NCBI GenBank assembly: GCA_024683455.1
Contig: JAIKYE010000021.1
Span: forward strand, 1-64,000
Origin: Bacteroidaceae bacterium
GTDB taxonomy: Bacteria > Bacteroidota > Bacteroidia > Bacteroidales > Bacteroidaceae
Direction: 5' to 3'
Length of the DNA: 64,000 nt
This document shows positions 1 through 64,000 of the stretch, piece by piece (the first letter of the stretch is position 1; each line of letters starts with the position of its first letter). The translations under genes were made by a program, and so were the position numbers. The notes beneath the pieces are model-generated. The model saw only the letters and a list, made by a program, of their open reading frames with translations, had not been told where the DNA came from and did not search any database.

Positions 1-1
1 T

Positions 2-1054
2 AGCGATGAAGTTTGCAACCAGATAGGTAAGCATGGTGATGTTGGTCAGTATTCCGATTATGTAGATGACTATGTTACAGACGGATATTATTACACGACC
101 GCTACAAGTTCAGGAATAACCACCTACAGAATTTTCGGAACAGGAGCTGTCGGATTCAAGATATATGATAGCACCGGCAAGTTGGTTTACCTGAGCAATA
201 AGAAGAATTTCACAGTTCCATCATCTGTTCAGAAGAAGATAAAGGATGGTTTCCGCCTTTATGCAGCCGAGGGTAACGGCTACGATGTACTGATTCCCTA
301 TGGACCTTCTACCTATCGTGGCGAAATGACTGCTTACTATGCAGGTAGTCCCACTCCCCATACCTTATATTATTATGGAACAGGCACAGCTGGAAAGAGC
401 GATATAGGTGAACTGCCCCCCAACTCGCTTGTTTATATAAAGGCCGGACAGGACGAGAAGAAACAACCCACAGAAGAATTGCTGCAGAAAGCTAATATAA
501 TAAGTGCTGAAGGTTGGGCTTGGATGCTTGAGATAGATGGTGATAGACAATTATATATTCCGTCTGATTTCCATGCATGGAATGTTCTGTTCACTAAGAA
601 AGGTGAGGGTTATCAGGCACTGGGTTTACCATTCGACACTTGGTCTGGGCTTGGAATCATTTCAGGAGAAGGCAGTGTTGATGTTGAGCCAGAAACATAT
701 AGAGCTGGTGAGCCTATCCTCTTCAAGGATAATGTCAAGATTGAGATGATAACAGAGATTACTGGTGAACGTTACGAAACTCCGGTAAATGCTGGAACCT
801 ATGGTGTAACAGAGAGCGGCTACATCCTTGCTCCTGATGGCCAGTCGTTCATCTATGCCGAAAATATCTCGCCCTTCACTTATGTATGGGATGACCCCAA
901 TGGCATCAATGACGTCAACGTCAACGTTAACGAAAACGGGAACGGGAATCAAGGTATTGTTTACGACCTCGCTGGCCGAAAGATAGCCTACGGCCAAAAG
1001 CCAACAGCCAAAGGCCTGTATATACATAACGGTAAAAAGGTGATAATAAAATAA
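2..1054 (+). CDS. Secreted protein of unknown function, C-terminal part only
   Basis: The reading frame is open from the first bases of the window, so the true start lies upstream and only the last 350 or so residues are visible. I do not recognise the main body, which is rich in Gly, Tyr and Thr and looks like extracellular beta-sandwich sequence. The end is informative: after an Asn/Val-rich linker encoded by near-tandem 6-bp units (about 910-950), it finishes with a tail reading VYDLAGRK, then KGLYIHNGKKVIIK. The same kind of tail occurs on two other secreted proteins in this window and resembles the C-terminal sorting tails of Bacteroidota exported proteins. The stop overlaps the next start by one base (TAATG), so it is co-translated with the membrane protein that follows. 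Function unassigned. Confidence 0.75.
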   Translation, partial: SDEVCNQIGKHGDVGQYSDYVDDYVTDGYYYTTATSSGITTYRIFGTGAVGFKIYDSTGKLVYLSNKKNFTVPSSVQKKIKDGFRLYAAEGNGYDVLIPYGPSTYRGEMTAYYAGSPTPHTLYYYGTGTAGKSDIGELPPNSLVYIKAGQDEKKQPTEELLQKANIISAEGWAWMLEIDGDRQLYIPSDFHAWNVLFTKKGEGYQALGLPFDTWSGLGIISGEGSVDVEPETYRAGEPILFKDNVKIEMITEITGERYETPVNAGTYGVTESGYILAPDGQSFIYAENISPFTYVWDDPNGINDVNVNVNENGNGNQGIVYDLAGRKIAYGQKPTAKGLYIHNGKKVIIK

Positions 1055-2661
1055 TGGCAAAAGTAAAACCTAACAAAAGTACAAAGAGTGTTGCTAAAGG
1101 GAGTAGTACTGCTCCTGCAACAGAAAAGAAGAAAAGGCAACTGCGTTTACCCGTACTGTTTCTTTTCTTTGTGGCTGTGCTGCTATGGGCGGCATGGTAT
1201 TACGGAAGTGTCTTCCATCTAAGTCGTGAGTACAGTTTCTGGGTTGCTGATACCCGCCAGTTAGATTTTATCCTGTCCTGTTCCTTCGGCAGTTTGCGTT
1301 ATGTGGGACGTGCATTGCTCATGACCTATAAATATCCATGGCTGGGCGGCCTCCTGATGGCTCTTATGCTGACGTTATGCACCTGGTTGGTTGGCTACTG
1401 CTGGCGCCTGAAGGCTAAATGGCGTTCTTTGCAGTATCTTCCGGCATTGGCCTATATGGGTTGTATAACCTACTATGGACTTGATATTTTCTTTGAGGCT
1501 GAAACTGGTTATATATTCGGCATCCCGTTTTTAGTTTTACTGGTTCTTGCCATCTGTGGAATAATAATCCGTAGTTTCAGCCGGAAAAAGGTGCATGCTC
1601 TTTTTGCCATTCCTGCCGATGAGACGCGGTGCAACAACTTCCTTCAGTTGGCAGTATGCATCATAGGTTTTGCTGCCATAATAGGATATAACGAGTGGAA
1701 GCGCCCCTATGTGCGTGTCATTGCCCAGTTGGCTTCTATGGAACAAGAGCAGGACTGGGAAGGAATACAGAAGGTGGCAAGGGCGCATGCCTATCAGAGT
1801 AACCGTCCCATGGCCTGCATGTATGCTATAGCTCTTGTTCATACAGAGCAGATTGCCTATCGCATGTATGATATCCGTCTGGATTATGATTCACTTTATG
1901 TACACGGAATGGATGGCACCCACAATAATGCCAGCAGCATGTATATACCGGAGGGGTGTTATCATGGCGGTTTCTCGGAATCCTGTATGCACTCTTGCAT
2001 GGAGCAGATGGTGATGGAGGGACCTACGTTACGACTGATGAAACTTTATATCAAGAGTGCTTTGATGCGTAGTGAGTGGGAGCTCTGTCGTAAGTATCTT
2101 CGTATTCTCAGTGATGTTCCTTTTGAGGGCGCTTTTTGTAAGAAATACGAGGCTATGGTGGGTAATGATTCGTTGGTAAATGTTGATCCTGAGATAGCCA
2201 AGATCAGACTCACAGAACCTCTTCACGATAGTTTCGAGAGTATGTACCAGCAACCCCTGTTTATGGGTTACAACTTGGCATTGGTAGAGGGACGTAGTGT
2301 GAATGCTCTGTACAATTCTCTTTGTGTTTGCCTTTATACAAAGCTGATGCCCGCTTTCATGGAGCGTTTGGAACCTCTTGTAGGAACCACACCTCCAGAT
2401 ATTATTGGCGACGGAATACTGTTGTCATCCACTAAGAATGCCGGTATTGAAGAGCATTTTTCAGGTCTTAATCTACGTATTCCAATGATAAGGAATTTTA
2501 TGCAACAGATACAGCCCTATATGAGTGATCGTCCGGGAAATGCATACAAGTTATTTGGGAAATACAAAGGATACTATCCCTATTATTACTTCTTTGGCAA
2601 CCTCAAGGCAACGAAGAAGGGATATACGGGTCAGATGACTTCAAATTCCGGTGTGAATTAA
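1054..2661 (+). CDS. Polytopic membrane protein, DUF6057-like
   Basis: 535 residues. A basic, Lys-rich N-terminus (about 1-28) is followed by about five hydrophobic segments within the first 220 residues (for example LPVLFLFFVAVLLWAAWYYG and the stretch ending VLAICGIIIRSF). The rest is a soluble region of about 310 residues with helical, TPR-like character. This architecture matches what I recall of DUF6057 membrane proteins of Bacteroidales, but no catalytic motif is visible and the family name is a guess. It overlaps the previous stop by one base and is followed 64 bp downstream by the start of the CxxCH lipoprotein, so the two probably work together at the cell envelope. Confidence 0.6.
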   Translation: MAKVKPNKSTKSVAKGSSTAPATEKKKRQLRLPVLFLFFVAVLLWAAWYYGSVFHLSREYSFWVADTRQLDFILSCSFGSLRYVGRALLMTYKYPWLGGLLMALMLTLCTWLVGYCWRLKAKWRSLQYLPALAYMGCITYYGLDIFFEAETGYIFGIPFLVLLVLAICGIIIRSFSRKKVHALFAIPADETRCNNFLQLAVCIIGFAAIIGYNEWKRPYVRVIAQLASMEQEQDWEGIQKVARAHAYQSNRPMACMYAIALVHTEQIAYRMYDIRLDYDSLYVHGMDGTHNNASSMYIPEGCYHGGFSESCMHSCMEQMVMEGPTLRLMKLYIKSALMRSEWELCRKYLRILSDVPFEGAFCKKYEAMVGNDSLVNVDPEIAKIRLTEPLHDSFESMYQQPLFMGYNLALVEGRSVNALYNSLCVCLYTKLMPAFMERLEPLVGTTPPDIIGDGILLSSTKNAGIEEHFSGLNLRIPMIRNFMQQIQPYMSDRPGNAYKLFGKYKGYYPYYYFFGNLKATKKGYTGQMTSNSGVN

Positions 2662-2725
2662 AAACAAGAGTGTAGAGTGAAAAATGAAGAATGAGAGTTA
2701 CAAATGGTTTGTCAACTTATTAAAC

Positions 2726-4330
2726 ATGAGAATTAAGATAAATAAATATATATTGTTAGCTGCAGCGGCAGTATTGTTGTCTGCCTGTGGGAAACCTGTT
2801 GCGCAAGTGCCAGCACAGTATTCTTCTCTAGACGAGAAAGCTAATATCTATCCTGATTATACAGATATTGTGGTTCCACCTAATATTGCTCCGCTCAACT
2901 TCATTGTGCGTGATTCGCTGGCAGATGCCTTTGTCGCGCATTTGCGTGGAAAAGATTCAGAATTGCTGACTTCTGCGTCCGAGGATGGTGTTATACAGAT
3001 GAATATGGATGAGTGGAGAAATCTGCTTACCACCTGCAAAGGAACAGATATTACTGTTACGGTTTATGCTAGGAGAGGGGAGAAGTGGTTCGCTTACAAG
3101 CCCTATACGCTCACTGTGGCGGAAGAATCCGTTGATGCTTTTCTGAGCTATCGACTCATCCAGCCAAGCTACGAGTTGTACCGCCAGCTTGGTATTTATC
3201 AGCGTAACCTAACCAACTGGGATGTTTATACCATTTATGAGAATAATCGTGAGTATGATAATTCCAATAATCATTGCATCAATTGTCACAATTATCGTTG
3301 CAATAGTTCCGCTGACATGATGTTCCATGTCAGAGCTAACCATGGCGGTACGATTATCGTGCAAAATGGGAAGGCTCGCAAGGTTCAGATGAAGGATAGC
3401 ACCATTATAACTGCAGGTGTTTATCCCTCATGGCATCCTACGGAAAACCTGATTGCATTCTCTACAAACAAAACAGGACAGGCTTTCCATGTCTATCATG
3501 ATGAGAAGATAGAGGTAATGGACGAGGCCAGCGACCTACTTCTGTATGATGTTACCAAGAATGAGGTTCAGCATATCCTGCGTACGACCAATGATTTGGA
3601 GACCTTCCCCTGTTGGGCACCGGATGGGAAGAAACTTTACTTCTGCAATGCTGACATATCCCCTTTGCTGAATCCCGAATTGCCAGACAGCACACGTACT
3701 CATCAACTAATGATTCGATATGACAGCATCTACTACAACCTGATGTCTGTCACCTTTGATCCCAAGACCCGTCAGTTTGGTGAGCCTAAGATGGAGATAG
3801 ATGTAGCCTCTAAGCATAAAAGTATCAGCGTGCCCAGGGTAAGCCCAGATGGCAGGTATGTACTTTATACTCAGGGTGATTACGGACAATTCCACATCTG
3901 GCACAAGAGTGCCGATCTGTGGGTCAAGGACCTTAAGAAAGACAGTTGCTATGTTCTCCAGGAAACTAATAGCCCTGATGCTGAGAGTTTCCACTCGTGG
4001 AGCAGCAACGGCAGATGGATGGTCTTTGCTAGTAGAAGAATGGATGGCAATTACTCAAGAGCCTTCTTGGCATACTTTGATAAGAACGGTCGAGGTCATA
4101 AAGCCTTTGTTATTCCGCAGGAGGATCCAGAATGGAATATTCTGTTGCTTAAGAGCTTCAATGTTCCCGAGCTAACCAAGGACTCTGTTACTATACCTAT
4201 GGCAGATATCAGCAAATGTGTGATTGGCACAGAGGCTGAGAATGCAAAATATATTCCCAACGCTGCCACCTTCCGCCATCAGGAACCTAAGGCAGATGGC
4301 GTAACGGGGGCCAGTCCGCAAAAGAAATAA
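2726..4330 (+). CDS. Beta-propeller (PD40/TolB-like) lipoprotein with a CxxCH heme-type motif
   Basis: 534 residues from the chosen start [16 protein letters not shown]. An in-frame ATG 42 bp upstream would put a charged extension in front of the signal peptide, so it is rejected. The lipobox LLSACG predicts an outer-membrane or periplasmic lipoprotein. Residues 184-188 read CINCH, a c-type heme attachment motif. It is followed by propeller blades with [36 protein letters not shown] and [13 protein letters not shown] signatures (about 240-480). Covalent heme is an inference from the motif; a structural Cys pair is the alternative. Its neighbour is the polytopic membrane protein upstream, suggesting an envelope redox or sensing pair. 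The segment before the start carries short GAATGA-type repeats. Confidence 0.7.
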
Positions 4331-4353
4331 CATTATTAATAAATCATAGACCC

Positions 4354-4398
4354 ACAGCCCTGTTTTGTCTATCCCTTAAGGGAGTATGGAGAGGGCTA
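4354..4398. repeat. Palindromic intergenic element upstream of nagB
   Basis: Outer arms AGCCCT (4356-4361) and AGGGCT (4392-4397) enclose a perfect 12-bp palindrome TCCCTTAAGGGA (4372-4383). It lies between the beta-propeller gene and nagB and could act as a terminator or a REP-like element. A related layout occurs at 13214-13258. Confidence 0.5.
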
Positions 4399-4407
4399 AG
4401 AAAAAAA

Positions 4408-5199
4408 ATGAGAGTAATCATCAACCCTGATTATGCTACACTTTCAAAGTGGGCAGCTAATTATGTCGCAGCCAAGATAAATGCTGCCAACCCAACTCCA
4501 GAGAAACCATTTAAGTTGGGTTGTCCTACGGGCTCATCTCCTCTAGGTTTGTACAAGGAACTAATTGCTCTGAATAAAGCAGGCAAAGTATCATTCCAGA
4601 ATGTTGTTACCTTTAACATGGACGAGTATGTAAACTTGCCAGAGGAACATCCTGAATCATATCACAGCTTTATGTGGACCAACTTCTTCTCACACATTGA
4701 TATCAAGAAGGAGAATGTACACATTCTTAATGGTAATGCCCCTGATTTGGCTGCTGAATGTGCAGCATACGAGAAGGCTATCGTAGATGCTGGTGGTATC
4801 GATCTTTTCATGGGTGGTATCGGTCCTGACGGACATATAGCTTTCAATGAGCCAGGTTCATCACTTACTTCACGTACCCGCGTGAAAACCCTGACTACAG
4901 ACACAATCATTGCCAATTGTCGCTTCTTTGACAATGATGTAAATAAGGTTCCTAAGACTGCGCTGACTGTTGGTGTTGGTACAGTTATGGATGCCAATGA
5001 GGTACTGATAGTTGTTAATGGTCACAACAAAGCTCGTGCTCTCCAGCATGGTGTGGAGGAAGGTGTTAGCCAGATGTGGACTATCTCTGCGCTCCAGTTG
5101 CATCCACATGCCATTATCGTATGTGACGAGGCCGCTTGTGGTGAACTGAAGGTTGATACCTATAAGTACTTCAAGGACATCGAGAAGGATAATATGTAA
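4408..5199 (+). CDS. nagB: Glucosamine-6-phosphate deaminase
   Basis: 263 residues, close to the 266 of E. coli NagB. The cytoplasmic enzyme converts glucosamine-6-phosphate to fructose-6-phosphate and ammonia, the committing step of amino-sugar catabolism. The key residues align at E. coli numbering: Asp72 in FNMDEY, and Asp141, His143 and Glu148 in [14 protein letters not shown]. The phosphate loop [11 protein letters not shown] is at about 39-49. The start ATG follows an A-rich run. It appears monocistronic: a palindromic element lies upstream, and a small-RNA transcription unit and a convergent gene lie downstream. Confidence 0.95.
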
Positions 5200-5349
5200 G
5201 AAAAAAAAATGAGCTATTGCCCTTACGCTTTAGCCCATATTCAACTAAACATAATTTCCCTTATAGAGCTGTGGGAGCAACTTCCCATGAGAGATGATTG
5301 ACATAAATCAATAAAGCGACGGGGAAAGTTTTATTTTACATGGAAAACG

Positions 5350-5380
5350 TTGCATGGTTACAGAAATGGCTGTACCTTTG
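5350..5380 (+). promoter_or_regulatory. Promoter of the small RNA candidate
   Basis: TTG at 5350-5352, 20 bp, then TAccTTTG at 5373-5380: a full match to the Bacteroidota sigma consensus. No coding start follows before the terminator at 5421-5450. Confidence 0.7.
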
Positions 5381-5385
5381 CAGCG

Positions 5386-5450
5386 TTTTCATGGTATTAG
5401 TTTAAGGTTAAGGAAAGATTGGTTGTCGGGATGACAACCGTCTTTTTTTT
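5386..5450 (+). ncRNA. Small RNA candidate with its own promoter and terminator
   Basis: A strong promoter (5350-5380) is followed within 70 bp by a terminator: stem GGTTGTC (5421-5427), loop GGGAT, stem GACAACC (5433-5439), then eight T. The predicted transcript is about 60-70 nt with no plausible reading frame. Its body contains CATGGTATTAG and TTTAAGGTTAAGG. From memory this core recurs in Bacteroidales intergenic regions and may belong to a paralogous small-RNA family, but I cannot check that here. The T-run touches the 3' end of the convergent phosphatase gene (stop at 5449), so the two transcripts meet or overlap. It could instead be a remnant leader. Confidence 0.55.
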
Positions 5451-6093
5451 ATATCCTTAGCAACTCCGCAGGATTATCAATGATATGCATGGCTCCGTGT
5501 TTTAAAAGGAACTCTTTATTACGGAATCCCCACAATACGCTGATACATGGTATCCCTACATTTTTTGCCGTCTGAATGTCCACATCGCTGTCTCCAACAT
5601 AAATAGCCATTTCTTTTTCTGCTCCCAATTGTTTTAGTGCTTCCATTACCATATCTGGTGCTGGCTTTTTACGGATTCCTGCGGCCTCATTTTCACCTAT
5701 CGCCACTTCTATTTCAGGAAAGAAATGAGCTACCAGTTCCTGGGTGGCAGCCATCATTTTATTGCTTACTACAGCTATCTTCCAGTCACGCTTTTTCAGC
5801 TCTTGTAATATCTCGCGGATACCGTCGTAGGGCTTTGTGGCATCCAAAGAATGTTCCATATAGTAAGCACGGAAGGCATCAAATACGTCGTTGCGTTTAG
5901 TCGTATCTGCCCATTCTGGCATAGCTCGTTCTATGAGTTTGCGTACACCGTTTCCTACAAATCTTCTGATATCTTCAATAGAGTGCTCAGGCATACCATT
6001 TACTCGCAACGCATAGTTTGTTGCTGCAGCCAAATCCTGTATGGTGTCCAGTAGTGTGCCATCCAGATCAAATATAATTGTTGATTTCTTCAT
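5449..6093 (-). CDS. gph: HAD-family phosphatase, phosphoglycolate phosphatase-like
   Basis: 214 residues. Haloacid-dehalogenase motif I is IIFDLDGTLLDT with Asp9 and Asp11. Motif II is in VVSNK, the motif III lysine is in RKKPAPD, and motif IV is YVGDSDVDIQTAKNVG. The helical cap of about 70 residues between motifs I and II is that of subfamily IA, the Gph/PGP group that removes the phosphate from 2-phosphoglycolate. Substrate assignment within this group is uncertain. The promoter TTTG-N19-TAacTTCG lies only about 10 bp before the ATG, giving an almost leaderless mRNA. It is convergent with the small RNA and divergent from the glycosidase gene at 6593. Confidence 0.85.
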   Translation of the reverse strand: MKKSTIIFDLDGTLLDTIQDLAAATNYALRVNGMPEHSIEDIRRFVGNGVRKLIERAMPEWADTTKRNDVFDAFRAYYMEHSLDATKPYDGIREILQELKKRDWKIAVVSNKMMAATQELVAHFFPEIEVAIGENEAAGIRKKPAPDMVMEALKQLGAEKEMAIYVGDSDVDIQTAKNVGIPCISVLWGFRNKEFLLKHGAMHIIDNPAELLRI

Positions 6094-6101
6094 ATCGGGT
6101 G

Positions 6102-6132
6102 CGAAGTTACAAGTTAATGAGCGATATTCAAA
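6102..6132 (-). promoter_or_regulatory. Promoter of the HAD phosphatase gene
   Basis: Reading the minus strand: TTTG (6132-6129), 19 bp, TAacTTCG (6109-6102). The predicted transcription start is about 6096, three or so bases before the ATG at 6093. Confidence 0.65.
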
Positions 6133-6169
6133 GGAAATTGGTCCGAATTTTGGGAGAGATTAGAAAAAT

Positions 6170-6208
6170 ATCGAACCACCTTTGAGTGTTGCTTAAAGGT
6201 GGCTCGAT
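6170..6208. repeat. Inverted repeat in a divergent intergenic region
   Basis: The arms 6170-6183 and 6195-6208 are 14 bp each with a single mismatch, which becomes a G-U wobble on the minus strand. The minus-strand copy is followed by a T-rich stretch, like a terminator. However, no gene ends here: both flanking genes start and point away. The rest of 6210-6440 holds a short GGGGC/GCCCC hairpin (6243-6254), then AT-rich sequence with no gene. Confidence 0.5.
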
Positions 6209-6462
6209 TATTTTCCTTTGTTAAAGAAGGGCCAATTTTGTTTTGGGGCTCGCCCCTATTAGTTATTCCCTGCTTCAAAGATAATCGTTTAATTATTTAC
6301 TGACTTAATAAATCAATATTTTTTATTCTTAACTCATTTAATTGTAATATGCACCTTACAAAAACGAAGAATTTCGCATAATTAATAATGCTTTTATTAT
6401 GTGAGCGGTTTAACAATAAACGTTAAATAATTGTAGGACAAGGTGGTTTTTGAGACTTTTTT

Positions 6463-6493
6463 TTTGTTTTTCTTTCATTTAATTGTACTTTTA
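6463..6493 (+). promoter_or_regulatory. Promoter of the six-hairpin glycosidase gene
   Basis: TTTG at 6463-6466, 19 bp, TActTTTa at 6486-6493. It predicts a transcription start near 6500 and a leader of about 90 nt before the ATG at 6593, which rules out the upstream in-frame ATG at 6443. Confidence 0.55.
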
Positions 6494-6592
6494 CGGCTCG
6501 AAAAGGGTATTCAGACAAAGCTGCAAGTCAATTTACTCTACAAGAACTCCCAGGAAGAACATATACATAATCATTACATAATATACTATAGC

Positions 6593-8581
6593 ATGAAAAT
6601 GAATATCAAACCTCTGTTATTGTTGAGTGCGGTTATAGCATGCTTTTCTATAAAAGCTGCTGAGATGGAAAAACCGTTTTGGTCTATAAATCCAGAAGGT
6701 GGAATTACATGGACTAATGATGGCCATGTACATGCTGATCATGTAGAAATGGCGGGAAAGAAGATGGCGGTTGTATTGCATTATGGCATTAATGGCACGG
6801 GACGTTTCACCTGTGAACGCCATTTGGTATTCCCGATGCTTCGCACTATTCCCAATGATACACATGGCAGTTTTATCCGCTACATTAACTGGGACCCATT
6901 AGAGAGTGTACTTATAGGCCAAAGCCGACTTATCGATCGTAAAGAGCAAGTTGAATCTATTTCACTGAATGGGCTAATGACAGTTCAAAGTAAGTGGGGT
7001 AACATAGGTGTTAGACGAACGCTAAGCCCTTCGACTACCCTACCTGCGTTGGTAGAGCAATATGAACTGACCAACCTGAGCGACCGCCCGGTGACCATCA
7101 GTATAGAACCCACAGAACATCGTCTGACCAGTGATGCTAAAAAAGGCGTGGATGGCACTTATGTGGTAGAATCCAGACTTTATGACACGGGGACCTTTCA
7201 GTTAAAACCCAAAGAGAGCAAAATCTTTTCAGCTGTAATCAGTGCCCGCAGGGAGAGAGAGCAATCTCTTTTGTGCAATGTGACAGCAGAGATTGCTGCA
7301 CGTAAGGAACTGGTAGCTAGGTGGCAGGAGAATCTGATATTAGAATCCCCAGACAAAGTGCTGGACCGTATGTTCGCCTTCTCTAAGATACGTGCCTGCG
7401 AGAGTATCTACGAAACGAAGAACGGTCCCATGCATGGACCTGGCGGGGAACGTTACTATGCTGCTATATGGGCTAACGACCAGGCCGAATATGCCAACCC
7501 GTTCTTCCCCTTTATCGGGGATCCCTATGCCAACGCGTCAGCCATGAATTCGTGGAATATGTTTGCAGCATGGATGAACGATGAATGGAAGGCAATCCCC
7601 AGCAGTATTATTGCAGAGGGTACTGATTACTGGAATGGTGCTGGCGATCGTGGCGATGCAGCTATGATAGCCTATGGAGCTTCACGCTATGCCCTGGCCA
7701 GGGGAAATCGCCAAGAAGCCCAACACCTTTGGCCCCTCATTCAATGGACATTGGAATATTGTCACAGACAGCTAAACGAAGCAGGTGTGGTTTGCTCCGA
7801 TAAAGACGAGTTAGAGGGACGTTTTCCCAGCGGTAATGCCAACCTTTGCACCTCATCTTTATACTATGATGCTCTGCTCTCTGCTGCATACTTGGCACGC
7901 GACCTAAAGCAGCCTTCTTCTGTAGTCAAGAGTTATGAAAAGCAAGCACGTGAGCTTAGAGCAGCCATGGATAAGTTCTTTCATGCAGAGGTAGAGGGTT
8001 TTGATACCTATCGCTACTACGAAGGTAATAACGTGCTGCGTTCTTGGATTTGTATCCCACTGACCGTGGGTATCTTTGAGCGTGCCAAGGGAACCATAGA
8101 TGCTTTGTATTCGCCCCGTCTCTGGACCAAGGACGGTATGTTGACGCAAGCAGGCAGCGAGACATTCTGGGATCGCTCTACCCTTTATGCCTTGCGTGGT
8201 GCACTGATGGCAGGTGATACAGAACGTACGTTGGGCTTCTTGCAGTATTATTCTAATACGCGTCTGTTAGGCAATCATGTTCCTTATGCTATTGAGGCAT
8301 GGCCCGAGGGAAATCAACGTCATCTCTCTGCCGAGAGTGCTCTGTATGCCCGTATTATTACAGAAGGCCTGTTTGGCATTCGTCCTACCGGTCTGCATAG
8401 TTTCACTGTCTCACCCCGATTGCCCAAAGATTGGCCAGAAATGAGTTTGAAACACATTCGTATCTGTGGTGATGATTTCGACTTACGTGTTTACCGTAAC
8501 AAGAACCAGCAAGTACGCGTGCAGTTGATAAAAGAACGGAAAATAATTAAAGAGGCGGGTTGCCCAGCCTCTTTCCGTTAG
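6593..8581 (+). CDS. Secreted six-hairpin glycosidase-like protein
   Basis: 662 residues from MKMNIKPLLLLSAVIACFSIKAAE, a good signal peptide. The promoter at 6463-6493 supports this start over the longer frame. An N-terminal beta-sandwich (to about 240) precedes an (alpha/alpha)6-type helical catalytic region with WANDQAEYANPFFPFIGD, IIAEGTDYWNGAGDRGDAAM, CSDKDELEGRFPSGNANLCTSS and EAWPEGNQRHLSAESALYAR. A small C-terminal beta domain closes it. The shape fits six-hairpin glycosidases (GH63/78/95-like clans), but I cannot name the family or substrate. It is probably periplasmic or exported. The last codons fold into the hairpin at 8549-8574. Confidence 0.7.
   Translation: MKMNIKPLLLLSAVIACFSIKAAEMEKPFWSINPEGGITWTNDGHVHADHVEMAGKKMAVVLHYGINGTGRFTCERHLVFPMLRTIPNDTHGSFIRYINWDPLESVLIGQSRLIDRKEQVESISLNGLMTVQSKWGNIGVRRTLSPSTTLPALVEQYELTNLSDRPVTISIEPTEHRLTSDAKKGVDGTYVVESRLYDTGTFQLKPKESKIFSAVISARREREQSLLCNVTAEIAARKELVARWQENLILESPDKVLDRMFAFSKIRACESIYETKNGPMHGPGGERYYAAIWANDQAEYANPFFPFIGDPYANASAMNSWNMFAAWMNDEWKAIPSSIIAEGTDYWNGAGDRGDAAMIAYGASRYALARGNRQEAQHLWPLIQWTLEYCHRQLNEAGVVCSDKDELEGRFPSGNANLCTSSLYYDALLSAAYLARDLKQPSSVVKSYEKQARELRAAMDKFFHAEVEGFDTYRYYEGNNVLRSWICIPLTVGIFERAKGTIDALYSPRLWTKDGMLTQAGSETFWDRSTLYALRGALMAGDTERTLGFLQYYSNTRLLGNHVPYAIEAWPEGNQRHLSAESALYARIITEGLFGIRPTGLHSFTVSPRLPKDWPEMSLKHIRICGDDFDLRVYRNKNQQVRVQLIKERKIIKEAGCPASFR
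8549..8574. terminator. Hairpin inside the 3' end of the glycosidase gene
   Basis: AAAGAGGC (8549-8556) pairs with GCCTCTTT (8567-8574). On the minus strand it is followed by AATTATTTT, so it can end the convergent nucleotidase operon. It sits within the last codons of the plus-strand gene. Confidence 0.5.
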
Positions 8582-8602
8582 TATCAACCTTTAGGTTCTC
8601 TC

Positions 8603-9484
8603 CTAGTCTACTTCTAGTTCGATGCTGCCTACGAAACAGGCATTCTTGCCCTCATGATCAACAATTACCTGATGCCCCTTCTTGTCGTTCACATACGCAG
8701 GCTCGGTAAAGTAGGTGTGTGTATGACCGCCTAAGAGAACATCGATGCCAAAGGTATGGGAAATGAAATTCTGATCCTGTTCGGGTTCGTTTCCCCATCC
8801 CAAATGGCTGAGACATACTACTATATCGCAGTTTTCCTGATGGCGTAGCTTATCGATGATAGGCTGTGCGGCTACAGTAGGTGTTGTATATTTCATGCCT
8901 TCGTAATTCTTACCTACAACCAGTCCCTTCGGCTGAGGGGCAACACCGAAGACGCCAATTCTCTTTCCGCCGCGTTCTATCACAACATAAGGCTTTACTA
9001 GACCTTCACAGGGGGTTCCGGTAAAGTCATAATTACAGCATACAATAGGGAATTCTGCCATGCGAAAGATGCGGGCCATATTTTCGAGACCAAAATCAAA
9101 CTCATGGTTTCCTATCGTTACTGCATCATAGTGCATCAGGTTCATGAGTTTAACTTCTACCTCTCCCTTAAACAGATTATAATATACACTTCCTTGGGAG
9201 AAATCTCCACAGTCAAAAGTCAGCACCTTCCCTGGATTTTCTTCCCTTAACTGGTTAAACAAGGAGATACGACGAATATATCCCCCTTTATTTGCAAACG
9301 AGGCCACGGCAAAATTTGGCGAGATTGGCTCCACACATGAGTGCGTATCGCTGGTATGAAGGATGAGGAGTTGTTTCGGTTGAGCCGAAACGTCATTGAA
9401 CATTGAACATTGAATATTGAATATTAACCCATGACCAATGAACATGGGAAAAAGAAAAAGAATTGTTAATATAATGCGCTTCAT
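8603..9484 (-). CDS. Secreted metallophosphoesterase (5'-nucleotidase catalytic domain)
   Basis: 293 residues. It has the calcineurin-like dimetal signature in order: HTSDTH (about 43-48), DCGDFSQG, GNHEFD, LSHLGWG and GGHTHT. These match the N-terminal catalytic domain of the UshA/NutA 5'-nucleotidases that strip phosphate from nucleotides outside the cytoplasm. The C-terminal substrate-binding domain is absent; it is encoded by the separate gene just upstream (16 bp gap). The signal peptide is odd: between its hydrophobic core and the VSAQ cleavage site lies IFNIQCSMFND, encoded by a tandem ATTGAACATTGAA-type repeat (9397-9430). Export of the mature enzyme is likely. Confidence 0.88.
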   Translation of the reverse strand: MKRIILTILFLFPMFIGHGLIFNIQCSMFNDVSAQPKQLLILHTSDTHSCVEPISPNFAVASFANKGGYIRRISLFNQLREENPGKVLTFDCGDFSQGSVYYNLFKGEVEVKLMNLMHYDAVTIGNHEFDFGLENMARIFRMAEFPIVCCNYDFTGTPCEGLVKPYVVIERGGKRIGVFGVAPQPKGLVVGKNYEGMKYTTPTVAAQPIIDKLRHQENCDIVVCLSHLGWGNEPEQDQNFISHTFGIDVLLGGHTHTYFTEPAYVNDKKGHQVIVDHEGKNACFVGSIELEVD

Positions 9485-9499
9485 AAGAATCAGGTTTTT

Positions 9500-10258
9500 T
9501 TAATGTTCAATGGTAATTCTCCCTTCTATCTTGCTGTCGATAATGCGATGTTTAAGAACGCTTTCCATCAGGACTTCACGAGTTTTGAGTCCAATCTCAT
9601 GACGTTTCTTTGCTTTCTTTAGGGCAAACATCTTGTCATTCCCCTCTGCAAGATAATCTAATGTAGCAACGGTATAGGTACGTTTGCGAGAAATTTTCTT
9701 TCCATTGATGGTGGCGCTGATAAGTTTTTTGTCTTTACTGATGACCATTCTGACGCTGCTGCTTACACCCTCACCGCCAACAGCAGCGATATTACGCATA
9801 AGTTCAAGCATATCCTTTCCCTTCAGTTCCAATATTACCAGTTGGTTCTCAAAAGGTGAAATCAGAATAATATCTCCACGCGTTACGATGCCTTCAGGCA
9901 TGTTGTTACGCAATCCGCCAATATTTACCAAGCCCATGTCGGCAGCGGGTAATCCAGTAGCTGTACTGCCCTCTACCATTACATCAGCAGCCCAGTTGCT
10001 AAGAAGACTCTCGGGCCTTGTGGCACTCATGGCTACACGACTCACACCCAAAACAGGAGACATGACGCTGTCAACACTGGCTTTATAGGGTGCAATTATG
10101 ACCATTGCCAGAGAATCGGGATTTGCATCCAGCGCACTTGTTACTTCCAGACGCTTCCAATTAGCAGACTTGACTTTATACTGCTGCGCCGATGCGTAAT
10201 GAAGAGCGAAGAGTGAAAAATTGAGAAAAAACAAAAAAATACCTAATTTGTGCCTCAT
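9500..10258 (-). CDS. 5'-nucleotidase C-terminal domain protein, secreted
   Basis: 252 residues from MRHKLGIFLFFLNFSLFALHYASAQ. The promoter at 10278-10308 lies inside the longer frame, so the upstream start at 10288 cannot be used. The protein corresponds to the 5_nucleotid_C domain alone: SNWAADVM, LVNIGGLRNNMPEGIVTRGDI, SPFENQLVILELKG and YTVATLDYLAEGNDKM are its usual landmarks, including substrate-binding Asn/Gly/Arg and Phe. It precedes the catalytic-domain gene in the same operon, so domain order is reversed relative to the fused enzyme. The two probably assemble into one extracytoplasmic nucleotidase. Confidence 0.85.
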   Translation of the reverse strand: MRHKLGIFLFFLNFSLFALHYASAQQYKVKSANWKRLEVTSALDANPDSLAMVIIAPYKASVDSVMSPVLGVSRVAMSATRPESLLSNWAADVMVEGSTATGLPAADMGLVNIGGLRNNMPEGIVTRGDIILISPFENQLVILELKGKDMLELMRNIAAVGGEGVSSSVRMVISKDKKLISATINGKKISRKRTYTVATLDYLAEGNDKMFALKKAKKRHEIGLKTREVLMESVLKHRIIDSKIEGRITIEH

Positions 10259-10277
10259 AATTATAATATTTGATGCG

Positions 10278-10308
10278 CAAAAGTACATAATTTTACATAA
10301 AATTCAAA
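10278..10308 (-). promoter_or_regulatory. Promoter of the split 5'-nucleotidase operon
   Basis: Minus strand: TTTG (10308-10305), 19 bp, TActTTTG (10285-10278). The transcription start is near 10272, which places the translation start at 10258. Confidence 0.7.
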
Positions 10309-10309
10309 A

Positions 10310-10343
10310 ACTTTCAACTTTAAACTTTCAACTCTCAACTTTT
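10310..10343. repeat. Short tandem-like ACTTTCA repeats
   Basis: Imperfect repeats of a CTTTCAA/CTCTCAA unit lie between the nucleotidase and rplS promoters. They resemble other short repeats seen at gene borders in this window. Confidence 0.5.
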
Positions 10344-10356
10344 TATTGTACCTTTG
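10326..10356 (+). promoter_or_regulatory. Promoter of rplS
   Basis: TTTc at 10326-10329, 19 bp, TAccTTTG at 10349-10356. It leaves a leader of about 80 nt before the rplS ATG. Confidence 0.6.
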
Positions 10357-10445
10357 CGCCCGCTTTCCCATAGGTCGCTGGCAGGAGAAGTGTGACCTGT
10401 TATGCCTATCGGTGATCGACAAACAATTTTTAAACATAAAGCAAA

Positions 10446-10814
10446 ATGGCTGATTTAATTAAAATTGCTGAAGAAGCATTTGCTACTGGCAAGAGCCATC
10501 CTTCATTCAAGGCTGGTGACACTATTACCGTAGCATACAAAATTGTCGAGGGTAACAAGGAGCGTATTCAGCTCTATCGTGGTGTAGTGATTAAGATCTC
10601 TGGTCACGGTGAGAAAAAGCGTTTCACTGTTCGTAAGATGTCAGGTACCGTTGGTGTTGAGCGTATCTTCCCCATCGAGTCTCCCGCCATCGACAGCATT
10701 ACCGTAAACAAGGTAGGTAAGGTACGTCGCGCTAAGTTGTACTACCTGCGTAACCTCACCGGTAAGAAGGCACGTATTGCTGAAAAGCGTGTTGCCGTTA
10801 AGGAAGCAGAATAA
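10446..10814 (+). CDS. rplS: 50S ribosomal protein L19
   Basis: 122 residues, the normal length for L19. This large-subunit protein sits at the 30S-50S interface. Recognisable blocks are [49 protein letters not shown] and the basic [18 protein letters not shown]. It is transcribed alone from its own promoter (10326-10356) with a leader of about 80 nt and a strong terminator downstream. Unlike E. coli, it is not in a rpsP-rimM-trmD operon. Confidence 0.97.
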
Positions 10815-10831
10815 GAAACTTCCCTCTAAAA

Positions 10832-10880
10832 CAAGAATCAAGGAAGCATCAGGAATACATTTCCTGGTGCTTTTCTTGTT
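10832..10880 (+). terminator. Terminator of rplS
   Basis: AAGCATCAGGAA, a short loop, then TTCCTGGTGCTT with outer CAAG/CTTG arms and a following TTTT. Its right flank carries the -33 element of the next promoter (10876-10906). Confidence 0.75.
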
Positions 10881-10906
10881 TATATACAAAAAAACATTTA
10901 CCTTTG
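10876..10906 (+). promoter_or_regulatory. Promoter of the GH27 gene
   Basis: TTG at 10876-10878, 20 bp, TAccTTTG at 10899-10906. The leader to the ATG at 10970 is about 58 nt. Confidence 0.65.
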
Positions 10907-10969
10907 CTGCCGTTATTCATAGAACATTCGTCATTGAGCATTATATTTTAACCTAAAAACAATAACACA

Positions 10970-13213
10970 ATGAAACAAATCCTATCAGTACTTGTGCTTG
11001 CATGCACAGTTTCTCTTCAATCTATTTCACAGAATATTTTTATCGAGAATGCAAAATTCCGCGTAGGAGATGATGTATCATGGGCTGGTGTCAATGTAGA
11101 TGAAAGCTCATGGCAAGAAATCAGTAACACATCCACCTGGACCTCACAGGGAATCAAATGCGAGAACGGTTTTGGTTGGTATCGCTATCATGTAACTATC
11201 CCCAAGAGTTTGATAGACAAGTCCGACCTTAAAGAGATGGTGGATTTTAATATGGGTAAGATAGATGATGCAGATGAGGTCTATCTGAATGGTAAACTTA
11301 TAGGTAAGACGGGTCGATTCCCCTCTGACCCCAAGGGGTATCAGAGTCTGTGGAGCACACTACGCAGGTACAGCGTAAAAATCAATAGTGGACTGGTCAA
11401 ATGGGACGCTGACAATGTAATAGCTGTACGTGTTTACAATGCAGGTGATCCAGGCGGCATGTTCCAAGGTCCTGTATGCGTACGCGTACCTAATACCATT
11501 GATAACTTGAGCATCAGCATCAAAGAAAACAGCCTCACTCCCAACTCCTCTGCCGTGGGCAAAGGGAACGCCATTTGTTCGCTCAATAGCAAAATGGATG
11601 CCACAAAGAGCGGTGTGTTCTCTGTTCAGGTCCAGGATCCTGAGTCTGGCAAGATTCTAACAGAGAAGACCCAGAAAGTTTCTGTGAATGCCAAGAAGAA
11701 CCATTCTATTAGCTTGCCTTATGACAATCATCAGATGGTACGTATCATTGCCACCTTTACAGAAAGCAAGACGGGTCTTAGTACTACGGCACAATATATT
11801 CCCAAGTACATCCTTACTCCTGCCGCGCCTGCTGAGCCCAGATTCAACACAACTCCTCTCTATGGTGTTCGTCCTGGCTCTCCCATCCACTTCCGCTTTG
11901 GCGTGAGCGGTGAGAAGCCTATGACATTCTCTTCTGACGATATGCCAAAGGGACTTGCCCTGAACCCTGAAAATGGTGCTCTTAGCGGTAAGTTGGAGAA
12001 ACCAGGGTCATATACCTTTACTGTGAAAGCTAAAAATGCCAAGGGTGAACAGACACAGAAGTTTACCATCCGTTGTGGCAGTAAGATTGGGCTTACGCCT
12101 CCTATGGGTTGGAACAGTTGGAATTGCTGGGGCTTGAGCGTAACACAGGATAAAGTGGTAAGCAGCGCTAAGGCTCTTATAGAGAAAGGTTTGGCAGACT
12201 ATGGCTATTGCTACATGAATATAGATGATGGATGGGAAGCACCTGCGCGTAACGTCGACGGCACTATTGCTGTAAATGAGAAGTTCCCCAGCATGAAGGA
12301 ACTGGGTGACTGGCTGCATGCAGAGGGTTTGAAGTTTGGTATCTACTCTTCTCCTGGCGATCTCACCTGTGGTGGCTATCTGGGTTCTATTGATCATGAA
12401 TTGCAGGATGCCGAGAGTTACAATAGTTGGGGAGTTGACTATCTGAAGTATGACTGGTGCGGTTATGGTCGCAAACATGCTACTGAGCCAGATAACAGAA
12501 CGGTTGCCAGCTATGTACGCCCATACCTGCTGATGGAGCGTTGTCTGCGCCAACAACCTCGTGACATCTTCTATAGCCTTTGCCAATATGGTATGGCCGA
12601 CGTATGGAAGTGGGGACATGCTGTAGATGCTAACTCATGGCGTACAACAGGTGATATCACCGATACTTGGGAAAGCCTCTATGATATTGGTTTTGCCCGT
12701 CAGCCTGAGCTCTACCCCTATGCTGAACCCGGTCATTGGAACGACCCCGATATGCTGATTGTTGGAAAGGTAGGTTGGAGTAATAATCTGCGTGACAGTC
12801 GCCTTACTCCTGATGAGCAGTACACCCACATTAGTCTGTGGACATTGTTGGCAAGCAACATGCTTATTGGTTGTGATATAGCCCAAATGGATGATTTTAC
12901 CATCAATCTGCTTTGTAACCACGAGGTGAATGCTGTCAATCAGGATATACTGGGTAAGCAGGCACAGCGTGTAGTTTTGGATGGCGACATTCAAATCTGG
13001 AGCCGTCCCTTGAGTGACGGCTCATATGCAGTAGGTCTCTTTAATGTTGGCCTGAAAGATGCTCGTGTAGATTTCAAGAAGTATTTCGAGGAGATGGGCA
13101 TAGGTACTCTGAAGAGCGTACGCGACTTATGGCGTCAGCAAGATCTGAGTACAACGGATGTTAATTACTTTATTCCTACACATGGCGTGAAGTATCTGAA
13201 GGTCAAGTATTAA
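10970..13213 (+). CDS. Secreted alpha-galactosidase, glycoside hydrolase family 27
   Basis: 747 residues with a signal peptide (MKQILSVLVLACTVSLQSIS). An N-terminal jelly-roll domain (about 20-175) is followed by an Ig-like domain of the He_PIG type (about 285-370) and a GH27 TIM barrel from TPPMGWNSWNCWG (about 379). Catalytic residues are visible: nucleophile Asp495 in YLKYDWCGYG and acid/base Asp562 in WRTTGDITD. GHWNDPDML and the C-terminal beta domain with DGSYAVGLFN are also typical. GH27 enzymes remove terminal alpha-galactose (or alpha-GalNAc in some members) from plant and host glycans. It is probably periplasmic or surface-exposed; a GH97 candidate of similar specificity is encoded at 16887. 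Confidence 0.92.
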   Translation: MKQILSVLVLACTVSLQSISQNIFIENAKFRVGDDVSWAGVNVDESSWQEISNTSTWTSQGIKCENGFGWYRYHVTIPKSLIDKSDLKEMVDFNMGKIDDADEVYLNGKLIGKTGRFPSDPKGYQSLWSTLRRYSVKINSGLVKWDADNVIAVRVYNAGDPGGMFQGPVCVRVPNTIDNLSISIKENSLTPNSSAVGKGNAICSLNSKMDATKSGVFSVQVQDPESGKILTEKTQKVSVNAKKNHSISLPYDNHQMVRIIATFTESKTGLSTTAQYIPKYILTPAAPAEPRFNTTPLYGVRPGSPIHFRFGVSGEKPMTFSSDDMPKGLALNPENGALSGKLEKPGSYTFTVKAKNAKGEQTQKFTIRCGSKIGLTPPMGWNSWNCWGLSVTQDKVVSSAKALIEKGLADYGYCYMNIDDGWEAPARNVDGTIAVNEKFPSMKELGDWLHAEGLKFGIYSSPGDLTCGGYLGSIDHELQDAESYNSWGVDYLKYDWCGYGRKHATEPDNRTVASYVRPYLLMERCLRQQPRDIFYSLCQYGMADVWKWGHAVDANSWRTTGDITDTWESLYDIGFARQPELYPYAEPGHWNDPDMLIVGKVGWSNNLRDSRLTPDEQYTHISLWTLLASNMLIGCDIAQMDDFTINLLCNHEVNAVNQDILGKQAQRVVLDGDIQIWSRPLSDGSYAVGLFNVGLKDARVDFKKYFEEMGIGTLKSVRDLWRQQDLSTTDVNYFIPTHGVKYLKVKY

Positions 13214-13258
13214 AAGCCCCCCCTACCCCTCCTCCCCCCCAAATGGGAGGTGGGGCTT
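13214..13258. repeat. C-rich palindromic element after the GH27 gene
   Basis: AAGCCCC at the left and GGGGCTT at the right enclose a CCTCC run and GGGAGG. It forms a long imperfect hairpin directly after the GH27 stop, and can act as a terminator. The layout resembles the element at 4354-4398. Confidence 0.6.
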
Positions 13259-13293
13259 GTTAGAGAAAAACAAGAAAATTTTTGTTGATTTAG

Positions 13294-13324
13294 TTTCCAG
13301 TTTCGCCAAAAAGTTATACCTTTG
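13294..13324 (+). promoter_or_regulatory. Promoter of tRNA-Leu
   Basis: TTTc at 13294-13297, 19 bp, TAccTTTG at 13317-13324, about 20 bp before the tRNA. Confidence 0.6.
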
Positions 13325-13343
13325 CGCCGTCTTAACCAAGAAT

Positions 13344-13425
13344 GCGCCTGTGGTGGAATTGGTAGACACGCTAGACTTAGGATCTAGTGCCGCGAGGCGT
13401 GTAAGTTCGAGTCTTATCAGGCGTA
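13344..13425 (+). tRNA. tRNA-Leu (anticodon TAG)
   Basis: A class II tRNA with acceptor arms GCGCCTG and CAGGCGT. The D-loop has TGGTAGAC, and the anticodon arm is CTAGA-CTTAGGA-TCTAG with anticodon TAG. The variable arm is long and GTTCGAGTC forms the T-arm. The CCA end is not encoded. A small reading frame across it is an artefact. Confidence 0.93.
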
Positions 13426-13430
13426 CACAA

Positions 13431-13466
13431 AAAGAGACCGCATAGATTCTTGCGGTCTCTTTTTTT
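13431..13466 (+). terminator. Terminator of tRNA-Leu
   Basis: A perfect 12-bp stem, AAAGAGACCGCA (13431-13442) and TGCGGTCTCTTT (13451-13462), then a T-run. Confidence 0.85.
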
Positions 13467-13539
13467 ATCAATTTAGAATGCCTCCCCAAAAGCCCTGAGT
13501 AAACTCGATTCACAAAATGAGCTTATAGGGCAAACATAT

Positions 13540-16500
13540 CTAGTATATTACTTTTTTGCCATTGATAATGTTAACACCTTTCTGTGGCTTTGAGAGTTTC
13601 TGGCCAGCTAAATTGTAAACTGAATGTTGATTGTTCAATGTTGAATGTTCAATGGCATCTATTCCTGTCATCAACTCGCCAGAAATGCATTTATCCAAAA
13701 GCACCTTCATCCAGTGACCGCCTACAACAGATCGTCCAATAAAGGCTACGTAGTTTCCACTGTCTGTGTAGAACCAGTCGGACAGAGGAACACGTGACGT
13801 TGTTTCATTGGCATACTTGTAAAGTCGGTCCATGTGGGTAGTGAACTGTGCCTGAGTACCTAAGCAAGCAGTCCAGGAGATCCAGTCAGACTTAGTATAT
13901 ACTGATCGATTGTCCAAAGGCAGTCCATATGTTTTGAGTTGGCCTGCATAATAAAGCATCTCCTGTTTGTAAACAGCATCTGGGAAAAGTTTTGTCTGCC
14001 ATACCTTATCCCATACCATATTATATTTCTGACTCCAGGTGCCTGATTTATCAAAGGCCAACTTATAATGTGTGCCGTCTTTTGCCATCTGTACCCATTC
14101 TGTAGCCATCTCCTGTGCCTTCCCGAAGTAATAGTTGTAACTATCCATATCTCCCTTTTGTTTGCACATCAGAGAAAAACCGGTTATACCCATGATAGCC
14201 TTAAGAGACAGGTTGGCGTTATGTGCCAGATGCCCGGCAAAGTCATCGGTACATAGCTGATTCTCTGGGTCAAGACCATTCTCCACCAGATAGTCAGTCC
14301 ATTTTTTGAGTGTATTCCAATACTTATTAGCCCATGTTAAATCACCGTCTATAAGTGAAATGGCTGCCGCCAGAACAACGATATTTCCGGATTCCTCTAT
14401 AGGCATATTACCTGCAAAACCACCACTGGAATCTGGGAAACGGATGGAATAAACCTGGTTGTTGGCATGTGGATACGTACCAAGGTCATGTGCTGCGAAA
14501 TCAAACCCCCATCGGTCGCTCTCGCAGTAATCAAGGATTGATGTACACATACCTTTCATAAGATCTGTATTATATATAAGGAATAAGGGTGCGGATGGAT
14601 AGGTCAGATCCACGGTGTTTACACATCCGTTAGAGTTGTTTTCCTTAGAGAAGAAAAGCAGATTTCCTTTTTTGTCTTGAAAAATCTTATGTGCTGCGAT
14701 AACATGACGATAGCAGCCAGAAAGTAACTCAGCGTATTTGGTATTTCCGGCATTTAAGCCATCGTCATATATTTCTTTGTCCTGAGCCTGGCAGTCAGTC
14801 ATAATCTGGTCATATCGGTCGCGCAACTCCTCAAATGCTGCGAAGATAGTCTTACCGTTGCGTGCCCAATAACCTTTGTAATCAAAATCCATATAACGAA
14901 TATCCTTTACCTCGTCATATCCAATCATCATATAAGAACTGGCCTGCGTGACTTTCCCCATATCGTTGGAGAATGCCAATAATGGCATGTCGGCATCCTC
15001 TGAACTTGTTATGGTTGCAGAAGAAGCCTCGGGAAGTTTGCCGGTTGCGACAAAAGTATTTGAAACTTCTGCTTGGCTGCCAATGCTTATGGCTCCGTTT
15101 ATCTCTGGGATATAGAGATACCCCCAGTCGATACAAATCATATCACCTGCCTTGCCCAGTACATTCTGTGTTTTTGCCCCCGACTTAATATAGCGAATGC
15201 CGTTTTGCTCTGTGATGGAGGATATAGTGGGCTGCATGTTGTTGTTGACTGTAAGTTCTGGTGAAGTGGCAAAATAGAACTGAACATCATGCTCTTCACC
15301 ATCATTAGATGCAACTTGATATGAAATGAAGTTAATGGGTGTGGACATAAGTTCAACATCCTTCATGAGCATAGGTGCCGTAAAGACCACATCCAATGTA
15401 ACTGGTCCGCAGGTGAACTTGTAATAGGTGTTGGTTGCCAGCACGTGACGGTTGGTCTGTTCTGCAACTTGCTCGCCGGTAATGTTATAGTACAGGCCTA
15501 TGTCGGCCAAGGCGCCGCCTGTAGTGTTATGCACGTGATATGCTATAATGTTCTCGCCTTCATGTAATACGGCTTTGTCGTCATTTGTCAGTTGGTAATC
15601 AACGTTCTTTACCCAAGTCTCGCCTGTAGAGAAGATTTTGCGTCCGTTGATGTAGCCTTCACAAACATCGTCATGCGAATAGATAATGTGCAGGTCGCGT
15701 TGTAAATCCTCTGCTGTGAGGTTGACACGGCGGCGGATATAAACGTTGGAACCCTGAGCTGACCATGGCGTATTAACATAAGGCTCGCCGGTAGATCCGA
15801 AAGCTCCAGATTGAGTTTGCCATGCGGATCCTGTATCATCATAGCCTTCTGTTGTCCAAGTAGTGCCGGAAAGCGTGGCTGTACGGACACGTGCATCCCA
15901 CGGGCCTTCATCGGCCATAGAAGCTATAGATTGCATGCCCGGATGAAATCCAAGCATATTACGGAAAAGACCCACATCGGCTAAAGCGCCACCACGTGTA
16001 TTGGCAACATGGAAGGCAATGACATTGTCTCCTGCTACCAAGGCATCGCGTGAGCTACCTTGCAGATGTACCCTAACATTCTGTCGCCAGGTGTCTTTTC
16101 CTTCTGCCAGCTTAACACCGTTGATATACAGCTCGAAATTATCATCATGAGAATAGACAATCCACAGATCGGACTTTAAATCTTCCTCTGTAAGGGTTAC
16201 GTGCCGACGAATATAGTATTCTGAGATGTCGGTCCAATCGGTTGTGACACCGTCATATTCGTTCATAGAACCAAAAGCTCCATATCTTGTTGTCCATCCG
16301 CTCTCGCTGGCATCCTTCTCGTACCAGTTGGAGGCTACACCCGAACGCTTGATTTTTGCTGCCCAGCGTCCTTTGCTCCCCATTGGTGCAATGGCCTCCA
16401 GAAGAACATCTTTTTGCGTTCCCATGAAACGATAGCTCTGTCCGTCAACGCGTAGGATTCCATCCATAGCTTTTACCGCACCAGTCCAATGTCTGGTGGT

Positions 16501-16674
16501 TCCGCCTGTCAACTTGTTGTTGGGTGACCAGAAAGAAATGTAGGGATCGTTGGTAATAAGGGGATTTGATGGCAGACGCAATTTGGTCTGCTGATAAGGT
16601 GTAAAGTAATCTGTTTGGGCATGCATGGCTATAGATGCCAGCATGGCAATCAATAAAGTTAAAGGCTTGTTCAT
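13540..16674 (-). CDS. Secreted glutaminase-like DUF4965 protein with inserted tandem jelly-roll domains
   Basis: 1044 residues from MNKPLTLLIAMLASIAMHAQ. A promoter just upstream (16711-16741) excludes the longer frame. The frame parts typical of the GtaA-like family are present: an N-terminal DUF4964-type segment (SNPLITNDPYISFWS, RHWTGAVKAM), DUF5127 (from about 408) and DUF4965/DUF1793 six-hairpin blocks (NVYSIRFPDSSGG-like region, EESGNIVVLAAAI, CTDDFAGHLAHNANLSLKAI, WISWTACLG, VGGHWMKVL). Two copies of a roughly 125-residue jelly-roll (about 117-240 and 272-398) are inserted after the first segment. Each has YIRR-x-V-x-LT, YSHDD and NTxGGALADxGL. The protein ends in the VYNLAGQK / NGKKV tail. 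Real activity, glutaminase or glycosidase, is unknown. Confidence 0.82.
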   Translation of the reverse strand: MNKPLTLLIAMLASIAMHAQTDYFTPYQQTKLRLPSNPLITNDPYISFWSPNNKLTGGTTRHWTGAVKAMDGILRVDGQSYRFMGTQKDVLLEAIAPMGSKGRWAAKIKRSGVASNWYEKDASESGWTTRYGAFGSMNEYDGVTTDWTDISEYYIRRHVTLTEEDLKSDLWIVYSHDDNFELYINGVKLAEGKDTWRQNVRVHLQGSSRDALVAGDNVIAFHVANTRGGALADVGLFRNMLGFHPGMQSIASMADEGPWDARVRTATLSGTTWTTEGYDDTGSAWQTQSGAFGSTGEPYVNTPWSAQGSNVYIRRRVNLTAEDLQRDLHIIYSHDDVCEGYINGRKIFSTGETWVKNVDYQLTNDDKAVLHEGENIIAYHVHNTTGGALADIGLYYNITGEQVAEQTNRHVLATNTYYKFTCGPVTLDVVFTAPMLMKDVELMSTPINFISYQVASNDGEEHDVQFYFATSPELTVNNNMQPTISSITEQNGIRYIKSGAKTQNVLGKAGDMICIDWGYLYIPEINGAISIGSQAEVSNTFVATGKLPEASSATITSSEDADMPLLAFSNDMGKVTQASSYMMIGYDEVKDIRYMDFDYKGYWARNGKTIFAAFEELRDRYDQIMTDCQAQDKEIYDDGLNAGNTKYAELLSGCYRHVIAAHKIFQDKKGNLLFFSKENNSNGCVNTVDLTYPSAPLFLIYNTDLMKGMCTSILDYCESDRWGFDFAAHDLGTYPHANNQVYSIRFPDSSGGFAGNMPIEESGNIVVLAAAISLIDGDLTWANKYWNTLKKWTDYLVENGLDPENQLCTDDFAGHLAHNANLSLKAIMGITGFSLMCKQKGDMDSYNYYFGKAQEMATEWVQMAKDGTHYKLAFDKSGTWSQKYNMVWDKVWQTKLFPDAVYKQEMLYYAGQLKTYGLPLDNRSVYTKSDWISWTACLGTQAQFTTHMDRLYKYANETTSRVPLSDWFYTDSGNYVAFIGRSVVGGHWMKVLLDKCISGELMTGIDAIEHSTLNNQHSVYNLAGQKLSKPQKGVNIINGKKVIY

Positions 16675-16710
16675 TTGGTTAATTTGAATATTAATGTTAG
16701 TTTTACGCTG

Positions 16711-16741
16711 CGAAATTACATATTTATGTTCAAAACTCAAA
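16711..16741 (-). promoter_or_regulatory. Promoter of the DUF4965 protein gene
   Basis: Minus strand: TTTG (16741-16738), 19 bp, TAatTTCG (16718-16711). It gives a leader of about 30 nt to the ATG at 16674. Confidence 0.65.
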
Positions 16742-16843
16742 ATATCATCTTCCCAAATGGAAGTAAATATGGTAATTTTCAGGATTTCTGTCGATTTGTT
16801 TACATAAACAACCCAAAAACTACCACAATCCATTTATTATTTC

Positions 16844-16851
16844 TATCTTTG
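16844..16851 (+). promoter_or_regulatory. -7 element before the GH97 gene
   Basis: TAtcTTTG, about 35 bp before the ATG at 16887. No clear -33 element is visible. Confidence 0.5.
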
Positions 16852-16886
16852 CGGCATACTAAACGCAAAATAACTTATATTTACAC

Positions 16887-18833
16887 ATGAACATTATGAA
16901 AAACCTGACAGCAGCGGCAATTCTTTTTGCTGTCACCTCTCTAGTAGGACATGCCGCACAGGTAAAAGAGATTGTTTCTCCCAATGGTACATTGCATGTA
17001 CAACTCCAACAAAGTCCCTTAGGATGGACCGTTACCAAGAATGGTACAACCCTTTATACCATCAAGGGCGTAAATATGTTGATAAACGGTAAGAATTACG
17101 CAGGTACGACACCTTTCAAAAGCGTAAAGACAACCTCTGCTAAAGAGACCATCAAACCCGTTGTTCCCATTAAGTTCAGCACTGTAGAAAGTTCCTATAC
17201 ACAGGCAACTCTCTCTTACGGCAACTATGCTGTGGAGATGCGTGTGATGGATAATGCCGTTGCTTATCGTTTCGTAACCAAGATTAAGGGAAACGTTGAG
17301 GTTCAGGAAGATAACTTTACCTTTGTTCCTACCGAAGGTTATGTAGCTCACCGACAGACCACTGGTAACTTTAACACCTCATACGAGGAGTCATACAGAC
17401 ACGAGACTTTGGAGCAGTGGAACCAGAGCGACCGTAAGCTATCTACTATCCCCTGTCTGCTTTCTGGTCCCAACGACAGCCAGTTGCTGATGGGTGAGGC
17501 CGATGTAGATGACTATCCTCGTTTGTTCTTGCAGCCTACTGCAGAAGGTATTGAAGCTACATACCCCAAAGCTCCTATCAAATGGGAGCCCAGAGGTGAC
17601 CGTAGCGAGACCATTACAGAAGGTAACTTTATTGCTAAGACAGCAGGTACCCGCTCATTCCCTTGGCGTTATGTTGCTTGTACAGACAGTAAGGGTATCG
17701 TAGAGCAAACTGTCACCTTGCAGCTGTCCCGTAAACCTGCACTGACAGATACCAGTTGGATTAAGCCTGGTCAGGTAAGCTGGGAATGGTGGAACGGTGC
17801 AGCTCCTTTCGGTCCCGATGTAGACTTCGTATCCGGCTGTAATTACGAGACTTACGCCTATTTTGCAGATTTTGCAGCTAAGTATGGCGTTGAGTATATT
17901 CTATTGGACGAGGGTTGGGCAAAGGATACCAGAGATCCTTACACTGCCAATGACGACATGCGTCTGAAAGAACTAATCCAGTATTGCAAGAGCAAGGGTG
18001 TTGGTGTTATCATCTGGTTGCCTTGGTTGACAGTTGAGAAGAACTGGGATCTCTTCAAGACTTATGCTGAATGGGGTGTAGCCGGTGTAAAGATTGACTT
18101 TATGGACCATGCCGATCAGTGGATGGTGAACTTCTACAAGCGTGTAGTATCTGAGGCTGCTAAATATAAACTGTTGGTTGACCTGCACGGATCATTCACT
18201 CCTACCGGTTTGGAATATGAATATCCCAACTTCCTCTCTTATGAAGGTATCCGTGGTTTGGAGCAGATGGGTAGTTGCCGTCCAGAGAACACCACCTATC
18301 TGCCTTTCATCCGTAATGCAGTAGGTCCTGCCGACTTTACTCCTGGCGGCATGAACAACATGCAGCCTGATCGTTACCATGCCAGTCGTCCCAACAGCGG
18401 TGCAATGGGAACACGTTGTTTCCAGATGGCACTCTACGTAGTACTGGAGAGTGGTATCCAGATGCTGGCTGACAACCCAACACGTTATTATCAGAACGAT
18501 GATTGTACACGCTACATAGCCTCAGTTCCTACCACATGGGACGAGACCCGTTGCTTGGCTGCAGAGGCAGGAAAGTACGTAATCACTGCCAAGCGTAAAG
18601 GCAACAAGTGGTTCATTGGCGGTATCTGCAATGGTGATGAGGATTCTCGTACTTTCAGTCTGAAACTTGATTTCTTGGGCGCTGGCAATCATACACTTAC
18701 AGCTTACAAGGATGGTGTAAATGCCAACTGGCAGGCTATGCACTACAACAAGGAGCAGCGTCAGGTTAGCGCTACAAGCACTCTCGACATCAAGATGATG
18801 AAGAATGGCGGCTATGCTGCTGTTATAGAGTAA
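16887..18833 (+). CDS. Secreted glycoside hydrolase family 97, retaining (alpha-galactosidase-type)
   Basis: 648 residues with a signal peptide (NLTAAAILFAVTSLVGHAAQ); translation may instead begin at Met4 (16896). The N-terminal beta-super-sandwich (about 25-280) starts with VKEIVSPNGTLHV and is followed by the GH97 barrel: SWEWWNGAAPFGPDVDF, YILLDEGWAKD, VGVIIWLPWLTVEKN, GVAGVKIDFMDHADQ, LLVDLHGSFTPTGLE, NFLSYEGIRGLE. Asp404 in KIDFMD occupies the place of the nucleophile of retaining GH97 enzymes such as the B. thetaiotaomicron alpha-galactosidase; inverting SusB-type enzymes use glutamates elsewhere. That makes alpha-galactosidase more likely than alpha-glucosidase, as inference. It is probably co-transcribed with the glycerophosphodiesterase 10 bp downstream. 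Confidence 0.9.
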   Translation: MNIMKNLTAAAILFAVTSLVGHAAQVKEIVSPNGTLHVQLQQSPLGWTVTKNGTTLYTIKGVNMLINGKNYAGTTPFKSVKTTSAKETIKPVVPIKFSTVESSYTQATLSYGNYAVEMRVMDNAVAYRFVTKIKGNVEVQEDNFTFVPTEGYVAHRQTTGNFNTSYEESYRHETLEQWNQSDRKLSTIPCLLSGPNDSQLLMGEADVDDYPRLFLQPTAEGIEATYPKAPIKWEPRGDRSETITEGNFIAKTAGTRSFPWRYVACTDSKGIVEQTVTLQLSRKPALTDTSWIKPGQVSWEWWNGAAPFGPDVDFVSGCNYETYAYFADFAAKYGVEYILLDEGWAKDTRDPYTANDDMRLKELIQYCKSKGVGVIIWLPWLTVEKNWDLFKTYAEWGVAGVKIDFMDHADQWMVNFYKRVVSEAAKYKLLVDLHGSFTPTGLEYEYPNFLSYEGIRGLEQMGSCRPENTTYLPFIRNAVGPADFTPGGMNNMQPDRYHASRPNSGAMGTRCFQMALYVVLESGIQMLADNPTRYYQNDDCTRYIASVPTTWDETRCLAAEAGKYVITAKRKGNKWFIGGICNGDEDSRTFSLKLDFLGAGNHTLTAYKDGVNANWQAMHYNKEQRQVSATSTLDIKMMKNGGYAAVIE

Positions 18834-18843
18834 AAAATAAAGA

Positions 18844-19608
18844 ATGAGAAAAACCTTCTATACATTAGCTTTGGTCTGCGTATCACTTATGGTGTGTGCG
18901 CAGCCAAAGGTAGTGGCTCACCGCGGATACTGGCGCACGGATGGTAGTGCCCAAAATTCCATCGTATCGCTGCAGAAGGCAGCTGCCATCGGATGCTACG
19001 GTTCCGAGTTTGATGTATGGCTTACTGTCGATGGCGTTCCTGTGGTTTTCCATGACGGGACCATCAATGGAATAAAGATAGAGGATGCTACCTATGCGGA
19101 ACTGATGAACCATCGCTTGGCTAATGGCGAGTTTCTCCCTACCCTGCAACAGTATCTTTTGGAGGCTACGAAAACGGAAGGTTGTCAATTAATTCTGGAG
19201 ATCAAACCTCACAGCACTGCACAACGTGATGAACGCGTTGTGCAGCGTTGTTTGGAACTGATTCACATGCTGAAGCTGCAGGAGCGTACAGAGTACATTT
19301 CCTTCAGCAAGCATGTATGTGAATACCTTCATGCTCAGGAACCATCAGCTAAGATTGCTTACCTAAAAGGTGATATGGCGCCGAAAGAGATCAAAGCTAT
19401 GGGATGGACGGGCATAGACTATCATCATGGTGTTTTTAAGGCACATCCCGAATGGTTGCAGGAGTCTCAGCAACTAGGTGTTGAAGTGAATGTGTGGACG
19501 GTTGATGGTGAAGAAGCTCTTACGGAATTTGCCAAAATGAAAGGGATTGACATCATCACCACCAACGACCCTGAGATCTTGCAGGCAATTCTTAAGAAGA
19601 AGCGTTAA
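18844..19608 (+). CDS. Secreted glycerophosphodiester phosphodiesterase
   Basis: 254 residues with a signal peptide (MRKTFYTLALVCVSLMVCAQ). GDPD-family residues are in place: His26 in VAHRGYW, Glu55 and Asp57 in GSEFDVWLTVDG, His70 in VVFHDGTING, and LILEIKPH and VNVWTVDGEE further on. Such enzymes cleave glycerophosphodiesters from phospholipid breakdown into glycerol-3-phosphate and an alcohol. It lies 10 bp after the GH97 gene, so it shares that operon, although the substrates are not obviously linked. A weak hairpin (ATGCTC/GAGCAT, 19670-19696) follows as a possible terminator. Confidence 0.88.
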   Translation: MRKTFYTLALVCVSLMVCAQPKVVAHRGYWRTDGSAQNSIVSLQKAAAIGCYGSEFDVWLTVDGVPVVFHDGTINGIKIEDATYAELMNHRLANGEFLPTLQQYLLEATKTEGCQLILEIKPHSTAQRDERVVQRCLELIHMLKLQERTEYISFSKHVCEYLHAQEPSAKIAYLKGDMAPKEIKAMGWTGIDYHHGVFKAHPEWLQESQQLGVEVNVWTVDGEEALTEFAKMKGIDIITTNDPEILQAILKKKR

Positions 19609-19720
19609 AAATACCAGATTTGTTTCATTATACAACGTCTTTATCTGTTAGTTATTAGATAGAATGCTCTTTTCGTGTGATTTTTTTTGAGCATTTACTC
19701 TTTGTACTCAAAAAAAACAT

Positions 19721-19728
19721 TATCTTTG
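19721..19728 (+). promoter_or_regulatory. -7 element before the calpain-like protease gene
   Basis: TAtcTTTG followed by GCGTCGC, about 55 bp before the ATG at 19783. The -33 element is not clear. Confidence 0.5.
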
Positions 19729-19782
19729 CGTCGCTTTTTTATGAAAACGCAGAGTATTCAACAAATAAACTAACAATAAAAG

Positions 19783-21303
19783 ATGAAAAAAAACCTTTTT
19801 CTTTTGGCCATCGTTATGATGGTGAGTGTGGTGGCAAAGGCACAGCGCCTTGACATTACATTTGATGACAATTCTGTCATCTCTTACAACATTAACAAAA
19901 TTAAGAGTTTGGAATTCATGCCAGAGGCTGAACCTGGACAGGTTGACGGATACTGGTATCTGGGATGGCGTGTAACTAGCTCAAGCCAGAAAAATATGAA
20001 TGGCGACGAAAGATGGATTTTCAGTGGTACTGTTCTGAAGCAGATTAAATCTACTGGAGAAGAAGAGTTTTTTGACCTGACATACGCCGAGAACAAAAAG
20101 ACCTTTAAAGCAACATCACGCAACGATGGTACTACTCTCACATACACTGTTTCTGCCCTTGAGGACGAACTGTTGGTATTAAAGATGGGTAGTACAACCC
20201 GTTATTTCTTCAGATCAACGACTGATGCGTATTTGGCAAAAGAGCCCTATCGCTATCCTAACCGAACTGAACTGACAGACACTGCCAAGGTATGGGCCTT
20301 GAAGAAGAGTCCTACGCATTCAAGTATTTCACCCATGGGTGAGAAATATGCCAGGTATTCTGCAGCAACTGCTGAGCAGAAAGAATGGCTGGCAGATGCT
20401 AGCAATCAGCCAGATTCTAAACTTATCGGTCTTGAAGACTACAAGCAGTGGAAAGCCAAAACTATTACATTGTATCCTCTGAATGGCGGTACACCCACCC
20501 CTGCTGACGTAAACCAGCATGCTATTGGTGATTGCTGTATGTGTGCCGTGTTTGCATCATTTGCTTATATTTATCCCGACTTCATCAAGAGCATTATTAC
20601 CAAGGTAAGTTCTACGAAGTACACTGTTAAAATGTACGACCCTCAGGGTAACCCCATTGAGGTTGCAGTAGATAATAAGTTGCTTTGCAATGATGACGGC
20701 TATTGCCCACAACTTAGCGGGAAAAATGACAAGTACAATTGGGCTACCATCATGGAGAAAGCCCTCATGAAGTGGATGACATGTTTTAAGACAGGAGGTA
20801 TTGAAGGCATTCCCACGGAGCATGCGGCTCCCCCATTCACAGGTAATGGCGACAGTTGGGCATACGATTGGGGGCAGTTGTTTAACAGCGAGATGAAAAT
20901 AGCTGTTGATTATGCCCTTAAAAATGGCATGATCTGTGTAGGTGGTTTCCATCAGAATGGTGTTCTCTGCGGTACGCTGGAGACTGTTACTGCCCATGCC
21001 TTTACCGTTATGTACACCCGTTACCCCGAGAAATATGCATTCTCTATGCGTAACCCCTGGGGTATCACCTCTGTGGACGGTGTGTTGGAGATTCCCGAGC
21101 AGAGAAGCCGCATGTATCTTGTTGACTTCCGCTGTGTAATGCCTGGAGCTGCAGCTCCCTATATGCGTCAGGATTTGGGTGGCTATATTCCTCCTAAGTT
21201 TGTTATGGGTCAGAACGATAGATTCCTCAGTCCTATCCTTCTTAAGAAATACAACTTAGATTCTTACGGCCCCACCCCTGAAGAAGAGGACAACGAAGAA
21301 TGA
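19783..21303 (+). CDS. Secreted calpain-like (family C2) cysteine protease
   Basis: 506 residues with a signal peptide (MKKNLFLLAIVMMVSVVAKAQ). After it comes DITFDDNSVISYNINKIKSLEF, a mature N-terminus common in Bacteroidota secreted proteins, and a lipocalin-like beta region to about 150. The C-terminal half has the calpain triad in order: Cys251 in QHAIGDCCMCAVFASF (compare QxxLGDCWLLAA), His405 in TAHAFTVM and Asn424 in MRNPWG. The Trp after the catalytic Cys is replaced by Cys. Porphyromonas Tpr is a known relative type. It is presumably an exported peptidase, and its proteolytic activity is inferred. The stop overlaps the start of the epimerase by four bases (ATGA). Confidence 0.8.
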   Translation: MKKNLFLLAIVMMVSVVAKAQRLDITFDDNSVISYNINKIKSLEFMPEAEPGQVDGYWYLGWRVTSSSQKNMNGDERWIFSGTVLKQIKSTGEEEFFDLTYAENKKTFKATSRNDGTTLTYTVSALEDELLVLKMGSTTRYFFRSTTDAYLAKEPYRYPNRTELTDTAKVWALKKSPTHSSISPMGEKYARYSAATAEQKEWLADASNQPDSKLIGLEDYKQWKAKTITLYPLNGGTPTPADVNQHAIGDCCMCAVFASFAYIYPDFIKSIITKVSSTKYTVKMYDPQGNPIEVAVDNKLLCNDDGYCPQLSGKNDKYNWATIMEKALMKWMTCFKTGGIEGIPTEHAAPPFTGNGDSWAYDWGQLFNSEMKIAVDYALKNGMICVGGFHQNGVLCGTLETVTAHAFTVMYTRYPEKYAFSMRNPWGITSVDGVLEIPEQRSRMYLVDFRCVMPGAAAPYMRQDLGGYIPPKFVMGQNDRFLSPILLKKYNLDSYGPTPEEEDNEE

Positions 21304-22346
21304 CAATACTTGTAACAGGAGCCAGCGGCTTCATAGGTAGTTATATTGTCCAGGAGGGACTGGACAAAGGGCTCGAGGTCTGGGCAGGTGTTCGCGGTAC
21401 CAGTAGCCGTGGCTATCTGCAGGACGAACGCATAAAGTTTGCCCAACTCGACCTCTCCAACCCCGACAAACTGCTTCAGCAATTACAACAGTACAAGGAG
21501 CAGATGGACGGTAATGGATGGGACTATGTTGTGCATGCCGCTGGAGCCACTAAGTGCTTAAATGAAGAAGATTTCTATCGCACCAATACAGATGGCACCC
21601 GTAACCTGATAGATGCGTTGCGAACAGCAGGCATGACACCCAAAAGGTTTGTCTTCGTAAGCAGCCTTAGCATCTTTGGTGCTGTCAGAGAAGAAGCGAT
21701 AAGGAGACCTTCTGCAGAGAATCCCTGGATATACAGTCCCATACTTCTTACGGACACGCCCATGCCTAATACAGCTTATGGCAGGAGCAAACTGAAGGCA
21801 GAGGAATACCTGCTTCAGCAAAAGGATTTCCCCTATACTATTCTCAGGCCAACAGGTGTGTATGGCCCGCGCGAGAAGGACTACTTCATGATGGCGAAGA
21901 GCATCAAGCAGCACATAGACTTTGCTGTAGGATATAAGCCACAGGAAATTACTTTCATCTACATGATGGATGTGGTACAGGCTATATATAAATGTATTGT
22001 TTCACCTGCTGCACAGGGAAAAGCTTACTTCCTGAGCGATGGCGAAGTATATAACAGCCGTAGGTTCAGTGATTTGTTGCAGCAGCACCTCGGAAATCCA
22101 TGGGTTCTGCATATCAAGGCGCCATTATGGCTGCTCCGTATCATCTGCTGGGTAAGCACGCGTGTAAGCCATCTCACGGGTAAGATGAATGCCCTTAATG
22201 ATGATAAGTTCTACATCCTTAGCCAGCGTAACTGGCAATGTGATATAGAACCTGCCAAACGCGATTTCGGCTTCCAGCCCCAATGGAAATTGGAACAGGG
22301 GGTAGAAGCTACCATAAAATGGTACAAGGAGAACGGTTGGATATAA
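21300..22346 (+). CDS. NAD-dependent epimerase/dehydratase (extended SDR)
   Basis: 348 residues, cytoplasmic. The Rossmann NAD(P) motif GASGFIG is at 7-13, VVHAAG at about 80, VSSLSIFG in the middle, and the catalytic pair Tyr160 and Lys164 is in AYGRSK. LRPTGVYGPREKDYF and the C-terminal substrate region are typical of NAD-dependent nucleotide-sugar or 3-beta-hydroxysteroid-type epimerases. The substrate cannot be told. Start and upstream stop overlap (ATGA), so it is translationally coupled to the secreted protease, an unusual pairing. No convincing terminator is seen before the next promoter. Confidence 0.85.
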   Translation: MTILVTGASGFIGSYIVQEGLDKGLEVWAGVRGTSSRGYLQDERIKFAQLDLSNPDKLLQQLQQYKEQMDGNGWDYVVHAAGATKCLNEEDFYRTNTDGTRNLIDALRTAGMTPKRFVFVSSLSIFGAVREEAIRRPSAENPWIYSPILLTDTPMPNTAYGRSKLKAEEYLLQQKDFPYTILRPTGVYGPREKDYFMMAKSIKQHIDFAVGYKPQEITFIYMMDVVQAIYKCIVSPAAQGKAYFLSDGEVYNSRRFSDLLQQHLGNPWVLHIKAPLWLLRIICWVSTRVSHLTGKMNALNDDKFYILSQRNWQCDIEPAKRDFGFQPQWKLEQGVEATIKWYKENGWI

Positions 22347-22424
22347 CTCTAGCCTACATTTTATCGTTAAAAACAATGCAAAAAACATTTTCAATAAAAA
22401 AAATCAAAAAAAAGTAGGAATATC

Positions 22425-22455
22425 TTTGGTGATTGAGAAAAAATATGTAAGTTTG
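22425..22455 (+). promoter_or_regulatory. Promoter of the cohesin/dockerin gene pair
   Basis: TTTG (22425-22428), 19 bp, TAagTTTG (22448-22455). It leaves an AT-rich leader of about 88 nt. The strong consensus and biased codon use of the genes suggest high expression. Confidence 0.65.
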
Positions 22456-22548
22456 CATCGTATAACTATGTTTAGACCTAAAAAAGCTAACTAAAACAAG
22501 AACGAAAACTAATAAAATTACAAATTATTCACTTTAAAAATTTATCTT

Positions 22549-23196
22549 ATGAAAAGAAGATTTTTATTTCTGTTGATGGCAGTTTGCTCTTTCGTGGGCG
22601 CTAATGCTGCTCTTAACCGCGCTAACAACAATCTGACATTGGGCTCCGCTACTGGTGAGCAGGGTAAGACTGTTGAGGTAACCTTGAACATGAAGAATGC
22701 TACTAAGGCTATTATCAACTGGCAAGCTGAGTTAGTTCTACCTCAGGGTGTTACTTTGGTAAGTGTTGCTCAGACTGGTCGTTGGACTGAAGCTATTCAG
22801 GTAAACGGAAACACATTGTTCTCTGAGACTGAGACTGCCGTTGCAAAGGGTGAATCAAATGCTACTCCTATTGCCACAATTACTTTGAAGGTAGATGCTT
22901 CTGTAGCTGAAGGCGAATATACCATCGAGCTGAAGAACACTGTTATGCATGCTGATGATGGTACAGAGATTTCTCAGCCCGCTACTGAAACTGTATCAGC
23001 TAAGTTGACCGTTACTCCTGCAACTGGAATTAGAGGTGACCTCGACGGCAGTGGTACTGTAGGCGTTGGTGATATCGAAGAGATTCTTAAGCTTATGGCT
23101 AGTGGCGAGAACAATCCTGCAGCTGACCTTGATGGCAGTGGTTCTGTAGGTGTTGGTGACATCGAGGAAATCCTTAAGATTATGGCTGGTGCATAA
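22549..23196 (+). CDS. Secreted cohesin-like protein with C-terminal dockerin repeats
   Basis: 215 residues. A signal peptide (to about ANA-21) is followed by one beta-sandwich domain (about 25-155) of cohesin character: VEVTLNMKNATKAIINWQAELVLPQGVTLV, ATPIATITLKVD, YTIELKNTVM. Residues about 162-215 hold two nearly identical F-hand units, GDLDGSGTVGVGDIEEILKLM and ADLDGSGSVGVGDIEEILKIM. They match the dockerin type I calcium loop (ligands at 1, 3, 5, 7 and 12). There is no catalytic domain. It may be a non-cellulosomal surface or scaffold protein. The next gene, 53 bp downstream, encodes a second sandwich of the same kind, probably in one transcript. Confidence 0.78.
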   Translation: MKRRFLFLLMAVCSFVGANAALNRANNNLTLGSATGEQGKTVEVTLNMKNATKAIINWQAELVLPQGVTLVSVAQTGRWTEAIQVNGNTLFSETETAVAKGESNATPIATITLKVDASVAEGEYTIELKNTVMHADDGTEISQPATETVSAKLTVTPATGIRGDLDGSGTVGVGDIEEILKLMASGENNPAADLDGSGSVGVGDIEEILKIMAGA

Positions 23197-23249
23197 AAAA
23201 ATTGATTACGATATAGAAAAATATAACTAACCAATAAAAATAAGCAAAT

Positions 23250-23867
23250 ATGAAAAAGATTTTTACTTTTATGGCTGTCTTTGCTTTAACTATGGCAGCA
23301 AGTGCTCAGACAGTAGTGTCTATGTACGCTGAATTCGATAAGACGAACAGCTGCGTTGACGTCAAGTTGAAAAACGAAAAATTGGTTTCATCTTTTTCTT
23401 TCAAGTTCCTCCTTCCTGAGGGAGTTACAGTTGTAACAGAGACTGAAGATGGTGAAACATACCCTTTGTGGGACAGAGATGAGAATCGTGTTAAGGACGC
23501 CAGAACAAAGAAGTGGAGTATGGATATTCGTGATGCAGCAGAAGGCTACACAATGGTAACTTGCTATGGTGGACCTGGTGTTGCAGCTGGTGATGGCGCA
23601 ATCTTCCATATCCCCGTAACAGGTACTCTGAAAGATAAAGTTGTTAATTTCAAAGATGGACAGGCTTATGTCCCAAGCGAAGTAGAAGGAGAAAAGGGAA
23701 CTGAATATACTTTTGATCCTTTTACTTGCACCATTGTGACCGCTATCAACAGCATTTCTGCTGATGAGACAAAGAGCGGTGTTATCTACAACATGGCTGG
23801 TCAGCGTGTAAGCAAGGCTGTAAAGGGTGTTTACGTAGTTGATGGCAAGAAGGTTGCTGTTAAGTAA
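23250..23867 (+). CDS. Secreted cohesin-like beta-sandwich protein with C-terminal sorting-type tail
   Basis: 205 residues with a signal peptide (MKKIFTFMAVFALTMAASAQ). The middle (about 22-160) looks like a cohesin or CBM-type sandwich: CVDVKLKNEKLVSSFSFKFLLPEGVTVV, GDGAIFHIPVTGTL. The C-terminus is IYNMAGQRVSKAVKGVYVVDGKKVAVK-like (positions 179-205), the same tail class as the proteins ending at 1054 and 13540. No enzyme motif is present. It shares a probable operon with the dockerin protein upstream and ends at a strong terminator. Function unknown; binding or structural role at the surface is inferred. Confidence 0.72.
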   Translation: MKKIFTFMAVFALTMAASAQTVVSMYAEFDKTNSCVDVKLKNEKLVSSFSFKFLLPEGVTVVTETEDGETYPLWDRDENRVKDARTKKWSMDIRDAAEGYTMVTCYGGPGVAAGDGAIFHIPVTGTLKDKVVNFKDGQAYVPSEVEGEKGTEYTFDPFTCTIVTAINSISADETKSGVIYNMAGQRVSKAVKGVYVVDGKKVAVK

Positions 23868-23899
23868 TTAAGGAAACTTATTTACACAATAAACACTTC

Positions 23900-23931
23900 A
23901 AGGGCTCGACATCTAGTCGGGCCTTTTTTTT
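23900..23931 (+). terminator. Terminator of the cohesin/dockerin operon
   Basis: AGGGCTCGAC, loop ATCTA, GTCGGGCCT, then eight T. Confidence 0.85.
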
Positions 23932-24008
23932 GCTACACGTAGAAAGATTTACTGGTACACGTGAAAAATATTTTTTCTAGGCGTAGTAGTAATTTTCCCT
24001 TCGTTTAT

Positions 24009-24039
24009 TTTGTTTTGTTCTTGCTTATTCGTAACTTCG
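24009..24039 (+). promoter_or_regulatory. Promoter of the methyltransferase-like gene and cobalamin adenosyltransferase
   Basis: TTTG (24009-24012), 19 bp, TAacTTCG (24032-24039). The predicted transcription start is within a base or two of the ATG at 24044, so the mRNA may be leaderless. Confidence 0.65.
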
Positions 24040-24043
24040 CATC

Positions 24044-24571
24044 ATGTATAGGCTATCCAATCCCATAATTTGGCTTCGCCGCTTCAGACATCGTTGCGGC
24101 TACGGTGTTCATTCGCCGTTTGCCTTTCATTTTATTACGGATGTGATATACGAGAAGACGCCATACTATGCATACAGGGATCTGGATAAGTCTCTACCAT
24201 TGAAAGACCTTTTGAGGGTTCGTAAGGTACTACACCTCCTGTTGCGTATCAGCAACTGGAAACAGCCAAAGGATATCCTCTGCCTCATGCCGTCGAACAA
24301 TGTGGAACGGTATTTAAAGGCAGGATGCAGGAAGTCCCATATAATAAATAATGTACCAGAAGGACAAATAGATTTATGTTGGCTCTCAGAACCCTGCGAA
24401 GACATTTACATTCATCTACATGAGCATTCTATGCTAGTGCTGGATAACTTAGACAAACATAAAGAATGGTTTCTGAACCTACCCTCTGTTATTAGCTTTG
24501 ACCTTTACGATATTGGAATAGCCTTTTTTGATACCAAGTATAACAAACAACACTATATTGTAAATTTCTAA
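24044..24571 (+). CDS. Reduced SAM-methyltransferase-like protein of Bacteroidota
   Basis: 175 residues. The N-terminal RFRHRCGYGVHSPFAFHFITDVI and the C-terminal SFDLYDIGIAFFD...HYIVNF match the ends of a conserved Bacteroidota family of class I SAM-dependent methyltransferase-like proteins. In that family the first motif, following LLRLxNxxxPKxIL, normally reads like LELGTSLG; here it is LCLMPSN (80-85), with no glycines. The protein is also shorter than I expect for the family (over 200 residues). So it looks like a degenerate or repurposed member without SAM binding. It overlaps the next start by one base (TAATG), in an operon with the cobalamin adenosyltransferase. Confidence 0.6.
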   Translation: MYRLSNPIIWLRRFRHRCGYGVHSPFAFHFITDVIYEKTPYYAYRDLDKSLPLKDLLRVRKVLHLLLRISNWKQPKDILCLMPSNNVERYLKAGCRKSHIINNVPEGQIDLCWLSEPCEDIYIHLHEHSMLVLDNLDKHKEWFLNLPSVISFDLYDIGIAFFDTKYNKQHYIVNF

Positions 24572-25125
24572 TGAAAAAATGTAACGTCTATACGCGTACC
24601 GGTGATGCTGGCCTGACCAGCCTTGTTGGTGGGAAACGCATACCTAAGTCCAGCCTACGAATAGAGAGTTATGGTACGATAGATGAGCTGAACAGCCAAT
24701 TGGGCCTTCTCATAACTTATCTTGGCGAACCAGCCGACTGCGAATGTCTGGAGAGAATCCAAGGTCAGTTGTTTGCCATAGGAAATATCCTTGCTACCGA
24801 TTCGGATAGTAAGGAACCATGTAAATGCCAGATAACAGCAGAGGATGTTTCGGAACTGGAACACTGTATAGACCTGGCCAACGAAGGCCTGCCTGGCTGG
24901 CGCGGGTTTACACTGCCTGGCGGGTGCAGAGCAGCAGCCGTTGCCCACGTCTGCAGGACAGTCTGCCGTAGGGCGGAACGCAGGATTTGTGCATTGAACG
25001 CTGAAGAGCCTGTTGACAAATACGTTACTGCATATATCAATCGTTTAAGCGATTATCTATATGTTCTGGCTTGTAGGCTAAATTTTTTAGGTGGTACAGA
25101 TGAAATTTTATGGCATAAAGGATGA
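24571..25125 (+). CDS. Cob(I)alamin adenosyltransferase, PduO type
   Basis: 184 residues, typical for PduO/MMAB enzymes. They transfer the adenosyl group of ATP to cob(I)alamin to make coenzyme B12. The ATP-binding N-terminus is VYTRTGDAGLTSLVGGKRIPK (residues 5-25), followed by RIESYGTIDELNSQLG. The signature CRRAERRI and the C-terminal INRLSDYLYVLACRLN helix are present. Adenosylcobalamin would feed enzymes such as methylmalonyl-CoA mutase of the propionate pathway, a common Prevotella trait, though that is not in this window. No cobalamin riboswitch was recognised upstream. Confidence 0.93.
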   Translation: MKKCNVYTRTGDAGLTSLVGGKRIPKSSLRIESYGTIDELNSQLGLLITYLGEPADCECLERIQGQLFAIGNILATDSDSKEPCKCQITAEDVSELEHCIDLANEGLPGWRGFTLPGGCRAAAVAHVCRTVCRRAERRICALNAEEPVDKYVTAYINRLSDYLYVLACRLNFLGGTDEILWHKG

Positions 25126-25143
25126 TTTTTCCAGAAATTATTG

Positions 25144-25151
25144 TATCTTTG
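25144..25151 (+). promoter_or_regulatory. -7 element before the DUF2795 gene
   Basis: TAtcTTTG followed by CGCC, giving a leader of about 78 nt. No clear -33 element. Confidence 0.5.
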
Positions 25152-25234
25152 CGCCTCAAAAAGGATGCTTCCTTAAAAAATAGAGACCTTAGGCATTAGT
25201 CAATTGAAAATAAAAACATAAAAATTATAGAAAA

Positions 25235-25456
25235 ATGTACTGGACTTTGGAATTAGCCTCAAAACTGGAGGATGCTCCCTGGCCTGCGACCAAAGAGGAG
25301 CTCATAGATTATGCTACACGTAGTGGAGCTCCTCTTGAAGTAATAGAGAATCTCTCAGAGATTGAAGACGAGGGCGATGTTTATGAAAACATTGAGGACA
25401 TCTGGCCAGATTATCCCACAAAAGAAGATTTTCTCTTCAACGAGGATGAATATTAA
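25235..25456 (+). CDS. Small acidic protein, DUF2795 family
   Basis: 73 residues, highly acidic at the C-terminus. MYWTLELASKLEDAPWPATKEELIDYATRSG and PLEVIENLSEI fit the DUF2795 pattern, a small helical fold (WPATKxELIxYA). This protein is widespread in Bacteroidales and of unknown function. It stands alone between its own -7 element and a clear terminator. Confidence 0.85.
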   Translation: MYWTLELASKLEDAPWPATKEELIDYATRSGAPLEVIENLSEIEDEGDVYENIEDIWPDYPTKEDFLFNEDEY

Positions 25457-25461
25457 GAAAA

Positions 25462-25490
25462 GAAGAAGTGACACGTAAGTGCCGCTTCTT
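25462..25490 (+). terminator. Terminator after the DUF2795 gene
   Basis: AAGAAGTGACAC, loop GTAA, GTGCCGCTTCTT, then TTGTTCTT. Confidence 0.75.
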
Positions 25491-25570
25491 TGTTCTTATA
25501 AAACAACCCATCTGAAAAAGCATAAAATGTTAAGGTAAAATGAGTTAAATATCAACGGAAAGGTATAAAT

Positions 25571-25598
25571 CCATGAAAAGTAGGTACACCTTTCATGG
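25571..25598. promoter_or_regulatory. Inverted repeat overlapping the glyS promoter
   Basis: CCATGAAA (25571-25578) and TTTCATGG (25591-25598) are perfect 8-bp arms with a 12-bp spacer. They lie over the -33 region, directly before TAtcTTTG at 25607-25614. This could be an operator or an attenuator remnant. Confidence 0.45.
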
Positions 25599-25606
25599 AT
25601 TTTTTG

Positions 25607-25614
25607 TATCTTTG
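25607..25614 (+). promoter_or_regulatory. -7 element of the glyS promoter
   Basis: TAtcTTTG followed by CACGC, 38 bp before the ATG at 25652. Confidence 0.6.
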
Positions 25615-25651
25615 CACGCAAAAGTAATAAGAACAAAGGAATAATATTATT

Positions 25652-27205
25652 ATGGCACAACAGGAAGATGTTTTCAAGAAGATAGTTTCACACTGTAAGG
25701 AATATGGTTTTGTTTTCCCCAGCAGCGATATTTATGATGGCTTAGGTGCTGTCTATGACTATGGTCAGAATGGCGTAGAACTAAAGAACAACATAAAGCA
25801 ATACTGGTGGCAGAGCATGGTATTGCTGCACGAAAATATTGTGGGTATTGATGCTGCCATCTTTATGCACCCCACTACTTGGAAGGCATCCGGCCACGTT
25901 GATGCTTTCAACGATCCTCTGATTGATAACCGTGACTCCAAGAAGCGTTACCGTGCAGATGTTCTCATTGAAGAACAACTGGCAAAATATGAGGATAAGA
26001 TCCAGAAGGAAATAGAAAAAGCCAAGAAGAAGTTTGGCGATGCCTTTGACGAGGCTCAGTTCCGTGCTACCAACCCACGTGTATTAGAGAATCAGGAGAA
26101 GTTTGATGCCTTGCACAAACGTTATCAGGAGGTAATGAATGCCGAGGGCGGTATTGATCTGGAGGGTATGAAGCAAATTATCCTGGACGAAGGTATTGTT
26201 TGTCCCATCAGCGGAACACGCAACTGGACAGATGTTCGTCAGTTCAACCTGATGTTCAAGACAGAGATGGGTAGTACAGCCGACGGCGCCAGCACCATCT
26301 ATCTGCGTCCTGAGACTGCTCAGGGTATTTTCGTAAACTATCTGAATGTTCAGAAAACGGGCCGTATGAAACTTCCCTTCGGTATTGCCCAAATAGGTAA
26401 GGCATTCCGTAATGAAATTGTTGCACGCCAGTTTATCTTCCGTATGCGCGAATTTGAGCAGATGGAGATGCAGTTCTTTATCAAGCCCGGTACAGAGCTC
26501 GACTGGTTTGCCAAGTGGAAAGAGACTCGTATGAAGTGGCATCAGAACCTTGGTTTCGGTGCAGAGAACTACCGTTTCCACGACCACGATAAGCTGGCTC
26601 ACTATGCCAATGCTGCTACAGACATTGAGTTCCATATGCCTTTCGGCTTCAAGGAGGTTGAGGGTATTCACTCTCGTACCAACTTCGACCTTTCTCAGCA
26701 CGCCAAGTATAGCGGCAAGAAAATCGAGTACTTTGATCCCGATACAAACGAGAGCTACACTCCATACGTTATAGAGACCTCTATCGGCGTTGACCGCATG
26801 TTCCTCTCTATCATGTGCCACAGTTATGAGGAGCAGCAGCTACCTGACGGTCAGACACGTACTGTCCTGCACTTGCCAGCAGCCTTGGCTCCCGTGAAAT
26901 TAGCGGTATTCCCCTTGACCAAGAAAGATGGTATGCCAGAGAAAGCTCAGGAGATTATCAATGATTTGCGCTTCCACTTCAATTGTAAATACGAGGAGAA
27001 GGACCAGATCGGTAAGCGTTATCGCCGTATGGATGCTATTGGTTGCCCCTTCTGCGTAACAGTTGACCAACAGACATTGGAAGACAATACCGTTACTTTA
27101 CGTGACCGCGATACTATGGAGCAGCGTCGTGTTGCAATCAGCGACCTGCGTGGTATTATTGAGGATAAGGTCAGCATCACCAGTCTGTTAAAGAATTTGC
27201 TGTAA
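25652..27205 (+). CDS. glyS: Glycyl-tRNA synthetase, dimeric type
   Basis: 517 residues, the alpha2-type single-chain enzyme (not the E. coli GlyQ/GlyS heterotetramer). Class II motifs: FVFPSSDIYDGLGAVYDYGQNGVELKNN at the N-terminus, motif 1 near HPTTWKASGHVDAFNDP, motif 2 FRNEIVARQFIFRMREFEQMEMQFF, motif 3 ETSIGVDRMFLSIM. The C-terminal anticodon-binding domain runs from about 410 (LAPVKLAVFPLTKKDG). It charges tRNA-Gly in the cytoplasm. The stop overlaps the FKBP gene start by one base, so the two are co-translated. An inverted repeat covers its promoter. Confidence 0.96.
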   Translation: MAQQEDVFKKIVSHCKEYGFVFPSSDIYDGLGAVYDYGQNGVELKNNIKQYWWQSMVLLHENIVGIDAAIFMHPTTWKASGHVDAFNDPLIDNRDSKKRYRADVLIEEQLAKYEDKIQKEIEKAKKKFGDAFDEAQFRATNPRVLENQEKFDALHKRYQEVMNAEGGIDLEGMKQIILDEGIVCPISGTRNWTDVRQFNLMFKTEMGSTADGASTIYLRPETAQGIFVNYLNVQKTGRMKLPFGIAQIGKAFRNEIVARQFIFRMREFEQMEMQFFIKPGTELDWFAKWKETRMKWHQNLGFGAENYRFHDHDKLAHYANAATDIEFHMPFGFKEVEGIHSRTNFDLSQHAKYSGKKIEYFDPDTNESYTPYVIETSIGVDRMFLSIMCHSYEEQQLPDGQTRTVLHLPAALAPVKLAVFPLTKKDGMPEKAQEIINDLRFHFNCKYEEKDQIGKRYRRMDAIGCPFCVTVDQQTLEDNTVTLRDRDTMEQRRVAISDLRGIIEDKVSITSLLKNLL

Positions 27206-27864
27206 TGAATAAAGTTCTTGTTTTACTTCTTGGACTAATATGTCTGGTCTCATGCTCAGAGGAGAGCAATGAGTGGGATCCTTATTATAGTTGGAATACC
27301 CGAAATGCTATGTGGTTTGAACAGGTGGCTGATTCAGCCCGTACAGCAATCTCTTTAGCCAAGGCCCAATATGGCGAAGAATGGGAGAGCCATTGCTCTT
27401 GGCGTATGTTTAAGAGTTTACGTCGTAGCGCAGACATACCTGGTGCCACTACAGATAGCATCGTCTGCAAGATAGTAAAACAGGGCGAAGGCAAACAGAA
27501 GATAAACTTCACAGACTACGTGCTACTTCATTACCGTGGTTGGCTGATGCCAACTGAGTACATCTCAGAGGACAACATCAGCAAGGAAACGAAGATGGTC
27601 GTATTTGACCAGTCCTTCAAGGGAACATTCAATCCGGAAACGGCAGCCCCCGCAACAATTTCTGTCAGCGGGACTGTTGAAGGATTCCAAACAGCCCTGC
27701 AATATATGGTTGAAGGAGACGAGTGGTATGTATATGTACCGCAGCAAATGGGATATGGAAGTGAAAGCCCATCAGATGCCGTTCCTACATATAGCACATT
27801 GCTATTTTGGATGAATGTTGTGGGTGTTTATGAAAAGGGAGCTGATGTACCCGATTGGAATTAA
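27205..27864 (+). CDS. FKBP-type peptidyl-prolyl isomerase lipoprotein
   Basis: 219 residues. Signal peptide with lipobox CLVSC (Cys at 17) gives a membrane-anchored lipoprotein. A leader region of about 80 residues precedes an FKBP domain (about 90-210): YVLLHYRGWLM, VFDQSFKGTFNPETAAPATISV, GTVEGFQTALQYMVEGDEWYVYVPQQMGYG, YSTLLFWMNVVGVY. These include most of the aromatic residues of the active pocket. Bacteroidales carry several such lipoproteins, thought to help fold envelope proteins. It is coupled to glyS through TAATG and followed by a terminator. Confidence 0.9.
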   Translation: MNKVLVLLLGLICLVSCSEESNEWDPYYSWNTRNAMWFEQVADSARTAISLAKAQYGEEWESHCSWRMFKSLRRSADIPGATTDSIVCKIVKQGEGKQKINFTDYVLLHYRGWLMPTEYISEDNISKETKMVVFDQSFKGTFNPETAAPATISVSGTVEGFQTALQYMVEGDEWYVYVPQQMGYGSESPSDAVPTYSTLLFWMNVVGVYEKGADVPDWN

Positions 27865-27888
27865 CAGAAACGCATAAACAAAATAAAG

Positions 27889-27920
27889 GAACCTCCGGAG
27901 CAATACTTCGGGGGTTTCTT
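27889..27920 (+). terminator. Terminator of the glyS-FKBP operon
   Basis: AACCTCCGGAG, loop CAATA, CTTCGGGGGTT, then TCTT. Confidence 0.75.
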
Positions 27921-27964
27921 GCGAAAAACAGGCACAGATAGGCTGTCTTTCTTCAAATAATTGC

Positions 27965-27972
27965 TATCTTTG
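27965..27972 (+). promoter_or_regulatory. -7 element before the GH43 gene at 28011
   Basis: TAtcTTTG, 39 bp before the ATG. The -33 element is weak. Confidence 0.5.
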
Positions 27973-28010
27973 TACCATCATTATAAAATAACCATATTAT
28001 AAACTGAAAG

Positions 28011-29543
28011 ATGAAAACGTTAATCAATATTTTTACATTTACCATTTTACTTATCTCTGCAAACACATTACAGGCACGTAATACATTTACAAACCCCGTA
28101 ATCTGGTCTGATGTTCCCGATATGGATGCCGTTCGCGTGGGTAACGATTACTGGATGGTTTCTACCACCATGCATTTTTCTCCCGGAGCACCTATTATGC
28201 ATTCAAAAGACCTTGTTCACTGGGAAACGGTGAATTACATCTTCGATACGCTGAATGATAGTCCGAAGAATAATCTGGAAGGTGGAAACGTATATGGTCG
28301 TGGCCAATGGGCAGCATCACTGAAGTATCATAAAGGAAAGTTTTACTGCTTCTTTGGTACAGGTGCCAAATCATTCCTATATAGCACCACCGATCCACGC
28401 AAGAAGTGGGAAGTCATCTGGCAAAGCGACACATACTATCATGATGCAGCTTTCTTTATCGACGATGACGACCGTCCTTTCCTTTTCTTTAATGGCTCAC
28501 ATATACAGTTACGTGAGTTCTATCCAGACTTCCGTCCCGGATTCAAGGAAGACGGCGTAAGTTGTGAGGTAGTACACGGGGAGCCAAAAGGCTTGCTGGA
28601 AGGTTCTCACGCTTATAAGCACGATGGCAAGTACTATCTTACTTGCATCTGGTGGCCACAGGGCGGAATCCGCACACAAGTTTGTTTCCGTGCCGATAAG
28701 ATTGACGGAGACTATGCCAATAACATGAAGATCATTCTCTCTGACGATGCAGGGATACGCGGACGTGGAGTGGCTCAGGGATTCTTTATAGACACATCCA
28801 ATGGCGAATGGTGGAGCATGATGATGCAGGATCACGATGCTGTGGGACGAATTCCGTATCTGATGCCTATGAGATGGGAGGAAGGTTGGCCTATGTTAGG
28901 CGACGAAACTGGAAAGATAGGTAAGACGTTGGCAATGCCAGGAGGTGGCAAAAAAAGTAAGGAACGTATTACGGCAAGCGACGAATTCAAGAAACCTGAG
29001 TTAGACGTAGTGTGGGAGTGGAACCACAATCCCGATAATAGTCTGTGGTCACTTACAGAACGTAAGGGTTTCCTTCGCTTGAAAACGGGAAAGGTTGTCA
29101 ACAATATTTTTGAAGCACGTAATACCCTTACGCAAAGAACCTACGGACCAAAATCAGAAGCCAGCGTACGCCTCGATGTCAGCCAGATGAAAGAAGGTGA
29201 TCACGCAGGACTTTCCACTTACTGCTCTCAACCGGGAACCATAGAGATTGTCATAGAGGATGGACAGCGATATCTGCTTATGACCGGCAGAACGGAAGAA
29301 AAAGCCCGTGTCGCATACAACCCGGACATTGTTTATCTGCGCGTCGTTGCCGATTTTATCTCAGATAATGCTACTTTCCTCTATTCACAAGATGGAAAGG
29401 AGTGGAAGCCGTTTGGTGACAGCTTCCACATGGTTTTCAATCTGGAACACTTTGTAGGCAACCGCTTTGCTATCTTCAACTATGCAACCAAGCAGAGCGG
29501 AGGATGGGTAGATGTTGACTGGTTCCGTTTTCAGAAGGATTAG
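28011..29543 (+). CDS. Secreted glycoside hydrolase family 43 (xylosidase/arabinofuranosidase-type)
   Basis: 510 residues with a signal peptide (MKTLINIFTFTILLISANTLQA). The five-bladed GH43 propeller shows the usual acidic trio: general base Asp37 in WSDVPDMDAVRVG, Asp145 in TYYHDAAFF and general acid Glu197 in GLLEGSHAYKHDGKYYL. A C-terminal beta-sandwich of the GH43_C2/DUF1349 type (about 330-508) follows, as in two-domain beta-xylosidases and alpha-L-arabinofuranosidases. It likely trims xylan or arabinan side chains outside the cytoplasm. It is a single-gene unit; its last four bases overlap the convergent nitroreductase gene. Confidence 0.92.
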   Translation: MKTLINIFTFTILLISANTLQARNTFTNPVIWSDVPDMDAVRVGNDYWMVSTTMHFSPGAPIMHSKDLVHWETVNYIFDTLNDSPKNNLEGGNVYGRGQWAASLKYHKGKFYCFFGTGAKSFLYSTTDPRKKWEVIWQSDTYYHDAAFFIDDDDRPFLFFNGSHIQLREFYPDFRPGFKEDGVSCEVVHGEPKGLLEGSHAYKHDGKYYLTCIWWPQGGIRTQVCFRADKIDGDYANNMKIILSDDAGIRGRGVAQGFFIDTSNGEWWSMMMQDHDAVGRIPYLMPMRWEEGWPMLGDETGKIGKTLAMPGGGKKSKERITASDEFKKPELDVVWEWNHNPDNSLWSLTERKGFLRLKTGKVVNNIFEARNTLTQRTYGPKSEASVRLDVSQMKEGDHAGLSTYCSQPGTIEIVIEDGQRYLLMTGRTEEKARVAYNPDIVYLRVVADFISDNATFLYSQDGKEWKPFGDSFHMVFNLEHFVGNRFAIFNYATKQSGGWVDVDWFRFQKD

Positions 29544-30049
29544 CGGCGAACCACAATCTCCGCCATATCCTTGCGTTTCTTCTCCGACGGCTTCAGGTCG
29601 GCTGCAGCCTTACCGATAGGAATAAGCACAACAGGTTCTTCTGTTTCTGGCAACTTCAATAGCTCGTGGCAAAGTTGGGCATTGAAGTTACAAACCCAAC
29701 AGGAGCCCAAGCCTAATTCGGCAGCAGCCAGGCAGATATGTTCGGCGGCAATAGCAATATCTATGTCGCCATGACGTTTGCCGTCACTTCTCACCCACTC
29801 CACATCATGCTGAACGGTCAGCAGAATGTATAAAGGGGCTTGGCTGAGCCAGTCGCGTTTGTAACATTGCTGTAACAATTCTCTGTCCGTTTGGGAAGTC
29901 ATTACATAAAACTTCCAAGGCTGAAGGTTAACTGCAGAAGGTGCCAGACGCGCACACTCCAGAATATATTGCAGTTGGTCCTCTGTTACGGGCTCGCCCG
30001 AATATGCACGTACAGAATAACGTGTTTCTGATAAAGTCTTAAAATCCAT
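29540..30049 (-). CDS. Nitroreductase family protein
   Basis: 169 residues, a short FMN-dependent nitroreductase. RYSVRAYSGEPVTEDQLQYILECARLAPSAVNLQPWKFYV is the flavin-binding N-terminus (Arg-Ser-x-Arg and Ser-x-x-Asn-x-Gln-Pro). AAEHICLAAAELGLGSCWVCNF and VLIPIGKAA are the later flavin and dimer contacts. Reduction of quinones or nitro compounds with NAD(P)H is the family activity; the real substrate is unknown. It ends convergently with GH43 and starts 33 bp after the kinase stop upstream on the same strand, so it may be the last gene of that operon. Confidence 0.92.
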   Translation of the reverse strand: MDFKTLSETRYSVRAYSGEPVTEDQLQYILECARLAPSAVNLQPWKFYVMTSQTDRELLQQCYKRDWLSQAPLYILLTVQHDVEWVRSDGKRHGDIDIAIAAEHICLAAAELGLGSCWVCNFNAQLCHELLKLPETEEPVVLIPIGKAAADLKPSEKKRKDMAEIVVRR

Positions 30050-30082
30050 CCTTATTCAATTTCGTAATCCATAATTGTGCCA

Positions 30083-31180
30083 TCAGGAAAGACACTTGTT
30101 AATGAAAGCATTCATCTCATCCTCATGAGCCTCAATACTCAGCAACAGGTGAAGCTGATTGTTGGCACGTACAAAGTTGTGCTCGGGATACTGACACTTC
30201 CAATACTTGTCGCCACTCAGGTAATCCCACAGGAATCGAACGCATTGCATATAAGGGAAGAGCTTTACAGCATAAGGAAGGTTTTCTATCTCCACACGTG
30301 TCAGGAACGAGGCAGCACTGCTTAGGTAACCCTCTGTAAAGGCTTTGAAGATTTCCACGTTAAACTGCACTTTGTCCATATCAGGACAGTCCTCAGCCAC
30401 CACATTAGCACCTGTACGCAAGAAGTCGCCATAGTCTGAGAAGATAAAGTTAGGCATTACAGTATCAAGGTCAATAACGCAAAGCACATTATCGTTCTTG
30501 TCGAACATCATATTGTTCACCTTGGTATCGCAGTGACAAACTCGTTTTGGCAGAATGCCTTCCCTTCCCATACGCTCTGCTTTGCACATTTCCTCTGCAC
30601 GGGCATCTATCTCTTGCAGCATCTTCTGTACTTGGGGCTCACTAACACGTCCTGCAGGATCTGCTTTCACTACCTCACGTAACTGTTGCAAGCGAAACTC
30701 CATGTTATGAAAATCCTTAATGGTCTCACCCAACTGTACGGGGATGTCGGCTAGCATAGACTGGAAGTTACCAAATGCTTTCCCCGCAGCTTTGCTGCTT
30801 TCCGGATTAACCGCCTGCTTGGTTATAGCATCAGGTATGAATATCATGATGCGCCAGTATTTCTTATCCACCAAGGCATACAGCTTCTTGCTGTCTTCTT
30901 TTAGCGGGATGAAGGTCAGTACCTTACGATTGATATCTTTCTCACCCTTCTCCTCCAGTTTCTTGCGGATGTGAGTGGTTACTGCATCGATATTACGCAT
31001 TACCATATCCACGTCGGGGAAAACGGCATCATTCACGCGTTGTAGTACATAGTCAGGTTGATCTGTTTCTGCGGTCTTTACCTTATAGGTATCATTGATA
31101 AGGCCCTCGCCTAAGGGCTTTATCTCACTAACAGTGCCACTAATGGCAAACTGTGCAACAATGTCTTTTAATTCTGTCAT
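30083..31180 (-). CDS. Aminoglycoside-phosphotransferase-fold sugar kinase, NahK-like
   Basis: 365 residues. The kinase fold is recognised by LGEGLINDTYKV (nucleotide loop), the catalytic loop RVCHCDTKVNNMMFD and the metal site VIDLDTVMPNFIFSDYGDFLR. The closest characterised members I know are N-acetylhexosamine 1-kinases (NahK) that phosphorylate GlcNAc/GalNAc in the lacto-N-biose pathway. In Bacteroidales they are often misnamed as antibiotic kinases or mucin desulfatases. The sugar specificity is an inference. It lies 18 bp after the large surface-protein gene on the same strand and before the nitroreductase. Confidence 0.82.
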   Translation of the reverse strand: MTELKDIVAQFAISGTVSEIKPLGEGLINDTYKVKTAETDQPDYVLQRVNDAVFPDVDMVMRNIDAVTTHIRKKLEEKGEKDINRKVLTFIPLKEDSKKLYALVDKKYWRIMIFIPDAITKQAVNPESSKAAGKAFGNFQSMLADIPVQLGETIKDFHNMEFRLQQLREVVKADPAGRVSEPQVQKMLQEIDARAEEMCKAERMGREGILPKRVCHCDTKVNNMMFDKNDNVLCVIDLDTVMPNFIFSDYGDFLRTGANVVAEDCPDMDKVQFNVEIFKAFTEGYLSSAASFLTRVEIENLPYAVKLFPYMQCVRFLWDYLSGDKYWKCQYPEHNFVRANNQLHLLLSIEAHEDEMNAFINKCLS

Positions 31181-31198
31181 AATATATAAGGTTTATGT

Positions 31199-34039
31199 TT
31201 ATCTGTCTTCTGGCATGCTTTTGCCTGTAAGTAACGTTCCGTCTGCCGACATTCCTTCGGCACTTATAGCTATCTGAGTAGGTTTGCAGTTATTATAGAA
31301 CTCTATCTTCGCACTACCTGATTCATCAAGTTTCAAGTCTGGATTCCAATACAAGGTTCTTCTGTAGTCCTTGGTTTCTGGTAATGGCTTCTTGCTGTAG
31401 TTGGGTTGATAGAAATCATCCGGTGTTGAGAAGCCTGGCAGAATAACATAACGGTCACGACGTACGGTGCGTTTAGATGTATCTAAGTAGGAACGCAGGT
31501 CAATGGTCACCTCTGGTTGATTGCTGCCATCAAAATGTTTGTCTCCCTCACGTCGCGGACTGTAATCGGTATAGATATATACCTTATCCAAATTATAAAG
31601 TTTATTATATCGCTCCTGTTCTCTGGTTGAGATGTTGCTATTCCAGGTAGGTATGCCACCTCCATTGACGCCTGTGCTCTCCTTCGATTGTTGCAAGGCT
31701 GACTTCTCCCTCACTAATTTGGATTCCAATCGGAGGACAATATCATAAGGACGTTCCATATTCATATCACCGATATAAGTTCTGGATACGTCGGTAATGA
31801 AACGTTCCTGTCCGATATAATAACCTGTACAGAATCCTGCATCTATAGCCTCATTGAGTGCCGTATATGCATCAATCACAAAGGCTGGCTTGGTAGCGTC
31901 AAACTTTGTAAGTTTTGTTCGTTTGGCACCAATGGTAACCTCTTGAAGAGAGCGTGAGCCGTCGTTCAACCAATCGGGTGACAATAAACTTCCCTTGGGA
32001 GCCTGAGCCAGATGATCCTGATACCAGCCGTATGGTTTAACAAAACGAGGGTAGAAAGGACGAAGACGCACATAGAATTCTGGATAATTTATGTCGCCTG
32101 TTGTTGTATATAAGTTCTCATGCCATATTGTTTTCTCCTTTTTCCACTTTGTTGTATCTGAGGCTGCCAGCTCCAAAATACAACCATCGTAAAAACGGGG
32201 GCTTTGAACATTAAACTGTCCCTTATTTGTTATGATATCTCCTACAATACCATCACCTCCTTCTTCAGTGGGCTTGAAAAATTTGGCGTGTACTCGTACC
32301 TCATTCTTAAGCGAGCCTTCTTTCTTATTAAAGCGTCCTAAGAATCCATGACGTGTCTCCTTTTCGTTCGCATCATCATCATCATTTGTCTCGGACATAT
32401 CCTTCTCTGTATAATTTGCTTTTGGCTCTTCCTGATTATCTGATTCCATTTCCTCAGACTTTGTGTCATTAGACTGCTTCTCTGCACCCTTGGCAAACAA
32501 ATCTTCTGACTGATCTGTCTGATACTTGTTCACCTCACCTGTCATCAGCGGGGTCTGTTCTGGCATGTGGTTTAACACGAATGCACCTGGCGTTGCCATT
32601 GTGTGCCAATCATAGCGTCGCCATCCCTGAATCATAAGCAGCAAGTCAAGGGCACGCTGGTGCTCGGCGTCATCTTTCTCAAAGAAGTATTCTGGTTGCT
32701 CTACAAAACCACGTATCTGACTACTTAGCAACATTTCCGTGAGAATATTTCCAGAGTCGTGGATGTATTCCGTATGGGCTGCATCTCTTACAGCAACGCT
32801 GATACGGCTGTTGTGTGCATTGGCCATCACTTGCAGACTGACAGGCCCAAAGGGCTGAGTCGGTGTATTACTTATGCCGCTGAAAGTAATGCTCTGCGGT
32901 TGAAAATCATTCTTGCGTACAAAGAAGAGGCGGTCGGCATAAATTCGACCTTCTGTATTGAAAACAGTAACCTGACATACACCGGTTCGTAGTTTGTCAC
33001 TTGTAAGAGTGGTCGAAAGCTGCTGTCCTGTCCCCAGTTCTTTGAAATCGAGCAGCTGACCTTGATTCATCACTGTCATGCCCAATGGTTCGTTGGCTGC
33101 TGTTCCTGCAAGCGCAAGGTTAACCTTTGCTTCACCATTCTCCTGCGTCAACATAATTGCACAGCCATCGGCCTCCACCTTTGGCAGGTCTTGCTCAGCC
33201 ATCTTAAATGCCCATGTAAACTGCGCTTTATATTTTGTTCCATCGGTAGGAACAAATTCCACTGTTCCTCTACCACGCTGTTCTGTTTTGGACTCTGCCA
33301 CCTTCTTTCCTGAAGCATCTATGATAGCCAATGTACCTTCTACGTGCATCCCCTCATCATTATTTACTTCGAAGGCAACACGATTTTTTACTCCGGCTAC
33401 CAGATGTCCTCCTTCAGGGAAAAGCTGGATAACAGCTTTAGGAGCCTCTCCGTCTGCTTTATACTGACGACGCAACGGACGTAGCGTCATGAAATGCTCA
33501 TAATTACCTGGTTCCTCGGGTTTATCATACACAGGGAATACACGACTATAGAGTTTTTCGTAATCGCGATAGTATTCCCGTGCCATTTTCTTATTAAAGA
33601 ACCACTTCTCGGCATAACTGGTATGTGGATGCTCTGTTTCACCCCAGTTCAACTGCCAACGCGTATATGCTCTCAGTTCATAGTAACCACCATAAAGTGA
33701 GTCGTTCAACACAAAATTTCCATGTGCTTCTCCACCCTCCAGTTCCAGTAACTGACGCTGTACCAGATAGCCGTCCTGATTCAATAGCTCGGCATATAAC
33801 ACCTTACTTAATCTACTTGGCAAACCATCACTACGACGTACATATGCTTTATAATATAATGTATCACCCAGAAAATAACACGTATTATCCATGTGGATAA
33901 AAATCTGTTCCTGGGGGATTTTCTTACCAAACTTCTGTAAGCGTTCTGCCCAACCGCTCAAGGTCGTAGGAAGATTTGTCTGGGCCATCAGGCTCAGGCA
34001 TAAGAATGTGCAAATCACAAACGAAAAAAACTTGTTCAT
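31199..34039 (-). CDS. Large exported MG2/plug-like surface protein
   Basis: 946 residues with a signal peptide (MNKFFSFVICTFLCLSLMAQ). The N-terminal IPQEQIFIHMDNTCYFLGDTLYYKAYV, then YGGYYELRAYTRW, matches the macroglobulin-like MG2 start of a Bacteroidota protein family. Beta-rich repeats follow. A very acidic Asp/Glu linker lies at about 525-575 (SEEMESDNQEEPK, NDDDDANEKE). A region around 700-780 resembles a TonB plug fragment (LQEVTIGAKRTKL, then a helical stretch and YDIVLRLE). The barrel is absent. It is probably anchored at the outer membrane, and its function is unknown. TAtcTTTG (34076-34069) serves as its -7 element, divergent from the helicase promoter. Confidence 0.7.
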   Translation of the reverse strand: MNKFFSFVICTFLCLSLMAQTNLPTTLSGWAERLQKFGKKIPQEQIFIHMDNTCYFLGDTLYYKAYVRRSDGLPSRLSKVLYAELLNQDGYLVQRQLLELEGGEAHGNFVLNDSLYGGYYELRAYTRWQLNWGETEHPHTSYAEKWFFNKKMAREYYRDYEKLYSRVFPVYDKPEEPGNYEHFMTLRPLRRQYKADGEAPKAVIQLFPEGGHLVAGVKNRVAFEVNNDEGMHVEGTLAIIDASGKKVAESKTEQRGRGTVEFVPTDGTKYKAQFTWAFKMAEQDLPKVEADGCAIMLTQENGEAKVNLALAGTAANEPLGMTVMNQGQLLDFKELGTGQQLSTTLTSDKLRTGVCQVTVFNTEGRIYADRLFFVRKNDFQPQSITFSGISNTPTQPFGPVSLQVMANAHNSRISVAVRDAAHTEYIHDSGNILTEMLLSSQIRGFVEQPEYFFEKDDAEHQRALDLLLMIQGWRRYDWHTMATPGAFVLNHMPEQTPLMTGEVNKYQTDQSEDLFAKGAEKQSNDTKSEEMESDNQEEPKANYTEKDMSETNDDDDANEKETRHGFLGRFNKKEGSLKNEVRVHAKFFKPTEEGGDGIVGDIITNKGQFNVQSPRFYDGCILELAASDTTKWKKEKTIWHENLYTTTGDINYPEFYVRLRPFYPRFVKPYGWYQDHLAQAPKGSLLSPDWLNDGSRSLQEVTIGAKRTKLTKFDATKPAFVIDAYTALNEAIDAGFCTGYYIGQERFITDVSRTYIGDMNMERPYDIVLRLESKLVREKSALQQSKESTGVNGGGIPTWNSNISTREQERYNKLYNLDKVYIYTDYSPRREGDKHFDGSNQPEVTIDLRSYLDTSKRTVRRDRYVILPGFSTPDDFYQPNYSKKPLPETKDYRRTLYWNPDLKLDESGSAKIEFYNNCKPTQIAISAEGMSADGTLLTGKSMPEDR

Positions 34040-34068
34040 AAATATAGATTATTGTCGTTTAACTTAGG

Positions 34069-34076
34069 CAAAGATA
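34069..34076 (-). promoter_or_regulatory. -7 element of the MG2-like protein operon
   Basis: TAtcTTTG on the minus strand, about 30 bp before the ATG at 34039. The -33 element is unclear. Confidence 0.5.
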
Positions 34077-34098
34077 AGACTTTTTTCTTCATACGCTC

Positions 34099-34129
34099 TT
34101 GTGTAAGCAAAAATTTTCCGCTAATTTTG
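34099..34129 (+). promoter_or_regulatory. Promoter of the Dna2-like helicase gene
   Basis: TTG (34099-34101), 20 bp, TAatTTTG (34122-34129). The transcription start near 34135 sets the translation start at 34151. Confidence 0.65.
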
Positions 34130-34150
34130 CAGAAATCATGGCAATTAACA

Positions 34151-37100
34151 ATGACAAAGGACACCAAAGACTGCATAACACCCTATCAACCCCAAACTGC
34201 GGCAGAGTTTTACTCCGATATCCGCTCTATCCTTAATTCTAATAGGAAGAATGCAGACTCTTATGTCCATCTGAACCGATTATTCCTGCATTTGCTTGAT
34301 GAAAATACCTCCCATCTTCCGGTCCATTTAATTGGCCCGTTTGCCAAGACAGACTACCTGCTAAAAGAACATAAAGCATCTAAGAAGTTGTGGAGGATGG
34401 TCAATGATTTACGCATACGCCTAAGTAAACTCAAAAACGGAGAACTCACGCAGGAAGAGCAACAACATATGTTCCCTGATGATGTACAGGCTCTCTGTCT
34501 CTTTGTACATCATCTGTATGATGTTGCTGTACCAGATTATCTCACCATACACTTCCCTGCCAGAAGAAAAACAAAATCCAGTCATGCACTATTAGGTAAA
34601 TGTGTTAGGATGATTGTGGACAGTTGGGATGACGTTTATATCACTGGCCGACTGGAAACAGATGGTGTAGAGAAGGTGTGTGTCTGCTACACGCAAGAAA
34701 ATAAGCATTACCCTTTTGACTGGTCGTACCTCATGCCACTCCTAAAAGCGGGTATGCAGTTGCACCTTATCCGACCTCGTTTCCATGAGGATGGTATAAT
34801 ATATCCCGAACTTATCATCCTTGAGCCCGATTATCTGGTTGATATCTCACAGATAGCCCGCTGCATGGACAGCTTTTCGGATTCGCCCCTTGTCTATCTC
34901 CTGCACATGATAGAACCGTCGGCTGAGTCTGAAGCTATTATGCTGGGTAATCTGGCAGGACAACTTTTAGATGAAACGCTTCATACACAAGCCGAAGAAC
35001 GCTCCTATGGCACATCTGCCCGTCAGTTCTTTGAACAGAATGCCCTCAGCCTGCTTGCCACACCTCCCAGTGCACAATTTCATGCCAATGCCCAGGTACA
35101 GTTGCAACACATACGTAAGGCCATAAGAGAAGACTTGCCTGCACAGACCGGTAGTTTCGATGCTACAAGGGTTATGGTAGAACCCTCCTTCTTCTCTCCT
35201 ATGTTAGGTCTGCAGGGACGTATGGATATGCTCCAGCTCGACCTTCGTGTTTTAGTGGAGCAGAAATCCGGTAGCGGTGCCTTTGTTCCTGGCGATGCAG
35301 ACCCCTCAACGCCCAAACCTCAACGAGCCCATTATGTACAACTTCTGCTTTATATGGCATTGCTGCGATATAACTATCGTAATCAGTATGAGGAGAACAA
35401 TCATCAGTTGCATGCTTTCCTTCTCTACTCCAAGTACCAAAACTCTCTTCTGGGACTGGGCTTTGCACCCGAGTTGCTCTTTCATGCATTCAAGCTACGT
35501 AACCAATTGGTCTGGCATCAATTCCGTCTGGCCGAGGGCGGCTTCAGCATATTAGAGAACCTTACACCTGAGCAGTTAAACCCAAGTGGACAACAAAACC
35601 GTTTATGGGGAGAGTTCCGGCGGCCAAAGATAGAACAACTCTTAGCTCCTATCCGCCAGGCAAACTCCACAGAGAAGACTTACTACTACCGCATGCTCAC
35701 GTTTATTGCCAGAGAGCACCAACTTAGTAAACTTGGCAATCAGCAGAAGGAAAACTCCGGCTTCTCCAGCATCTGGTTGGACAGTCTCGACGAGAAACTA
35801 TCTGCAGGCAACATCTACCATCAGCTACGTCTTGTGTCTCCCGCAGAAGATGCTGAAGGACAGGTAACCCAGGTAGTACTACGTTTTCATAAGCAGTTGC
35901 TGAACGATATGAGCAATTTTCGCCCCGGCGATATTGTAATCCTATACTCATACAAACCGGACACCCTACCCGATGCCTGTAATACGATGGTTTTCCGTTG
36001 CAGCATTGTTAGCATCACACCAGAGCATATCACATTGAATCTGCGCAAGACACAAGTGGATGCATTTGTCTTCCTGCGACACAAAGATTACTACTGGGCA
36101 GTAGAACACGACTTCTTTGAGTCATCTTATACCGCGCTATACAGGGGAATGCATGCTTTTCTTTCCGCACCACAGGAAAGGCGCGAATTGCTGATGGCTA
36201 CACGTCATCCCAAGGTTGACGAAAGCCTTTCTTTACTGGGAGAATATGGATCATTCAACGAGCTTTCGCTACGCGTTCGTCAGGCACGCGAACTTTTCCT
36301 AATCATTGGTCCCCCAGGAAGTGGAAAGACCTCCTTTGGAATGCTTAACACGTTAAAGGAGGAGTTACTGCATCCAGATGCGCAAGTCTTGCTACTCTCT
36401 TATACCAATAGGGCTGTAGATGAGATTTGCAGCAAGCTATATGCAGAGAAGATTCCATTTCTACGCATAGGGAATGCATTGGCCTGTCAACCTCAGTACC
36501 AACCATACCTCTTCGACAATCAGGTAAGGGAGTGTTCATCCCTGACACAACTTCAGGAATTGCTTATTCAGACACGGGTTGTCGTAGGCACAGTGACATC
36601 CATGAACAGCGCACAGTCTATCTTCAAATACAAACAGTTTTCTCTGGCTATTATAGATGAAGCGTCTCAAATTCTTGAACCACATATTATTGGTTTGCTG
36701 AGCGCTACACACGGCTCAGAGCCTGCCATAAAGAAATTCGTGATGATTGGCGACCACAAACAACTTCCAGCCGTCGTGCAACAAACAGAACAGGAATCTG
36801 CTGTTGATAGTCCACAACTCCATCAGATAGGTCTGTACAATTGCAGGTTTTCACTCTTCGAACGTCTCCTTCATCTTTATGGCAACGATTCGTCGGTAAC
36901 ATATATGCTTACCAAGCAGGGACGTATGCATCAGGAAATTGCCGAGTTGCCCAACCGTCTCTTCTACAAAGGTAAGCTTCAAGTAGTTCCATTGCCACAC
37001 CAGATAGCGCAACTGCCCACTGAAGGGGGGACAGAAGACGAATTAACCAACCTGTTGCTTACTCGCAGGGTGATGTTCCTGCCCAGCAAGACGCCAAAAC

Positions 37101-37537
37101 ATTCACTTTCGGATAAGGTAAACCAACCCGAGGCCGACATCATTGCCTCTCTGGTTGAGCGTATTTTCAAAATAGAAAGAGAGAATTTCAGTGCCCAAGA
37201 AACAATAGGAATCATCGTTCCCTACCGCAACCAGATAGCCACCGTGCGCAATACCATCGCCCGATTGGGCATCCCTGAGCTGATGGATATTACCATTGAT
37301 ACCGTCGAACGCTATCAGGGTAGTCAGCGACGCTACATCATCTATGGCTTTACCATCCAGAAATACTATCAACTACGCTTCCTTACCAACAATACGTTCG
37401 TGGAGGATGGCAAACTCATCGATAGAAAACTCAATGTAGCAATGACAAGAGCACAGGAACACCTTATCATGATAGGTAATCCTGCTCTGCTCAAGAACAA
37501 TCCTCTTTTCAGAGAGATAACTCTCTTTAAACGATAA
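34151..37537 (+). CDS. Dna2-like nuclease-helicase (PD-(D/E)XK plus SF1 helicase)
   Basis: 1128 residues from MTKDTKDCITPYQ; the upstream frame start at 34052 lies before the promoter and is rejected. The N-terminal half contains a RecB/Cas4-type nuclease motif: Asp359 in LQGRMDML, Glu370 and Lys372 in LVEQKSGSG. A beta-barrel region (about 590-680) follows. The helicase has Walker A GPPGSGKTS (720-728), Walker B Asp836-Glu837 in IIDEAS, GDHKQLPAV, and C-terminal motifs GIIVPYRNQIATV, DTVERYQGSQRRYIIYG and LNVAMTRAQEHLIMIG. This is the Dna2/Upf1 class of SF1B helicases. No iron-sulfur cysteine set is visible. A role in DNA end or flap processing is inferred. Confidence 0.85.
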   Translation: MTKDTKDCITPYQPQTAAEFYSDIRSILNSNRKNADSYVHLNRLFLHLLDENTSHLPVHLIGPFAKTDYLLKEHKASKKLWRMVNDLRIRLSKLKNGELTQEEQQHMFPDDVQALCLFVHHLYDVAVPDYLTIHFPARRKTKSSHALLGKCVRMIVDSWDDVYITGRLETDGVEKVCVCYTQENKHYPFDWSYLMPLLKAGMQLHLIRPRFHEDGIIYPELIILEPDYLVDISQIARCMDSFSDSPLVYLLHMIEPSAESEAIMLGNLAGQLLDETLHTQAEERSYGTSARQFFEQNALSLLATPPSAQFHANAQVQLQHIRKAIREDLPAQTGSFDATRVMVEPSFFSPMLGLQGRMDMLQLDLRVLVEQKSGSGAFVPGDADPSTPKPQRAHYVQLLLYMALLRYNYRNQYEENNHQLHAFLLYSKYQNSLLGLGFAPELLFHAFKLRNQLVWHQFRLAEGGFSILENLTPEQLNPSGQQNRLWGEFRRPKIEQLLAPIRQANSTEKTYYYRMLTFIAREHQLSKLGNQQKENSGFSSIWLDSLDEKLSAGNIYHQLRLVSPAEDAEGQVTQVVLRFHKQLLNDMSNFRPGDIVILYSYKPDTLPDACNTMVFRCSIVSITPEHITLNLRKTQVDAFVFLRHKDYYWAVEHDFFESSYTALYRGMHAFLSAPQERRELLMATRHPKVDESLSLLGEYGSFNELSLRVRQARELFLIIGPPGSGKTSFGMLNTLKEELLHPDAQVLLLSYTNRAVDEICSKLYAEKIPFLRIGNALACQPQYQPYLFDNQVRECSSLTQLQELLIQTRVVVGTVTSMNSAQSIFKYKQFSLAIIDEASQILEPHIIGLLSATHGSEPAIKKFVMIGDHKQLPAVVQQTEQESAVDSPQLHQIGLYNCRFSLFERLLHLYGNDSSVTYMLTKQGRMHQEIAELPNRLFYKGKLQVVPLPHQIAQLPTEGGTEDELTNLLLTRRVMFLPSKTPKHSLSDKVNQPEADIIASLVERIFKIERENFSAQETIGIIVPYRNQIATVRNTIARLGIPELMDITIDTVERYQGSQRRYIIYGFTIQKYYQLRFLTNNTFVEDGKLIDRKLNVAMTRAQEHLIMIGNPALLKNNPLFREITLFKR

Positions 37538-37560
37538 CGATAACTTTTTACGTTGATGTA

Positions 37561-38517
37561 TTAGACCACATTCTGTGGTTTCCCTGCCATGAAAGCTTTC
37601 ACATTCTCAACAGCAATCTTCATTAAACGAGACCTAGCAGCTTGCGTTGCCCATGCGATATGAGGTGTGATGAAACAGTTGCGAGCTCCAATAAGCGGGC
37701 TACCATTCCGAGGAGGCTCATCCTGCAGTACATCTACTCCAGCTCCCATGATACGACCTTGATTAAGCGCATCAGCCAATGCTTTCTCATCTATTAGGGG
37801 ACCTCTGCCCGTGTTAATAAGGATAGCTGTAGGCTTCATCCACGAAAGTCGTTCCGCATTTACTAAGTGATGGGTCTCCTCGGTAAGCGGGCAATGGAGA
37901 CTCAGTACATCGGACTCACGGAACAGTTGCTCGTAGGCATCAGCCTTGTCAATACCCAATGCCGCTAATGTTTCAGCGTTCTTACTACTATAGGCCAACA
38001 CGCGCATACCCAGACTTTGTGCAATGCGGGCAGCTGCCGTACCTGTATTCCCCAATCCCACAATGCCAAAGATCTTGTCATCCAATTCAATCTGCGGAGA
38101 CAGTGTAAAAGTAAAATCCTTGCATGTTTGCCACTTCCCTTCTGTTACGGCTTGACTATGTAAAGCCACCCGATTAGTTATGTTCAGCAAGTGGGCCATC
38201 ACAAGCTGAGCAACCGACATCGTGCTGTATGCCGGAATATTGGTTACTACTATGCCTCGCTTACGAGCAGCAGGAATATCCACCACGTTGTAACCCGTGG
38301 CCAATACACCTATATACCGGAGTTCAGGCAGTTGGTCCATCAGTTCTGCAGTAATCAGCACCTTGTTCGTGGTTATTGCCTGTGCACCTTTGGCGCGTTC
38401 CAAAACCTCGTCGGGAGCGGTACGTTCATATACCGTCAACTCTCCCAATTCTCTTAAACCATCCCATGACAAATCACCTGGGTTGGCTGCATATCCATCT
38501 AAAACTACTATAGTCAT
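37561..38517 (-). CDS. D-2-hydroxyacid dehydrogenase, glycerate/hydroxypyruvate type
   Basis: 318 residues, cytoplasmic. The NAD-binding glycine motif is GIVGLGNTGTAAARIAQSLGM. The catalytic triad occurs in order: Arg in INTGRGPLID, Glu in VDVLQDEPP and His in FITPHIAWAT. TGYNVVDIPAARKRGIVVTN and SVAQLVMAHLL are also family marks. It is closest in character to HprA glycerate dehydrogenases. Its start overlaps the stop of the upstream methyltransferase gene by four bases, so it is the last gene of a patatin-TrmH-dehydrogenase operon. It is convergent with the helicase, with only 23 bp between them. Confidence 0.9.
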   Translation of the reverse strand: MTIVVLDGYAANPGDLSWDGLRELGELTVYERTAPDEVLERAKGAQAITTNKVLITAELMDQLPELRYIGVLATGYNVVDIPAARKRGIVVTNIPAYSTMSVAQLVMAHLLNITNRVALHSQAVTEGKWQTCKDFTFTLSPQIELDDKIFGIVGLGNTGTAAARIAQSLGMRVLAYSSKNAETLAALGIDKADAYEQLFRESDVLSLHCPLTEETHHLVNAERLSWMKPTAILINTGRGPLIDEKALADALNQGRIMGAGVDVLQDEPPRNGSPLIGARNCFITPHIAWATQAARSRLMKIAVENVKAFMAGKPQNVV

Positions 38518-39335
38518 TGAACCTTATTTTTCTTCAACTCATAAAAAGCGATGCTAGCTGCAGCTGCCACATTCAAAGAGTCCACATTATTATACATAGG
38601 GATGCGCACTACGTAGTCGGCAGCATCAATGGTGGCTTGCGGCAATCCCTCCCCTTCTGTTCCCATAACGATAGCCAGTTTTTCAATCTGCTTCAAAAGG
38701 GGCGAGTCTATATCTATATTGTCATCTCTAAGTGCCATAGCCGCAGTCTTGAAACCTAAATCGTTTAGCTGGTGCAGACCTTCGACACCTGTTGGTATCC
38801 ATGTCCAGGGAATCAAGAACACGCTTCCCATAGAAACCCTGACAGCACGACGATTCCACGGATCACAGGCATCCTCTGTCATCAGAACGGCATCCATACC
38901 TAAGGCTGCCGCAGCACGGAAGATTGCCCCTATGTTGGTCGTATCACAAACACTATGCACCACCACTACCCTACGGGCATCTTTTAAGACTTCGGCAAGT
39001 GGACGGGGGGCAGGTCGTTGCATGGCACAAAGCACACCACGTGTTAACTGATAACCCGTCAAACTGGTTAAGAGCTCCCGAGATCCTGTATAAACAGGGG
39101 TGTTCTCGGGCGACATTGCCAGAATCTCCTTGGCATCACCTTCTATATGTTTCTCCTCACAGAGGAAAGACTGCGGCTGAAAGCCAGCCTCAAGTGCCAC
39201 CTTTATTACCTTAGGACTCTCTGCGATAAAGATACCCTTCTCGGGCTCCAACCTGTTTCTAAGCTGAGCTTCAGTAAGCGTAGCGTATGGCGCTACCTCT
39301 GGCACCGTTATATCTTTTATTCGTTGTATTTTCAA
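38514..39335 (-). CDS. TrmH/SpoU-family RNA 2'-O-methyltransferase
   Basis: 273 residues. An N-terminal substrate-binding domain (KGIFIAESPKVIKVALEAGF) is followed by the SPOUT knot with its three motifs: TTNIGAIFRAAAALG, IVMGTEGEGLP and IPMYNNVDSLNVAAAASI. These enzymes methylate ribose 2'-OH in rRNA or tRNA using SAM. The exact site cannot be told. It overlaps the dehydrogenase gene and lies 18 bp after the patatin gene. That gap contains a short TCAATGTTCTATTCTCAATT repeat-like stretch. Confidence 0.9.
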   Translation of the reverse strand: MKIQRIKDITVPEVAPYATLTEAQLRNRLEPEKGIFIAESPKVIKVALEAGFQPQSFLCEEKHIEGDAKEILAMSPENTPVYTGSRELLTSLTGYQLTRGVLCAMQRPAPRPLAEVLKDARRVVVVHSVCDTTNIGAIFRAAAALGMDAVLMTEDACDPWNRRAVRVSMGSVFLIPWTWIPTGVEGLHQLNDLGFKTAAMALRDDNIDIDSPLLKQIEKLAIVMGTEGEGLPQATIDAADYVVRIPMYNNVDSLNVAAAASIAFYELKKNKVQ

Positions 39336-39353
39336 TGTTCTATTCTCAATTTT

Positions 39354-41633
39354 CTAAAACTCATACCCCAGATCCAGGATGAAATATGGTTTCTTGGTGC
39401 GGTTGCTGTACCCGAAGGTAGCACCAAGAGGACCAAAGATAGTGTTATAGTAGTAAGCTATCTGACCTCCCAGTATTGTGCGATTATCAAAAATATCCTT
39501 CAACTTGTCAGACTGCTGTGCAGCAGCAAAACGTATCAGTATATAATGATTGTTGCCTATACGCTGCTGCCCCTGAAGCTGGGCAGCTACAAACTGCTTA
39601 CCCACGTACTCCATGTTGCCCACACCGGCAAAGGGCATCTGCTGCTCAACGTAATGACTGAACCAATTGCCACCTATGACATTACCAAATATAGGGGGAA
39701 CTACATCACCAAAGAGCAGGCGGCCATAAACCATGGGCTGTAGGGTAAACCGTTTACCTAATTTGAACGACATACGCCAGTTGGCACTCACATCACTCAA
39801 ACCTGTCTGCCCATTAAGACGAAGGAAGTTATCGGTCAGATAAGCATACTCGGCCTTGAAACGCGCACCACGTGTGGGAAACAGCCAATTATCCTCACTG
39901 TTGTATTCTGCACGGGCACGATAGCTGAAATAGTTTCCATTTTCCAGAATCAATTCATTGTTGGACTTGTCAGAGATCAACTTGTCACGATACCTTATAC
40001 AATCCCAGCGCAAGCCCATCTGCAGATTAAAATGACGGACGTCAAAATTAAACGGCAAGACTTCTGCCTGATGCTGATGATAAAGGATGCTGTAATCGTG
40101 GTCTCCGTCGATATAGACATCTACATCGTTTCTACTGAAGGTATAGGAAACCGAAGGCCTGGTGAAGCTAAGCGGATGGAAGGTCCAAGCTCCATGTACC
40201 ATTATACGTTTACCCAGACGAAGCGTCAAATCGGCATTCATAGGCATTGCCGTATTCAGCGGAATCTCAGCACTCGCCTGCAGGGAAGCGTGCTCCTCTG
40301 TATCGTAACGCATGCCTGCGTGCAACTGAACAGTCCTGCGATTACCCGCTGATACAATGACACGTACACCATCCACGTCAGGTACAAAACGGCACTCTGC
40401 CGTCTGGTAAAAAAGGTCTATACGCATGCACGTGGTTATTTGCTGAGCCAATTCTGCATCTATGCTGTCGCAATGTTCCATGTTCCGTGTCCCCGATTCC
40501 AGGTTATGGAGGTGGAACTTCTGACGCAGAAACAATTCGGCCTGCGGAGTCATATTCTCGAATGTATAGGCAGTAACACGCTGCTTTTCGGTCATCACTT
40601 GCGGGCGCAGGGGGCGAAGGATGGTAGGACGGAACGTCTCATCAATTCCTATACGCTGCTTCAGGGCGATGATTTCATCCCAATGACTCATAGCTTCTTC
40701 CTCGCCACGACGTATGAGCGTATCTATGGCAGAAGCCGAGAAACTAGCAGAGCCATAGCCCTTGGTGTTCACCTGCATGTGCAGGTCGGTGATGGCGAGG
40801 TTATCCTCCACCTTATTCTTACAGTTCACATCCACGATCTGACTGATGATACTCATGGTGCCACCCATATCCTCAGAAACCTTAGGAGCGCCCTGCACAG
40901 TCACACCAATGATAATCTCTGCCCCCATCTCCTTGGCAATGTCAGCTGGATAGTTGTTCTTCAGACCGCCATCCACAAGCACCTTGTCGCCTAACCTTAT
41001 GGGAGAGAAGGCACCGGGTATCGACATAGAAGAACGCATGGCCTGAGGCAGCCTTCCGCTATGAAAGTCCACCTCCGAGTTGTCTATGATATCCGTAGCC
41101 ACACAGGCAAAGGGAATGGGAAGGTCCTTGGAAAAATCCAGCGAGTCTGTATAACCCGTACATAGCTGCTGAAACAGTTCCGCAAGGTTTTTACCTTTTA
41201 TCAGACCGCCAGCATTCATATCACGTTTCCCTATGGTCAGGCCCGTGGTAAAAACGTAGGTATACTGCTTTAGCCTATCCTTCAGGCTCTGGTTGCGCAG
41301 ATCCTCCTTGTCGCTGATAACATAGCTCCAATCCTGTGCCCTTGCAACAGAATCCAAGGCATTGGCATTGTATCCTATGGAGTACAGACCACCAATGATG
41401 CTTCCCATGGAGGTACCGGTGATGATATCCACAGGGATTCCTGCTTTCTCCAGCACCTTGAGCACACCGATGTGTGCCATACCCTTGGCGCCACCGCCAC
41501 TAAGTACCACAGCCACCTTTTTCCTGTGGTGGTTAGTACCACCGGAAACATGATGTTTCTCGTCAGATGTCTGACTCCAAGCCGACATGCAAAAAATGCT
41601 CAGAAGCACCCAAAAGAATAACCTCGTCTTCAT
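39354..41633 (-). CDS. Patatin-like phospholipase with C-terminal outer-membrane barrel
   Basis: 759 residues with a signal peptide (MKTRLFFWVLLSIFCMSAWSQ). The patatin domain has the oxyanion loop GGGAKG (46-51), nucleophile Ser75 in GTSMG and Asp221 in VDGGLKNNYP. A POTRA-like link and a BamA/FhaC-type 16-strand barrel (about 430-759) follow, ending in Phe after LDLGY. This is the PlpD-like class: a phospholipase carried at the outer membrane by its own barrel. The linker (about 375-390) contains NLESGTRNMEHCDS, encoded by TTCCATGTTCC-type repeats. It is the first gene of the operon, with a perfect promoter at 41654-41684. Confidence 0.92.
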   Translation of the reverse strand: MKTRLFFWVLLSIFCMSAWSQTSDEKHHVSGGTNHHRKKVAVVLSGGGAKGMAHIGVLKVLEKAGIPVDIITGTSMGSIIGGLYSIGYNANALDSVARAQDWSYVISDKEDLRNQSLKDRLKQYTYVFTTGLTIGKRDMNAGGLIKGKNLAELFQQLCTGYTDSLDFSKDLPIPFACVATDIIDNSEVDFHSGRLPQAMRSSMSIPGAFSPIRLGDKVLVDGGLKNNYPADIAKEMGAEIIIGVTVQGAPKVSEDMGGTMSIISQIVDVNCKNKVEDNLAITDLHMQVNTKGYGSASFSASAIDTLIRRGEEEAMSHWDEIIALKQRIGIDETFRPTILRPLRPQVMTEKQRVTAYTFENMTPQAELFLRQKFHLHNLESGTRNMEHCDSIDAELAQQITTCMRIDLFYQTAECRFVPDVDGVRVIVSAGNRRTVQLHAGMRYDTEEHASLQASAEIPLNTAMPMNADLTLRLGKRIMVHGAWTFHPLSFTRPSVSYTFSRNDVDVYIDGDHDYSILYHQHQAEVLPFNFDVRHFNLQMGLRWDCIRYRDKLISDKSNNELILENGNYFSYRARAEYNSEDNWLFPTRGARFKAEYAYLTDNFLRLNGQTGLSDVSANWRMSFKLGKRFTLQPMVYGRLLFGDVVPPIFGNVIGGNWFSHYVEQQMPFAGVGNMEYVGKQFVAAQLQGQQRIGNNHYILIRFAAAQQSDKLKDIFDNRTILGGQIAYYYNTIFGPLGATFGYSNRTKKPYFILDLGYEF

Positions 41634-41653
41634 ATCCTTCTGTTTCTTAGGGT

Positions 41654-41684
41654 CAAAGATACGATTATGTGAGAAGAATACAAA
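41654..41684 (-). promoter_or_regulatory. Promoter of the patatin operon
   Basis: Minus strand: TTTG (41684-41681), 19 bp, TAtcTTTG (41661-41654). The leader is about 15 nt. Confidence 0.75.
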
Positions 41685-41783
41685 GGAGAATTAGATTTTT
41701 CTTTGAATTCTTGAATGGAAGTATCTTCGGCAATAGCCAAAGAATGCTCAAAAGTTCTCGGTTATAGAGAGTCCTTTATATAT

Positions 41784-42683
41784 TTATTCCATGCTGTGAT
41801 GATATTTTGTACGGAACTCCATTGGAGTCATACCCGAGTGTTCCTTAAAATACTTACCGAAAAAAGAGGCATTAGGAAAATTTAAATCATCTGCTATCTG
41901 CTGCATTGTCATGTCGGTAAAGCGCAGTCTGTTCTCAATCGCCTTACACGTAAAGAATGTTATCATTGTACTGGGCTTTCGCTGGAGAGTTTTCATGAGC
42001 AGTTTTGAAAGATACTTAGACGTGACATTCAGCATCTTTGCGAACTCGTCCACTTTTCGGATACGACCATCACACTGCTCCACCAATTGAAGAAATCTAT
42101 CTGCCAATTGCTTGCCGTGCAATCCGCCATTACCCAACATGTTCAACGTCGCAGGGATTCCCACATTATGACGTAACAGAGAAATCACCTCCAGCAAGAA
42201 ACTACCAAGGATAGAATGTACAATATCCGTATAAAGAGACCGTGAGACGTTACGAATATGATAGGAAAGCTGATGAAGATAGGAGTCAAATAAGAGCATA
42301 TCCTCATCGGAAAGCGAAACCTTAGGGTGACGCTTCAGCATCTGAAGGTCGGAAAGGGTACATTTGGCAAACATGTTCATGTTCCATGTTTCGCCTCTTG
42401 AAAACCATACTTCACGACAATCAAAATCAACTGATGACATAAATTTCTCTACAACGGAATGAGCCATAAAAAGGAACATGTCGTTCTTATTGAGTTGAAC
42501 AGTCAGACCATCATATACAAACTGAGCCATGCCAGAAGTGCATACCACCACTATGCCGTGATCCAAGGGCTTGACTTTTTGGGCAGGCAAACCACTAAAA
42601 TGCTCCGAGATAACTATGTCGTCACTTTCACCTATACGCAACCAACCAGTTCCCTTCGCTGGTTTCAAGTCAATAATATCCAT
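41784..42683 (-). CDS. AraC-family transcriptional regulator
   Basis: 299 residues. An N-terminal cupin-like sensing domain (about 1-170: FVYDGLTVQLNKNDMFLFMAHSVVEKF) is followed by a helical linker. The C-terminal double helix-turn-helix has VDEFAKMLNVTSKYLSKLLMKTLQRKP and MQQIADDLNFPNASFFGKYFKEHSGMTPMEFR. It is a DNA-binding activator or repressor with an unknown ligand. Its promoter region is alignable without gaps over more than 60 bp with that of the TRL lipoprotein gene at 43359. That suggests autoregulation and control of that gene. No terminator is obvious; 41634-41783 holds only the patatin promoter and no gene. Confidence 0.92.
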   Translation of the reverse strand: MDIIDLKPAKGTGWLRIGESDDIVISEHFSGLPAQKVKPLDHGIVVVCTSGMAQFVYDGLTVQLNKNDMFLFMAHSVVEKFMSSVDFDCREVWFSRGETWNMNMFAKCTLSDLQMLKRHPKVSLSDEDMLLFDSYLHQLSYHIRNVSRSLYTDIVHSILGSFLLEVISLLRHNVGIPATLNMLGNGGLHGKQLADRFLQLVEQCDGRIRKVDEFAKMLNVTSKYLSKLLMKTLQRKPSTMITFFTCKAIENRLRFTDMTMQQIADDLNFPNASFFGKYFKEHSGMTPMEFRTKYHHSME

Positions 42684-42711
42684 AACGTTCGATTTGTAAC
42701 ATTTTCGGGTG

Positions 42712-42749
42712 CAAAAATAGACATAAGTTGCGAGGTGGCAATGTTCTAT
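42712..42749 (-). promoter_or_regulatory. Promoter and operator of the AraC-type regulator
   Basis: Minus strand: ATTG (42742-42739), 19 bp, TAttTTTG (42719-42712). Plus-strand half-sites ATAGACAT (42717-42724) and ATGTTCTAT (42741-42749) are separated by exactly 16 bp, covering the -7 and -33 elements. The same arrangement occurs at 43799-43836. Confidence 0.6.
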
Positions 42750-42781
42750 CTCTCACTTTCTATGTTCGAGAAGTTTCTTTT

Positions 42782-43282
42782 TTATTTCGCCAGTTCTATC
42801 GCTTCATGCACGATGGCCCGTTCCTTTTTCCACGATGAAGGCTTATAAGAAAAACGGCTGACACTGCAGCTCTTAGTCGTAACCTCTACAACCAAGGGCT
42901 TATCTGAACGGAAAAAAGCTTCATAAATATCCTTAGGGCAGAGGATATGAATACGTGAGGCAATATTCTTCTTCTCCCTCTCGCGATAAAAGACGGTAAA
43001 GTCTGTTGTCTCATACAAAGAATCGCCTGCCATCAACTTTACGGTCTCCACATCGGAGCAAGGGGCAGAAAAAGTCATATTAACGACTACAGAATCACGT
43101 CCAGTTATATAGTTCATGTCATAAACCAAAGACCGGCCCTTCTGAAGGGAAGCCAGCTTACACGGATAGAAGAAAACCATATTACCCTCATCCATCAGTC
43201 GCAACGAATACCTACCCTGGGCACTCGCTATGACCGATACAAAAATACTCACACAACCAATTAGAAGACGTAATCTGTTCAT
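42782..43282 (-). CDS. Secreted protein of unknown function
   Basis: 166 residues from MNRLRLLIGCVSIFVSVIASAQ, a clear signal peptide; the longer frame from 43327 would add an unlikely extension. The mature part is beta-rich (YSLRLMDEGNMVFFYPCKL, DSVVVNMTFSAPCSDVETVKLMAGDSLYETTDF) with four or five cysteines. I do not recognise the family. It lies between the TRL gene and the AraC gene on the same strand, after an inverted repeat that could be a terminator, so operon membership is uncertain. Confidence 0.65.
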   Translation of the reverse strand: MNRLRLLIGCVSIFVSVIASAQGRYSLRLMDEGNMVFFYPCKLASLQKGRSLVYDMNYITGRDSVVVNMTFSAPCSDVETVKLMAGDSLYETTDFTVFYREREKKNIASRIHILCPKDIYEAFFRSDKPLVVEVTTKSCSVSRFSYKPSSWKKERAIVHEAIELAK

Positions 43283-43298
43283 AATATTTATATAAAGT

Positions 43299-43330
43299 AG
43301 AGTGTACCTACCATCCGGCAGATACACTCT
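43299..43330 (-). terminator. Inverted repeat after the TRL lipoprotein gene
   Basis: AGAGTGTA (43299-43306) and TACACTCT (43323-43330) form an 8-bp stem. On the minus strand it is followed by ACTTTATATAAAT. It lies between the TRL gene and the next secreted-protein gene. Confidence 0.5.
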
Positions 43331-43358
43331 GAGTTAAGTGAAATGTAAATTGAGAGTA

Positions 43359-43637
43359 TTATTCTCCGTAAACCTGAGTTGTAGTCTTTGTGTAGAAAGG
43401 AAATACACCGAAAGTCTCAACATCAACATGAGAAATCTTCTTGATACCACCTTCTTTAGCAGCTTTGTTGATACCATGGTCACCAGCAAGAGGATAGAAA
43501 CCAAGAATTCGTGTTTCAGTGGCAACACCACACTTAGAACCAACTTGGTTAGAAGTAGCTGTAAGAGGTGCTACGGTTGTACAACTTGTTACAGTAAATG
43601 CTGCGGCTACAGCCAAAAGACTCAAAATCTTTTTCAT
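43359..43637 (-). CDS. TRL-like lipoprotein
   Basis: 92 residues. Lipoprotein signal with lipobox VTSC (Cys19), then the TRL-family sequence TTVAPLTATSNQVGSKCGVATETRILGFYPLAGDHGINKAAKEGGIKKISHVD and terminal VYGE. These short lipoproteins are common in Bacteroidales and of unknown role. The promoter lies 160 bp upstream, so the transcript has a long leader of about 155 nt with possible stem-loops (43672-43703 TTCGTT/AACGAA; 43741-43762). The promoter is almost a copy of that of the AraC gene. Confidence 0.82.
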   Translation of the reverse strand: MKKILSLLAVAAAFTVTSCTTVAPLTATSNQVGSKCGVATETRILGFYPLAGDHGINKAAKEGGIKKISHVDVETFGVFPFYTKTTTQVYGE

Positions 43638-43798
43638 AATACCTTTAATAAAACTAATCCCGTTTAATTACATTCGTTAAGGCAGGGATGTTACCATCAA
43701 CGAACCCTATTAATTATTTTAGTTGTCGGCATAGTTCCCTCATCTACGGGTAAACCGTGATGATTATCATTAGACGCACAGATTTTAATTATCGAGTG

Positions 43799-43836
43799 CA
43801 AAAATAGACATAAAAATCGGAGACATAATGTCCTAT
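43799..43836 (-). promoter_or_regulatory. Promoter and operator of the TRL lipoprotein gene
   Basis: Minus-strand TAttTTTG (43806-43799). Half-sites ATAGACAT (43804-43811) and ATGTCCTAT (43828-43836) are 16 bp apart, exactly as at 42717-42749. Flanking bases also match, including GTTCG placed 14 bp further on in both copies. Confidence 0.6.
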
Positions 43837-43913
43837 GGTTCACTTAATCTGTTCGCCTGGTTTCCTTATGAAATTTTCATGTTGATTATATGACATTTTT
43901 TGCTTCGGATTAC

Positions 43914-43961
43914 AGAAAAAAGAAATCGCCGAGGCATCCAAAAAAGAATGTCGCGGCGATT
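43914..43961 (-). terminator. Terminator of the VanX-like dipeptidase gene
   Basis: Stem AATCGCCG (43924-43931) and CGGCGATT (43954-43961) with partial inner pairing. On the minus strand it is followed by TTTCTTTTTT. Confidence 0.75.
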
Positions 43962-44021
43962 AAATCTGTCCAATCAATGCTATTGGCCATACCATTGATT
44001 GATGATGAATGATTATTGATG

Positions 44022-44816
44022 CTATTTATTCAACTGCTTTACAGGGAAATTGAAGTAGGTTTCTGGGAAAGGCTCATCCTTGAGGGTGAAATGCCACCAC
44101 TCGCTGTCCAAAGGTTTAAAACCATGGCGAAGCATGGCATCCCGCAGAATCATACGATTGCAGAACTGCTCGGGCGTAATAGAACGACCTGCTGGGCTCT
44201 TGCTATTATCGTTGGTGAACTGTTCTGTCTCGGGGTCGCCACAAAAGTCAGGATGACTCTCAGGGCCAAACCAATCAAACGTTCCACCCATGTCCAGTTC
44301 TTTCTCGGTCTTCATATCAAAGAGAGTTAGGTCTACGGTTGAACCCCTAGAATGTCCACTCTTCTCATATATATATTCCTGCTCAAAGAGTACGCTCTTG
44401 TCCAAATCGGGATAGAAGTAACGTTTCATCAGTGTATCCGGCACATTAGCAGCCCAGCGGACAAAATGGTCAACAGCCTGCTGAGGACGGTAGGCATCGT
44501 ATATCTTCAGTCGGTAACCAAGAGACTTCACATCGTCACTAACAGCCTTTAGACTATCAGCAGCCTCTTTGGTCAGCAATGCAGTGGGCTCAAGGTAGCC
44601 ATCTATGCGGGTACCCACAAAGTTATAGGTTCCAAAGTAGCGAATCTCCAGGATGGCATCAGGCACGGCATCCGTAAGGGTTACAAATTGGCTGGCATCC
44701 TCAGAAAGTTCAGGATTGTTCTTCTTTCGCTTGCTATCGATGCCAATAGTAACAACAACAATGCCAACGGTAAGCAATGTAAGTGCTATTAGCATCCCTA
44801 GTTTTGATCTGTTCAT
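44022..44816 (-). CDS. D-alanyl-D-alanine dipeptidase, VanX/DdpX type
   Basis: 264 residues. An N-terminal hydrophobic segment (about 7-25) acts as a membrane anchor or uncleaved signal, unlike soluble VanX. The zinc and catalytic residues of family M15D are all present: Arg110 in YDAYRP, His155 and Asp162 in SGHSRGSTVDLTL, Glu239 and His242 in EWWHF. The enzyme cleaves D-Ala-D-Ala, probably as peptidoglycan-derived nutrient or turnover in the periplasm. No vanHA or two-component genes are nearby, so glycopeptide resistance is not supported. It has its own promoter and terminator. Confidence 0.92.
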   Translation of the reverse strand: MNRSKLGMLIALTLLTVGIVVVTIGIDSKRKKNNPELSEDASQFVTLTDAVPDAILEIRYFGTYNFVGTRIDGYLEPTALLTKEAADSLKAVSDDVKSLGYRLKIYDAYRPQQAVDHFVRWAANVPDTLMKRYFYPDLDKSVLFEQEYIYEKSGHSRGSTVDLTLFDMKTEKELDMGGTFDWFGPESHPDFCGDPETEQFTNDNSKSPAGRSITPEQFCNRMILRDAMLRHGFKPLDSEWWHFTLKDEPFPETYFNFPVKQLNK

Positions 44817-44850
44817 GTTAGTTTTGGGTTTAAGTGGATTGTTTATTTGG

Positions 44851-44858
44851 CAAAGATA
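44851..44858 (-). promoter_or_regulatory. -7 element of the VanX-like gene
   Basis: TAtcTTTG on the minus strand, about 35 bp before the ATG at 44816. The rest of 44860-45050 is AT-rich with no gene recognised. Confidence 0.5.
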
Positions 44859-45050
44859 GGGAAAAAAAATGAAACATTTTTAAAAGGAAAGTATTTTTAT
44901 TTAGTTTACGGCTTTCTTTTATCTCCTTCATAGTCGCCCCAACCTGAGAGGGCAGAAACCTATCAATTAAGGAAGATTAACAGTAACCTATATAATAATA
45001 TGCTATAACCTACGTTTTTATTATGAACACATAAAAAAACCAATAAAGAT

Positions 45051-45746
45051 ATGAAACAAATGAAATTCTGGAAGATTGCATTTACAATGCTTGTTGTCAC
45101 ACTATTCATCGCTTCTTGCCGCAATGAAGAACACAAACCAACATTACTAACACGTGAACAACAAGAAACTTATGCTAGGAACATTTCTGGCACCTACCCT
45201 GCCAAGTGTTATGTTTATTACACCAATAAGGATAGTAAGAGGGGCTTTGATGAGCATGGGAATCCGATTGTATATGGCAAAGATGAGCTCATCGAGGATG
45301 TACAATTTCATGTATATAAATATAATATGCAGCATATAGGTTTTGGGGGCTTTCCTGTATCTATGATCTCACGAGTGATAGATGGTAATGAAGGGTTAAA
45401 ACAAGCACTGGAAGCTTATACTACGCCAACATACGCCTTCGCACGATATTATTTTAAATACAGCAACGTGGATGGGATCATTTGGTATTTTAAACCCAAT
45501 GGGTTAGATCTAACGCTGAACTACGACGGAGCAGACCATTTAATTCGCATAATACTAAACAATAACCAGTACCATACTTTCAATGAAGAGGAACTGCTAC
45601 AACCCTCCGCCTCCAGCGTGTTTAAAAACGAATCTCACGCTTTTGACCTATCGGCCATCTACGATGGAGACAAGCTCATACAGCATTTTAACAGAAACGG
45701 TGAAAATGAAATGAATTTCATATATATGGCCGATACGCAAAAGTGA
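45051..45746 (+). CDS. Lipoprotein of unknown function, DUF4840-like
   Basis: 231 residues. Signal peptide and lipobox FIASC (Cys23); translation may begin at Met1 or Met4. The sequence after it (LLTREQQETYARNISGTYPAKCYVYYTNKD, VQFHVYKYNMQHIGFGGFPVSMISRVI, LNYDGADHLIRIILNNNQYHTF) resembles DUF4840 lipoproteins of Bacteroides, by memory only. No enzyme motif is visible. It is a single-gene unit ending at the shared bidirectional terminator with tRNA-Met. Confidence 0.65.
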   Translation: MKQMKFWKIAFTMLVVTLFIASCRNEEHKPTLLTREQQETYARNISGTYPAKCYVYYTNKDSKRGFDEHGNPIVYGKDELIEDVQFHVYKYNMQHIGFGGFPVSMISRVIDGNEGLKQALEAYTTPTYAFARYYFKYSNVDGIIWYFKPNGLDLTLNYDGADHLIRIILNNNQYHTFNEEELLQPSASSVFKNESHAFDLSAIYDGDKLIQHFNRNGENEMNFIYMADTQK

Positions 45747-45756
45747 TTTGGTGATC

Positions 45757-45792
45757 AAAAAAGGGATTTGCGATTAACTCGTAAATCCCTTT
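45757..45792. terminator. Bidirectional terminator between the lipoprotein gene and tRNA-Met
   Basis: AAAAGGGATTT (45757-45767) and AAATCCCTTTT (45783-45791 and flanks) form a stem with T-runs on both strands. Confidence 0.8.
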
Positions 45793-45796
45793 TCTG

Positions 45797-45870
45797 TAGC
45801 GGGAGTGGGTCACGATCCCACGACCTCCGGATTATGAATCCGACGCTCTAACCAGCTGAGCTATCCCGCC
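45797..45870 (-). tRNA. tRNA-Met (anticodon CAT)
   Basis: Minus strand, 74 nt. Acceptor GGCGGGA pairs with TCCCGCT; the D-arm has AGCTCAGCTGGTTAGAGC. The anticodon arm is CGGAT-TCATAAT-type with anticodon CAT, and the T-arm is GTGGG-ATCGTGA-type. CCA is not encoded. Elongator Met is most likely, and the Ile2 (lysidine) type cannot be excluded. Confidence 0.9.
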
Positions 45871-45889
45871 ATTCTCGCGTTTGCGGTTG

Positions 45890-45920
45890 CAAAGGTATAG
45901 CTTTTTCTGCTATCTGCCAA
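45890..45920 (-). promoter_or_regulatory. Promoter of tRNA-Met
   Basis: Minus strand: TTGG (45920-45917), 19 bp, TAccTTTG (45897-45890), 20 bp before the tRNA. Confidence 0.6.
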
Positions 45921-45955
45921 ACTTTTATGCAGAAAAATAAGAAATGAAGTGGAAT

Positions 45956-47827
45956 TTATTCTACAGCATGTTTTACTCTAGAACCATACCAGACGTTACG
46001 CAAGGTGTTCAGACGCTCTTTTATCTCCCTGTCAGATAAACCATGATCAACACGCTTGCCATTAAGATGGAGATTGGATGAGTGTACCACCTGACTCAAG
46101 GTATCACCATCAACAACTGGTAATACTGCATAAGACTGGCGCGAACCAGCAACGCTGGGATTAATGGCCATAACATCTTGATATCTAGAGTTGGGTGTAG
46201 TCTTATGACGTCCGCCAGCAACCAAACCACCGGCATACTGACCTGTCACATTGCCTGAACTGTAGCATCCTTCCATAACAAAGGGGGCTCGTATCTTACC
46301 TACCAAACCACCAGCATAACTATTGACGCTATTGACATCTACAGAAGAATAGCTCTTGTTTAGGATGGATTTGCTTCCTACGTTACCAACGAGGCCGCCG
46401 GCGTAACCCTGACAGGTTACACGACCAGTTGCATAGCAATGCTCTATGGTAGATACATCGGGGTAGGCAGAATGTCCCAAATAGCCTGCTACCGCACCTG
46501 CACCATTTCCTGTACAGAAGATGTTGACATTCTCAAAACCTACATTCCGACATGCCCCGCACAGCACACCAAAGAAGCTACCATAATAGCAGGTACGTGA
46601 AGTGGTAAGATTACGGATGACATGTCCTTTGCCATCAAGTGTTACCCATAGAGAGTATTCGTCAGCCCTGTCATTAAGGGGAATCCACTCTATTCCTTTA
46701 AGATCGATATCACTGATTAGAGCAAAATACGTCATCTTATAGGGTGTGAGAGCCGACTTCATGTTACACATCTGGCGGGTGTTTCCAATAAGATAAGGAT
46801 TCTCCTTGCTACCATCGCCACCCGAGAACTTCGGAGCTTCATTGGCTGGCTTGAAACTAGCTGTCTCACATTTGGGATCTATCTCCACTTGATAAAGTCC
46901 TGCTTTAAGTCCCTGATTCACATTCAGCTGAATGGTATGACTACCATCACGGCCACTTTCCAACTGTTCCAACTCGGCATAAACAGAGGTGTTGATTGTA
47001 TTCTTACAGTAAGTCTCCTGCGCCAGTCTGACTTCTTCCTCTGTACGAGTCTTGCAGTACGTGTTACCTGTAACCGTATTGTAAACAAGTTCGTCACCAG
47101 ACTCCATGCGTACGACCTTACCTGTCTTATTGTCTGTAAACTCCACAATTCCTTTGTCCAAAGAAAGGAGATCCTTACGACTTCCCTTTTCGCTGACCAA
47201 ATAGAATTCTGTTCCAAGAACACGCACTTGTTCCTTTTCTGTAGAAATGACAAAAGGATGACTTGCATCTGAGGTAACACGGAAATAGGCCGAGCCTTGG
47301 AACTTTATGGAACGACGGCCACGTACAAAGTCATTCGTAGAATAAGAAAGCTCTGAGTTCTCCTTGAGCATTACCTGTGTTCCATCGGGCAACTGTAGCG
47401 TTGAGGTTTCACCGGCAACCGTAGAGACAGCCATCTCACCGTCATTAAGGCTGCTTAGGTTATAGTACATGATAGTTGTACAAGCAAGTAAAATAGGGAA
47501 GCAGATAGCAGCTGCCCACAACATAGCATTGCGGAAAAATGCATGGTGGCGCTGCATCCATGTAGCATTAGGAACAACGGATTGATTCAGCACACGTCTC
47601 TTGAAACGCATAAATGCAGCCTCTCCATCATAGCGTTTCTCTATGATGGATGAACCTATCCATGCTTCCTTCATCCGAACAAATTCCTGAGCGTTTTCCT
47701 CAGATGCTTGCACCCATTGAGCAAGGGCTTCTGCACCGTCTGGCGAAATTTCTCCGGTAAGGTAATCAATGATATTAAGTGCTATATCTTGGTTATCTTT
47801 CATCCTCCTATTTTTGTATCTCTTCAT
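45956..47827 (-). CDS. FecR-family anti-sigma factor fused to a GLUG-motif domain
   Basis: 623 residues, about twice the length of ordinary FecR proteins. A cytoplasmic N-terminal domain (1-90: IIDYLTGEISPDGAEALAQWVQ) precedes a transmembrane segment (101-122). The FecR domain (about 135-235) has VAGETSTLQLPDGTQVMLKENSELSY, AYFRVTSDASHPFVI and VRVLGTEFYL. The usual C-terminal receptor-contact domain is not recognisable. Instead, from about 335 there is KFSGGDGSKENPYLIGN, then WVTLDGKGHVIRNLT and three GLUG-type turns (YAGGLVGNVG, YAGGLVGKI, YAGGLVAGG), as in extracellular adhesins. It may start at Met9. It follows its ECF sigma gene by 29 bp. Ligand sensing by the GLUG part is an inference. 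Confidence 0.82.
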   Translation of the reverse strand: MKRYKNRRMKDNQDIALNIIDYLTGEISPDGAEALAQWVQASEENAQEFVRMKEAWIGSSIIEKRYDGEAAFMRFKRRVLNQSVVPNATWMQRHHAFFRNAMLWAAAICFPILLACTTIMYYNLSSLNDGEMAVSTVAGETSTLQLPDGTQVMLKENSELSYSTNDFVRGRRSIKFQGSAYFRVTSDASHPFVISTEKEQVRVLGTEFYLVSEKGSRKDLLSLDKGIVEFTDNKTGKVVRMESGDELVYNTVTGNTYCKTRTEEEVRLAQETYCKNTINTSVYAELEQLESGRDGSHTIQLNVNQGLKAGLYQVEIDPKCETASFKPANEAPKFSGGDGSKENPYLIGNTRQMCNMKSALTPYKMTYFALISDIDLKGIEWIPLNDRADEYSLWVTLDGKGHVIRNLTTSRTCYYGSFFGVLCGACRNVGFENVNIFCTGNGAGAVAGYLGHSAYPDVSTIEHCYATGRVTCQGYAGGLVGNVGSKSILNKSYSSVDVNSVNSYAGGLVGKIRAPFVMEGCYSSGNVTGQYAGGLVAGGRHKTTPNSRYQDVMAINPSVAGSRQSYAVLPVVDGDTLSQVVHSSNLHLNGKRVDHGLSDREIKERLNTLRNVWYGSRVKHAVE

Positions 47828-47856
47828 TTATATGACAATATTTTTACCTTCTTGTG

Positions 47857-48450
47857 TTAAATCAATACCATAAAAAATGTTAAAATGGTCAAATATTTAG
47901 AGAAACGCTGCTCTATTAGTTTTAAAGCTTGTTGTATTCGGACCTTTACAGTATTAGCACTGACACCATCCTCGGCCCCTATCTGGCGATAAGTCATCTC
48001 GCGGAAACGGCTCTTAATGAACGTCGTCTTAACAGGTTCGGGGAGATTCTCTATGCAATCACGCATCAATCCCTCGAGTTCATTGTCCAATAGTTTTCCC
48101 TGTGGTGTGACATAATCAACCCCAGAAAGCACATCGTGCGTATCCTGTTCGCCTAACGTACTAAACGCCTGCACATAGCGTGCCGTTTTGGAATTGAGTA
48201 GATTGAGACAATGATTACGGGTACTCATCATAAGGTAGCTACGGAGATTGGAATGAATGACAACCTCACTGCGCACCTCATACAGATGACTAATAACATC
48301 TGAAACAGCAGACTGAGCCAAAAATTCGTCGGAAAGGATACTCTCTGCCAGGATACACATAGGTCCATAGTATGTTCTGAACACATACCTATATGCATCC
48401 TCAGAGCCTTCCATAAGGCCGCGAATTATTGATTTCTCGTCTGCCTGCAT
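47857..48450 (-). CDS. ECF-type RNA polymerase sigma factor (Bacteroidota group)
   Basis: 197 residues. Region 2 (about 10-85: YRYVFRTYYGPMCILAESIL, VISHLYEVRSEVVIHSNLRSYLMMSTRNHCLNLL) and region 4 (about 125-180: LEGLMRDCIENLPEPVKTTFIKSRFREMTYRQIGAEDGVSANTVKVRIQQALKLI) are clear. The C-terminal YLTILTFFMVLI is hydrophobic. It is paired with the FecR fusion downstream and its start overlaps the GH43 stop (TAATG), an unusual order in which the enzyme comes first. It likely directs transcription of targets outside this window as no SusC/D genes are present. Confidence 0.92.
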   Translation of the reverse strand: MQADEKSIIRGLMEGSEDAYRYVFRTYYGPMCILAESILSDEFLAQSAVSDVISHLYEVRSEVVIHSNLRSYLMMSTRNHCLNLLNSKTARYVQAFSTLGEQDTHDVLSGVDYVTPQGKLLDNELEGLMRDCIENLPEPVKTTFIKSRFREMTYRQIGAEDGVSANTVKVRIQQALKLIEQRFSKYLTILTFFMVLI

Positions 48451-49430
48451 TATTCTGGTTTACCTCCATTTACATAAGGCCATCCTTTCTTGTCCCATTG
48501 AATACGAGACATAAGCATAGAACGTTGTTCCGGACGGAGATTCTCTCGAACGTGACAATGGTAAAAAATGTACTCATTACCATCCGGAGCCGTAAAAATC
48601 TCGCCACAATGACCTGGGCCATAGAAATTATCTCCTTCATCACTATGGAGCACAGGCGTAGCATATCCCTCGGACATAGGCTTGCCTTCACGACTTACAA
48701 ATACACCTGTAAGTTTCTTACTACGCCCCACCTGCAACTGATAAGTATGATTGCCATAGAAACCCGAACTTACAAACAAATACCAATATCCGTCGTGCCA
48801 ATGAAGATACGAACCTTCAAAAACCTTTGAACGATCGGGACATTGACGCACCGTAAGACCGGCTACATGTTCGTATTTTGCTCCTTCCTTAAGGGAAAGT
48901 CCGTCTGCATTTAACTCTACACGATAAATTCCTCCTACAGAACCAAAGAAAAGCCAAACCTTTCCTGTCTTAGGATCTGTAACAACCTCGGGGTCGATGG
49001 TATCTTCAATACCTGTTTCTTTTCCACACGTAACGATACCTTTGAATTGGAATTGGCAAGGGGTTCCCTCTTGCAATACTGCAATGTTACTGTCTTCTGC
49101 ACTATTGTACAAGGTTAAATACATGAGTCGCTTACCATTAACGCTAGTGACATCTGGAGCCCAGAAATTACGTGAAATTTTAGAAATAGTCTCCCAAGAG
49201 TTCGCATCAATGGGAGAAATATCAGACATCTGCCAGCTAAAGAAATCTTCGCTGACAATGCTTTTTCGCGGGTTAGTAGCAATACAGAAATATCGTCCAT
49301 CGTCTGCCTGCCATATTGTCGGGTCAGGCCAATTAGGAGACCAAACGGGATTCTTTATCTGCTGAGCACCGGCCAAAAGTGACATCAAAAAAGCAGAGAA
49401 AAGAATAATCCCCGGACAAAATCGATTCAT
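48450..49430 (-). CDS. Secreted glycoside hydrolase family 43 (arabinanase-like)
   Basis: 326 residues from MNRFCPGIILFSAFLMSLLAGAQ. A promoter -7 element at 49464-49471 excludes the outer start, while Met at 49454 remains possible. Single-domain GH43 propeller: base Asp in NWPDPTIWQ, Asp in EDTIDPEVVTD, acid Glu in KVFEGSYLHWHDGYWYL. The absence of a C-terminal sandwich and its length resemble endo-arabinanases and related exo-enzymes. It is the first gene of an operon with the ECF sigma factor and the FecR-GLUG protein, so its expression may be tied to that signalling pair. Confidence 0.9.
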   Translation of the reverse strand: MNRFCPGIILFSAFLMSLLAGAQQIKNPVWSPNWPDPTIWQADDGRYFCIATNPRKSIVSEDFFSWQMSDISPIDANSWETISKISRNFWAPDVTSVNGKRLMYLTLYNSAEDSNIAVLQEGTPCQFQFKGIVTCGKETGIEDTIDPEVVTDPKTGKVWLFFGSVGGIYRVELNADGLSLKEGAKYEHVAGLTVRQCPDRSKVFEGSYLHWHDGYWYLFVSSGFYGNHTYQLQVGRSKKLTGVFVSREGKPMSEGYATPVLHSDEGDNFYGPGHCGEIFTAPDGNEYIFYHCHVRENLRPEQRSMLMSRIQWDKKGWPYVNGGKPE

Positions 49431-49463
49431 AGTTGTTTCTATGGTTTTTTTCATTACAGGTGG

Positions 49464-49471
49464 CAAAGTTA
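49464..49471 (-). promoter_or_regulatory. -7 element of the GH43-sigma-FecR operon
   Basis: Minus-strand TAacTTTG with a leader of about 28 nt to the ATG at 49430. No clear -33 element, as could be expected for an alternative or activated promoter. Confidence 0.5.
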
Positions 49472-49534
49472 TATATTTTTCTGCTTTTAATTAAAATTTG
49501 GAACGAAAAATGTGGCTCTTTGATAGAAAATATG

Positions 49535-49542
49535 TAATTTTG
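49535..49542 (+). promoter_or_regulatory. -7 element before the IMP cyclohydrolase gene
   Basis: TAatTTTG, 44 bp before the ATG at 49586. The -33 element is not clear. Confidence 0.5.
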
Positions 49543-49585
49543 CACCTCAATTAATATATCACGTACGCGTAAACAAACATTATAT

Positions 49586-50182
49586 ATGGCAGAAACAAGA
49601 AAAATCCAGCGAGCACTGGTATCCGTATTTCACAAGGACGGATTAGAGGAGATTCTGCGCACCCTGAATGCGCAAGGTGTAGAACTGTTGAGCACAGGCG
49701 GTACTCAGACATTTATTGAGAGTCTGGGTATTCCCTGTCAGAAAGTTGAAGACGTTACTACGTACCCCAGCATCTTGGGAGGCAGAGTAAAGACTCTTCA
49801 TCCCAAAGTGTTCGGTGGCATTCTGGGTCGTCGCGAGTTGGAGAGCGACCAACAACAGATGAAACAATATGAGATTCCTGCTATCGACTTGGTCATCGTT
49901 GACCTTTATCCCTTCGAGGACACCGTTGCCAGCGGTGCCAGTGCTGCAGACATCATAGAGAAAATAGATATAGGCGGCATCAGCCTTATCCGTGCTGCTG
50001 CCAAGAACTTCCGCGATGTTATCATCGTACCTTCTAAGGCTGAGTACAAGCCATTACTGGACTTGCTGCAAAAGCAGGGCGCACAAAGCGAAATAGAAGA
50101 CCGCAAATGGTTTGCTACCCGCGCTTTTGGTGTAAGCAGCCATTACGACACAGCTATCCACGGTTGGTTCGAAAAAGAGTAA
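49586..50182 (+). CDS. IMP cyclohydrolase (PurH N-terminal domain only)
   Basis: 198 residues. It matches the MGS-like IMP cyclohydrolase half of PurH: RALVSVFHKDGLEEIL, LLSTGGTQTFIE, VTTYPSILGGRVKTLHPKVFGGIL, IDLVIVDLYPFEDTV, KIDIGGISLIRAAAKNFRDV. It catalyses ring closure of FAICAR to IMP, the last step of purine synthesis. The AICAR transformylase domain (about 300 residues) is missing; the frame stops cleanly after WFEKE and the next 60 bp lead into mreB, so it is not a frameshift remnant. The transformylase must be encoded elsewhere. Confidence 0.88.
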   Translation: MAETRKIQRALVSVFHKDGLEEILRTLNAQGVELLSTGGTQTFIESLGIPCQKVEDVTTYPSILGGRVKTLHPKVFGGILGRRELESDQQQMKQYEIPAIDLVIVDLYPFEDTVASGASAADIIEKIDIGGISLIRAAAKNFRDVIIVPSKAEYKPLLDLLQKQGAQSEIEDRKWFATRAFGVSSHYDTAIHGWFEKE

Positions 50183-50244
50183 AACGCAAACGTTAACGAC
50201 AATCAACGTGTCTATTTGTTAACTCGTCAACTAAATAAAGAAAT

Positions 50245-51264
50245 ATGAAGTGGTTTTCGCTTAGCAAAGAACTTGCAATGGACCTGGGTACAGCCAACAC
50301 TATCATCATCAGTGATGGTAGGATTGTTGTCGATGAGCCCAGTGTCGTAGCTTTGGATCGCCGCAGCGAACGAATGATCGCCGTAGGTGACAGAGCTAAG
50401 ATGATGTATGAGAAAACAAATCCAGAGATACAGACCATCCGTCCTCTGCGCGACGGCGTAATAGCAAACTTCAATGCTTGCGAGCAGATGATGCGCGGTC
50501 TGATAAAGATGGTACACTCTGGGAACCGTCTGTTCTCCCCTAGCATGAGAATGGTTATTGGTGTACCCAGCGGAAGTACTGAAGTAGAGTTGCGTGCCGT
50601 AAGAGATAGTGCTGAGCATGCCGGCGGTCGCGAAGTCTATCTGATATACGAACCCATGGCTGCTGCTATCGGCATCGGACTGGACGTATTGGCTCCAGAG
50701 GGTAACATGATTGTAGATATAGGCGGTGGTAGTACAGAGATTGCCGTAATCAGTCTCGGCGGAATTGTTGCAGACAAGAGTTTGCGTATTGCCGGCGACG
50801 TTCTTACTGCTGATATTCAGGAATATATGGGACGCCAGCACAACGTTAAGGTGAGCGAGCGTATGGCCGAGCGAATCAAAATCCATGTAGGTGCAGCCCT
50901 TGCCGACCTTGGAGACGATGCCCCAGAAGATTATGTTGTTCATGGTCCTAACCGTATTACCGCACTACCCATGGAAGTTCCCGTATGTTACCAAGAAATC
51001 GCCCACTGTCTGGAAAAAACCATCGCCAAGATAGAGGCTGCCATCCTGAGCGCTTTGGAGGAAACACCCCCTGAATTGTATGCCGACATCGTAAAGAACG
51101 GTATTTACCTGGCAGGTGGCGGTGCATTGCTACGTGGTTTGGCAAAACGTCTTACCGACAAGATAAACATTCCCTTCCACGTTGCCGAGGATCCTTTGCA
51201 CTGCGTAGCCAAGGGTACTGGTGTAGCGCTAAAGAATATTAATGAATTTCCTTTCTTGATGTAA
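50245..51264 (+). CDS. mreB: Rod shape-determining actin-like protein MreB
   Basis: 339 residues, normal length. Actin-fold ATPase: MDLGTANTIIISDG (phosphate 1), EPSVVALDRRS, YEPMAAAIGIGLDV, VDIGGGSTEIAVISLGGIV (phosphate 2), GNMIVDIGGG and YLAGGGALLRGLAKR (adenosine). It forms membrane-associated filaments that guide lateral cell-wall synthesis. It is the first gene of mreB-mreC-mreD-mrdA-rodA, all closely spaced on the plus strand, and lies 62 bp after the IMP cyclohydrolase gene. Confidence 0.97.
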   Translation: MKWFSLSKELAMDLGTANTIIISDGRIVVDEPSVVALDRRSERMIAVGDRAKMMYEKTNPEIQTIRPLRDGVIANFNACEQMMRGLIKMVHSGNRLFSPSMRMVIGVPSGSTEVELRAVRDSAEHAGGREVYLIYEPMAAAIGIGLDVLAPEGNMIVDIGGGSTEIAVISLGGIVADKSLRIAGDVLTADIQEYMGRQHNVKVSERMAERIKIHVGAALADLGDDAPEDYVVHGPNRITALPMEVPVCYQEIAHCLEKTIAKIEAAILSALEETPPELYADIVKNGIYLAGGGALLRGLAKRLTDKINIPFHVAEDPLHCVAKGTGVALKNINEFPFLM

Positions 51265-51265
51265 A

Positions 51266-52099
51266 TTGAGAGAGCTACTCGACAGAATAACACAAAATGT
51301 CCACTGGGTTATCTTCTTACTTTTAGAAGTACTCAGTGGATTCATGCTTTTCAAATTCAACCACTACCAAGGTAGCGTTTGGTTTACACAAGCTAACACG
51401 GTAGCAGGGAAGGTTCTGGAATGGGAAACCAAGGGTTTGCAGTATGTAAATCTTGGGAAAGAAAATGCATACCTTGTCCGCCAGAACACTTTATTGCAAA
51501 ACAACTTGAACGTTTTGCGACATGAACTTGCTGAGTTGAAGAAAGACACATCAATAACCCAGCAGTACCAATTAGAACTATTGAAGGACATAGAAATGAT
51601 TCCTGCTCAGGTAATCTCAAACAGCGTTAGACAAAGGGACAACCTGATTACAATCAATGTAGGAAGCAACGACGGTGTTGAACCTGAAATGGGAGTTATA
51701 AGCGGAACCGGTGTAGTGGGAATTGTAAGCAAAGTTACTCCGCATTATGCCCTTGTTCTATCCGTCTTAAATAGCAGGAGCAGTATCAGTTGCCGGCTTC
51801 GAGGCACAGAATATTTTGGCTATATGAAATGGAATGGCGGTAATCCTCTACAAGTATCTATGGACGACGTACCACGTCACGCAAAACCCAAAGTCGGTGA
51901 TATAGTGGAAACAAGTGGATTCAGCAGTCTCTTTCCCCCCGGCATTTTCTTAGGTAGAGTAGCACAGATACACAACAGTGAGGACGGACTGGCCTATTCT
52001 CTGGAGATACAGATGAGCACAGATATTGCCCACGTGCAAAATGTTTGTGTGCTGAAATATAAAATAAAGGAAGAATTAGATTCGCTCAGAAGGGAATGA
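51266..52099 (+). CDS. mreC: Rod shape-determining protein MreC
   Basis: 277 residues. A single transmembrane helix (VHWVIFLLLEVLSGFML) is followed by a coiled coil (about 50-100: NTLLQNNLNVLRHELAELKKD) and the periplasmic beta domains with VISNSVRQRDNLITINVGSNDGVEPEMGVISGTGVVGIV. The only usable start is TTG at 51266, one base after the mreB stop; the next in-frame ATG would remove the membrane helix. It scaffolds the elongasome in the periplasm. It overlaps mreD by four bases. Confidence 0.95.
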   Translation: MRELLDRITQNVHWVIFLLLEVLSGFMLFKFNHYQGSVWFTQANTVAGKVLEWETKGLQYVNLGKENAYLVRQNTLLQNNLNVLRHELAELKKDTSITQQYQLELLKDIEMIPAQVISNSVRQRDNLITINVGSNDGVEPEMGVISGTGVVGIVSKVTPHYALVLSVLNSRSSISCRLRGTEYFGYMKWNGGNPLQVSMDDVPRHAKPKVGDIVETSGFSSLFPPGIFLGRVAQIHNSEDGLAYSLEIQMSTDIAHVQNVCVLKYKIKEELDSLRRE

Positions 52100-52599
52100 T
52101 TATTACACAACTGAAACGGCTTATGATAATGCTACTATTGGTGGCATTTCAGGTGTTGGTGCTCAACCACTTGCAACTTATGGGGTATGGCACACCACTC
52201 GTTTTTGTCGTGTTACTCCTTTACATGCCCATGGATTCTTTAAAAGCTGGTGTTCTACTATGGGGATTCTTTACTGGACTGCTGATTGACATTCATAGCA
52301 ACACACCTGGTGTTGCAAGCGGAGCCATGACCTTTGCAGCGCTGTTACAACCGCCATTATTGAAACTAATGGCCCCCAAGGATGCCCCTGAGGATATTAC
52401 ACCAAACATGCAAACCATGGGAACATGGAACTACGTCAAGTACATGATGCTGATTTTCTTGATGCACCATTTGGTGTATTTCGGATTAGAGTGTTTCTCA
52501 CTCTATCACATTGCGGATGCAGCATTACTTATGGCGACAAGTTGGATTAGCAGTATTCTGCTTGCCCTACTCCTCGAAACATTCCGTAAAAAGAAATAA
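52096..52599 (+). CDS. mreD: Rod shape-determining protein MreD
   Basis: 167 residues, an integral membrane protein with about five hydrophobic helices (MIMLLLVAFQVLVLNHLQLM, PLVFVVLLLYMPMDS, GVLLWGFFTGLLIDIHSNTPG and others). GLLIDIHSNTPGVASGAMTFAAL is the family's conserved loop. It is part of the elongasome with MreBC, PBP2 and RodA. Its start overlaps the mreC stop (ATGA). Confidence 0.93.
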   Translation: MIITQLKRLMIMLLLVAFQVLVLNHLQLMGYGTPLVFVVLLLYMPMDSLKAGVLLWGFFTGLLIDIHSNTPGVASGAMTFAALLQPPLLKLMAPKDAPEDITPNMQTMGTWNYVKYMMLIFLMHHLVYFGLECFSLYHIADAALLMATSWISSILLALLLETFRKKK

Positions 52600-52614
52600 A
52601 CTGCCCCTTGCGAC

Positions 52615-54483
52615 ATGGCTCCCAATTACGATTTAGAGAAAAGGAAATACATGTTGGGTGGTGTGGCATTCCTCATCATTCTGATTTATCTGGTACGTCT
52701 CTTCACGTTACAATTGTTGAGCGACGACTTCAAGAAGAATGCCGATAGTAATGCTTTTCTTCGTCGAATACAATATCCCGCCCGCGGCATTATCACGGAC
52801 AGGAACGGTGAACTGTTGGTTTACAACCAACCTGCCTATGATGTGATGGTGATAATGAACGAACAAATAGGCGTAGACACTCTGGACTTATGCCAAAGCC
52901 TGCACATTACCAAGGACTGGTACGAACGTCGCATGGAAGAGATTAAAGACCACTGGCGCAACCCCGGATATAGCAGGTTTACCCAACAGCTTTTTATGAG
53001 CCAACTCTCAACAGAGGAGTTCAGCCGTTTTCAAGAAAAACTTTTCCGCTTCCCTGGCTTTTATATCCAGAAACGTAGCATCCGCCAATATCGTCATCCC
53101 CATGCAGCTCATATTCTGGGGGATGTGGGAGAAGTTAATCCTCAAGACATTGAGAACGACAACTACTACCAGAGTGGTGATTATATAGGTAAGTTGGGCG
53201 TAGAGCGCAGCTATGAGAAAGAACTTCGCGGTGAAAAGGGAATGGAAATTCTTTTGAGAGATGCCCGTGGACGTATCAAGGGACATTACCAAAACGGCAA
53301 GTTTGACCTTGCCCCCATCCCTGGACGCAATCTGAAACTTAGCATAGATGTTAAATTGCAAGCGTTAGGAGAGAGGCTCATGAAGGGTAAGCTTGGTAGT
53401 ATTGTGGCCATAGAACCATCTACAGGCGAGGTTTTGTGCATGGTTTCCAGTCCTACCTACGACCCCAAAATGATGGTTGGCCGACAGCGTGGAAAGAGTC
53501 AGAAACTTCTGAGCCAAGACCCGCACAAGCCCTTACTCAATCGTGCTATCATGGGACAGTATCCTCCCGGTTCAACCTTTAAAACCAGTCAGGCACTGAC
53601 CTTCTTGCAAGAAGGCGTCATCACTCCGGGAACAGCCTACCCTTGCAGTCATGGTTTCCACAACAGAGGACTTACCGTTGGATGCCACGGCCATGGCTCA
53701 CCTCTTCCTCTGATTCCTGCTATCGCAACGTCTTGCAACGGATACTTCTGCTGGGGATTGTACTACATGTTCGGAAACCGGAAGAAATATGCCACTGTTC
53801 GGGATGCCATGACTACATGGAAAGACTACATGGTATCCATGGGATTCGGCTACCAATTGGGCATCGACCTTCCCGGTGAAAAGCGTGGCATGATACCTAA
53901 TGCTCCCTATTACGATAAGGCATACCGTGGTGACTGGAGCGGTCTAACCGTTATCAGTATCTCCATCGGTCAGGGCGAGGTTAACCTTACCCCCTTACAG
54001 ATTGCCAACTTAGGAGCCACCATTGCCAACAGAGGCTATTACATTATTCCGCATGTGGTCAAGGAGGTACAGGGACAACCGCTTGACACGCTGTACACAC
54101 GCAAGCACTATACCAAGGTAGAACGGAAAAACTATGAATACGTCGTGCAAGGTATGCGTCAGGCTGTTCTAGGTGGAACCTGCCATACAGCAAATACCAG
54201 CATGTATGAAATATGCGGAAAGACGGGAACTGCACAGAATCCACATGGTCAGGACCACAGTGTCTTTATGGGTTTTGCCCCACGTGAGAATCCCAAGATT
54301 GCCATTTGCGTTTACGTAGAAAACGGAACATGGGGTGCCACATACGGAGTACCCATCGGAGCCCTGATGATGGAGCAGTACATCAATGGGCATCTCTCAG
54401 AAAGTAGCCTGCAAAAGGCCAGTGCTTTTGAACATAAATATCTCTTTACCCCTACTGTCTATGACGCGACGGAATCTGAATAG
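52615..54483 (+). CDS. mrdA: Penicillin-binding protein 2
   Basis: 622 residues. A single N-terminal membrane anchor (VAFLIILIYLVRLFTLQLL) is followed by the non-penicillin-binding pedestal (PARGIITDRNGELLVYNQPAYDV, VERSYEKELRGEKG) and a transpeptidase domain with Ser320 and Lys323 in PPGSTFKTSQ, SCNGYF and the KTGTAQ box (536-541). It cross-links lateral-wall peptidoglycan in partnership with RodA, encoded next. mrdA overlaps rodA by 23 bp. Confidence 0.96.
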   Translation: MAPNYDLEKRKYMLGGVAFLIILIYLVRLFTLQLLSDDFKKNADSNAFLRRIQYPARGIITDRNGELLVYNQPAYDVMVIMNEQIGVDTLDLCQSLHITKDWYERRMEEIKDHWRNPGYSRFTQQLFMSQLSTEEFSRFQEKLFRFPGFYIQKRSIRQYRHPHAAHILGDVGEVNPQDIENDNYYQSGDYIGKLGVERSYEKELRGEKGMEILLRDARGRIKGHYQNGKFDLAPIPGRNLKLSIDVKLQALGERLMKGKLGSIVAIEPSTGEVLCMVSSPTYDPKMMVGRQRGKSQKLLSQDPHKPLLNRAIMGQYPPGSTFKTSQALTFLQEGVITPGTAYPCSHGFHNRGLTVGCHGHGSPLPLIPAIATSCNGYFCWGLYYMFGNRKKYATVRDAMTTWKDYMVSMGFGYQLGIDLPGEKRGMIPNAPYYDKAYRGDWSGLTVISISIGQGEVNLTPLQIANLGATIANRGYYIIPHVVKEVQGQPLDTLYTRKHYTKVERKNYEYVVQGMRQAVLGGTCHTANTSMYEICGKTGTAQNPHGQDHSVFMGFAPRENPKIAICVYVENGTWGATYGVPIGALMMEQYINGHLSESSLQKASAFEHKYLFTPTVYDATESE

Positions 54484-55948
54484 AAATACACAAGGTCCAA
54501 ACCTATTGAGTTCTATCGACTGGTTTACCATACTCATCTACCTGATGCTACTGGCAATGGGTTGGATGAGTGTCTGTGGTGCCAGCTATGATCTGGATCA
54601 GGGTGGAAGCATTGTCGATTTCTCTACACGAAGCGGTATGCAGATTGTCTGGATAGGAACGTCCCTCATATTGGGCACATTGATTCTTATGACGGACGAC
54701 CGACTTATAGAGTCGCTCTCATACATTATATATTTAGGGTTTCTGGTACTTTTGGCAATCACACCACTATTAGCTCATGATATTAAAGGCTCCATGTCGT
54801 GGATTAAGATAGGAAGCTTCAGCATACAGCCTGCAGAATTTGCCAAATTCGGAACAGCACTGTGTGTGGCGAAAGTCATGAGTACGTATGAGTTTGACGT
54901 GAGCAAGTGGAAAGATTTTATAATAAGCTTTACACTTATTGTAACGCCAATGGTGCTAATCGTTTTACAACGCGAGACGGGAAGTGCCCTTGTTTATAGT
55001 GCCTTCTTCCTAATGCTTTATCGTGAAGGAATGCCAGGCAGTATCCTTTTTTCTGCTGTTGCCGCTGTCATATACTTTGTTGTAGGGGTACGATTCTCTG
55101 AAGAATCAATATTGGGTATCCCGCAAATGACGCTCGGACAAACGTTGGTGCTTATACTCATCCACCTCTTCACTGTTGGAATGATATGGGTCTATACAAA
55201 GAGTAAAACGGTAGGATGGCGCATCTTAGGATGGGGAACCTTAGCTATCACTTTGGCATTATTGTTTACTCGTTATCTCATTCACTGCAATGTGATGTGG
55301 GTATTGCAAGGTGTCTGCGCAGCATCCATCCTTTACCTCTTATTCCGTGCCTTGCGAGACAACATGGTTCGTTACTTCTACATAGCCATGTTCGCATTAG
55401 GCAGCCTTGCTTTCTTCTACTCGGCAAACTTTGTGCTGAATAATGTGATGAAGCCACACCAGCAAACACGTATTCGTGTCCTTCTGGGATTGGAAGACGA
55501 TCCACGGGGAGCCGGATATAATGTTATTCAGGCTAAGATTGCCATTGGCTCTGGCGGGCTGCAGGGAAAAGGATTTTTAAACGGAACGCAAACAAAACTG
55601 AAATACGTTCCCGAGCAAGACACAGACTTTATCTTCTGTACCGTAGGCGAAGAAGAAGGTTTCGTAGGATGTGCTGCCGTGCTGATTCTGTTCCTTGCCC
55701 TAATATTACGACTTATCCATTTGGCTGAACGACAACCCTACACTTTTGGGCGAGTCTATGGGTATTGTGTGATGAGTGTCTTTCTTTTCCATGTCTTTAT
55801 AAATGTGGGAATGGTATTAGGATTGACCCCTGTGATAGGTATTCCCCTACCCTTCTTCAGTTACGGAGGTTCTTCCCTTTGGGGATTCACCATCCTACTC
55901 TTTGTTTTTCTGAGGATAGATGCGGGAAGAAACAGAATGAAACGTTAA
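54461..55948 (+). CDS. rodA: Rod shape-determining glycosyltransferase RodA
   Basis: 495 residues from MTRRNLNRNTQGPNLLSSIDWF, inside the end of mrdA; an earlier in-frame ATG at 54386 would overlap mrdA by almost 100 bp and is rejected. It is a SEDS-family polymerase with about ten or more membrane helices. SMSWIKIGSFSIQPAEFAKFGTAL, QRETGSALVYSAFFLMLYREG, YNVIQAKIAIGSGGLQGKGFLNGTQ, VPEQDTDFIFCTVGEEEGFVG and IGIPLPFFSYGGSSLW are diagnostic. It polymerises lipid II for the elongasome. The end overlaps the convergent gldH gene by four bases. Confidence 0.96.
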   Translation: MTRRNLNRNTQGPNLLSSIDWFTILIYLMLLAMGWMSVCGASYDLDQGGSIVDFSTRSGMQIVWIGTSLILGTLILMTDDRLIESLSYIIYLGFLVLLAITPLLAHDIKGSMSWIKIGSFSIQPAEFAKFGTALCVAKVMSTYEFDVSKWKDFIISFTLIVTPMVLIVLQRETGSALVYSAFFLMLYREGMPGSILFSAVAAVIYFVVGVRFSEESILGIPQMTLGQTLVLILIHLFTVGMIWVYTKSKTVGWRILGWGTLAITLALLFTRYLIHCNVMWVLQGVCAASILYLLFRALRDNMVRYFYIAMFALGSLAFFYSANFVLNNVMKPHQQTRIRVLLGLEDDPRGAGYNVIQAKIAIGSGGLQGKGFLNGTQTKLKYVPEQDTDFIFCTVGEEEGFVGCAAVLILFLALILRLIHLAERQPYTFGRVYGYCVMSVFLFHVFINVGMVLGLTPVIGIPLPFFSYGGSSLWGFTILLFVFLRIDAGRNRMKR

Positions 55949-56400
55949 CGAATAACGTGAACGCCTACATCCATGATTCCTGGCAACGCCTCCCGATGCA
56001 TCAGGTGCCGAATCCTTATCTCACCCTTCTGTTCTTTCTTTATATCCAAAGGGATGCGCTGTGACTCGTACTGAAAATAATTGAGGCCGTTCTCAGTAAA
56101 GTCACCGCTTTCATCCGTTAGCTGATAATAAACAGTGTCCACTCTCTGACCCATAGGATTCTGGTATCTCTGCTCAATCTCTATTACCAGTTTTTCATAA
56201 GGAAAACTATTGGTGACCCTTAGCCCCAACAACATACAACAATTGTCATCAGAGGTCAATTCCGGAAGGTCAAATCTTAACGTATCTGTCCTTTCCCAGC
56301 AATTATCTTTGACTGGCTGGTATGAATGTAACAAGGTACTCCTATCACAGTTAGCCAGCAAAAGGACTGATATCAGTAAAAGAAGAATCTGCCTACGCAT
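55945..56400 (-). CDS. gldH: GldH-family gliding-motility lipoprotein
   Basis: 151 residues from MRRQILLLLISVLLLANCDRS; the lipobox LLANC sets this start, and the longer frame would overlap ricT further. The sequence matches GldH: NCWERTDTLRFDLPEL, LLGLRVTNSFPYEKLVIEIEQR, DTVYYQLTDESGDFTENGLNYFQYESQRIPLDI, HLMHREALPGIMDVGVHVI. GldH is required for gliding in Flavobacterium but is also kept by non-gliding Bacteroidales, where its role is unclear. It overlaps the ricT-like gene by eight bases, at the end of a long minus-strand operon. Confidence 0.88.
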   Translation of the reverse strand: MRRQILLLLISVLLLANCDRSTLLHSYQPVKDNCWERTDTLRFDLPELTSDDNCCMLLGLRVTNSFPYEKLVIEIEQRYQNPMGQRVDTVYYQLTDESGDFTENGLNYFQYESQRIPLDIKKEQKGEIRIRHLMHREALPGIMDVGVHVIR

Positions 56401-57550
56401 TCTGTGGAGTCTTCTCTGGGGTGGAAGATTGTGCGTTAGCTTCACCATCATTATGGTGATGCGATTTCTTTTTCTTTTTCTTCTTTTTCTTCTTGTCGAA
56501 CCTATTCAGGTCATCTTGAGTTGCCAAGTCAACGGGGCGTTCCACCTCTTTACGTCCACCTTGCTCCAATGTGGCAGGTTTTTCACCCTTCTGGTTCATC
56601 TTAATAATCTCAAGAGCACGCTCTGCCGGGATTGTGGCAAGGTTTGCTGCCAAACGTTTATCCGTTGAATAGGTTACCATTCCACTGAGCACGTCAGCCT
56701 TAAAGAAATAATACTCGCCCTCCTCGCTTATCAGCGTAACATCTCGCTGTGGAAGCTTCTGGCCAGCCTCTATGTACTGATCAACCTCGTAGTTCATACA
56801 GCACTTCAACTTAGCACATTGCCCAGCCAACTTCTGAGGGTTAAGACTCAGATACTGGAAACGGGCAGCTCCGGTACCGACACTGATAAAGTTCTTCATC
56901 CAGGTAGCACAACAAAGTTCACGACCACAGGGGCCGAAACCGCCAATGCGACCAGCCTCCTGACGGGCACCAATCTGCTTCATCTCGATGCGTACACGGA
57001 ATTCTTCTGCCAACACCTTGATAAGTTGGCGGAAATCCACACGTCCGTCAGCAATGTAATAGAAGATAGCTTTGTTTCCATCACCCTGATATTCCACATC
57101 ACCAATCTTCATCTCAAGCCCCAGGTCCTTGGCAATCTGACGACTCTTAATCATGGTCTCGTGCTCACGAGCCTTAGCTGCTTCATAACGTTCCAAGTCA
57201 TTAGAACGGGCAACACGATAGATTCGTCGAATCTCCTCGTTGCTCTTCAGATTGGCCTTTTTTATCTGTAAGGCAACCAACTTACCTGTTAGAGTAACTG
57301 TTCCTATGTCGTGTCCGGCAGTTGCTTCTACCGCTACGAGGTCGCCATTCTGCAAAGGCAAATTATTAACGTTGTGAAAATAACCCTTGCGCGTGTTCTT
57401 GAACTGAACCTCAACAAGGTCTGTTACCTCCTGATTATCGGGGATATCTGCAAGATAGTTGAAAGTGTTCAACTGACCATAGTGACCTGTGTTACTTCCT
57501 TTGGCGCAGAGACCTCGTCCCCTACATCCGCATTTATAGTTGTACTCCAT
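56393..57550 (-). CDS. PSP1-domain protein, RicT/YaaT-like
   Basis: 385 residues. A Cys-rich N-terminus (CGCRGRGLC) precedes the PSP1 domain (about 40-280): VEVQFKNTRKGYFHN, GDLVAVEATAGHDIGTVTLTG, FYYIADGRVDFRQLIKVLAEEFRVRIEMKQIGARQEA, GGFGPCGRELCCATWM, CAKLKCCMNYE. These cysteines in Bacillus RicT bind iron-sulfur clusters in the RicAFT complex. The C-terminal tail carries a run of ten lysines followed by three histidines (DNA 56455-56493), which is low-complexity. The start overlaps the holB stop (TAATG). The same neighbourhood (holB, PSP1 gene) occurs in Firmicutes, to my knowledge. Confidence 0.9.
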   Translation of the reverse strand: MEYNYKCGCRGRGLCAKGSNTGHYGQLNTFNYLADIPDNQEVTDLVEVQFKNTRKGYFHNVNNLPLQNGDLVAVEATAGHDIGTVTLTGKLVALQIKKANLKSNEEIRRIYRVARSNDLERYEAAKAREHETMIKSRQIAKDLGLEMKIGDVEYQGDGNKAIFYYIADGRVDFRQLIKVLAEEFRVRIEMKQIGARQEAGRIGGFGPCGRELCCATWMKNFISVGTGAARFQYLSLNPQKLAGQCAKLKCCMNYEVDQYIEAGQKLPQRDVTLISEEGEYYFFKADVLSGMVTYSTDKRLAANLATIPAERALEIIKMNQKGEKPATLEQGGRKEVERPVDLATQDDLNRFDKKKKKKKKKKSHHHNDGEANAQSSTPEKTPQNA

Positions 57551-58680
57551 TATTTCTTTAACAGTATTATCATTTTAAGGGCGAAGTCAAAGAATACCAT
57601 TTGAGCATTTACGTTCTGCTCAATGTCGCGCTGCGCATCAGAGAGCTCGTCCATAATTCCTATTACATTTGTCTCATTTATGAAGGGAGCAAATTTCTGG
57701 CCGAACTGCTCTTCCTCTTTTGTCATATAACTCATTTCTTCCTTACGGAAATTATACATAAAATTCTCTCTTAGCAGACGTTGGAAGTACTCCAGCATAC
57801 GCTTCTGGCGCTCACGTCCCAATTCCTTTACCGCCTGTGTCCAAGCCTGCAGCTCCTTCAGGTTTCTCATATAGCTGCTTCGCATCAATTGAACGAAAAG
57901 TTCAAAGAACTGCTGCTGCTCATTTCCCGCTTCCAGCCGTTTCAACGCATCTGTATAGTTTCCTCTGGAAATATGAGCAATGTTCTGAGCCAGTTCTTCC
58001 GGCACAGCATGTAATGAAACCAAGGCATTGGCAATCTCCTCTTCCGAGAGGGAGGGAACGTTTATGCGCTGTACCCTACTCTGAATGGTTCCCAATACCA
58101 TTTCTGGATCTTCGCTTACCAATAAGAAATAGGTGTGCAAAGGAGGCTCCTCTATCAGTTTCAACAACTTGTTGGCTACCTCCTGACTCATTTTCTCTGG
58201 CAACCACATCAAAACAACCTTACGACCACCTTGGCTTGATTTCAACGCTAATTTTCTTTGCAAGGAGTCACTCTCCTGTACATAGAACGTTATCTGCTGG
58301 TTCTCTGCCTTTATGTCGTTCAGCCACATCTCTGTATCAAAGTATGGATTCTCCAACAACTGGTTACGCCACGCCTCCAGGAAATTATCAGAAACGGGAT
58401 GGTCTGATGCCTTTCCCTTATATACGGGGAAAGAAAAGTGTAAGTCGGGATGTGTCCAACTATCCAGCATACGGCATCCTGTACACTCGCCGCAGGCATC
58501 ACTGTCCGCAGATCCAGTACACAACAGATAACGGGCAAAGGCGAGCGCCAAGGGCAATTTACCTGCTCCCTGTGGGCCGCAGAACATCAGTGCGTGGGGC
58601 AACTGATTATCCCTTACCATCTGCAAGAGATGTTCCTTGACTCCCTGCTGTGCTATTACCTGTTGAAATCCGTATGCCAT
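57550..58680 (-). CDS. holB: DNA polymerase III subunit delta'
   Basis: 376 residues. AAA+ clamp-loader fold: Walker A GPQGAGK (35-41), a zinc module with Cys54, Cys63, Cys66 and Cys69, the sensor region KVVLMWLPEKMSQEVANKLLKLIEEPP, and SRVQRINVPSLSEEEI. It is part of the complex that loads the sliding clamp. It is followed by the PSP1 gene with TAATG overlap and preceded by metF (11 bp). Confidence 0.93.
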   Translation of the reverse strand: MAYGFQQVIAQQGVKEHLLQMVRDNQLPHALMFCGPQGAGKLPLALAFARYLLCTGSADSDACGECTGCRMLDSWTHPDLHFSFPVYKGKASDHPVSDNFLEAWRNQLLENPYFDTEMWLNDIKAENQQITFYVQESDSLQRKLALKSSQGGRKVVLMWLPEKMSQEVANKLLKLIEEPPLHTYFLLVSEDPEMVLGTIQSRVQRINVPSLSEEEIANALVSLHAVPEELAQNIAHISRGNYTDALKRLEAGNEQQQFFELFVQLMRSSYMRNLKELQAWTQAVKELGRERQKRMLEYFQRLLRENFMYNFRKEEMSYMTKEEEQFGQKFAPFINETNVIGIMDELSDAQRDIEQNVNAQMVFFDFALKMIILLKK

Positions 58681-58691
58681 TTCTCTTTTCT

Positions 58692-59645
58692 TTAATAAAT
58701 CTGTTTAGCTATCTGGGCTATGCTGTCAACAGCGCTTACTGTGTAGAAATGAAGACTGGGTGCACCCTTCTCCATTAGTTCCTTGCACTGCTTCACGCAC
58801 CATTCTATACCTACCTGCTTTATTTCCTCGTCGGTCTTACATTTGACAGCCTCTTGGTAGAGATCCAAAGGAAGGTCGCAATGGAAGGTCTTAGGGATTA
58901 CCGTCAACTGATTCAACTTTGCCAGAGGCTTCAAACCAGGAATGATAGGAATATTAATACCCATCTCTCTGGCCTTCTCCACAAAACGGAAATACTTCTC
59001 GTTATCGTAGAACAACTGGGTTACCGCATACTGGGCACCCATATCGGCTTTTTGCTTTAGAGCCTGAAGATCTGCCTCCAAATTGGCAGCCTCTTCATGC
59101 TTCTCGGGGTAGCAGGCGACTCCATATTGGAAAGGTACGCCTGGCACCTTTATAGCTGAGCCGTCCCAGAATTGCCCATCATTGAACTTATTGATTTGTT
59201 CTATCAGTTCTGTTGCATGAGCCGGTCCGTCTCCTGTCGGCTGGAAGCTGGAATCCTCCTTGGCCTTATCGCCACGAAGCACCAGCAAATCGTTTACGCC
59301 CAGAAACTGAAGGTCGAGCAGCATGTACTCCAAATCCTCCCTGTTGTTTCCGCTGCAAACAATGTGGGGCACAACATGCAAACCATATTTCTGCTGAATG
59401 GCTGCAGCAATGGCAATAGTACCGGGTCTACGACGGATACGCTGACGCTGCATGAGGCCATTGTCAACCTCACGATATACATACTCACTTCGGTGAGTGG
59501 TTATATTAACATATCGGGGCTCAAATTCCAGCAAACGCTCTATTGTACTGAATAGGTTCTGCGTTCCCGTTCCTTTCAGTGGAGGAAGCACCTCAAAGGA
59601 GAATGCTGTCCCCTGTTTGCTGTTTATGATGTCTATTACGTTCAT
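58692..59645 (-). CDS. metF: Methylenetetrahydrofolate reductase
   Basis: 317 residues. A flavin TIM barrel: FSFEVLPPLKG (catalytic Glu), EPRYVNITTHRSEY, HIVCSGNNREDLEYMLLDLQFLGVNDLLVLRGD, ACYPEKHEEA, GAQYAVTQLFYDNEKYF, PIIPGLKPLAKLNQL. It reduces methylene-THF to methyl-THF for methionine synthesis. It lies seven bases after the antiporter gene and eleven before holB in the same operon. Confidence 0.96.
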   Translation of the reverse strand: MNVIDIINSKQGTAFSFEVLPPLKGTGTQNLFSTIERLLEFEPRYVNITTHRSEYVYREVDNGLMQRQRIRRRPGTIAIAAAIQQKYGLHVVPHIVCSGNNREDLEYMLLDLQFLGVNDLLVLRGDKAKEDSSFQPTGDGPAHATELIEQINKFNDGQFWDGSAIKVPGVPFQYGVACYPEKHEEAANLEADLQALKQKADMGAQYAVTQLFYDNEKYFRFVEKAREMGINIPIIPGLKPLAKLNQLTVIPKTFHCDLPLDLYQEAVKCKTDEEIKQVGIEWCVKQCKELMEKGAPSLHFYTVSAVDSIAQIAKQIY

Positions 59646-59652
59646 TTCTTTT

Positions 59653-60957
59653 CTACAGGAATATCAGTTGAACCAAGATAAAGATAGGCAGACAGACAAT
59701 AAGCGAGAACTTAATCATATAGACGAAGAAACTGGGCATACGAAAACCGTTCTGCTCAGCAATGCTCTTGACCATGAAGTTAGGTCCGTTGCCAATGTAA
59801 GTCATAGAACCAAAGAATACTGCACCCATGGAAATGGCGCGTAGCAAAGGCTCTGAAACGCCTGCTACCAGGTTGGCAGCTCCGGGATCTGACAGCGTTG
59901 TGGCTGTAGCATGGAATACCATCGCCGTAGGGGCATTATCCAGGAAGGCTGACAGAGCTCCTGTGCAATATACAAACTGCCAGGGTTCTGTTATAGGAAG
60001 CGGATGCTGTTGCAGATACATCAGTGCAGGAACCATAGTGGCAAAGATACCACAGAATACACATGCTACCTCCAAGATGGGCGTCCAGGCAAAATTGTTG
60101 TTGAAACGCACCGATTTTTTTGTTGTCAGCATCGAAAGGATGATTATCAGGATGAAAGCCCACTCTCTGAGCAATTTCAGATAGAAGGGCGCATCATGCT
60201 CGCCCATAGCAGGAATATAGGTGCTGTTAATAAACATGGTGCTTAATATCACACAAGCCAACCATACAAGGTTGATAAGGCCAGTAACAGTTATCTTCTC
60301 CTGTTCTTCGGCATCGGCCCGCAATCTTTCATGCGTTTCACGCTTGTAGAAGATGCTGTCCATTATAAAGTAAACTGTCAGCATCAGAAGACCCGTTACC
60401 AACCACTCGGGGGCTAATCCCATAAACCATCCAAAGGGTGTACCCTTCTGGAAAAGCAAGAACAATGGAGGATCGCCTAACGGGGTAAGAATACCACCGC
60501 AATTGGCCACCATAGCAATGAAGAACAGCACCGTATGCGTGGTATATTTACGCTGGCTATTGGTCTGCAAAAGCAAACGGATAAGCAACATAGCTGCACC
60601 CGTTGTTCCCATAAAGGATGCAAGCAGATAACCTACCGACAAGATGGTGCAGTTTACCAATGGTGTAGCCATCAAGTCTCCCTTGATACAGATGCCGCCC
60701 GTGGTAACGAACAATGACATCAGCAACAAGATAAAGGGAATATAGTCATACACCATTTGATGCTCTAATTCGTGTGTCAATCCATGCATACAGAGCCACC
60801 CTGCAACAGGCAAGCCCAGCAAGAGAGACACCAGAAGCTTGTGTATATTATTCTCCCACCAGTGTTCCAACTTAGTAAGCGGGAATACTGCAATGCACAG
60901 AAGCTGACACACAAAAGGTATCAGCATCCATGTGGGTATTAAATGTTCTATTTCCAT
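59653..60957 (-). CDS. Sodium:proton antiporter-like membrane protein (ArsB/NhaD superfamily)
   Basis: 434 residues with about 11-12 hydrophobic helices. Family landmarks are MVANCGGILTPLGDPPLFLLF in the middle and FLDNAPTAMVF...SMTYIGNGPNFMVKSIAEQNG near the end. These are the two inverted hairpin motifs of the ion-transporter superfamily (NhaD, CitM, ArsB). Sodium-proton exchange is the most likely role; other anions or cations cannot be excluded. It lies between typA (34 bp) and metF (7 bp). The gap to typA contains AACTCTCAACT-type short repeats. Confidence 0.87.
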   Translation of the reverse strand: MEIEHLIPTWMLIPFVCQLLCIAVFPLTKLEHWWENNIHKLLVSLLLGLPVAGWLCMHGLTHELEHQMVYDYIPFILLLMSLFVTTGGICIKGDLMATPLVNCTILSVGYLLASFMGTTGAAMLLIRLLLQTNSQRKYTTHTVLFFIAMVANCGGILTPLGDPPLFLLFQKGTPFGWFMGLAPEWLVTGLLMLTVYFIMDSIFYKRETHERLRADAEEQEKITVTGLINLVWLACVILSTMFINSTYIPAMGEHDAPFYLKLLREWAFILIIILSMLTTKKSVRFNNNFAWTPILEVACVFCGIFATMVPALMYLQQHPLPITEPWQFVYCTGALSAFLDNAPTAMVFHATATTLSDPGAANLVAGVSEPLLRAISMGAVFFGSMTYIGNGPNFMVKSIAEQNGFRMPSFFVYMIKFSLIVCLPIFILVQLIFL

Positions 60958-60991
60958 CTAAATCTCTAAACTCAAAGCCATCAACTCTCAA

Positions 60992-62806
60992 CTACTTATT
61001 CGCCCTCTTTCTCTCCAGATGATCCAAAATCACCTTGCGCATACGCATGCTCTTTGGTGTTACCTCTACGTATTCATCCTCCTTGATGTACTCCAGTGCC
61101 TCCTCCAGAGAGAAGATGGTTGCGGGAATGATACGTGCCTTCTCGTCCGTACCACTGGCACGTACGTTGGTCAGCTGCTTAGCCTTGCATACATTTATCA
61201 CGATATCGTTGTCATGGACATGCTCGCCAACCACCTGACCGGCATATACCTGATCCTGAGGTTCTATGAAGAACTTACCTCTGTCCTGAAGGTGGTCTAT
61301 AGCGTAGGCATAGGCGTTACCACTCTCCAAGGCAATAAGCGAGCCGTTTACACGACGAGTTATCTCACCCTTGAAGGGTTGGTACTCCTTAAAGCGATGG
61401 GCTATAATAGCTTCACCCTGACTGGCAGTCAACATATTGGTACGCAAACCGATGATGCCACGGCTGGGGATATTGAACTCGATGTTCACACGCTCTCCCT
61501 GGCTCTCCATACTGGTCATTTCACCCTTACGACGGGTAACCATATCTATCATCTTGCTGGCAAACTCCTCGGGAACATTGATGGTCATCTCCTCAATAGG
61601 TTCACACTTTACACCATCAATCTCCTTGTAGATAACCTGTGGCTGACCCACCTGCAACTCGTAGCCCTCACGACGCATAGTCTCAATGAGCACACTCAGA
61701 TGCAGCACACCACGGCCGCTGACAATCCAACGGTCTGTGTAGCCCTCTGGCGTTTCCACCCTCAGCGCCAAGTTCTTCTCCAACTCTTTTGTCAGACGAT
61801 CACCGATATGACGGCTGGTGCAGAATTTTCCTTCCTTGCCGAAGAAAGGTGAGTCGTTGATGGTAAAGAGCATACTCATCGTAGGTTCATCTATGCTGAT
61901 AGGAGGCAATGCTTCGGGGTTCTCATAATCGCAAATGGAGTCTCCAATCTCAAAATGCTCCAAACCGACAATGGCACAGATATCACCACTGGAAACCTCT
62001 GAAGTTTTCTGACGACCCATACCGGTAAATGTATGGAGTTCCTTGATTTTGGTTTTTTCCTTGCTGCCGTCACGATGAACGATGGTAATGTTCATTCCCT
62101 CTTTCAACGTACCGCGATGTACGCGTCCTACAGCGATACGACCTGTATAGTTACTGTAATCCAGACTGGTGATAAGCATCTGAGGAGTTCCCTCCAACAC
62201 CTCGGGAGCAGGAATATACTTCAGGATACTGTCCAGCAGATACGTAATGTTGTCTGTAGGCTTGCTCCAGTCTTCGCCCATCCAGCCCTGTTTGGCAGAA
62301 CCATAGATTACGGGGAAGTCCAACTGGTCTTCTGTAGCATCCAAGTCGCACATCAGGTCAAACACCATCTCATAAACTTCTTCGGGGCGACAATTTGGTT
62401 TATCTACCTTGTTGATAACTACCACAGGCTTCAGACCTATCTGCAACGCCTTCTGCAACACAAAACGAGTCTGAGGCATGGGACCTTCAAAAGCATCCAC
62501 CAACAGCAAGCAGCCGTCAGCCATATTCAGCACGCGCTCTACCTCACCACCAAAGTCGCTATGGCCCGGAGTGTCAATAATGTTTATCTTTGTATTCTTG
62601 TAGTTAATACTAACATTCTTTGAGAGGATGGTGATTCCGCGCTCACGCTCCAACTCGTTGTTATCCAACATCAATTCACCTGTTTGCTGGTTCTCGCGGA
62701 AAAGGTTGCCAGCTAGCAACATCTTGTCCACCAACGTTGTCTTACCATGGTCAACGTGGGCAATGATTGCTATGTTTCTAATACTCTGCATATTTTTTTC
62801 GCTCAT
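60992..62806 (-). CDS. typA: Translational GTPase TypA/BipA
   Basis: 604 residues. GTPase motifs: AHVDHGKTT (G1), RGITI (G2), [14 protein letters not shown] (G3), NKVDK (G4), GSA (G5). EF-G-like domains follow, with the BipA C-terminal region ([61 protein letters not shown]). It is a ribosome-associated GTPase for stress growth and 50S assembly. The promoter TTTG-N19-TAatTTTG (62847-62817) lies so close that Met6 (62791, [17 protein letters not shown]) is a good alternative start. It is probably the first gene of the string reaching gldH. Confidence 0.95.
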
Positions 62807-62816
62807 AAATCGGCTG

Positions 62817-62847
62817 CAAAATTACGAATAAGTGAGCGGAATACAAA
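62817..62847 (-). promoter_or_regulatory. Promoter of typA
   Basis: Minus strand: TTTG (62847-62844), 19 bp, TAatTTTG (62824-62817). Transcription should start near 62811. Confidence 0.7.
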
Positions 62848-62902
62848 ATAAATTCATTTATTTTTATTCCAAAACAGGAAAAGCAACGAGCGCCAAAGAG
62901 CT

Positions 62903-62944
62903 AAAGAAAAAGCCCGTCATCCATTATTGTGGACAGCGGGCTTG
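62903..62944 (-). terminator. Terminator of the alkaline phosphatase gene
   Basis: AAGCCCG(T/C) arms at 62910-62923 and 62930-62943, with GTCCA/TGGAT pairing inside. On the minus strand it is followed by TTTTTCTTT. Confidence 0.85.
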
Positions 62945-62968
62945 CAGAATATCGTTCTAAATAACTTC

Positions 62969-64000
62969 TTATTCTACCTTGTATCCGGCAATTTTAGCCA
63001 TACCGGGAGCGATTTCTATGTTGTCGATTCTACCCTGGAAAATCTCTGTTCCAGGACCCACAGCATATACGGGCACATAACCATTAGAGTGACCACCGCT
63101 GGCCCAGCTAATCATAGCCACCTCAGAAAGGATGTGTTTGGTAGTCTGGCAGAGGTCGCCGATGCGCTCTTCCACCTTTTTGTTCTCACCCATAGCATTC
63201 TCTATATCCTTCCAACGGTTCTGCAGACGCTCTTTCTGCTTGTCGGTCAGATCGATACCTGCGCCAAAGCCCATCTGCTCCTTCAGGGTTTTCTCTACCA
63301 AAGTCCATGTAAACTTCTTGGGAGCCTTCTTGTATTCCTGAGTCAGCATCCAATCCAACTCGTTGATGCTCTTACGCTGGTACTTCAGAAGGTCGGTATG
63401 TATCTCATAAGGACCTACGCCCATTACCAAGCCGCCTGTCTCGTGGTCGGCGCTGATAACGATAATGGTTTCGTCGGGATGCTGCTCGTAGAACTCGTAA
63501 GCAACCTTGATAGCCTTATCGAAATCAATCACCTCATTGATACAGTTGCCGATATCGTTGCTATGGCATGCCCAGTCAATCATACCACCCTCAACCTCAA
63601 AGAAGAATCCGTCCGTATTTTTCGATGAAAGGAAATTGATTCCGGCACGTACAATCTGCTCCAATGTCAGATCGTCTTTTGTACGGTCCAATGCGTATGG
63701 AATCTGCTCACTTTCAAGCTTTTCATTTGCCTTATCGCTCTGGAAAAGAAGGAGCTTCTCTGCCTGACGGCCCTTCTTTACATATTCCTTATAACCCTTT
63801 ACAATGGTATAACCAGCTTCCTTAGCCTGCTCATGCAGCGAGGGCTCACCTTCTTTTACGTAAGGACGGTGGAAGTCGGAACCACCGAAGAAATCAAAAC
63901 CGCTCTTGCAGAGATCCTTTCCTATCTCGTAGTACATGTTGCGGTTGGGCTGATGACCGAAGAAAGAGGCTGGTGTTGCATGAGTTACAGCAACACTGGT
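62969..64000 (-). CDS. Alkaline phosphatase, 5' end beyond the window
   Basis: The frame is open to the right edge, so the start lies outside and about 343 residues are visible. Upstream of the first internal Met the frame reads TSVAVTHATPASFFGHQPNRNMYYE, the alkaline-phosphatase motif after the catalytic serine (THATPA). Metal ligands follow in VEGGMIDWACHSND, ISADHETGG and ASGGHSNGYVPVYAVGPGTE. An insertion of about 90 residues lies between the last two, with a Lys-rich helical stretch. It is probably a periplasmic phosphomonoesterase. It fits the phosphate-scavenging genes at 8.6-10.3 kb and 18.8 kb. Confidence 0.93.
   Translation of the reverse strand, partial: TSVAVTHATPASFFGHQPNRNMYYEIGKDLCKSGFDFFGGSDFHRPYVKEGEPSLHEQAKEAGYTIVKGYKEYVKKGRQAEKLLLFQSDKANEKLESEQIPYALDRTKDDLTLEQIVRAGINFLSSKNTDGFFFEVEGGMIDWACHSNDIGNCINEVIDFDKAIKVAYEFYEQHPDETIIVISADHETGGLVMGVGPYEIHTDLLKYQRKSINELDWMLTQEYKKAPKKFTWTLVEKTLKEQMGFGAGIDLTDKQKERLQNRWKDIENAMGENKKVEERIGDLCQTTKHILSEVAMISWASGGHSNGYVPVYAVGPGTEIFQGRIDNIEIAPGMAKIAGYKVE

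What the first reader, a model, noticed from the sequence alone, without database searches (positions are those of the whole stretch)
45956..49430. FecR anti-sigma factor with a GLUG adhesin-like C-terminus in a GH43-sigma-FecR operon
FecR proteins normally end in a domain that contacts a TonB-dependent receptor. Here the FecR domain is followed by about 290 residues with GLUG turns (AGGLVG three times) of the kind found on surface adhesins, and no SusC/D pair is nearby. The enzyme gene comes first, with TAATG coupling to the sigma gene. This could be a receptor-free sigma/anti-sigma switch in which the periplasmic GLUG part senses a glycan or wall fragment directly.
Basis: partly seen in the sequence, partly recalled or inferred. 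Interest (0 to 1): 0.75.

Follow-up and report, generated by a model that had tools for sequence, protein, structure and literature searches.

The report
Anti-sigma factor carrying an enzyme's module
In a Bacteroidales-type genome, a membrane switch protein of a kind that normally takes its signal from an outer-membrane receptor lacks the receptor-docking part and carries instead a module also found on sugar-degrading enzymes, so it may sense plant sugars directly.

Summary
Window 45956-49430 (minus strand) is a GH43-ECF sigma-FecR operon. The 623-aa FecR ends in a GLUG region and has no FecR_C/DUF4974 domain. It is not a one-off: 46 listed database proteins share the architecture (33-99% identity), and 10 of 139 genus genomes carry it, 9 of them as the same GH43-sigma-FecR set near purH. 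The tenth lies in a GH31-sigma-FecR/GLUG-epimerase-GH43-GH2 cluster. The FecR parts group apart from ordinary FecRs (support 98, quick tree), consistent with one fusion. A profile that finds the docking domain in 26 of 26 ordinary FecRs finds it in none of the 46. No SusC/D match lies in the window or nine related loci. The GLUG module's nearest relatives are not adhesins but modules of putatively exported arabinanase-like GH43 enzymes and of large surface-type proteins, mostly of the same genus. In other Bacteroidales, GLUG genes often lie beside SusC/SusD, some in sigma-FecR operons. Best reading: a receptor-free FecR whose periplasmic GLUG solenoid binds a glycan (perhaps arabinan-derived) and so frees sigma, like clostridial RsgI by convergence. 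Ligand, regulon and proteolysis are untested; one carrier has a strong STN receptor; no structure prediction could be run. New variant of a known kind.

The parts
48450..49430 (-). GH43 enzyme, 326 aa from the second ATG, putative signal peptide (judged by eye), closest to endo-1,5-alpha-L-arabinanases
   Evidence: Pfam GH43 1.2e-38; PDB arabinanases, best 1.5e-23; Asp36, the IDP Asp and the FEG Glu fall opposite DP, IDP and IEA of the arabinanases. The choice of ATG follows the -7 element.
47857..48450 (-). ECF sigma factor, 197 aa (FecI-like)
   Evidence: TIGR02985 Sig70_bacteroi1 9.6e-32, below its curated cut-off; Sigma70_r4_2 3.3e-10; 85-89% identical in the 8 named orthologous loci
45956..47827 (-). 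FecR-GLUG anti-sigma factor, 623 aa
   Evidence: Pfam; 46 listed proteins with FecR and a GLUG-profile match; a single Kyte-Doolittle peak
47456..47542 (-). transmembrane segment, residues about 96-124
   Evidence: the only 19-residue windows above 1.6 start at residues 96-106
47180..47428 (-). FecR domain (residues 134-216), predicted periplasmic
   Evidence: PF04773; PDB 4m0n/4m0h putative anti-sigma factors
46829..47053 (-). faster-evolving linker (residues 259-333), mostly absent from the P0041-type relatives
   Evidence: alignment; divergence
46229..46828 (-). GLUG module (residues 334-533), shared with GH43 proteins
   Evidence: 3n6z 1.5e-27 and 6.3e-52 by profile; 40% identity over 334-615 to a GH43 protein on own-genome contig C17
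49464..49471 (-). TAACTTTG, a match to the Bacteroidota -7 element TAnnTTTG (motif recalled, from no call)
   Evidence: TAnnTTTG kept in 9 of 9 aligned upstream regions, 8 as TAACTTTG and L038 as TATCTTTG

Best explanation
A FecI/FecR-type sigma/anti-sigma pair in which the anti-sigma factor lacks the C-terminal domain (FecR_C/DUF4974) that docks to the N-terminal STN domain of a TonB receptor, and carries instead a GLUG solenoid shared with arabinanase-like GH43 proteins of the same genus. SHOWN: architecture, absence of the docking domain, conserved gene set, shared module, grouping of the FecR parts. INFERRED: the N-terminus holds the ECF sigma at the membrane; oligosaccharides in the periplasm (perhaps arabinan-derived, made or trimmed by the operon's own predicted periplasmic GH43) bind the GLUG solenoid; binding changes the FecR domain and exposes it to a periplasmic protease and then to an RseP-type protease; the freed sigma then drives glycan-utilisation genes. 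It would work like clostridial RsgI but is built on FecR.
For: Docking domain absent: hhalign against FecRs with FecR_C stops at residue 282; an STN/FecR_C profile hits 26 of 26 FecRs that carry PF16344 and 0 of 46 fusions at E<1. Conserved gene set: GH43, sigma and FecR-GLUG in 8 of 8 named orthologous loci plus the window; 10 of 139 genus genomes have the fusion, and in each it was the only FecR match. Divergent L043 lies in a GH31-sigma-FecR/GLUG-epimerase-GH43-GH2 cluster beside another GH43. No SusC/D match in the window or 9 related loci. Same module on a GH43 protein of the same genome at 40% identity; both GH43s are closest to endo-arabinanases. GH43/GLUG-type frames in 8 of 10 carriers against 35 of 129 non-carriers (hand count; Fisher p 0.0013). 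FecR parts one group, 98. GLUG divergence as low as FecR's. Of 70 other GLUG loci, 26 had SusC, 28 SusD and 9 sigma, FecR-like, SusC and SusD together. M50 (RseP-type) protease in 10 of 10 carriers. In E. coli RseP cleaves FecR (PMC8144685, abstract).
Against: No ligand, regulon or proteolysis data. The conserved promoter element looks housekeeping in 9 of 9, so no sign that sigma drives its own operon. STN-like matches were found in 5 of 10 carriers: one strong (G218, 1.1e-19), four weak (9e-9 to 3e-4). In G218 the fusion is the only FecR match in the held genome, so that receptor could be its partner; it lies at a contig start, so its own FecR may be missing. Genomes are incomplete (72-90%). 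My Pfam STN searches were insensitive: they missed five genomes with STN-like receptors. The GLUG parts need not be one group (one clade in 8% of bootstrap trees, AU p 0.448). The carrier/enzyme association is not corrected for kinship. The last 83 residues evolve faster than the GLUG part, and at least 11 of the 46 proteins are shorter. No binding role is proven for any GLUG domain in what I read.
Confidence: 0.55

Rival explanations
1. The protein still takes its signal from a TonB receptor encoded elsewhere, through the retained first periplasmic (FecR) subdomain, and the GLUG module only positions it or modulates the contact.
For: In PupR both periplasmic subdomains bind the receptor's signalling domain (PMC9249621, passages). 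One carrier (G218) has a strong STN receptor match and no other FecR match, and four have weak STN matches.
Against: FecR_C not found in 46 of 46. No STN match at E<=1e-3 in 5 of 10 carriers including the window's genome. In three carriers (G152, G232, G294) the weak STN frames sit next to FecR_C-bearing frames of their own (only L166 was read).
Confidence: 0.17
2. The GLUG module binds a protein or enzyme partner (for example the operon's GH43 or an exported enzyme) rather than a glycan; the sensor reads enzyme traffic or occupancy.
For: GLUG modules occur on enzymes and beside SusC/D, which fits a shared docking module as well as a sugar-binding one; no GLUG ligand was named in the passages read.
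Against: The paper in which 3n6z is top structural hit for one cluster says that its model resembles carbohydrate-binding pectate-lyase-type domains, though with possible catalysis (PMC9210967, passage).
Confidence: 0.15
3. Envelope or wall-stress sensor: the GLUG part senses peptidoglycan or envelope state, and the GH43 is incidental.
For: The operon is divergent from purH-mreB-mreC-PBP2 in the window and in 8 of 8 named loci; an M15 peptidase gene lies about 1.1 kb beyond the fusion in the window.
Against: The divergent L043 system lies in a multi-enzyme sugar cluster instead; the nearest GLUG relatives are on GH43 proteins. The M15 gene was found in 1 of 8 named loci (L037, 5 kb from the fusion; only about 5-8 kb was held on that side).
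Confidence: 0.08

Closest known systems
FecI/FecR cell-surface signalling (E. coli FecR, PupR; Bacteroides PUL ECF-sigma/anti-sigma pairs)
   Same: ECF sigma beside it, DUF4880-like N-terminus (below cut-off), single TM, FecR domain
   Different: No FecR_C/DUF4974 docking domain, GLUG module instead, no SusC/D match at the locus
RsgI/SigI of Clostridium thermocellum
   Same: Anti-sigma ectodomain with a carbohydrate-binding or enzyme module that senses substrate (PMC12203970, passages); here proposed only
   Different: Different anti-sigma family and sigma class; no RsgI match among Pfam or NCBIfam hits; Gram-negative periplasm rather than outside the wall; no binding shown
[quoted passage not shown]
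   Same: Bacteroidota anti-sigma factors with a sensing part of their own, in an operon with an ECF sigma (PMC13088901, abstract and passages)
   Different: Dma has a disordered tether and a C-terminal beta-barrel; here a FecR domain plus a homologue of the solenoid 3n6z
GLUG genes in Bacteroidales sigma-FecR-SusC/D operons (L055, L058)
   Same: GLUG gene inside a sigma-FecR operon
   Different: There the GLUG protein is a separate putative lipoprotein; in L055 FecR keeps FecR_C and SusC keeps STN
RsiV, an anti-sigma factor that binds lysozyme directly
   Same: Direct ligand sensing by an anti-sigma factor (PMC4183432, search listing only)
   Different: Different ligand and, from recall, a different protein family

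Membership tests
FecR anti-sigma factors | FecR domain (PF04773) | tested here: met
   1.6e-14, above cut-off
FecR anti-sigma factors | single TM with N-terminal sigma-binding region | tested here: met
   one hydropathy peak; hhalign aligns residues 3-282 with ordinary FecRs; DUF4880 0.019, below cut-off. Sigma binding itself was not tested.
FecR anti-sigma factors | adjacent ECF sigma gene | tested here: met
   window, 8 of 8 named loci and L043
Receptor-linked FecR (cell-surface signalling) | C-terminal FecR_C/DUF4974 domain | tested here: not met
Receptor-linked FecR (cell-surface signalling) | partner TonB receptor with STN domain | tested here: inconclusive
   no SusC/D match at the locus; no STN match in 5 of 10 carriers, one strong and four weak in the others; incomplete genomes
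Polysaccharide utilisation locus | SusC/SusD pair | tested here: not met
   no match in the window or L035-L043
RsgI | RsgI N-terminal and autocleaving periplasmic domains | tested here: not met
   no such family among the Pfam (E<=1) or NCBIfam matches
RsgI-like mechanism | ectodomain binds polysaccharide | not testable with these tools
   needs binding assays
Dma anti-sigma factors | C-terminal outer-membrane beta-barrel | tested here: not met
   by sequence only: residues 334-533 are homologous to the solenoid 3n6z; no structure prediction was possible
GLUG solenoid domains | GLUG repeats, homology to 3n6z | tested here: met
   Pfam Glug 9.3e-7; 3n6z 6.3e-52 by profile

The most novel reading that the evidence does not exclude
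The GLUG solenoid of this genus is an undescribed plant-glycan (arabinan or pectic side-chain) binding module used three ways: on exported GH43 enzymes, on large surface proteins, and as the input domain of an anti-sigma factor. The switch reads the same sugar its enzymes attack, and FecR became a one-component, receptor-free glycan sensor: RsgI logic reinvented in Bacteroidota. It is the fused counterpart of an arrangement still seen in Bacteroides, where GLUG protein, FecR and SusC/D are separate parts of one operon.
Probability: 0.35. Interest if true: 0.75.

Novelty: new variant of a known kind. Interest (0 to 1): 0.6.

Why it matters
FecR systems are understood as taking their cue from an occupied receptor. 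A natural FecR without the docking domain, with its own candidate sensor and a conserved enzyme partner, makes direct glycan sensing testable on one purified protein. It would also give a handle on what GLUG domains, found here on enzymes, large surface-type proteins and beside SusC/D, recognise.

Tried and rejected
Assembly or annotation artefact: rejected; 46 listed proteins and 10 of 139 genus genomes carry the fusion, and 9 of 9 aligned genes had no internal stop. Hidden DUF4974 in the linker or C-terminus: rejected. The weak CymA porin match (214-296, below cut-off) was not followed up. Defence function: no PADLOC match for the three proteins.

STN searches with Pfam PF07660 first suggested that 1 of 139 genomes has an STN receptor. 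That was misleading: five genomes with ordinary FecRs have SusC-type genes with STN-like N-termini that the model missed. I replaced it with a 17-row STN alignment (receptor N-termini only; FecR_C rows found were left out), which found 5 of 5 of these, five of its rows being from them.

TAATG coupling as a conserved trait: rejected, 4 of 9. Autoregulation by a conserved ECF promoter: none seen by eye. One origin judged from the GLUG half alone: inconclusive.

Tree rows were picked by hand: 78 of 282 GLUG hits, many of them duplicates, 50 of those; 21 of 46 fusions. GH43/GLUG frames (755-1061 aa) were counted by hand; GH43 was confirmed by Pfam only for the own genome's copy and L044. Of four large-protein GLUG modules in the supported group, LamG was confirmed for two (L164, the place of L045, and L165). 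One search scored only the 7996 candidates sharing most words. L035-L042 and G218, G292, G232, G294, G152, G311, G282, G229 appear to be the same genomes (equal identities; equal contig length noted for G152) and were not counted twice; likewise L043 and G288. Loci were used only in the profile scan.
Full report
WHAT IS THERE. The window lies in a 2.4-Mb, 83% complete genome in 107 contigs. On the minus strand, GH43 (48450-49430), an ECF sigma factor (47857-48450) and a 623-aa FecR protein (45956-47827) form a compact operon divergent from purH-mreB-mreC-PBP2. The FecR protein has an N-terminal part, one hydrophobic segment (about 96-124), a FecR domain (134-216), a variable linker, and a GLUG region from 334. 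The GLUG region matches the solved protein 3n6z (1.5e-27 by sequence, 6.3e-52 by profile). A paper describes 3n6z as a solenoid with repeats distantly related to GLUG (PMC4021314, passage).

THE DOCKING DOMAIN IS NOT THERE. A profile-profile comparison with 25 FecRs that carry FecR_C aligns residues 3-282 and then stops. A profile built from STN and FecR_C domains of fetched loci hits 26 of 26 FecRs that carry PF16344 and 0 of 46 FecR-GLUG proteins at E<1 (lowest 2.3). In PupR the periplasmic part has two subdomains that both bind the receptor's signalling domain (PMC9249621, passages); here the second is replaced.

IT IS A FAMILY. 46 of the 120 proteins listed have FecR and a GLUG-profile match, 33-99% identical to the window's protein. 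At least 11 of the 46 are shorter (490-552 aa); of three that I aligned, two end in a different short tail, and others may be fragments. In the genus, 15 of 139 genomes have a FecR match, one each: 10 are the fusion, and 5 are frames of 396-407 aa beside a SusC-type receptor (5 of 5), with FecR_C confirmed in the three that I scanned. Of the 10, nine are orthologous (69-79% identical, or the window's own) and one, G288/L043, is 34% identical. GH43, sigma and FecR-GLUG are present in 8 of 8 named orthologous loci, each next to purH and mreB; in 9 of 9 carrier genomes of this type the short purH frame is on the same contig within about 5 kb. In L043 the order is GH31, sigma, FecR-GLUG, aldose epimerase, GH43, GH2, with another GH43 divergent. 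A search of 399 family genomes with P0041 (E<=1e-30) listed no fusion outside the genus. The FecR portions of 21 fusions form one side of a branch against 55 ordinary FecRs (quick tree, 98).

WHERE THE MODULE IS SHARED. The same genome encodes a 1000-aa protein, GH43 then GLUG, 40% identical to the sensor's GLUG over 334-615; its N-terminus looks like a signal peptide and its C-terminal end like a type IX secretion signal (both by eye and recall, from no call). Its GH43 part and the operon's GH43 are both closest to endo-1,5-arabinanases in the PDB; NCBIfam AbnA matches are far below cut-off, so the substrate is a guess. In the quick tree, FecR-GLUG (23), GH43-GLUG (15) and four large-protein GLUG modules form one supported group (99); two more modules that I had labelled LamG (P0048, P0049, unverified) fall outside. 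GH43-GLUG is one group (100/100); whether FecR-GLUG is one is neither shown nor rejected (8% of bootstrap trees, AU p 0.448). 44 positions are at least 90% conserved in both FecR-GLUG (23) and GH43-GLUG (15). GH43-GLUG-type frames occur in 8 of 10 carriers and 35 of 129 non-carriers (hand count at E<=1e-40; p 0.0013; not corrected for kinship).

THE UNFUSED ARRANGEMENT. Of 70 further GLUG loci, 26 had SusC, 28 SusD and 9 sigma, FecR-like, SusC and SusD together. In Bacteroides acidifaciens (L055) the order is sigma, FecR with FecR_C, a GLUG putative lipoprotein, SusC with STN, SusD, and an Exo_endo_phos protein. That GLUG protein got no Pfam match at E<=0.01, but it matches the GLUG profile with 167 bits and its start is nearly the same as 3n6z's. 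So GLUG proteins already occur with FecR systems; in this genus one is part of FecR. The tree does not make the Bacteroides protein the direct source: GH43 and large-protein modules are nearer.

IS THERE A RECEPTOR? No match at the locus: no SusC/D in the window or L035-L043. With the 17-row STN alignment, 41 of 139 genus genomes have a match, including the 5 with ordinary FecRs. Of the 10 carriers, 5 (the window's genome, G282, G292, G229, G311) have none; G218 has a strong one (1.1e-19), and G232, G288, G294 and G152 have weak ones. In G218 the fusion is the only FecR match, so a partnership there is possible; the receptor gene lies at a contig start. Genomes are incomplete, so a receptor elsewhere is not excluded. 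My earlier Pfam-based searches understated STN and are not used.

MECHANISM. Inferred: glycan binding to GLUG alters the FecR domain and exposes it to proteolysis. In E. coli RseP makes the last cut of FecR (PMC8144685, abstract); a peptidase M50 match is present in 10 of 10 carriers. In eight comparisons pN of the GLUG part is 0.07-0.13 and of the FecR domain 0.07-0.15, against 0.19-0.28 in the linker and 0.18-0.24 in the last 83 residues; synonymous sites are near saturation, so ratios are rough. The conserved promoter element looks housekeeping, which would supply sensor and enzyme before induction but gives no hint of the regulon.

WHAT IS KNOWN. RsgI ectodomains with CBM, PA14 or GH modules sense polysaccharides (PMC12203970, passages). 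Dma proteins are another unusual Bacteroidota anti-sigma type (PMC13088901, abstract and passages). A Bacteroides hybrid two-component sensor binds arabino-oligosaccharides directly (PMC3243724, passages), so periplasmic arabinan sensing has precedent with another protein. For a FecR-like protein of Leptospira the authors note that no TonB receptor there has an N-terminal extension (PMC12155086, passages). A review mentions predicted GH and carbohydrate-binding domains on ECF52/53 proteins (PMC10766802, passages). No paper in the held library had both GLUG and FecR, nor FecR with carbohydrate-binding, anti-sigma and fusion; by title none of the papers listed (2 of 2; 12 of 94; 10 of 10) is on such a fusion. 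Most subscription journals are not held.

VERDICT. Real and conserved, with one grouping on the FecR side; a new variant of FecR signalling. Direct glycan sensing is the best but unproven reading.

Noticed in passing
window 49586-50182 (+): PurH is split: a 198-aa frame with the MGS domain and only the first 59 positions of the AICARFT model, 93-99% conserved in 8 of 8 named loci. A separate AICARFT match lies on another contig in 9 of 9 carrier genomes, in G292 only a piece at a contig start.
   Followed up: partly
L166 574-3204 (G152:C61): Another trimmed anti-sigma: sigma, a 191-aa TM-type protein with FecR_C but no FecR match, then a TonB-receptor-like protein with an STN-like N-terminus. 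FecR_C frames of similar size are also in G232 and G294, and below cut-off in G229 and G292.
   Followed up: partly
L036, L037, L038, L041 between GH43 and sigma: A gap of about 85-160 bases rich in short repeats (GTTTAAGAGG- or GATTATAG-like) where four other orthologues have the TAATG overlap.
   Followed up: no
P0052-P0054; L055 14482-16041: GLUG occurs with PF09992 (phosphodiester glycosidase) in three listed proteins, and an Exo_endo_phos gene sits in the Bacteroides GLUG operon.
   Followed up: no
window 10970-18833: Melibiase-type, glutaminase-A-like and GH97 genes together, with no SusC/D match in the window.
   Followed up: no
window 6443-8581 (+): 712-aa frame without any Pfam match at E<=0.001.
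   Followed up: no
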